Shown one piece after another: positions 1-33,006 of a stretch of 33,006 nt of DNA; the first letter of the stretch is position 1; each line of letters opens with the position of its first letter. The position numbers and the translations under genes are program-made. The stretch comes from Chitinophagaceae bacterium. GTDB lineage: Bacteria > Bacteroidota > Bacteroidia > Chitinophagales > Chitinophagaceae. A model generated the notes under the pieces. It did not search any database. It was not told the DNA's origin and saw only the letters and a list, made by a program, of their open reading frames with translations. The stretch covers positions 1 to 33,006 of the forward strand of contig JANYEP010000261.1 in assembly GCA_025363075.1 (NCBI GenBank). The letters run 5' to 3'.

Positions 1-36
1 TTACAGGGCTTTTCACGTTTATATACTGCTGCAAAA

Positions 37-1410
37 TTATTTGCCTATGCAAAATTTAGAGAATATAAAATCAAGCTGTTCATCATTTGTAACTTGCCCA
101 GTAATGGTTCCAAGATAATGCAATGCCTGCCTGATATCCAATGCTAATAAATCTCCAGGAATATTATTGATTAATCCACTTTCTATTTCTTGCAATGAAT
201 TAGAAAGTTTTTGTAACGCATCAAAATGCCTTGCATTGGTAACAATAGTTGACTCTGTATTTATATTTCCTTTGATAGCTTTTGCAACTAATGCTTTTTT
301 AACAGCTTCAATATTTTTATTATCTCTTGCAGAAATTTCAATTACATCATCACCTAATCTTTTCAAGGAAGTAGTGGTGGAAATGGAGTCCATTTTATTT
401 GCAACCAAAATAAATGGTTTATTGAACGATTGAAGCCAATCAATTTCTTCATTTAGATCTGCTTCAACACTACCATCAAATAAATATAAAATCACATCTG
501 CCAATGCAGCTTTTTCATAACTTTTTCCAACACCAATACTTTCTATTTCATCGTTGGTGTGTTCTCTAATTCCTGCTGTGTCAATCAGTCTAAACAATAC
601 GCCATCAATATTTATAACTTCTTCAATGGTGTCTCGTGTAGTACCAGCAATGCTGCTTACAATAGCTCTATCCTCGTTCAACAAAACGTTTAATAGTGTT
701 GATTTTCCTGCATTGGGTTTACCAATAATTGCAATTTGAACACCATTTTTTATAACATTTCCCAATTCAAATGAATTTAGCAATTGGTTGGTAGAAAGGG
801 TAATTTCTGCAATTAAATTTTTAAATGCTATTCTATCTGCAAACTCAACATCCTCCTGGCTAAAATCCAATTCTAATTCAATCAAAGCAGAGAATTTTAT
901 TAGCTCATCTCGCAAAAAATGTAATGCACTTGAAAAGCCTCCACGAATATTTTTGAGAGCCGTATTTCTGCTAGCTTTTGTGTTGCTTGCTATTAAGTCT
1001 GCAACAGCTTCTGCTTGTGCTAAATCAAGTTTACCATTTAAAAAAGCACGTTGTGTAAACTCTCCAGCTTTTGCCATTCTTGCACCAAGTTGCGTAATTG
1101 TTTTTAATATTTTCTCTTGAATAAATGGTGAGCCGTGACAGCTGATTTCAACAACATTTTCACCAGTGTAACTCTTGGGATTTTTGTAAAGAGAAACCAC
1201 AACTTCATCTAAAACTTCATCACTATGCTTTAGCAAACCAACGTGCAAAGTGTGAGATTCCTGTTGCACTAAATCTTTTGAAGGAAATAGTTGATTGGTA
1301 ATATTTATAGCATCTTTTCCACTCAATCTAATTACTGCAATCGCACCTAAGCCCTGTGCTGTAGCCAATGCTACAATAGTATCATCCCAACCTGTTAAAC
1401 TTCCTTGCAT
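37..1410 (-). CDS. mnmE: tRNA uridine-5-carboxymethylaminomethyl modification GTPase MnmE (TrmE)
   Basis: Protein MQGSLTGWDDTIVALATAQGLGAIAVIRLSG..., G1 motif GKPNAGKSTLLN, G3 DTAGI, G4 NKMD, C-terminal FCIGK. Start trimmed from 1461 to the ATG at 1408-1410, because a terminator-like hairpin lies at 1448-1476. Confidence 0.95.
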   Translation of the reverse strand: MQGSLTGWDDTIVALATAQGLGAIAVIRLSGKDAINITNQLFPSKDLVQQESHTLHVGLLKHSDEVLDEVVVSLYKNPKSYTGENVVEISCHGSPFIQEKILKTITQLGARMAKAGEFTQRAFLNGKLDLAQAEAVADLIASNTKASRNTALKNIRGGFSSALHFLRDELIKFSALIELELDFSQEDVEFADRIAFKNLIAEITLSTNQLLNSFELGNVIKNGVQIAIIGKPNAGKSTLLNVLLNEDRAIVSSIAGTTRDTIEEVINIDGVLFRLIDTAGIREHTNDEIESIGVGKSYEKAALADVILYLFDGSVEADLNEEIDWLQSFNKPFILVANKMDSISTTTSLKRLGDDVIEISARDNKNIEAVKKALVAKAIKGNINTESTIVTNARHFDALQKLSNSLQEIESGLINNIPGDLLALDIRQALHYLGTITGQVTNDEQLDFIFSKFCIGK

Positions 1411-1447
1411 AGTTTTAAAATTGTAGCGAAAGTAGTTGCTATGTAAT

Positions 1448-1476
1448 AAAAAAAGCCCCACTAAATAGTGAGGCTT
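1448..1476 (-). terminator. Rho-independent-like terminator downstream of tonB
   Basis: Minus-strand AAGCCTCACTA-TT-TAGTGGGGCTTTTTTT: GC-containing stem followed by a T tract, directly after the 1496-2311 CDS. Confidence 0.6.
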
Positions 1477-1495
1477 GAAATATGATTTTGTAAAA

Positions 1496-2311
1496 TTAAT
1501 CTCCAGTAATTACAAATGTTACTCTTTGTCTTTTTCTACTTTTTACTTTAATACCATTTTGAATACCTGGCTCCCATTTTGGACCTTTTTTAATTACTCT
1601 AATGGCTTCTTCGATAGTACCATAATCAGATCCTCCACTAACTAAAGCACCTTCAACATCGCTAATAGTTCCCTCTTTATCAACTGTAAAAGAAACATCA
1701 ACTTGATATTTTCCTTCAGGGGCTCCATTATCTTTAGGCACTTCACCATTCAAATTTCTTTGAAGATATTTCCCCCAATCTCCTTTGAATGTAGATTCTA
1801 TTTGAACTGATGTAAAGAGCTTATCATAATCTTCAACTGGTGCTGTTACAGTTCCTGTTGAGGCCTCTTTTGGAGCTTCTACAACACCTTCATCTTTTTT
1901 ACCTTCAACATTAACAGTACCAATTTTTGTATCTTCCAATTTTGTTACTTCTGGAGGCGGTTCTTTCACTTCCTCATCAGGTTTAATAACAGGAGGCGTA
2001 AACTTAGTTATTTCAACTTTTGGTGGCTCTTGTTTTGGGGGAGGAGGAGGTGGTGGTGGTTCAGGTTTTTTATCTTCCTTCAATTTTTCTAAACTCATAT
2101 CCTCAACCAATATTTGTGTTTCTTGTTTTTTTGCTTTTCCAAAAGACATATTAAAGACCACGAATAGCAACGATACTACCAACATTCCTATTAAGGCTTT
2201 TTTAATTCTACTGTCGTAAGTCTTTCTTAAATCGTACGCACCATATTCCTTGTTCCTACCTTCAAAAATAATGTCAAGAACATCGGCGGTTAATATTTTA
2301 TTTGTTTCCAT
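1496..2311 (-). CDS. TonB family energy transducer
   Basis: Single N-terminal TM, proline-rich stretch (PEPPPPPPPPKQEPP), C-terminal TonB-like domain (YQVDVSFTVDKEGTISDVEGALVSGG..). Confidence 0.9.
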   Translation of the reverse strand: METNKILTADVLDIIFEGRNKEYGAYDLRKTYDSRIKKALIGMLVVSLLFVVFNMSFGKAKKQETQILVEDMSLEKLKEDKKPEPPPPPPPPKQEPPKVEITKFTPPVIKPDEEVKEPPPEVTKLEDTKIGTVNVEGKKDEGVVEAPKEASTGTVTAPVEDYDKLFTSVQIESTFKGDWGKYLQRNLNGEVPKDNGAPEGKYQVDVSFTVDKEGTISDVEGALVSGGSDYGTIEEAIRVIKKGPKWEPGIQNGIKVKSRKRQRVTFVITGD

Positions 2312-2353
2312 AACTTTTTTTATTTAGATGTTCAACCAAATAATTTCCACAAA

Positions 2354-2914
2354 CTATTTTACTGGATTTGCAGCCTCTGTTATTTTTACTAACTGATTTT
2401 CTACTTCTGTAATATCAACAAGAGCATATCTTTTAACTACATTGATTGACATTTCATCCAAAATAGTTACTACATTTTTATAGGTACATTCAGGATTAGG
2501 TTTTAACACAACAACAAAATCAGTTTCTGGTGTATTTACCTTCTTTTTAAGTATCACATTTCTAATACCATCATCACCATTACCAAAATTTGCTGACTTA
2601 AATTTTGAAGATGCATTGCTGTTGTCTAACATTCCTTCATAATAAAAAACGTGATTGTCTTTTCCTAAAAGAATTGTTAAAACACCACTTTGTTTAACAG
2701 GATTATTGTCTTCAGGTTTTTCTGCATCTTTTGGTAAAAATAATTTGAATGCAGTTGGCTGACTCATTGTGGTTGTAAAAATGAAGAAGGTTATCAATAG
2801 AAAACCTAAATCAACCATTGGAGTTAAGTCAACTCTAGTAGAAAGTTTTTTTGCTTTTTTGACGCCTGGGCCTTTCTTATGACCACCACCAGACGAGGTA
2901 TCCATTTCTGCCAT
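2354..2914 (-). CDS. ExbD/TolR-family biopolymer transport protein
   Basis: RVDLTPMVDLGFLLITFFIFTTTMSQP motif typical of ExbD. Confidence 0.9.
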   Translation of the reverse strand: MAEMDTSSGGGHKKGPGVKKAKKLSTRVDLTPMVDLGFLLITFFIFTTTMSQPTAFKLFLPKDAEKPEDNNPVKQSGVLTILLGKDNHVFYYEGMLDNSNASSKFKSANFGNGDDGIRNVILKKKVNTPETDFVVVLKPNPECTYKNVVTILDEMSINVVKRYALVDITEVENQLVKITEAANPVK

Positions 2915-2950
2915 TACAAAATATTTTTTTATTAACTAAAAATTGTTTTC

Positions 2951-3595
2951 TTATCCTACCTTTTTTGAAGGTGGATTCTTGAATAACTCACTTCCTATAG
3001 GCACGCTTTCAGGGTTTGTTATCATTTCAAATTTTAACAAATCATTCTTTTTGAAAGCATCTATCACAGCTTTGAAATATGGGTATTTACTATTGTTGTC
3101 ACCTTTCAACAATAAATTCATTTTACGTCCAGCATAAGCTTTACTTGCGAGGTTTAACCACTCAATCAATTCATTTGTTCCTTTGGTTGTATCAACAGGA
3201 ATGCCTGGCATGGCATCACCAGTTCTTCTTTCAACTGGCAGGGCTAAAAAAGAGGGCAACTGACCAAATGCAGTTCCCCAAAATTCTGCTTTTTTAAATG
3301 CAGCAACATTTAGATTTAAGCCTTTTGTTGAATTAAGTGTAGTAGCTATGTACTCTTTTTTTTCTTCATCGTCCATCGATAAAAACACTTTGCCATTTTT
3401 ATCAATTGTAACAAGTACAATATCTTTTGTAGGTGCAGCTTTTGAAGCCACAGAACTCGGCGTAACTACATTAATAGCTTCTGATGCTTTTGGTTTTGTT
3501 GTTAATATGAAAAATGATAACAACAAAAAAGCAACATCACACATTGCAGTCATATCAATGCTAGTACTTTTTCTGGCAATCTTGGGTCTTGACAT
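2951..3595 (-). CDS. ExbD/TolR-family biopolymer transport protein
   Basis: STSIDMTAMCDVAFLLLSFFILTTKPK; ExbD-like TM motif. Second copy in the cluster. Confidence 0.9.
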   Translation of the reverse strand: MSRPKIARKSTSIDMTAMCDVAFLLLSFFILTTKPKASEAINVVTPSSVASKAAPTKDIVLVTIDKNGKVFLSMDDEEKKEYIATTLNSTKGLNLNVAAFKKAEFWGTAFGQLPSFLALPVERRTGDAMPGIPVDTTKGTNELIEWLNLASKAYAGRKMNLLLKGDNNSKYPYFKAVIDAFKKNDLLKFEMITNPESVPIGSELFKNPPSKKVG

Positions 3596-3662
3596 TTTTA
3601 ATTATTTATACAATTTACAAATTAAGATGCACAAAATGCAACTATCCATAAACAGTTTAAAA

Positions 3663-4514
3663 CTATTTGTAGTTAGCAGCAAAACTTTGTGTTAAAGTAA
3701 AACCACTTTCATCAATACCGTGAGTTACAGAATCAATTTTTGTAGTGAATACATTGTACATAATAATTGCAACAGCAGAAGTACCAATACCTAATGCTGT
3801 GTTGTAAAGTGCCTCAGAAATACCTTGAGAAAGCTTTGCAGAAGCCTCAGGGCCTGCACTATCGCCAAGAGAAGAGAATGAACGAATCATACCTAATACA
3901 GTTCCTAATAGACCTAATAAAGTTGCAACAGAAGCGATAGTAGAAAGGAAAACTAAATTCTTTTCAAGCATTGGCAATTCAAGTGCTGTAGCTTCTTCAA
4001 CTTCTTTTTGTATGTTCAATACTTTTTGCTCTGTAGCCAATTCAGTATTTCCAATCATATCTTTATATTTACGTAGACCAGCTTTCATCACATTACCCAC
4101 ACTACCTTTTTGTTTATCACATTCTACCAAAGCTTTGTCAACTTCTTTATTAGCCAAATGATATTGTACTTTTCTAATAAATTCAGCATTATTTCCAGTT
4201 CCACTTGCCTTTGCAACAGTTAAAAATCTTTCAATAACGAAAGTTAAAACTGTTAAAAAACAACCAATCAAAATAGGTACAATAATCCCCCCTTGATACA
4301 TTTTTGCTAAACCGCCAATTGCACCATCACGGTCTGGCCAAAAACCACCGTTTGCTTGTCCCGATTTGAAATTACTTGGAGCTCCAATAACGAAACGCCA
4401 AATTACATAGCCTAAAATGATACAAGCTAATGGAGCAATCCAAGAAATGGCATTGCTTGACTTGTGTGGTTGCACTGATGTGGTAGCTTTTGCTGTTGGT
4501 TTGATGTCAGACAT
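3663..4514 (-). CDS. MotA/TolQ/ExbB proton channel family protein
   Basis: Three TM segments and ATLLGLLGTVLGMIRSF motif; upstream of the two exbD genes. Confidence 0.92.
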   Translation of the reverse strand: MSDIKPTAKATTSVQPHKSSNAISWIAPLACIILGYVIWRFVIGAPSNFKSGQANGGFWPDRDGAIGGLAKMYQGGIIVPILIGCFLTVLTFVIERFLTVAKASGTGNNAEFIRKVQYHLANKEVDKALVECDKQKGSVGNVMKAGLRKYKDMIGNTELATEQKVLNIQKEVEEATALELPMLEKNLVFLSTIASVATLLGLLGTVLGMIRSFSSLGDSAGPEASAKLSQGISEALYNTALGIGTSAVAIIMYNVFTTKIDSVTHGIDESGFTLTQSFAANYK

Positions 4515-4811
4515 AATACAATCGATTTTTTGTTTTTTTAATTTATTGTTTAATTGTTTGAAGTGGCAATTTTAGTGTAAAAAAGAATTGAAATGCTAAT
4601 CTTATTAAAAAATAATTTTAGTTAAGATGTCGAAGCTACACATTTTGCATAAACAAATCTTTAAAATTTTAAAATAGAATAAATTGATAGTGATAGGCAG
4701 GCTATTTTTTATTTAAATAAAAACATATGAGTTCAGAATAACTGCTTCTTGTGAAGTAATATAAATACATTTTAATAGCATTAATTTAGCACCCAATTTC
4801 AACAGTAATTT

Positions 4812-5735
4812 ATGCAAAATATTTTAATTTCTGGTGGTACTGGTTTAGTAGGAAAACGCCTTGCAGCAATGCTTTTAGAGCAAGGTTATAGTGTTACCAT
4901 TTTATCTCGAAATAAAAATTTAGTATCTTCAACAAACAATTTGCAATATGCTTACTGGAATGTAGATACACAAACAATAGACGATAATGCTATTGCAAAT
5001 GCAGATGCTATTGTAAACCTTGCAGGTGCTGGCGTTGCTGACAAACGCTGGACTACAGAACGCAAAAAAGAAATTGTGAACAGCAGGGTTAATAGTGGAA
5101 GACTTATTGTAAATGCTCTGCAAAGCACAACTAATAAAGTGAAAGTTGTGATAAATGCAAGTGCCATTGGTTGGTACTCCTCAGAAGAAAATAATGTAAA
5201 AAATTATCAGGAAGACGAGCCAGCCAATACTGATTTTTTAGGAAATACTTGCAAGCAATGGGAACAAAGTGTGCATCCAATAACATTAATGAAAAAGAGA
5301 TTGGTGAAACTTAGAATGGGAATTGTGTTGAGCAAAGAAGGTGGTGCATTGAAAGAATTTATTAAACCATTGAGGTTTGGGATTGCAACTATTTTGGGCA
5401 GTGGCAAACAAAAAATTAGTTGGATACACATAGATGATTTATGCAGAATGTACATTGCTGCTATTGAAAATGAAAATATAAATGGTGCATACAACGCAGT
5501 AGCACCAACGGTTACAACAAATAGTAAGTTAAATATTGTATTGGCAAAAAAACTTAGGGCAAGGTTTTATATTCCAATATTTGTTCCTAAATTTATTTTA
5601 AAAATAGTATTGGGAGAAATGAGTATTGAGGTTTTAAAATCGTCTAACATTTCGTGCAAAAAAATACAAGACACAGGATTTCAGTTTTTGTTTCCTTCTA
5701 TTGAAAGCAGTATTGACGATATTTTTAAGAAGTAA
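4812..5735 (+). CDS. TIGR01777 family NAD-dependent epimerase/dehydratase
   Basis: MQNILISGGTGLVGKRLAAMLLEQGYSVTILSR; internal motifs VNLAGAGVADKRWT, RMGIVLSKEGGAL. Confidence 0.88.
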   Translation: MQNILISGGTGLVGKRLAAMLLEQGYSVTILSRNKNLVSSTNNLQYAYWNVDTQTIDDNAIANADAIVNLAGAGVADKRWTTERKKEIVNSRVNSGRLIVNALQSTTNKVKVVINASAIGWYSSEENNVKNYQEDEPANTDFLGNTCKQWEQSVHPITLMKKRLVKLRMGIVLSKEGGALKEFIKPLRFGIATILGSGKQKISWIHIDDLCRMYIAAIENENINGAYNAVAPTVTTNSKLNIVLAKKLRARFYIPIFVPKFILKIVLGEMSIEVLKSSNISCKKIQDTGFQFLFPSIESSIDDIFKK

Positions 5736-5737
5736 AA

Positions 5738-6931
5738 CTATTCAGCGTAAAGCTTCATATAATTAAACTGTTCTGTAATTTTCCCTTTGTTTAAAATAGT
5801 TGCCCTGTCTAAAGTTTGGCTACCACCTTTGCGTAAATCATCTAACACAAACTTGATTAATTGCTCGCCAAAATACCTGCTGGCATCTCTTGGTAATTCG
5901 TTGGGCAAATTACCCACAGCCATTATATCTATTGAGTTTGATAGGTATGGTTCAGTAATTTTAAATGAAGTTTTATCAACGCCATAAACAGGGTTTTCGA
6001 TTGTTGTATCACCAATATTACAAGGCACACTGCCATTATAATCGTCTGTAATATCTGCAATAGTTTTAATGTTGAAATGTTCATTTTTCAAATCTTCCCA
6101 TTCAAATAGACGAGGAATATTTTTATCCCAATAAACACCGTTTAATAAAATATCTGTGTAGGAAATATATTCTTTAAATAAACAATGATAGTCTTGAGGT
6201 TTTTCGTGAAAGTCATTTCGTTTATACTTTCCTGTCGCTTTATGGCTATATAAGTTGCCGCTTTTTAAATGCACATAAACAGGATAGGGAAATGTTTGTT
6301 CTTTAAATTCATCAGGCTCTACTTCCTGCACATCCATCAAATTCATAATCTCTACAATGCCGTGTGCAACACGCCCACTACCAGTTACAGCGATTTTTAT
6401 TGGTGGTAATTTTAATCCAAAATAAGTGTGAATGAGTTGTCGATAATCCTTAATTCGATGTACTCTATCAAGGTTAAATAAACCAGTCCTGTTGCCATAA
6501 CACATCATTCCATTGTGAGCACCAACAATGCCAGCAAAAAAACCAAAGCCAATCATTCTCTGTCCATCTTCGTGTTCTAAACATTCATAATCAATGAGTG
6601 TAATATTCTTTTCAATCATTGTTTTAAACAAGTCTTTATTGTGTGGTTGCAACTTTTTTGTGTGGCTAAAAAAAAGATAAATTTTATTGGGAATTAGCAA
6701 CTCTTTTGGAACTTCTTTTATACCAAACAAAATATCGCAGTTGCTAACATCATCTCTTACCTCAACACCTGCTTGAAGATACTCTGCGTCTTTGTAGCAG
6801 CGAGTTTCACAGCTTTGAACAATTATTCTTAAATCAGTATTTCTATGCAACCACCTGCATTGAGAAGGAGTAAGTGCAACACGATTATCGGCAGGAATTT
6901 TTGCCTCTTTGATTAAACCTATAATTAGCAT
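5738..6931 (-). CDS. Saccharopine dehydrogenase (lysine-forming)/alanine dehydrogenase-like NAD(P)-dependent protein
   Basis: N-term MLIIGLIKEAKIPADNRVALTPSQC matches the AlaDH/PNT N-terminal pattern; Rossmann motif IAVTGSGRVAHG. Confidence 0.75.
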   Translation of the reverse strand: MLIIGLIKEAKIPADNRVALTPSQCRWLHRNTDLRIIVQSCETRCYKDAEYLQAGVEVRDDVSNCDILFGIKEVPKELLIPNKIYLFFSHTKKLQPHNKDLFKTMIEKNITLIDYECLEHEDGQRMIGFGFFAGIVGAHNGMMCYGNRTGLFNLDRVHRIKDYRQLIHTYFGLKLPPIKIAVTGSGRVAHGIVEIMNLMDVQEVEPDEFKEQTFPYPVYVHLKSGNLYSHKATGKYKRNDFHEKPQDYHCLFKEYISYTDILLNGVYWDKNIPRLFEWEDLKNEHFNIKTIADITDDYNGSVPCNIGDTTIENPVYGVDKTSFKITEPYLSNSIDIMAVGNLPNELPRDASRYFGEQLIKFVLDDLRKGGSQTLDRATILNKGKITEQFNYMKLYAE

Positions 6932-7120
6932 ACAAACGTTCGTTTAGATTATTAGTGCAATATTAAGGTTGATGAGCTTAGCATTTATTTAGTGAACGAT
7001 TTAGCAAAATTTATAAGTAATTAAATTTACTAAATGAGATAGAATATAAAATTTCCTAAATAGATAATCTTTAGCAATTATCTCAACGGCTATCATAGAA
7101 AACGCACTTTTCTTTGCCAA

Positions 7121-7813
7121 ATGAAAAATTATTTTGTCATAGGAGCTTCATCTGGCATTGGTGCTGCTACTGCAACACAGCTATCTGCAACACATAGCGT
7201 TTATGGTACTTATTGTAAAAACCAGCCCTCCACATCAAGCCCCAATCTTTCATTTCATCATCTAAACGTATTAGATGAAATACTTGATGTAAGTTTTTTG
7301 CCAGACAGTTTAGATGGAATTATTTACTGCCCAGGTGCTATTAATTTAAAGCCTTTCGCAAGAATTAATCCCAATGATTTTGTAGAGGATTATAAGTTGC
7401 AGGTATTAGGTGCAATAAAAATGATTCAGCAATGTTTACCCAAACTTAAGAATGCAGAGAATGCTTCAATTGTACTGTTTTCAACAGTTGCAGTGCAAAC
7501 AGGGTTTAATTTTCATTCTATTGTTTCATCATCAAAAGGAGCAATTGAGGGATTAACAAAAGCGTTAGCAGCTGAACTTGCACCAAAGATTAGAGTGAAC
7601 TGTATTGCACCATCCATTACACAAACGCCTTTGGCAAATGCTATTTTAAACACACCAGAAAAAGTAGAAGCTAACGCACAAAGACATCCCCTAAAAAAAG
7701 TAGGCACAGCACAAGATATAGCCAATGCAGCAGTGTTTTTATTAACAGAACAATCGGCTTGGGTAACAGGTCAAATATTTCATATAGATGGTGGTATGTC
7801 CACTTTAAAATAA
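7121..7813 (+). CDS. Short-chain dehydrogenase/reductase (SDR)
   Basis: N-terminal GASSGIGAA, C-terminal WVTGQIFHIDGGMSTL; the usual YxxxK region reads SIVSSSKGAIEG. Confidence 0.88.
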   Translation: MKNYFVIGASSGIGAATATQLSATHSVYGTYCKNQPSTSSPNLSFHHLNVLDEILDVSFLPDSLDGIIYCPGAINLKPFARINPNDFVEDYKLQVLGAIKMIQQCLPKLKNAENASIVLFSTVAVQTGFNFHSIVSSSKGAIEGLTKALAAELAPKIRVNCIAPSITQTPLANAILNTPEKVEANAQRHPLKKVGTAQDIANAAVFLLTEQSAWVTGQIFHIDGGMSTLK

Positions 7814-7822
7814 ATAATAGCT

Positions 7823-8287
7823 ATGGCATTTTATCAGTTAGAACAAACACAAAAAATTCCAGCAAGTATAGATGCAGTATGGGATTTCATTTCATCCCCA
7901 ATGAATTTAAAAGAGATAACACCCGATTATTTGGGCTTTGAAGTTACCAGCAAAAACAACGAAAACAAAATGTACCCAGGAATGATTATTACTTATAAAG
8001 TGAGTCCTTTATTGGGTATTAAACTAAGTTGGATGACAGAAATTACACACGTTAAAGCCAAAGAATATTTTGTAGATGAACAACGTGTGGGACCTTACAG
8101 TTTATGGCATCACCAGCATAAACTAACACCCATTGAAGGTGGTGTTTTAATGACAGATATTGTTACTTATCAACCACCATTTGGCTTTATAGGTGCTATT
8201 GCAAACACGCTAATTATTAAAAGCAAATTGAAAGAGATTTTTGATTATAGAACAGTGGCTGTGGAAAAGCGTTTTGGTAAAATGTAA
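7823..8287 (+). CDS. SRPBCC family protein
   Basis: MAFYQLEQTQKIPASIDAVWDFISSPMNLKEITPDYLGFEV, typical SRPBCC N-terminus; 9 nt after the SDR gene. Confidence 0.8.
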   Translation: MAFYQLEQTQKIPASIDAVWDFISSPMNLKEITPDYLGFEVTSKNNENKMYPGMIITYKVSPLLGIKLSWMTEITHVKAKEYFVDEQRVGPYSLWHHQHKLTPIEGGVLMTDIVTYQPPFGFIGAIANTLIIKSKLKEIFDYRTVAVEKRFGKM

Positions 8288-8297
8288 TTGCTTAAAT

Positions 8298-8567
8298 ATG
8301 AACATAGATGATATAGATAGAATCATTGAAATGGCTTGGGAAGATAGAACTCCTTTTGAAGCAATACTTTTTCAGTTTGGTAAAACAGAAAGTGAAGTGA
8401 TTGCCTTAATGAGAGCCAACTTAAAACGCAGCAGTTTCAACCTATGGAGAAAGAGAGTAAATAGTGGTGTTAGCCAGAAACATTTAGCGAAAAGAAGTGC
8501 TGAGATTACAAGGTTTAAGTGTGCATTGCAAAGAAATATTACACACAATAAAATAAGCAAAAGATAA
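8298..8567 (+). CDS. TIGR03643/DUF2805 family protein
   Basis: MNIDDIDRIIEMAWEDRTPFEAILFQFGKTESEVIALMRANLKRSSFNLWRKRV; start trimmed from 8241 to the ATG at 8298. Confidence 0.8.
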   Translation: MNIDDIDRIIEMAWEDRTPFEAILFQFGKTESEVIALMRANLKRSSFNLWRKRVNSGVSQKHLAKRSAEITRFKCALQRNITHNKISKR

Positions 8568-8569
8568 CA

Positions 8570-9667
8570 ATGTTTACAACATCTTATCAGGAAATATTGC
8601 AGCAAATTGATGCCATTAATCCCATTGAATATGGCAAAACAAGAAACCACATTAATGGTGCTGTAACAAAATTATCGCCATACATTTCTCGTGGGGTGAT
8701 TAGCACAAACCAAATAGTTGAAACAGTTTTAAACAAAGGATATAAGCCTTATGCTATTGACTCTTTTTTAAAAGAATTCGCTTGGAGAGATTATTTTCAA
8801 CAAGTATGGATAGCATTGGGCGATGAAATAAATGATGATATTAAACAGCTACAACCCAATGTTGACAATACTTTCATAGCAAAGTGTATTATAGATGCGA
8901 ATACTAACATTGAAGCAATAGACAAAGGAATTAATGATTTGTATGCAACTGGATATATGCACAATCATTTAAGAATGTATGTTGCTTCTGTCACTTGCAA
9001 TATTGCAAAGTCTCACTGGAAACTGCCTGCACAATGGATGTATTATTATTTATTAGATGCCGATTGGGCGAGCAATGCTTGCAGTTGGCAATGGGTGGCT
9101 GCAAGTTTTAGCAGTAAAAAGTATTACGCTAATCAAGAAAATATTAATAAATACTGCAACACAAATCAGCACAATACTTTTTTAGATGTTAGTTACGAAA
9201 GCTTTGAAACCCTTGCTATTCCTAAACCCTTGCAACATACAATATCATTAGAACTAAAAACAACACTTCCACAAAAGCAAGAAATAATAGTTGATAATAG
9301 AATCCCAACTTTCATTTATAATTTCTACAATCTTGATTGTTTATGGCATAATGATGAAGCTGGTAATAGGATATTATTACTTGAGCCAAGTCATTTTAAA
9401 CAGTATCCTGTATCTGCTAAAACCATTGATTTCATTATAGCTTTAGCAAATAATATCCCAAATATTCAAGTGTATATAGGTGAGTTTAATGAGCTTGTTA
9501 AAGAATATAATCTGACAAATATTCATTTTAAAGAACACCCAACTGCAAAGCATTACAAAGGAATTGAAGAAAGCCGAGATTGGATGTTTAAAGATGTTGT
9601 TGGCTATCATCCTTCCTTCTTTTCTTATTGGAAAAAGTGTGAGAGAATTTTAAAGAAACACTACTAA
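8570..9667 (+). CDS. Photolyase/cryptochrome FAD-binding-domain protein, apparently with domain order inverted
   Basis: N-terminal [66 protein letters not shown] are FAD-domain motifs beginning at ~aa 20 with no preceding antenna domain. The C-terminus carries an alpha/beta-like segment, [22 protein letters not shown]. Confidence 0.8.
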
Positions 9668-9698
9668 CTACACACACAAGCTGTTGTTAATTGCTGCA

Positions 9699-11189
9699 AT
9701 GAATAAAGAACAAATCAATATTGTTTGGCTTAAAAGAGACATCAGAACACAAGATCATTTGCCATTGCAAATGGCTGAAAATGCTGCATTGCCTTACCTC
9801 ATCATATTCTTATTTGAACCTTCAATCATTGCTCATTCAGATACTTCTTTAAGGCATTTACAGTTTCAATATCATTCATTAAAAAAGATGAATGGTCTCT
9901 TGCATCAATACAATAAAAAAGTAGAAATGTGCTATGCAGAAGCTAAGGAAGTTTTTGAATGTATTGCAGAACAGTATCAAATTAATAGCATATTCAGTTA
10001 TCAGGAAACAGGCGTCAACATTACGTTTGAAAGAGATAAACAAATGAAAAAATGGTTTGCTACAAACAATATTATATGGCAGGAATTTCAAAGAGATGGC
10101 ATTGTTAGAGGTAGTAAAAACAGAGATGGTTGGGATAAACAATGGTATGCAATAATGCACTCACCCATCATTAAAAATGAATATGAACAAGCCAATGAAA
10201 TCAACATCAATCATTCTTTCAATATTCCAGAAAATTTAGTTGGAGAACTTGAAGATTACGCTCCAAACTTCCAACCAGCTGGCGAAGATTATGCTTTCAA
10301 ATACCTTAAATCTTTTGTAAATGAAAGAGGCAAAAATTATAGTAAACATATCTCAAAGCCTTTAGAGAGTAGGGTTTCATGTGGTAGAATATCGCCTTAT
10401 TTGTCTTGGGGAAATATTAGTATTAAACAAGCTTATCAATTTGTATATGCAGTAAAAAGCAATAGCTCATACAAATTTGCTTTTCAAAATTTTCTTACAA
10501 GATTAAAATGGCATTGTCATTTTATGCAAAAATTTGAAGTTGAATGCAGCTACGAAACACAATGTATAAATGCTGGTTATGAATTATTAGAGCATAGCAA
10601 AAATCAACACTTTATTGATGCGTGGAAACAAGGCAAAACAGGTTATCCTTTAGTTGATGCTTGTATGCGTTGCTTGCAACAAACTGGCTGGATAAATTTT
10701 AGAATGAGGGCAATGCTGGTATCGTTTTTTTGTCATCATTTATATCAAGATTGGCGAGATGGTGTCTATCATTTAGCACAACTTTTTTTAGATTACGAAC
10801 CTGGTATTCATTACCCACAATTTCAAATGCAAGCTGGCACAACTGGTATCAATACCATTAGAATTTATAATCCTATTAAACAGTCTCAAGACCACGACCC
10901 ACAAGGATTATTTATTAAAAAATGGGTTACAGAATTGGCGAATATTCCAGAGCAATTTATTCACGAACCTTGGAAAATGACTGCTATTGAGCAAGCACTT
11001 TACAACACTTTTATTGGCAACGATTATCCAACACCAATTGTAGATTTAGAAACAAGTGGCAAAGCTGCAAGAACAAATATTTGGAGCCATAGAAACAATG
11101 AAGAAGTAAGAAAAGAGAACTATAGAATTTTGGCAACTCACACAAGAAAAAAGTTTTCAGCAAAAAGCAAAAAAAGTGAAACAGATTAA
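9699..11189 (+). CDS. Cryptochrome/deoxyribodipyrimidine photolyase family protein
   Basis: [19 protein letters not shown]-terminal photolyase motif; [46 protein letters not shown]-domain motifs. Confidence 0.92.
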
Positions 11190-11319
11190 AAAACAAAACC
11201 TGCCACAAAAAGTTTGCATTGTTTGTAAACGACCATTTAGCTGGCGGAAAAAATGGGAGAAAGTTTGGGATGAAGTAAAATATTGTAGTGATAAATGCAG
11301 AATGAATAAGACAAAATAA
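11176..11319 (+). CDS. DUF2256-like small Cys-rich (zinc-binding) protein
   Basis: GTG-initiated 47-aa ORF: (M)[46 protein letters not shown]. CxxC...CxxxC pattern; overlaps the end of the preceding gene by 14 nt. Absent from the supplied track. Confidence 0.82.
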
Positions 11320-11323
11320 ATTT

Positions 11324-12799
11324 ATGAAATCAGTAGCCATCATATTTCCTCATCAACTTTTTGAGAATATTGCAATGCTTGCAAAAGCAGACGCAGTATA
11401 TATTGTAGAGGAATGTTTATTTTTTAAACAATATAATTTTCACAAACAAAAACTTGTTTTTCATAGAGCTTCTATGAAGTTTTATGAATCGTATTTGCAA
11501 GAAAATAAGTTGCTCGTGAATTATATTGATTCCACAAATTCATTGGGTGATATTCGAAAATTAATACCACACTTGGCACAAAACGGTGTTACTCAAATTC
11601 ATTATTACGACACGACTGATAATTGGTTAGAGAAAAGAATCATTAGTAAGTCTAAAGAAAATAATGTTGAGTTGCACCAATATTCATCTTCATTATTCAT
11701 CAACACCAAAGAGGAAAATGAAGCATATTTTAAAGACAAGAAGAAATATTTTCAGGCAGATTTTTATACACATCAAAGAAAGAAATTAAATATTTTAATT
11801 GATGAAAATCAAAAGCCAATTGGTGGCAAATGGAGCTTTGATGCAGAGAACAGACTGAAATATCCAAAGGATAAAAAAGTACCTGCAATTGTATTTTCAA
11901 CGATTACAAATTTTTATGAAGAGGCAATACATTATGTGCAGCATAATTTCCCTAATAATTATGGAATAGCTTCTGCAAAATTTATATGTCCTACCAATTT
12001 TACTCAATCACAGCAATGGTCACAGCAATTTTTAACAACACGTTTTGCCGAATTTGGAGAATATGAAGATGCGATTGTTGATAACGAATTTGTGTTGCAT
12101 CATAGTGTATTAACACCAATGTTAAATGTTGGTTTAATAACACCACAACAAATAATCAATGAGACCTTAAACTATGCTGTCCAGCAAAATATTTCAATGA
12201 ACTCGACAGAAGGTTTCATTAGGCAAATTATCGGTTGGAGAGAATTTATTAGAGCGGTTTATGAACAAAAAGGAACACAAGAACGAACCACTAACTATTG
12301 GAAATTCACCAGAAAAATACCAGCATCTTTTTGGACAGGAACAACAGGAATAGAACCAGTTGATATTGTGATAAAAAAAGTTTTAGCAACAGGCTATTGT
12401 CATCATATAGAACGATTGATGGTGCTTGGTAACTTTATGTTACTATGCGAATTTGACCCTAATGAAGTATATAAATGGTTTATGGAAATGTTTATTGATG
12501 CCTACGATTGGGTGATGGTTACCAATGTGTATGGAATGAGTCAATTTGCAGATGGTGGTTTAATGGCAACCAAGCCATACATTAGTGGTAGCAACTATTT
12601 GATGAAAATGAGCAACTTTAAAAAAGGCAGCTGGCAAACAGTTTGGGATGGATTGTTTTGGCGATTTATGCACGTTCACCGAGATTTCTTTTTGTCAAAC
12701 CCAAGGTTAGGAATGTTGATTAATACGTTTGATAAGATGCCAGATGAAAAGAGAGAAAATCATTTGAAAGCTGCAAATGATTTTATTAATAAATTATAA
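11324..12799 (+). CDS. Cryptochrome/photolyase-related protein (FeS-BCP/PhrB-like family)
   Basis: IIFPHQLFENIAML, YIVEECLFFKQYNFHKQKLVFHRASMKFY, GFIRQIIGWREFIRAVY, GYCHHIERLMVLGNFMLLCEFDP, NVYGMSQFADGGLMATKPYISGSNYL. Confidence 0.92.
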   Translation: MKSVAIIFPHQLFENIAMLAKADAVYIVEECLFFKQYNFHKQKLVFHRASMKFYESYLQENKLLVNYIDSTNSLGDIRKLIPHLAQNGVTQIHYYDTTDNWLEKRIISKSKENNVELHQYSSSLFINTKEENEAYFKDKKKYFQADFYTHQRKKLNILIDENQKPIGGKWSFDAENRLKYPKDKKVPAIVFSTITNFYEEAIHYVQHNFPNNYGIASAKFICPTNFTQSQQWSQQFLTTRFAEFGEYEDAIVDNEFVLHHSVLTPMLNVGLITPQQIINETLNYAVQQNISMNSTEGFIRQIIGWREFIRAVYEQKGTQERTTNYWKFTRKIPASFWTGTTGIEPVDIVIKKVLATGYCHHIERLMVLGNFMLLCEFDPNEVYKWFMEMFIDAYDWVMVTNVYGMSQFADGGLMATKPYISGSNYLMKMSNFKKGSWQTVWDGLFWRFMHVHRDFFLSNPRLGMLINTFDKMPDEKRENHLKAANDFINKL

Positions 12800-12828
12800 A
12801 AAAAATGCTTATTGGGTTTTTATAATTT
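12791..12828. terminator. AT-only inverted repeat between convergent genes, possible bidirectional terminator
   Basis: Perfect 12-bp inverted repeat AAATTATAAAAA (12791-12802) / TTTTTATAATTT (12817-12828) spanning both stop codons. Confidence 0.5.
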
Positions 12829-13069
12829 CTTCTTTCACAACAACATTAATCTTTTCTTTTGCAGCAACAGTAAGGGTTTCAGTATGATGATGTTGGTGAA
12901 TATTTTTTAAAATATAGTTTGTTTGAACTTTAAAAAGTTTACATACATCGCAAATAAATAAGTGAATAAACAGTTGTAATTTCTCACCTATAGTAAGGCT
13001 TCCTTCCTCTTGTTTTTTTGAAATAAGGTAGGTAGCTTTTTTGCACGATATGTTAAACCAGTTTGCCAT
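12809..13069 (-). CDS. Small soluble ZAS-like anti-sigma factor candidate
   Basis: SCKKATYLISKKQEEGSLTIGEKLQLFIHLFICDVCKLFKVQ; Hx3CxxC motif. Directly downstream of an ECF sigma gene; no TM segment. Confidence 0.65.
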   Translation of the reverse strand: MANWFNISCKKATYLISKKQEEGSLTIGEKLQLFIHLFICDVCKLFKVQTNYILKNIHQHHHTETLTVAAKEKINVVVKEEIIKTQ

Positions 13070-13076
13070 AAATTTC

Positions 13077-13646
13077 TTAAGCGTTTATCCAATTTTTTTC
13101 TAAACAAGTTCGCAATTGAATCTTTGCTCTATGTATCAACACCCAATAATTTTGAACAGTAATACCGAGCGTTTCACAAATTTCATCTGTATCAATATCT
13201 TCTAAGTATTTCATAGTAAAAACAGATTGCTGCACTTCTTTTAGTTTGTCTTTACACTTTTTTAGAATAGAATAGAACTCTTTATTTTCAATGTTTTTGC
13301 TATAGTCAACACCCCAACTTTGTGGTTTTTTATCATTATCCCAATGTCTTCCATCATCACCAAAAAAATAGTCTTCTGTTTCATCTTCTTTTGCTAAAAC
13401 TTCTTTATTGGTAGATGCTTTGCGATAGTAGTCTATAATTTTATTTTTACAAATAGTGTAAAGCCAAGTTTTTTCTGATGCTGTTCCATTGTAAGTATCT
13501 CTTGCACGCCAAGCACTTAAAAAAGTTTCTTGCACAATATCTTCTGCCTGTGCAGCATTGTTCACTCTTGCTAAAGTGTAACTATACAACGCATCTCCAT
13601 AATTATCAACCCAACTTGTAGCATTCAATTTTCTATTGGCATCCAT
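13077..13646 (-). CDS. RNA polymerase sigma factor, sigma-70 family (ECF type)
   Basis: AEDIVQETFLSAWRARDTYNGTASEKTWLYTICKNKIIDYYRK (sigma region 2) and sigma-4-like DIDTDEICETLGITVQNYWVLIHRAKIQLR. Confidence 0.92.
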   Translation of the reverse strand: MDANRKLNATSWVDNYGDALYSYTLARVNNAAQAEDIVQETFLSAWRARDTYNGTASEKTWLYTICKNKIIDYYRKASTNKEVLAKEDETEDYFFGDDGRHWDNDKKPQSWGVDYSKNIENKEFYSILKKCKDKLKEVQQSVFTMKYLEDIDTDEICETLGITVQNYWVLIHRAKIQLRTCLEKNWINA

Positions 13647-13896
13647 AAAAATAAATAGGTTGCTAAAGTAGCATTATCAAACCATTTACTTGAAAATCAG
13701 TTGTTCTTTGCTACGATAATTTTTGCAAAACCTTACATTTCATTAGCATAAAACAATGGGTTAAATACAATAAAACTAAAATATGAGCGTTCATATTAAA
13801 TTGATAAAGGCATTGATGTAAATGAGCAGTTGAAAGCCTTTTGCAGTATCCTAAAAGAAATGAAATAAAATTCATTTGCTGAGTTTAGTCCCCAAC

Positions 13897-13979
13897 ATAG
13901 CGAAAGCTATCTCTACCTTATGACACATCGTTTGATGTGGTCAACCTATTTTATAGTTGATTAAGCAATTATTTATTGC
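13897..13979. other. Cluster of four consecutive short hairpins in the ECF sigma/lipoprotein intergenic region
   Basis: ATAGC-GAAA-GCTAT (13897-13910); TGACACATC-GTTT-GATGTGGTCA (13921-13943, one bulge); TCAACCTA-TTTTA-TAGTTGA (13941-13960, one bulge); GCAAT-TATTT-ATTGC (13965-13979). Confidence 0.5.
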
Positions 13980-14023
13980 AAACTATTTGCATCGATTTTT
14001 TCGTGCAAAATAAAATAGGAGTT

Positions 14024-14866
14024 ATGAGACATATTATTATTAGAAAAATTAATTACAACATTGGCATCCTGTGTTTATTGTGTCTATGTTTAATGTTTGC
14101 AAGTTGTACAAGATACACAGGTAATGTAACTACTACTACTACTACTACTACTGGAACTGGAAGCAGTAGCAATGGTTCTGGAGCAACTCCTTTGCCACCT
14201 TTGGCTGGTGGAGGTACAGGCACAGGAAGCAGTGGAACTGGTGGAGGAACAGTTAATCCCAATATACCACAAGCTTATGTTCAAGGATTTAATTTTACTG
14301 ATTTTACTGGTGGATATATCAACATAAATGATTCAACAAATTTACTTGGAAATGGATCTTACACTACACTGTATGCAGGAACAAATGTTTTTAAATATAA
14401 AGTATCAACAACAACATATACAACTGCTTCATATTATTTAAGACCATACTCTTTCTACACTTATGTTGTGTTCAAATCACCAGCATCTGTTGCAGGAGAA
14501 ACATTGTTATGGAACGATGCAACAACACCAGCAGCAGGCACTGCACAGGTAAGGTTTATTAGCTTGGATCCCTTGACCACAGCCTCTCCTATTACTTTTA
14601 AACTTACAAATTATTTAGATAATGTGATTGTTCCCAACAGAACATATTTGGATAATAGAACAGATAGCACACAAAATTATTTTAGAACAATCACACCAGG
14701 ATTTAGCAATGTTAGCTTCCTATATAAAGATAGTACTATGCTAACTTTTACTCAAAATTTCGAGTCAGGAAGAAAGTACACAGTGTTTGCTGGAGCATTA
14801 AGCTACATCGCAAGTAGCAAAGGAACTTTGCCAATCAATTATTATCAAATAGCTCGACATAATTAA
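14024..14866 (+). CDS. DUF4397-like lipoprotein
   Basis: Lipobox-like CLCLMFASC; Thr/Gly/Ser-rich linker, then a beta-rich domain (AQVRFISLDPLTTASPITFKL..). Start trimmed from 13976 to the ATG at 14024. Confidence 0.65.
   Translation: MRHIIIRKINYNIGILCLLCLCLMFASCTRYTGNVTTTTTTTTGTGSSSNGSGATPLPPLAGGGTGTGSSGTGGGTVNPNIPQAYVQGFNFTDFTGGYININDSTNLLGNGSYTTLYAGTNVFKYKVSTTTYTTASYYLRPYSFYTYVVFKSPASVAGETLLWNDATTPAAGTAQVRFISLDPLTTASPITFKLTNYLDNVIVPNRTYLDNRTDSTQNYFRTITPGFSNVSFLYKDSTMLTFTQNFESGRKYTVFAGALSYIASSKGTLPINYYQIARHN
14129..14152 (+). repeat. (ACT)8 trinucleotide microsatellite encoding Thr8
   Basis: actactactactactactactact within the lipoprotein CDS, in frame. Confidence 0.95.
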
Positions 14867-14873
14867 TCATACT

Positions 14874-15614
14874 ATGAAAAAAATATTTAGTCTTTGCTCT
14901 GTTTTGTTCATTTGTTTTTTACTAACAAATTGTACTAAATACACTAATGGTATTACTATAAATAATATAGATACCACAACAACAGTAGTGGTTACAGCCC
15001 CACGCATTAAATTTTTTAATGTAATGGATTTTGGCAGCACCAATGTTTTTTTAAACAACAAACAAGTAACATCTGTAGCAAAATTTTATGCATCTGTTTA
15101 CATCAATGCTGTAGCAGGAAGTAACAATATTCAATTAGCTTTTCCTAACCAAAATACGTTGCTAAACATTAATCAAATATTAGCTAACAACACAAGTTAT
15201 TCTTGTTTTTTTTATAAGGTAGGAAATGAATGGAAATCAAATATCATTAAAGATGATTTTCCTACAACAATCAACACGGGGTTTGCTGCATTAAGGGTTT
15301 TAGACTTTAGAACAGAAGCTTATTACAACTATATTAATGTGCGTTTAGTTTGCCCTGGCTTCGATTTGATTGACCAAAAAAATAGAAATTTTTTAGATCA
15401 CACAACTTATGATAGCTACACAAAATTCGCTACAGTTGGTGCAGGCACATATAGCATTTATATGTATAATGATACTATAACAAGCAGCTGGAGAAAAGGC
15501 GTAGCCATTGATAGCAAAGGCATCTACAGCGTTGTACTTACTACACCTACAAATATTACACCTTACACGAATGCTATTTTTTACATATTTCCAGATGTGG
15601 CAAAGCATAATTAA
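14874..15614 (+). CDS. DUF4397-like lipoprotein (paralog of the preceding gene)
   Basis: MKKIFSLCSVLFICFLLTNCTKYTNG lipobox; same post-Cys pattern (CTKYTNG vs CTRYTGN) and similar C-terminus (..KHN vs ..RHN). Confidence 0.6.
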   Translation: MKKIFSLCSVLFICFLLTNCTKYTNGITINNIDTTTTVVVTAPRIKFFNVMDFGSTNVFLNNKQVTSVAKFYASVYINAVAGSNNIQLAFPNQNTLLNINQILANNTSYSCFFYKVGNEWKSNIIKDDFPTTINTGFAALRVLDFRTEAYYNYINVRLVCPGFDLIDQKNRNFLDHTTYDSYTKFATVGAGTYSIYMYNDTITSSWRKGVAIDSKGIYSVVLTTPTNITPYTNAIFYIFPDVAKHN

Positions 15615-15698
15615 CGTTATTTATTTTCCAGCATTCATTTCATTATTTTGCTAATAGATTAAAGTTTGTTTATTTGCGTTTAGAATAATAATTCGCAA

Positions 15699-16331
15699 AT
15701 GAAACCATACGAAAAACTTTTATCGCACAATAAGAACTGGGCAAAGGAAAAAGTAGAGAAAGACCCAAACTATTTTAGCAGGTTAGTTGACATTCAAACC
15801 CCCGATTTTTTGTACATTGGCTGTAGCGATAGTCGTGTGCCATCCAACGAAATTACTGGTACAGAACCTGGCGAATTGTTTGTGCATAGAAACGTTGCAA
15901 ACCTTGTTGTTCACAACGATTTAAATATGTTGAGCGTGCTGCAATATGCAGTTGAAGTGTTGAAGGTAAAACACGTTATTGTGTGTGGGCATTATGGTTG
16001 TGGAGGTATTAGAGCAGCAATGACAAAGCAGGATTTTGGTATCATTAACAAATGGTTGAGGAACATAAAAGATGTTTATCACATTCATAAAGCCGAGTTT
16101 GAAAACATACATTCTGAGGAAGAAAAAGTTAATAAACTTGTGGAGCTAAACATTCAAGAGCAAGTAATGAACCTTGCCAAAACTTCTATTATTCAAAAAG
16201 CTTGGAAAACCGATAACCGACCTGATTTACACGGTTGGGTATATGATTTGCACGATGGCATTATAAAACCATTGCTTGAAATTCCTGCAAAAACCAAGCT
16301 TGATGATTTGTATGAGTTTGATAATCTGTAG
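15699..16331 (+). CDS. Beta-class carbonic anhydrase
   Basis: [32 protein letters not shown] and [16 protein letters not shown] (Cys-Asp-His-Cys zinc/active site). Confidence 0.95.
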
Positions 16332-16419
16332 CCTGTGCAGTAAAAAATAATTTTGCAATCCAAAAATTCCCTAATTTAGTTTTTGTAATTAATTTTTTTA
16401 ACAACAAAAGCTATCTCTT

Positions 16420-16911
16420 ATGCCAATTCAAAACTTGGGTTTTAAACATCTTACTGCTGTCCAAAAAACAGCTATTGACAATGCCCTCAACACAATCGAA
16501 ACAACCATTCTTGCAGTAACCGAAAATCTATCGGATCCAGAAAGAAAACTTTTTGGAAGTGTAAACGAGCAAAACAAACTTTTGGTAAACAAGGGAAATG
16601 ATTACCACGTTAATCAACCCTCTCTGCAAAGTCCTGATGTTGACTGGACAGAATTTGATGCAGACTTTGCCGACAGGCAATTTGCTGATACTCGTTTAAA
16701 CAGAATTGAAAGTATTACCAAACTATTTAGTGATTTTAAAATTGTTCACGACTACGATAATTATCAAGATGTTTTAACTGATTACAAATATTCACAATAC
16801 AAAGCAGAAAGTAATACACCTGGTTTTGTAACTAAAGTAGCCGACTTAAAACAATTTTTCCCTCGCTCTGGAACAGGTGGAAGTGACACTCCTAACACGC
16901 CAAATGGATAA
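16420..16911 (+). CDS. Uncharacterised Bacteroidetes protein
   Basis: Complete ORF, MPIQNLGFKHLTAVQKTAIDNALNTIETTILAVTENLSDPERKLFGSVNEQNKLLVNK..; no recognised function. Confidence 0.75.
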   Translation: MPIQNLGFKHLTAVQKTAIDNALNTIETTILAVTENLSDPERKLFGSVNEQNKLLVNKGNDYHVNQPSLQSPDVDWTEFDADFADRQFADTRLNRIESITKLFSDFKIVHDYDNYQDVLTDYKYSQYKAESNTPGFVTKVADLKQFFPRSGTGGSDTPNTPNG

Positions 16912-17131
16912 ACATTTAGGCTAATTTGTCAAAATTTTAGGCAATAGTGTTAAACGTTTAGGTAGTATAGGTTAAAATTTTAGGTTGCTAACTTAAAGTT
17001 TTAGGTAATGAAGTTAAAATTTTAATTAAGTAACCTAAACGTTTAAGCCCACTAATTAAAATTTTATGTTATCAAGTTAAAGTTTTAACAAGTCAGCCTA
17101 AAACTTTAGATAATTAGCCTAAAATTTTGAT
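16908..17131. repeat. 11-unit array of palindromic cores AAANNTTT(A) at 21-bp period
   Basis: Cores start at 16910, 16931, 16952, 16974, 16995, 17016, 17037, 17058, 17079, 17100, 17121: spacing 21 bp with one 22-bp step. Core variants AAAATTTT, AAACGTTT, AAAGTTTT, AAAACTTT, AAACATTT. Confidence 0.93.
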
Positions 17132-17235
17132 GAAATGAATATCTACACAAGATTATTAACCGGTGCATAAAAAATATAGTACAGTATATTAAGCAGAACA
17201 AATCCACATTTATTTATAAAATTAAATTAAAAACT

Positions 17236-18768
17236 ATGAAGAAAATTATTATTCAAGTTATTGTGCTAACAATGACTCTATGGTTTACAGGCTGTAAAAA
17301 AGATGATGTTTCATTGAATCCAAATCAACTTGCCGAAAAACAAATTATTGAAAAGTACACAATAGTGCCTAAAGGTTTAAATCCTATTTTACAAAGAGTT
17401 GCAGACAAAATAAAACAAGATAATGATAAAACACATTTTCTTGACAAGCTTGGTAGACGTTCTGGAGTACCAATTTGGAATGCTTGTAAAATAACAGTAA
17501 AATCAAGAAGCAATGCTGCTGCAAGAGAAGAGAGTGATAACTGGACAGAGGTAATTATTCCCATATCACTACCCAATAGTCAAAAAGTAGATGGCTTTAT
17601 GGTTTGCTTTGTTAATGAAAACAATGTTGATATCATAAGAACCTATGAAGACCAGTTCTATGAAAACTATGGTTTTGGTAAGCCTGATGGAGAAGTTGAT
17701 GCAGAAGAAATTGCAAAGATGAGTATGGAGTTGGAAAGTGATGCTTTTGAACACAATAAGTTTCAAATCACAGATAATAGACTTTTTAAGCCATTTGATC
17801 CTAATGTAGTTTTAACAAAGCCAACACAAATAATTGTTATTAACAGTCCTCAAACTGCCCAGAAAGTAATTATAATAAAACATAGTCATTGTACTGGTCA
17901 TACAGGTACTGGTTCTGGTGGACACGAGGGTGGTGATTGTGATGAATGTTGGGATTGCGTGGACTATGAGTATTTATGTGTAAATAATTCGTGGGATGCT
18001 GGTGGAAATAATACTGGAAGTGGCAGCAGTAGTGGTGGCAGTAGTGGGGGTAGTAGCGGTAGCACTGGTTGGTCAAGTATACCTCCTGACGATACCCCAA
18101 ATGCAAATCCCGAACACCAAAAAGTCGATTTACAAAAAATGATGAACTGCTTCACTCAAATCCCTGATGCTGGGGCAACATATGAAATTAAGTTGTCGAT
18201 TGATATTCCAGTAAATGGACATCCCGAAACATTAATTAATTGGTCAAATGGTGGGGATGTAGGGCATAGCTTTATTACTTTAACGAAAACTGGTATTAGT
18301 GGTGTAAAATATTCACAGTCTTTTGGATTTTATCCCCAAAATGGCATAAAAAATATCTTGTCTTTAGGAACGCAGCCATGTCCTTCTTACATCGTAAATA
18401 ATGGAAATGGGGGTCATGAACACGAGGCTAATGCTACTTTAACTATGCCTAATGTAAGTTCTGCACAATTTCAAACAGCTATTGCAACCTCTTTAGCAAC
18501 TTGTACAAACCAATATAATATTACTAATTATAATTGTACTAGTTTTACTTTAGGGGTTATCAATTCTACCCTTCCATCTGCTAGCCAAATTGTATCACAA
18601 CCTATGACTTACAACTTACACACAACATATGGCCCACAAGCGGTGCAATTTACAGATAGTCCAGCTGGTTTGTATCAAACTTTACAAAATATGCAGAATG
18701 CTGGAAACGCTAATATTTCAACAAATATTTTAACGACAGCAACTACTAGTCACGGAGAATGTAATTAA
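17236..18768 (+). CDS. Lipoprotein with Cys-rich/Gly-Ser linker and putative papain/NlpC-like C-terminal domain
   Basis: Lipobox LWFTGC; conserved-looking N-terminal region (THFLDKLGRRSGVPIWNACKITV); CDECWDCVDYEYLC; (GS)n linker; C-terminal DVGHSFITLTKTG...SFGFYP ... EHEAN ... NYNCTSFTLGVIN. Confidence 0.65.
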   Translation: MKKIIIQVIVLTMTLWFTGCKKDDVSLNPNQLAEKQIIEKYTIVPKGLNPILQRVADKIKQDNDKTHFLDKLGRRSGVPIWNACKITVKSRSNAAAREESDNWTEVIIPISLPNSQKVDGFMVCFVNENNVDIIRTYEDQFYENYGFGKPDGEVDAEEIAKMSMELESDAFEHNKFQITDNRLFKPFDPNVVLTKPTQIIVINSPQTAQKVIIIKHSHCTGHTGTGSGGHEGGDCDECWDCVDYEYLCVNNSWDAGGNNTGSGSSSGGSSGGSSGSTGWSSIPPDDTPNANPEHQKVDLQKMMNCFTQIPDAGATYEIKLSIDIPVNGHPETLINWSNGGDVGHSFITLTKTGISGVKYSQSFGFYPQNGIKNILSLGTQPCPSYIVNNGNGGHEHEANATLTMPNVSSAQFQTAIATSLATCTNQYNITNYNCTSFTLGVINSTLPSASQIVSQPMTYNLHTTYGPQAVQFTDSPAGLYQTLQNMQNAGNANISTNILTTATTSHGECN

Positions 18769-18778
18769 AACAACTATT

Positions 18779-19180
18779 ATGATAACTAAATTTTTAAAGT
18801 TGGCAGTGATTATCTCTTTTTTGTTTATAACTGTGAATGGGCAAAAGTTTGATATGCCTATATGGCTTTTAATTTTTTTTGATATTATTGGACTTTTTTC
18901 TTCTGAAATATCCATTATACAAATCTTGGCTGTAATAGCTTTTTTGTCTTGTATCAATATATTTATTTCTATTTTTATGAGAGAGGAGTTTATAAATAAA
19001 CCATACTCACAAATCGGCTCTCTTGTTTTATTAATTCTATTCTCATCAACAGTTGTTCTTAAATCATCAAACAATGGAGTTTTTCTTCCTGTAACACTAA
19101 TTACTTATGGATTATTTCTGTTGTTATCAATTATCTGTTTAAATAGGATTTACAAATTACATAAATCAAAAAAAAAATAG
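18779..19180 (+). CDS. Small multi-TM membrane protein (candidate immunity partner)
   Basis: 133 aa with several hydrophobic segments (FLKLAVIISFLFITV, WLLIFFDIIGLF, IIQILAVIAFLSCINIFISIF, LPVTLITYGLFLLLSIICL); starts 10 nt after the preceding stop. Confidence 0.6.
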   Translation: MITKFLKLAVIISFLFITVNGQKFDMPIWLLIFFDIIGLFSSEISIIQILAVIAFLSCINIFISIFMREEFINKPYSQIGSLVLLILFSSTVVLKSSNNGVFLPVTLITYGLFLLLSIICLNRIYKLHKSKKK

Positions 19181-19209
19181 TACTCTACCGCAGGGGGTTC
19201 TATACACCA

Positions 19210-19241
19210 AAAAACGGCGTAGTATTTACTACGCCGTTTTT
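19210..19241. terminator. Bidirectional rho-independent terminator
   Basis: AAAAACGGCGTAGTA-TT-TACTACGCCGTTTTT, perfect inverted repeat between convergent genes. Confidence 0.9.
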
Positions 19242-19269
19242 ATTTGCTAATACACAATATTCTTTATTA

Positions 19270-21303
19270 TCAATTCACAAAATCCCACCAAATGCCAAAC
19301 CTTAGCCAGGTTGTTTCCATTGGGTATTGCAGGGTGCTGTAGTTGTAGCTTTTGTAGCCACTTGGTGGCAACATTGTGTTTAAATTTTCTACCCTTAAAA
19401 ACGCTTTAAAGGTTTTTATTCTAAAGTTGAAAAAGAAATTAATATCTGGTCTGTTCCAAAGCGAATAACTACTTTGATAATAAAACTGCCCATTTAAAGG
19501 TGAGTAACCATAAGGGTTGTAACGACTATGATACCTGAATTCCAGCCCAGTTGAAAGGTGAAGATTTTTATAAAAATTTCCTTCAAAGGCAATTCTTTGT
19601 CTTGTTAAAACCTGTGGAATATTTACTGGTGCATTGGCAGTTACCTGTTGCAAATGAACCTCGGAATACAAATTAATATACTTCGCTAATTTGAATTTTT
19701 TCTCCAACCCAATATGTAAAATGTTAAATAAACTTGCATACTGTTTAGCACTATAAAAGCTATCAAAATATAGGTAATTGCTCACCAAAAAATATTCGCC
19801 GGTAAGCGATAGATTCAGGTTTTTATTAAAATAATTTGCCCAAATTTTTGTTGTGTTTTCTTTGTTGTATGTTGTTCTGTTATTAACAATAAATGCAGAC
19901 GCAGCATTGTAAATAAACGATGGGCTTTTGTTTACATTTTGAAAACCCACCTGCAAAGTCCCTACCTTTTTACTCAATAATTTTTGCAAGCTGATAAATG
20001 CAGCATAGTCACCAGCATTGAATCCTGAGAGATATAGCTGTGCATTGGCTTCAATATCCCACACCCTGTTTTTTGTTCTGTTTCTATATTCTCCACCAAT
20101 AAAAATATTGTAATATTTATTTTTTGTTGAGTCGTTAAACGTGCCAACCAGATTTTGATAAGTAGCACTTGCTTTAATAAACTGCGAAGCATTTTTTTTA
20201 TCAGGAAAAGAAATAATACTCAACTCATTTTCTATATTGCTCCAGCTATCTTTAAACGAAATGGTATCGTAATATCCAGCTGCATTGCCTTTAATATTGT
20301 AGCCCATATAGCTTGCATAATTTGCAGAATCGGCATATACATCTCTAAACCAATAACTGTTTTTTTTATAACTTAGTTGATGTTGCAAACGAAGCCTTGG
20401 ATAAAAAAGTTTAACCACAGACGAATCTGTAACAATAGAATCTTTTTGCCCAAGGTCATATTGTTGCCTCACTAAAAATTGTGTATGCTGATAAGTATTT
20501 CCTGTATTTACTGTAGTGTTAAAAAGGCTGCGAGTAATAACGCTGCCTAAACCAAGCCTTACAGGCAATTCAAAAGGATTGCCCAATGCAAGAGAGTCCA
20601 AGCGTTTGTAGTCAACGGTTCCACCATTTTCAGACGAAGCATTTTTATTGGCAATATACACGAGCGTTAAATGGTATCTTTTGTTGGGGCTTTGATATTG
20701 CAATGCAAATCGAGTATTGTTCACACTTGCATTTTGATTTTTATAAACACCTGGAGAATTGATAAATCTATACTCAAGAGAGTAGTTCAAATTCTCTTTT
20801 TTATTTTGTGTGTGTAGCACGCTAATTGTTTGCTCGGCATTGCTTCCAAGTAAATAAACCATTTGGGTAAATGGCTTTGTAGTTTGGTATAGTTTTGTGT
20901 TTTCTAATGTATAATTATAAATATCATATTGATGAAAACCCGCGTCAAATCCAGCTTTTAGCTGAGGATTAAACAAAAAAGAGGTAGTGGCTGTTCCTAA
21001 ATTTCCCAAATCTTTATTGTGCCAAGGAATAGGAAAACGTGTGTTAAAATCGTTGACCGTTGAATCTAGAATATTGGTTTTGTTTTTATCAAAATACCTG
21101 TAAGTGATATTGATAGTGTCTGCATTATCGTCTCTATGTTTAAAAGATGTATCAGTGCCACGATTATTGCCTTTGCCTTGCCCATTACCTAAAGTTGGTG
21201 GTGCTGATACGCCATCTGTTTTTAAAGTTCTTTGTGCCATTGAATGAACTGAGGCTAAAAACAAAACAGAAAGTAAAAATATATTGAGTAGATTTTTTTT
21301 CAT
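19270..21303 (-). CDS. Putative porin / outer-membrane beta-barrel (Porin_10-like)
   Basis: Signal peptide MKKNLLNIFLLSVLFLASVHSMAQ; TDTSFKHRDDNADTINITYRYFD and a long series of alternating beta-strands ending WWDFVN. Confidence 0.8.
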   Translation of the reverse strand: MKKNLLNIFLLSVLFLASVHSMAQRTLKTDGVSAPPTLGNGQGKGNNRGTDTSFKHRDDNADTINITYRYFDKNKTNILDSTVNDFNTRFPIPWHNKDLGNLGTATTSFLFNPQLKAGFDAGFHQYDIYNYTLENTKLYQTTKPFTQMVYLLGSNAEQTISVLHTQNKKENLNYSLEYRFINSPGVYKNQNASVNNTRFALQYQSPNKRYHLTLVYIANKNASSENGGTVDYKRLDSLALGNPFELPVRLGLGSVITRSLFNTTVNTGNTYQHTQFLVRQQYDLGQKDSIVTDSSVVKLFYPRLRLQHQLSYKKNSYWFRDVYADSANYASYMGYNIKGNAAGYYDTISFKDSWSNIENELSIISFPDKKNASQFIKASATYQNLVGTFNDSTKNKYYNIFIGGEYRNRTKNRVWDIEANAQLYLSGFNAGDYAAFISLQKLLSKKVGTLQVGFQNVNKSPSFIYNAASAFIVNNRTTYNKENTTKIWANYFNKNLNLSLTGEYFLVSNYLYFDSFYSAKQYASLFNILHIGLEKKFKLAKYINLYSEVHLQQVTANAPVNIPQVLTRQRIAFEGNFYKNLHLSTGLEFRYHSRYNPYGYSPLNGQFYYQSSYSLWNRPDINFFFNFRIKTFKAFLRVENLNTMLPPSGYKSYNYSTLQYPMETTWLRFGIWWDFVN

Positions 21304-21440
21304 TGAAACATTGCAAAATAAAGCAAGGAGCTTTAAACGAAATCATAAATAAAATTGGCTTTATAATAAATATTTTTCGGTTAAAAATTTGTGATAATAA
21401 AATGCAGAAAAGAAGGTTGCTTCTGTATTGAAAAAACAAG

Positions 21441-22655
21441 CTACTCCTCAACTTGCAATGTATCGGTATTGTGCGTAAAAATATTTGCCAATTCTTTGGC
21501 TTTATAAATTTTAGGATTGTACCTGTTTCCTAAAACTATGATGGTAGCAGTATCTTTTAAAATCCTTGTAAACACTGCATTATTACCGTGCCACCAACCA
21601 TTGTGATAAGGAATTGTGTAAGTAGGATAGGTAAATAATCTCCATCCTAAACCATAGTTGTGTGTGCCGCCTTTTTCGTTGCTGTAAGGGGTGTAAGCCA
21701 TATCCAATGTTTGCTTGCTTACCACTGTGTTTGCATAAAGAGCTTTATCCCATTGCAAAATATCTCTTGGGGTGCTATACACATTTTTATCGCCATAAAC
21801 ACAATCAAGTTTTTCAATGCCATAAGGAACGAAATTGTATTTGTAAGATGGGGTGTAATGTCCAGTATCTTTTATGCTAAATACATAAGTATCTTTCATA
21901 CCCAAAGGTTCAAAAATATTTTGTTTCATATAGGTAGGAAAGTCAATGCCAGTAACCTTTTCAACAATTAATGCAAGCAATGCAAAGTTGGTGTTGCAAT
22001 ATTGAAAATGATGGTTGGGCAAAGATTCCATTGCAGGTCGTTTTGTTGCTAAAAATTGCAAAACATCTGCATTAGTAACTAATCCTTTTTTTATGCTATT
22101 GTCTGTTGACATTCTTTGGTGTGTTACCCATTTACCTTTTTTGGTTTTAGTGCGATAGGTTTCGGTAATTCTTCCCTCCATCAAATGCACATAGTTGGGC
22201 AAACCACTTCTATGGCTCAATAAATTTTTTACAGTTACATTATTGTATGGGAAAGTAGGGAGATAAGTTTTCACATCTGCATTGATATCCACCTTGCCTT
22301 GTTCCATCAACTTTAAAACAGCCATTGCAGTAAATGTTTTTGAAACAGATGCAATGTGAAATTGACTATTAGCAGTAATGGCTTCCCTTGTTTTGTAATT
22401 AATAACACCCTTGTAATCCTCAAAAATTATTTCACCATTTTTTGCAACGATAATGCCACCATTGAAACCAGCATTGCCTAATAAATTGTTATAAATAGGC
22501 ATAATTTGTTGCAGGTAATGTTCTTTTTGAGAGCTGCTTAAAGAGCTGTAACTAAAAGTTGTATCTGTTGGTGGTGTTGATTTTGCTGCAACTGGATTAT
22601 TGTTGCAGGATAAAAGGAGAAATGAAATAAAACTAAAAAACATTATTCGAAACAT
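21441..22655 (-). CDS. Serine hydrolase, beta-lactamase class C family lipoprotein
   Basis: Lipobox FLLLSC; SVSKTFTA (SxxK), YCNTN (YxN); HNGWWHGNN near the C-terminus. Confidence 0.9.
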   Translation of the reverse strand: MFRIMFFSFISFLLLSCNNNPVAAKSTPPTDTTFSYSSLSSSQKEHYLQQIMPIYNNLLGNAGFNGGIIVAKNGEIIFEDYKGVINYKTREAITANSQFHIASVSKTFTAMAVLKLMEQGKVDINADVKTYLPTFPYNNVTVKNLLSHRSGLPNYVHLMEGRITETYRTKTKKGKWVTHQRMSTDNSIKKGLVTNADVLQFLATKRPAMESLPNHHFQYCNTNFALLALIVEKVTGIDFPTYMKQNIFEPLGMKDTYVFSIKDTGHYTPSYKYNFVPYGIEKLDCVYGDKNVYSTPRDILQWDKALYANTVVSKQTLDMAYTPYSNEKGGTHNYGLGWRLFTYPTYTIPYHNGWWHGNNAVFTRILKDTATIIVLGNRYNPKIYKAKELANIFTHNTDTLQVEE

Positions 22656-22681
22656 TATTTTTTCTAAAATTATAATTGTCG

Positions 22682-22689
22682 CAAATGTA
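22682..22689 (-). promoter_or_regulatory. Candidate Bacteroidetes -7 element
   Basis: Minus-strand TACATTTG, exact match to TAnnTTTG, 26 nt upstream of the serine hydrolase start. Confidence 0.4.
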
Positions 22690-22754
22690 AACGTTAAGGC
22701 TTGGGTTTAATTGCTACAACAACATTGGTGGAAAAGTAAAATTATGATTGGGAT

Positions 22755-23513
22755 TTATATCACCCATTCCACTTCTCCAAATGTAAAACTACTTTGCATT
22801 CCATTTTCAACTTGTAATTCCCCCATTGCATTAACGCTTTTAATGGTGCAGTTAAATTTAATACTCCCTTTTTTTAATCCTACTTCTACATCTTTTTTAT
22901 ACAGATGCTGATTGTAGTTTTCGAGCAATAAATTATGATCAGCAGCTAATAAAATTCTATACCATTTATCTACACAAGTACACAATTCTTTTGCAAGCTC
23001 TATTACGCTAAAATGCTTACCTGTTATTTGTTTCAACGAAACAGGGTTGGGTAGATGCTCGCTAAATTTTGTTTGATTAATATTAATACCAATACCAATG
23101 ATGGCAAAACGTTTTTGGTTATGGTTGATGGTTTCTATTAAAATTCCTCCTGCCTTCTTGTCGTTCCAATAAAGATCATTACTCCATTTGATGGCAGTTT
23201 TATCGATAGCATATTTGCTAAAAAAATCGTAACAACCCAAAGCCGCCATTGCCACCAAACCAAACTGATTTTGCAGATGAACGGTAGAAATATCAGCAAC
23301 AATGGAAAGTGTAATATTTTCTCCAGCATTTGTTTGCCATTGTTTTCCCATTTGTCCACGACCATTTGTTTGGCTATCAGCAAAAATGGCTGTACCATTT
23401 ACTGCCATTCCTGTTTTAACAAGGCTGTGGGCATAGTTATTGGTACTGTCAACTGTCGAAAGTTGTATGAATGGCTCACCTAATTTTATCAAAGGTTGAT
23501 GTGTTAAAGACAA
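22755..23513 (-). CDS. birA: Biotin--[acetyl-CoA-carboxylase] ligase
   Basis: STNNYAHSL, TNGRGQMGKQW, KWSNDLYWNDKKAGGILIE motifs; TTG start per the track. Confidence 0.92.
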   Translation of the reverse strand: MSLTHQPLIKLGEPFIQLSTVDSTNNYAHSLVKTGMAVNGTAIFADSQTNGRGQMGKQWQTNAGENITLSIVADISTVHLQNQFGLVAMAALGCYDFFSKYAIDKTAIKWSNDLYWNDKKAGGILIETINHNQKRFAIIGIGININQTKFSEHLPNPVSLKQITGKHFSVIELAKELCTCVDKWYRILLAADHNLLLENYNQHLYKKDVEVGLKKGSIKFNCTIKSVNAMGELQVENGMQSSFTFGEVEWVI

Positions 23514-23550
23514 AGTGCTATTTTCGCCAAAAATATTAAATACGTTTTGA

Positions 23551-23574
23551 GTTTAAGGTTTAAAGTTTAAGGTT
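23551..23574. repeat. Heptamer direct repeat GTTTAAG-GTTTAAA-GTTTAAG-GTT
   Basis: Read directly from the birA/rsfS intergenic region: three near-identical 7-mers plus a partial copy. Confidence 0.85.
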
Positions 23575-23639
23575 GATTTATAAACCTCATAATTATTACC
23601 AATAGACTGATAAACGAATTAACAAATAAACTTTTTTTA

Positions 23640-24041
23640 TTGGAACATTTGACTTTACTCAGCAATCGCAAGAAGCCTTCTACAAAACTTTCAAAAAATT
23701 CTAAGCTTTTTAAAACCATTATCAAAGCCATTCAAGACAAAAAGGGCGAAGAAATAATGAGCTTGGATTTAAGAAAAATACCAGAAGCTGTTGCCGATTT
23801 TTTTATTGTATGTACTGCAAATAGCAGCCCTCAGTGCAAAGCCATAGCAGATAATATTGATGATTTGGTCTATGCAACTTGCGGCGAAAAACCTTTTAAA
23901 CAAGAAGGCTATCAATCGTTACAATGGGTGCTTGTAGATTATGTAGATGTTGTTATACATATTATGCAACCTACAGCAAGAAAGTTTTATAAATTAGAAG
24001 AAATGTGGAGTGATGCTGAAGCAACAGCACACGACGAATAA
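23640..24041 (+). CDS. rsfS: Ribosome silencing factor RsfS
   Basis: VADFFIVCTANSSPQCKAIADNI, LVDYVDVVIHIMQPTARKFYKLEEMWSDA. TTG start per the track; the true start may differ. Confidence 0.92.
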   Translation: MEHLTLLSNRKKPSTKLSKNSKLFKTIIKAIQDKKGEEIMSLDLRKIPEAVADFFIVCTANSSPQCKAIADNIDDLVYATCGEKPFKQEGYQSLQWVLVDYVDVVIHIMQPTARKFYKLEEMWSDAEATAHDE

Positions 24042-24097
24042 TTGTTAGTACATATAATATCACTAACAACTGGCAACAACAATTAACAATTTTAAAG

Positions 24098-26215
24098 ATG
24101 TCTGACGAAATAAAAAAAGAAGAGATAAATAATCCAGCAGAAACTACTCCTGTTGAGCAAACAGCAACAAAAACCGAAGATAAAAACGCACCTCAAAAAC
24201 CTTTGCTGGAAAGGCTTTCAGAAGATAAACCCCAAAATAAAAAACCAAAATTTAATATTTATTGGGTGTATGCAATCATACTTGCAGCACTTGTTGGTTC
24301 TACTTTTATTGGCGGAGGTTTAAAGCCAGAAGCTGCAAAACTTACTGAGCAAGATGTTAAGCAAAATATGATTTTGACTGGTGATGTAGAGAAATTGGAT
24401 CTTGTAAAAAATAAAGATATTGTTAGGGTTTATATCAAATCTGATAGCATTGGCAAGGCATATTACAAGAATAAATTTAAGCAAAAATTTGATCTTGCAA
24501 AAGTTAAAACCACTCCAATTTTTGAGTATGAAATTGCTGATGCAAAAACATACCCAGAAAAAATTTCATCGTTTTGCAAAGACAATCATATTCCAGATGT
24601 TAACATTAATATTACTACTGAGCCAGATTTTCTTGGTTCGGTAGCTCCATCATTAATTTCAATTATACTATTGATTCTTGGAATGATGTTGGTTATGCGA
24701 AAAATGGGAGGTGGTGCATCAGGTGGTGGACCAGGTGGCATTTTTAATATTGGTAAAAGCAAGGCCCAGTTATTTGAAAAAAGTAATAAAGTAAACATAA
24801 ATTTTGGTGATGTTGCAGGGCTTGATGAAGCAAAAGTGGAAGTAATGGAGATTGTTGATTTTTTAAAACAACCCAAAAAATATACAGCACTTGGGGGTAA
24901 AATTCCTAAAGGTGCATTGCTTGTTGGACCTCCAGGAACTGGTAAAACCTTGCTCGCAAAAGCAATGGCAGGTGAGGCTCAAGTGCCTTTCTTTAGCCTT
25001 AGTGGTAGCGACTTTGTAGAAATGTTTGTAGGTGTTGGAGCAAGCCGTGTAAGAGACTTGTTTAAGCAAGCTCGTGAAAAAGCTCCTTGTATTATTTTTA
25101 TAGATGAGATAGATGCAATAGGTAGAGCAAGAGGTAAGAATGCTGTAATGAGCAATGACGAAAGAGAAAATACATTGAATCAACTATTGGTTGAAATGGA
25201 TGGCTTTGGAGGTGATACAGGTATTATTATTTTGGCTGCTACGAATCGCCCAGATGTACTGGATTCAGCACTTTTGAGACCAGGAAGGTTTGATAGGCAA
25301 ATTACAATTGACAAACCAGATGTTAAAGGTCGTGAGGCTATTTTTAAAGTGCATTTGGTGCCAATTAAAGTTTCAGAAAAATTAGATATTTATAAATTGG
25401 CAGAACAAACTCCAGGCTTTGCAGGTGCTGATATTGCTAATGTTTGTAACGAAGCTGCCCTAATTGCTGCTCGCAACAACAAGGATGCAGTTGATATGAA
25501 AGACTTTCAAGATGCTATTGACAGAGTGATTGGTGGCTTGGAAAAGAAGAATAAAATTATTGCTCCTCACGAGAAATCTATCATTGCTTATCACGAAGCT
25601 GGACACGCTGTTTGTGGTTGGTTTTTAGAACACGCATATCCTTTGTTAAAGGTAACAATTGTGCCAAGAGGTACAGCTGCATTGGGTTACGCCCAATATA
25701 CACCCAAAGAACAATATTTGTACGATATTGAACAATTGACAGATCAAATTTGTATGACACTTGGTGGCAGAGCAGCAGAAGAAATATTTTTTGGTAAAAT
25801 ATCAACTGGTGCAAGCAACGATTTACAACAAATAACCCGTATTGCATATAGTATGGTTACTGCTTATGGAATGTGCGAAAGAATTGGTAACGTTAGCTTC
25901 TACGACCCTACACAAGAAAATACTTTTACAAAACCATATAGCGAGGAAACTGGAAAAATTATAGATGAGGAAGTAAGAAAAATTATTGATAACGCTTACA
26001 TATCGACGAAAAAATTACTTACAGAAAAAAGAGAGCAAGTAGAAATTTTAGCAAAAGCATTGCTCGATAAAGAAGTGTTGCACAAAAGTGATGTAGAAGA
26101 ATTGATTGGTAAAAGACCTTTTAAAGAAGAAAAAATTTTGGAAGTAGAAGAAGTAGTGATTGCTCCAAAAGAAACAACTGTTATGCCTGATACAACTGTG
26201 GATGGTAATAGTTAA
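24098..26215 (+). CDS. ftsH: ATP-dependent zinc metalloprotease FtsH
   Basis: Walker [14 protein letters not shown], Walker [17 protein letters not shown] zinc motif, SRH region [20 protein letters not shown]. Confidence 0.98.
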
Positions 26216-26267
26216 GTTTAACAATATTTTGAGACTTAAAATTTCACTGGTTGATTAATTTATTTGA

Positions 26268-26903
26268 ATGCAACAATCTTCTAAAGAAAATATATTAAAC
26301 AAAATTCGTCAGGCATTGGTAAAACCAGTGCCTGTGCCTTTTCCAGAAAGAAGCACAACAGAATCTGTTTATCTACCCTCAACACAAGATTTAGAATTGG
26401 AGTTTGCAGAAAATTTTACCAAACTACAAGGTCGATTTTCATTTTGTGCAAATGGTAATGAATTGGTAAATCAACTTAATGAACTATCAGCAACAAGAGG
26501 CTGGAATAAAATAATTTGCAAGGAAGATAAATTGCTACAACTCTTGTCAGCAAATGGTTTCAGCCAATTGAATGAAACAGTAAACTTGCACGATTGTGAT
26601 GCTGCTATTACAAGTTGCGAATCATTAGTAGCACGAACAGGAAGTATAATTTTATCAAGTGCTAACGAAAGTGGACGTACTCATAGTGTATATGCACCAA
26701 TTCACATTTGCATTGCATTTACAAGCCAATTGGTTTATGATATTAGCGGTGCCATTAATAAAGTAAAAGAAAAATACGGAAATAATTTACCCTCATTAAT
26801 TTCATTGGCAACTGGTCCAAGTCGCACAGCAGATATAGAAAAAACATTGGTAGTAGGCGTTCATGGACCTAAAGAAGTATTTTGCTTTTTGGTAGATGCT
26901 TAA
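26268..26903 (+). CDS. LUD domain-containing (LutC-like) protein
   Basis: ITSCESLVARTGSIILSSANESGRTHSVYAPIHI and LATGPSRTADIEKTLVVGVHGPKEV. Confidence 0.88.
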   Translation: MQQSSKENILNKIRQALVKPVPVPFPERSTTESVYLPSTQDLELEFAENFTKLQGRFSFCANGNELVNQLNELSATRGWNKIICKEDKLLQLLSANGFSQLNETVNLHDCDAAITSCESLVARTGSIILSSANESGRTHSVYAPIHICIAFTSQLVYDISGAINKVKEKYGNNLPSLISLATGPSRTADIEKTLVVGVHGPKEVFCFLVDA

Positions 26904-27544
26904 TTATTGAAAACACCGTTAAAATTTGAAGTTGTTTTCTCTTTCAACAAATCTTTAATATCAACTTTCAATTTTTCCAACTCATCTTTTTTTAACCCAT
27001 CATATACACCACCACGAACATTACCATTTTTATCAACCAATGCAAAAAATTGTGTGTGTATAAAGTCATCAGCAACATTGGCAACAGCGTTTTTTGGATT
27101 GTCAACACCATAGCTAAATCTCGCCATTTTATATAGGTCTTCTTTTTTGCCTGTAACAAAAACCCATCTTTTGTTATCAGCATTCATTTTTCTTGAATAC
27201 GCTTTCAACAAAGGGATTGAGTCAATCTCTGGTTGACAAGTATGCGAAACAATTAAGAAGTCGTGTTCGTTTTTATAGACCTCAAAAATGTCTTTCATAT
27301 TTTTATTCATCTTTGGGCAAATGCCTGCACAAGTGGTAAAAAAATATTCAACAACACAAACTTTTCCAAGCATATCTGCATTTGTAAAACTTGCACTATC
27401 TTGATTAATAAAATGAAATGGCTGCACTGTACTTCTTTTAGCCAATCTACTTTGGTCGAACCAAGTTGTATAGCTACTTAATGCTATCCAAAAACCCACT
27501 ACCAACACCACAAAAAATATTAAGTAGAAATATATTTTTTTCAT
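26900..27544 (-). CDS. SCO1/SenC family copper chaperone-like protein
   Basis: VVEYFFTTCAGICPKMNKNM (CxxxC), DFLIVSHTCQPEIDSIPLLKAY, DDFIHTQFFALVDKNGNVRG. Confidence 0.92.
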   Translation of the reverse strand: MKKIYFYLIFFVVLVVGFWIALSSYTTWFDQSRLAKRSTVQPFHFINQDSASFTNADMLGKVCVVEYFFTTCAGICPKMNKNMKDIFEVYKNEHDFLIVSHTCQPEIDSIPLLKAYSRKMNADNKRWVFVTGKKEDLYKMARFSYGVDNPKNAVANVADDFIHTQFFALVDKNGNVRGGVYDGLKKDELEKLKVDIKDLLKEKTTSNFNGVFNN

Positions 27545-27548
27545 TGGG

Positions 27549-27556
27549 CAAATGTA
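27549..27556 (-). promoter_or_regulatory. Candidate Bacteroidetes -7 element
   Basis: Minus-strand TACATTTG ending only 4 nt before the ATG of the SCO gene. Confidence 0.35.
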
Positions 27557-27671
27557 TAATCAAGTGATTAAAAATCTCAAATAAATACTATGCAGGACAT
27601 TGAGATTATAGACCTTCTACAATTTATAATTTGCCATTCAATTTATCCTCGTTTCTTTGCACAAATTACCA

Positions 27672-28538
27672 ATGCAAAAGATTAAAGATTATAAAGAACT
27701 TACCAAATTTACACTCAGCTTTACTGTTGTTTTTACTTGTGTTATTTGTTTTTTATTAGTACCAAATAATGGTTATAATTTAAAAATGATTTCACTACTG
27801 TTTGTGGCAGGAATGCTTATTTGCGGTAGTGCAAATGCTATTAATCAGGCTGTAGAAAAAGATACAGATGCACAAATGAAACGCACAGCCAATCGCCCAG
27901 TTGCAGCAGGTAGAATGCGTGAAAGTGAAGCAATGATATTTGCATTTTTTGCTGGCATTATTGGCTGTATGATGATGTGGTATTTTTTTAATTTATCCTC
28001 AGCACTGCTATCTGCATTTAGTCTTTTTTTATATGCTTATATATATACACCTCTAAAGAAAATTAATTCCATTTCTGTGTTGGTTGGAGCATTTCCTGGA
28101 GCATTTCCCTGCCTGATAGGTTGGGTTGCTGGTTTCTATAATCAAGATATTTTATGGACAGGAGGCTGGTTTTTATTTGCCATACAATTTATCTGGCAGT
28201 TCCCACATTTTTGGGCAATAGCTTGGGTCGCTCATCAAGATTATAGTAAGGTGGGGTTTAAATTATTACCAAGCAAAGAAGGTCCTACAAGATATACAGC
28301 TATTCAAGCCATAATGTATAGTGTATTGATGATACCAATAGGAATTTTACCAAAGATGGTTGGATTGACAGGCAATGTGAGTATGTGGGTGGTAACAGTT
28401 GCCAATATTTTTATGGTAGTGCAATGTTTTAGATTGTATAAGCAAATGGACGTGAAAGCTGCACGCAGAGTGATGTTTAGCAGTTATATTTATTTGCCAA
28501 TAGTTTACTTGGCGTTGTTGTGGGATAAGATTGGATAA
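27672..28538 (+). CDS. cyoE: Protoheme IX farnesyltransferase (heme O synthase)
   Basis: GSANAINQAVEKDTDAQMKRTANRPVAAGRM, IYTPLKKINSISVLVGAFPGAFPCLIGW, WQFPHFWAIAW; start trimmed from the TTG at 27657 to the ATG at 27672. Confidence 0.95.
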   Translation: MQKIKDYKELTKFTLSFTVVFTCVICFLLVPNNGYNLKMISLLFVAGMLICGSANAINQAVEKDTDAQMKRTANRPVAAGRMRESEAMIFAFFAGIIGCMMMWYFFNLSSALLSAFSLFLYAYIYTPLKKINSISVLVGAFPGAFPCLIGWVAGFYNQDILWTGGWFLFAIQFIWQFPHFWAIAWVAHQDYSKVGFKLLPSKEGPTRYTAIQAIMYSVLMIPIGILPKMVGLTGNVSMWVVTVANIFMVVQCFRLYKQMDVKAARRVMFSSYIYLPIVYLALLWDKIG

Positions 28539-28552
28539 AATTTCAATGAGAA

Positions 28553-28568
28553 AAATTCCAAATTCCAG
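28553..28568 (+). repeat. Left inverted repeat AAATTCCAAATTCCAG
   Basis: Perfect 16-bp reverse complement of 29039-29054. Confidence 0.93.
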
Positions 28569-28647
28569 TTATGCGAAACTTCTCATTATTCTAAAGTGTT
28601 TAGTTTAAAAATTGGTGCTTTATTATTCGATATTTTTAGATAAATTT

Positions 28648-29021
28648 ATGTTCGAACATCCACTTGAAGAAAGGCTTTTCTTGTTTGCAAAAAGAGTACG
28701 TAAATTTTGCAGGGAATTGAAAATTGATACAGCAAATATTGAAGACAGTAAACAATTAATTAGAGCAACTGGTTCTGTTGGGGCGAACTACATTGAAGCA
28801 AATGAAAATACAGGAAAATTAGATTTAAGATATAGACTTAAAATAAGTAGAAAAGAAAGTAAAGAATCTTTCATTTTTTAGGATTAATAGAAACATTTAG
28901 TTCATTTGAATTGGAAACAGAAAGAAACTCTCTCATTCAAGAAGCAAATGAAATTAGAAAAATTTTATCATCAATTATCAATAAAATAGAACAGAATAAC
29001 AATCAAAGGCCTTTCAGTTAA
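28648..29021 (+). pseudogene. Four-helix-bundle protein (S23 rRNA intervening-sequence protein-like), frameshifted
   Basis: Frame 1: MFEHPLEERLFLFAKRVRKFCRELKID..QLIRATGSVGANYIEANENTGKLDLRYRLKISRKESKES then an early stop. The family C-terminus continues in another frame: HFLGLIETFSSFELETERNSLIQEANEIRKILSSIINKI.. Confidence 0.85.
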
Positions 29022-29038
29022 TTAACATTTTTGAAAAG

Positions 29039-29054
29039 CTGGAATTTGGAATTT
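29039..29054 (-). repeat. Right inverted repeat CTGGAATTTGGAATTT
   Basis: Perfect 16-bp reverse complement of 28553-28568; a further GGAATTT heptamer lies at 29063-29069. Confidence 0.93.
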
Positions 29055-29074
29055 AAAAATTTGGAATTTATAGT

Positions 29075-29647
29075 ATGAATACAATTTCTCAAAAATCTCA
29101 AAATTTACATCCTCATAAATTTATTATGTGGGTTGCAATTGGCAGCATCTGTATGATGTTTGCTGGATTAACAAGTGCATATATTGTAAAAAAAAGTCAA
29201 GATAATGTGCTTGATGTTTTGTTGCCACATATTTTTTGGTGGAGTACAGCTATTATTTTATTAAGCAGTGTAACTATGCAAATTGCAGTAAAATCTATTA
29301 AAGCAAAAGAAATGCAGCGTTATAGAATTTTTCTTGGAATCACAGCAATATTAGGTGTTGCGTTTGCATTAATGCAATGGTATGGGTTCAAAATTTTAGG
29401 AAATAATGGTGTGCTATTGATTGGAAAAAATAGCAACCCTGGAGCATCATTTCTCTTGGTTATAATAGGTTTGCACGCTCTGCATGTTTTAGGTGGGGTA
29501 ATTGGTTTAATAATAATGTATCTAAGAGTTTATTTTAGCAAAATTCGCAACTACAGTGCAGTACCTGTTGAAGTGATGGCAACCTATTGGCATTTTGTAG
29601 ATGTGCTTTGGATTTATTTATTGATTTTTCTTGTTTATATGAGATAA
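29075..29647 (+). CDS. Cytochrome c oxidase subunit III-like (heme-copper oxidase subunit III)
   Basis: HPHKFIMWVAIGSICMMFAGLTSAYIVKK, SFLLVIIGLHALHVLGGVIGL, ATYWHFVDVLWIYLLIFL. Confidence 0.92.
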   Translation: MNTISQKSQNLHPHKFIMWVAIGSICMMFAGLTSAYIVKKSQDNVLDVLLPHIFWWSTAIILLSSVTMQIAVKSIKAKEMQRYRIFLGITAILGVAFALMQWYGFKILGNNGVLLIGKNSNPGASFLLVIIGLHALHVLGGVIGLIIMYLRVYFSKIRNYSAVPVEVMATYWHFVDVLWIYLLIFLVYMR

Positions 29648-29720
29648 TATACATCATTCGATAAACGAAAACATTTTTTATAAGCATCTTCAATTACGCA
29701 TAGAAGATTACTTTTACAAC

Positions 29721-30752
29721 GTGCCTTATTTTAATTTAAACGATACCGTTAACCTTTTTTCTAAATTTACTTTTCGTAGATTGTTCAATGCTACCAAGGT
29801 TTGGAGCAGCTATCAAATCAGTAAATTACTCAAGAAACCTATTCAATGGGGTTATCCCATTTCCATTTCTTTTGAGCCAACAACAAGTTGTAATTTGCGT
29901 TGTCCAGAATGTCCAAGTGGTTTGAGAGAGTTTACTAGACCAACAGGTATGTTGCAAAAAAATTTCTTTCAGGAAACTATTGATGATATTTATAAAGACC
30001 TGCTTTATCTCATATTTTATTTTCAAGGCGAACCATATTTGAATCCCGATTTTTTGGATATGGTGAAGTATGCACACGACAAAGGAATATATACTGCAAC
30101 CAGCACCAATGCCCATTATTTAACGGATGAAAAAGCAAAAAAAACTGTTGAAAGTGGCTTGGATAGACTAATCATTAGTATTGATGGAACAACGCAAGAT
30201 GTTTATCAGCAATATCGAGTAGGAGGCAAGCTGGATAAGGTTTTAGAAGGTGCAAAAAATATTGTAAAATGGAAAAAAGAACTAAATAGTAAAACTCCTT
30301 TTGTATTTTTTCAATTCCTTGTTGTTAAGCCAAATGAACATCAGATTGAAGACATAAAAAAGCTTGCGAAAGAAGTTGGTGTTGATCAGGTAAGGTTTAA
30401 AACTGCACAGGTTTACGACTTTGAAAATGATCCCAATAATTTAATCCCTACAACAAATAAATATAGTCGTTACAAAAAAGATAGCAATGGTAAAATGCAA
30501 AGCAAAAGCAACTTACAAAATCATTGTTGGCGTTTATGGAGTGGTAATGTACTTACCTGGGATGGCTTAGTTGTACCTTGTTGTTTTGATAAAGATGCAA
30601 TGCACCAACTGGGAAACTTAAAAACACAAAATTTTAAAGAGACCTGGAATAATAATAATTACCAGCAGTTTAGAAAAGAACTAATGACAAGCAGAAAGAA
30701 TATAGATATTTGTGCAAATTGTAGTGAGGGATTAAGCGTTTGGGAAGATTAG
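29721..30752 (+). CDS. Radical SAM/SPASM domain protein
   Basis: EPTTSCNLRCPECPSG (CxxxCxxC), FQGEPYLNPDF, C-terminal cysteines WDGLVVPCCFDKD and CANC; GTG start. Confidence 0.92.
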   Translation: MPYFNLNDTVNLFSKFTFRRLFNATKVWSSYQISKLLKKPIQWGYPISISFEPTTSCNLRCPECPSGLREFTRPTGMLQKNFFQETIDDIYKDLLYLIFYFQGEPYLNPDFLDMVKYAHDKGIYTATSTNAHYLTDEKAKKTVESGLDRLIISIDGTTQDVYQQYRVGGKLDKVLEGAKNIVKWKKELNSKTPFVFFQFLVVKPNEHQIEDIKKLAKEVGVDQVRFKTAQVYDFENDPNNLIPTTNKYSRYKKDSNGKMQSKSNLQNHCWRLWSGNVLTWDGLVVPCCFDKDAMHQLGNLKTQNFKETWNNNNYQQFRKELMTSRKNIDICANCSEGLSVWED

Positions 30753-30830
30753 TAGTCATTCATAAAAAATAATTATTGCATATTTAAAAACCTCGTAATT
30801 TCACACCATTATTTAATAAAAAAAATCATT

Positions 30831-33006
30831 ATGATTAAAAGAATTCTACCCTCAATTTTTATGGGATTAAGTTTGATTTTGCTAAGTGCAAATTCAAATG
30901 CACAGTTGAATTATACAGTAACTTTTCCTACTGCTACTTATGCAGCATTAACTGGAACTGTAGCACACCCAACTTTAATTACTGCTTATCCTTCTGGGCA
31001 AGGTGTTACTAATACTGATGAAGGTGCTGCAAATGCAGTAGCACTTCCTTTCCCTTTTAAAGTAAATGGCGTAACATATTCTACTTGTAACATTAGCACT
31101 AATGGTTTTGTTAGCTTTGGCACTGCTCTTTTTGATACATTAGATGGATACTATGCCAATAGTCTTGCATCTGGACCTGTTACTTTTATAAATGGTAGTA
31201 GTGTGCCGCTTGCAAACTCAAGGCCCATTATTGCTCCTTTTTGGGACGATTTGGATATTCAACTTGCGACAAATTTAACCACTCAAACAACAGGAACAGT
31301 TGGTAGCAGAATTTTTACAATTGAGTGGAAATCTGCTAAATGGAACTATAATGCAACTGCTGGTGTTCTTAGTTTTCAAGTAAAACTTTATGAAGCCGAT
31401 TATAGCATATTGTTTCATTATAAAACAAATGGTACAGGAAACACAGGAACAGCTGTTAGTGGTAGTGCATCTGTGGGTTTAAGTGATGTGAATACTGGTT
31501 CTGGAAATTTCTTAAGTATGAGTGGATTAACAAACACTGCAACAAATAGCAGTTCAACAGAGACGACAACAATTTCTGTTAAGCCAGCAACAAGTTTTGC
31601 AATTAAATTCACCCCAATTCCAACACCAGCTATTGATGCAGCTATTACCTTGATTGCAGCTCCTGTTACTGTTACTTGTAAATCTACTCCTCAATCATTA
31701 ACCTACACTTTAAAAAATGCAGGCACTAACGTTATTGCCCCAGGTGCAGCAACAATTAATTTAACTTTATCTGGTGCAAATACAGGTACAGTTAATGGAA
31801 GCAATACAAAATCATTAGCATTTGGTCAGTTTGATACAATTACAATTAGTGGAGTTAATTTAAATAATGCTGGAACCACAACACTTACAGGTGTTGTTAG
31901 CTTAATTGGGGATACAAGAGCAACAAATGATAGTTCTATATATTCTTACATTACCTCTACTGTTGATAACAGCTTTCCATACTACGAACCTGCAGTTATA
32001 CCAACAACACTTTTAAAATGGAGACTTCGTTTAGCAGGTGGAACTCAACTTTGGATTCCTTACTCATCATCAACAGGAATTGCTTTCCAAGGCGAAACGC
32101 TTGTGCCTTATGCTTCAACAGGTGGTGACACTAGTATGTTTGTTTTCTTAGGTGCAGGTAGTGGTGCTAATTCTGTTGGATACAAAAGTTTAATATACAC
32201 AGACTGTTTACAATTGCCAGCTGGACAGCCTGCTGCAAATTACAGTTTGAGTTTCTATATGACAAGTGATTCTGTTTCTGCCGGTAATGATAGTATGTAC
32301 GTTACTGTATCTACAGATAAAGGCGTTACTTGGAATAGGATTCCAAATGCTGGATACCAAAGATTTGATGGAAATGTAATTGACCATACTTGGAACTTAT
32401 ATACAGTTGATATGAGTGCCTATGCTGGACAAACTATTCAAATTGGGTTTGAAGGTGTGAGTGATTTAGGACAATTATTTGGATTAGATGAAATTAATCT
32501 TACTGCAAACTACCCCCTTCCTGTAACACTTAACACATTCACAGGTACACGAGAAGGCACAAGAAATGTGTTGAAATGGGAAACTGTAAACGAAACCAAC
32601 AATAAAGGTTTTGAATTACAAAGAAGCATCAATGGCAAAGACTTTGGCAAAATTGGATATATAGATTCTAAATCAACCAATGGTTCAAGTTCATCAAAAC
32701 TTGATTACATCTATACTGATGAAAATCCATTTGCTGCAACTACGAATTATTATCGTTTACGTCAATTAGATAAAAATGGTAAAGAAGCATTCTCAAATGT
32801 TGTTGCATTAAAATCTGCACAAGTTTCTAAAGCAGAAATCAGCAGTATTTATCCAAATCCTGTTCAAGACAAATTGAACATTGTATTAAATACACCATCA
32901 ACTGAGAAAGTAAATATTGTTATTACAGATTTAGTAGGAAAAACAATTTCAACCAAAGTTATTGAAACAATTCAAGGCGATAATAACATTCAATTTAACA
33001 CAACAC
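30831..33006 (+). CDS. Secreted T9SS type A sorting-domain protein (partial, runs off window end)
   Basis: ATG at 30831: MIKRILPSIFMGLSLILLSANSNAQLNYTVTFPTATYAAL...; ends in ISSIYPNPVQDKLNIVLNTPSTEKVNIVITDLVGKTIS, a typical T9SS sorting domain. Absent from the ORF track because it has no stop in the window. Confidence 0.85.
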   Translation, partial: MIKRILPSIFMGLSLILLSANSNAQLNYTVTFPTATYAALTGTVAHPTLITAYPSGQGVTNTDEGAANAVALPFPFKVNGVTYSTCNISTNGFVSFGTALFDTLDGYYANSLASGPVTFINGSSVPLANSRPIIAPFWDDLDIQLATNLTTQTTGTVGSRIFTIEWKSAKWNYNATAGVLSFQVKLYEADYSILFHYKTNGTGNTGTAVSGSASVGLSDVNTGSGNFLSMSGLTNTATNSSSTETTTISVKPATSFAIKFTPIPTPAIDAAITLIAAPVTVTCKSTPQSLTYTLKNAGTNVIAPGAATINLTLSGANTGTVNGSNTKSLAFGQFDTITISGVNLNNAGTTTLTGVVSLIGDTRATNDSSIYSYITSTVDNSFPYYEPAVIPTTLLKWRLRLAGGTQLWIPYSSSTGIAFQGETLVPYASTGGDTSMFVFLGAGSGANSVGYKSLIYTDCLQLPAGQPAANYSLSFYMTSDSVSAGNDSMYVTVSTDKGVTWNRIPNAGYQRFDGNVIDHTWNLYTVDMSAYAGQTIQIGFEGVSDLGQLFGLDEINLTANYPLPVTLNTFTGTREGTRNVLKWETVNETNNKGFELQRSINGKDFGKIGYIDSKSTNGSSSSKLDYIYTDENPFAATTNYYRLRQLDKNGKEAFSNVVALKSAQVSKAEISSIYPNPVQDKLNIVLNTPSTEKVNIVITDLVGKTISTKVIETIQGDNNIQFNTT

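Follow-up and report, generated by a model that had tools for sequence, protein, structure and literature searches.

Phased palindromic arrays linked to genes of a small all-helical protein family in Bacteroidota

The window, a stretch of 33,006 nucleotides from a Chitinophagaceae genome (GCA_025363075.1, contig JANYEP010000261.1), contains an array of eleven palindromic cores that begins within the end of a gene for a 163-aa protein. Arrays sharing its pitch and dyad symmetry are linked to homologs of this gene across Bacteroidota, co-vary with the encoded proteins, differ in motif between paralogs, and recur as solo arrays almost exclusively in gene-bearing genomes. We hold it to be somewhat probable that the window presents one copy of a module in which a small all-helical protein would cooperatively cover a cognate array of phased dyad sites. 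The open-access literature contained no report of the protein family or of its link to the arrays.

The array and its surroundings in the window

The array occupies positions 16910 to 17128, with no strand assigned, and consists of eleven AAANNTTT cores starting at 16910, 16931, 16952, 16974, 16995, 17016, 17037, 17058, 17079, 17100 and 17121. All cores claimed by the first-pass annotation were recovered, and their coordinates match its description of 21-bp steps with a single 22-bp step. It had also correctly placed the stop codon of the upstream gene inside unit 1 and given the flanks as TTTAGG in units 1-5 and CCTAAA in units 7, 10 and 11. Its contrast between variable spacers and conserved cores with flanks holds in part: the palindromic flanks are constrained, but only the 5-bp spacer center is free, showing no clear base preference among 86 units of related arrays. 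The window array is a degenerate form of ACSTAAANNTTTASGT followed by this 5-bp spacer. The longest chain of AAANNTTT at 20-22-bp spacing numbers 11 cores in the window, 2 in 200 Markov-1 simulations of the whole window and 3 in 5000 simulations with the composition of the array itself; chance models cannot account for the array.

The window array is neither isolated nor a decayed gene. A decayed 7-codon coding repeat, which had been suggested earlier, is excluded by the array periods: 20 of the 47 arrays linked to the gene repeat at 22, 43 or 44 bp, none of which is divisible by three. Many arrays also lie beyond a transcription terminator. The array is not a CRISPR, as had been recognized, given its 21-bp unit, its short spacers and the lack of a recurrent neighbor gene by the arrays.

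The gene for the 163-aa protein (16420..16911, + strand; pI 4.9) served as founder query of an unannotated Bacteroidota family, characterized by homolog searches and AlphaFold2. Its left neighbor encodes a β-carbonic anhydrase (15699..16331, + strand; Pfam PF00484, E 4.9e-55) and provided the synteny anchor for comparisons with genomes G001 and G002. Gene and array lie in a variable segment of ~2.9 kb (16332..19267, no strand assigned), together with a 510-aa predicted lipoprotein gene (17236..18768, + strand) and a 133-aa gene. This segment is considered variable because it is absent at the same place in G001, a genome of the same genus; there, no more than ~10 bp lie between the carbonic anhydrase gene and the end of the porin gene, the two genes that flank the segment. 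The predicted lipoprotein matched no curated family above cut-off, and neighbor clustering revealed it as no recurrent partner of the family. Elsewhere in the window, three adjacent genes (8570-9667, 9684-11189 and 11324-12799) resemble a cryptochrome/photolyase-type cluster by eye.

The protein family and its linkage to arrays

Matches to the window protein were found in 13 of 150 related genomes, its own genome counted. A draw of 396 Bacteroidota genomes included 31 with the family, at up to six copies each; the distribution of the family across the phylum is patchy. An 11-member alignment served for the family search, the full set of 30 homologs being too divergent. Apart from weak matches to unnamed phage families, no similarity was detected: Pfam and NCBIfam (30 members) and PADLOC gave no family match above cut-off, and a sequence search of the PDB gave none. 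The AlphaFold2 model of the window protein (mean pLDDT 88) contains one 55-residue helix at residues 76-130, and a second model from a distant clade (mean pLDDT 86) repeats the pattern, with five predicted helices including one of 55 residues. Fold searches with these models found nothing in the PDB, and viral structure models yielded no fold match to the family. The proteins are acidic, with a median pI of 5.1. Sequence and fold searches of the PDB, Pfam and NCBIfam detected no known DNA-binding domain in the family, and Pfam and NCBIfam no transposase or nuclease domain. A phage or plasmid origin was rejected, as phage and plasmid records and viral contigs held no homologs. One homolog with an CCAAATTTGAC array (L119) lies in a metagenome-assembled genome labeled Acidobacteria, reflecting either a binning error or a transfer. 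A divergent-looking homolog that the pairwise search missed (L217:2170-2643, genome G028) sits in a nadD neighborhood, which it shares with a solo array of the same genome (L091:9766-9990).

The first-pass annotation had called for a check of the association between arrays and homologs of the 16420-16911 protein, and the association proved strong. Of 65 named loci chosen by protein similarity alone, 46 have an array of 21/22-bp pitch no more than 700 bp from the gene. The sequence near the gene contains 49 arrays in 117.5 kb and the more distant sequence 11 in 476.9 kb, an 18-fold enrichment in density. Signals above threshold were recorded in 74% of 82 gene-centered windows compared to 3.9% of 283 distant ones (Mann-Whitney p 3e-32; the loci are mutually related, and p-values of the linkage tests are indicative), while control periods near the gene exceeded the threshold in 1.2% of windows. 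A phylum-wide draw, partly overlapping the first set, had arrays at 17 of 28 loci and none at control periods. About a quarter of the homologs have no array above threshold.

Arrays are located downstream of the gene in 40 of 62 loci, mostly less than ~100 bp from the stop codon, and upstream in the remaining 22; in 23 of the 40 downstream cases, a terminator-like hairpin stands between the two. Neighbor clustering found no widely recurrent neighbor gene in 82 loci. A conserved operon partner was dismissed, there being none among the loci compared, and so was a parS-like centromere with a ParA-type partner, for want of a recurrent neighbor gene. Copies in unrelated surroundings resemble each other in DNA sequence over the gene and the array but no further (for instance L099/L116, L146/L157 and L072/L073), and the pair therefore travels together. 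The cassette edges inspected display no obvious terminal inverted repeats, and a mobile element bounded by terminal repeats was discarded on this ground. Beyond the array, a small gene of ~117 aa (MKNKTIRRVATMNYGEIIGKQVALQ...) is found in L120, L143, L145, L148 and L153. In G141, arrays lie at contig ends (L215, L216 and L207), where assemblies break; array numbers and gene linkage are therefore underestimated in draft genomes.

Of the architectures proposed earlier, a polymerizing dimeric binder or an iteron- or centromere-like locus is strongly supported as far as association with the gene goes, but not as a centromere near the origin: in four single-contig genomes the genes lie at ~19-45% of the chromosome from dnaA, which lends no support to an ori-proximal centromere.

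Solo arrays, symmetry and clade-specific motifs

Genome-wide array counts came from searches by pattern and by sequence model. The model built on the array matched 6 of 8 close-homolog genomes versus 3 of 142 others (E up to 2e-4), and its association with the gene persists without the two training genomes (p 2.6e-5). Solo arrays occupy other intergenic places in the gene-bearing genomes G141, G113, G002, G073 and the window genome (G000), where they lie at C2:19032-19187 and in C264. The gene-free matches in G028 and G031 are probably due to chance, because they lie inside coding sequence and comprise two cores only. Solo arrays of the same motif are thus almost confined to gene-bearing genomes. 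The gene-free genomes G050, G119 and G131 have 21-bp arrays of other sequence, and two-turn arrays are therefore possible without the family protein; no common neighbor was found for these orphan arrays (L082-L090).

Several arrays have features of their own. Two orphan arrays of G131 (L083 and L084) reside inside a repeated, MITE-like element whose ends are conserved (translated CPPTTSFESLVNKHQRWLN and RMQRLFVSNKFI) while the inner array differs. Three arrays of G113 (L210, L211 and L220) have unit order and spacers in common and are bounded by inverted GAGGTGGT-CGTTT / AACGACCACCTC; the linked gene copy in this genome appears frameshifted.

Across arrays, pitch and symmetry are conserved and sequence is not. 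The observed periods are 21, 22, 42, 43 (21+22) and 44 bp, and 81% of 62 arrays have dyad symmetry above column-permuted controls (mean z 3.6). The AAANNTTT class has the consensus ACSTAAANNTTTASGT plus five free bases. Since the search key was the core only, the flanking AC..T / A..GT was unselected, and its consensus reads A.72 C.69 S T.83 / A.85 S G.59 T.66. Half-sites of AAANNTTT arrays pair at 0.45 across the core, 0.39 across the spacer and 0.44 at random within the array; they vary independently, with pairing not clearly above random, a pattern that favors half-sites in DNA over hairpins in RNA. Other clades use different cores, for instance ACCACGT/ACGTGGT without A-tracts in Flavobacterium aquatile, ACGTA types in F. 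saliperosum and ACGTATATTTTAGGGT in Aequorivita. High curvature had been anticipated for the window array, and its predicted value reaches the 99.9th percentile of the window. DNA bending may accordingly hold for A-tract arrays but is not the general function, as the cores of other clades lack A-tracts.

The array type follows the protein clade. The more alike two proteins are, the more alike their arrays (Mantel r 0.41, 0 of 2000 permutations). Among homologs sharing at least 50% identity with the window protein, 9 of 13 arrays contain AAANNTTT chains, against 5 of 47 among the other homologs (p 7e-5). The Mantel and co-occurrence tests do not wholly separate these relations from common descent of gene and array. 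The homologs with AAANNTTT chains come from Chitinophagaceae, Flavobacterium and Chryseobacterium, and the side of the gene on which the array lies differs among them; ACSTAAANNTTTASGT is common to close homologs in different families. Downstream of a partial second paralog in the window genome (C126) come four ACCTCAAATTTGACGT-type units, so that each of the two paralogs in this cell has a motif of its own. The arrays of four G030 paralogs differ in their units, and the more similar proteins (L079 and L080) have the more similar arrays.

Proposed module, alternative explanations and related systems

Physical binding, oligomerization and purpose are what we infer beyond these observations. The protein, probably a dimer or higher oligomer and perhaps acting with a partner, would recognize palindromic half-sites, each protein clade its own. 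With dyads at two-turn pitch (21-22 bp), a protein reading them would keep to a single face of the helix, along which it could spread; cooperative cover of the array in this way would form a nucleoprotein filament or cluster. Both the clade-specific motifs and the gene-dependent solo arrays fit this picture. Solo arrays elsewhere in the genome would offer the protein additional binding sites. The module may serve to structure or silence the chromosome locally, or to maintain itself. In a wider reading, which we advance tentatively, undescribed modules of this kind exist throughout the phylum, with a new-fold protein and orthogonal paralog specificities, and would supply the missing partner of bacterial satellites as a heterochromatin- or centromere-like device.

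The strongest rival, in our judgment unlikely, is a selfish or mobile repeat system of the REP/RAYT kind, in which the gene would spread or maintain the arrays and solo arrays would be non-autonomous copies. It would account for a compact gene-and-array cassette in unrelated flanks, solo arrays almost only where the gene is present, a patchy distribution with at most six gene copies per genome, and the common spacers and inverted GAGGTGGT-CGTTT / AACGACCACCTC bounds of the three G113 arrays. However, the protein has no transposase or nuclease domain in Pfam or NCBIfam, terminal inverted repeats are not obvious at the inspected cassette edges, the searched phages, plasmids and viral contigs gave no match, solo arrays are few per genome, and the unit pitch is constrained in a way that mobility alone does not demand. 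Membership in REP/RAYT itself was rejected, since Pfam and NCBIfam found no Y1 (HUH) tyrosine transposase in 30 members and the models are all-helical. Alternatively, the arrays could be tolerated 20-22-bp intergenic satellites, with the gene marking tolerant places and its protein inert towards the array. Noncoding repeats of 20-21 nt that keep their size while varying in sequence have been described with no partner (PMC8161180), and orphan 21-bp arrays do occur; the 18-fold local enrichment, the clade-specific motifs and the dependence of solo arrays on the gene nevertheless make this explanation distinctly improbable.

Transcription of the array as a chain of hairpins, a structured RNA that would bind the protein like the repeats of type III toxin-antitoxin systems, is very improbable. 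Dyad arrays are able to fold as hairpins, and ToxIN offers a precedent for a tandem-repeat RNA adjoining a small protein gene. Yet in AAANNTTT arrays spacer complementarity (0.39) is below that of random halves (0.44) and no compensatory change was seen, no Rfam match exceeded the gathering score, and the terminator-like hairpin parts gene from array in 23 of 40 downstream cases. Assignment to the type III toxin-antitoxin systems was likewise rejected, with no PADLOC or Pfam match above cut-off and no hairpin covariation. We give hardly any credence to an operator role, in which the multiple sites of the array would serve to autoregulate the gene or to control a neighbor: the upstream position of the array in 22 of 62 loci would suit this role, whereas the downstream position, often past a terminator, is the commoner one (40 of 62), and the neighbors are not conserved.

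We return to the module of protein and cognate array for comparison with known systems. REP/REPIN-RAYT systems combine palindromic repeats beside a gene with solo repeats mainly in gene-bearing genomes. The module is similar to this close system (PMC3116915, PMC3686654) in having palindromes by a gene and solo arrays mainly in gene-bearing genomes. In contrast, its protein lacks an HUH/Y1 transposase domain, and its sites form phased arrays rather than scattered single REPs. Plasmid Rep iterons, parC/ParR and parS/ParB have repeated sites at near-helical phase by the gene of the binder. The repeated sites of the module are also near helical phase and next to the gene of a presumed binder, but it has no replication initiator, ATPase or known DNA-binding domain; it is chromosomal, often multicopy, and shows no clustering around dnaA in those complete genomes that were compared.

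Two further systems share the two-turn scale. The BrickBuilt MITE minisatellite of Porphyromonas gingivalis is likewise a near two-turn intergenic tandem repeat in a Bacteroidota genome; its unit is 23 nt long and lies in a MITE with leader and tail, and the portions of the report cited here describe no protein gene within the element (PMC4596501). Bacterial noncoding satellites with a constant 20-22-nt unit and variable sequence were presented by Subirana and Messeguer as unexplained (PMC6749651, PMC8161180), and the likeness lies in tandem arrays of fixed two-turn size and variable sequence. In the cited portions of both papers no partner protein is named, while PMC8161180, which concerns Bacillus, proposes a hypothetical polymerizing protein for its satellites. 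The family arrays are noncoding, have a constant 20-22-nt unit and are unrelated in sequence to one another, and to these properties the Bacteroidota arrays add a linked gene family, dyad symmetry and clade-specific motifs. The family offers a first candidate protein partner, encoded in physical linkage, for constant-size, variable-sequence bacterial repeats in Bacteroidota. Its occurrence in cultured species of Flavobacterium, Chryseobacterium and Aequorivita makes the question directly testable, and if the pairs are orthogonal, they would provide a ready-made collection of protein-DNA recognition systems built on a new fold.
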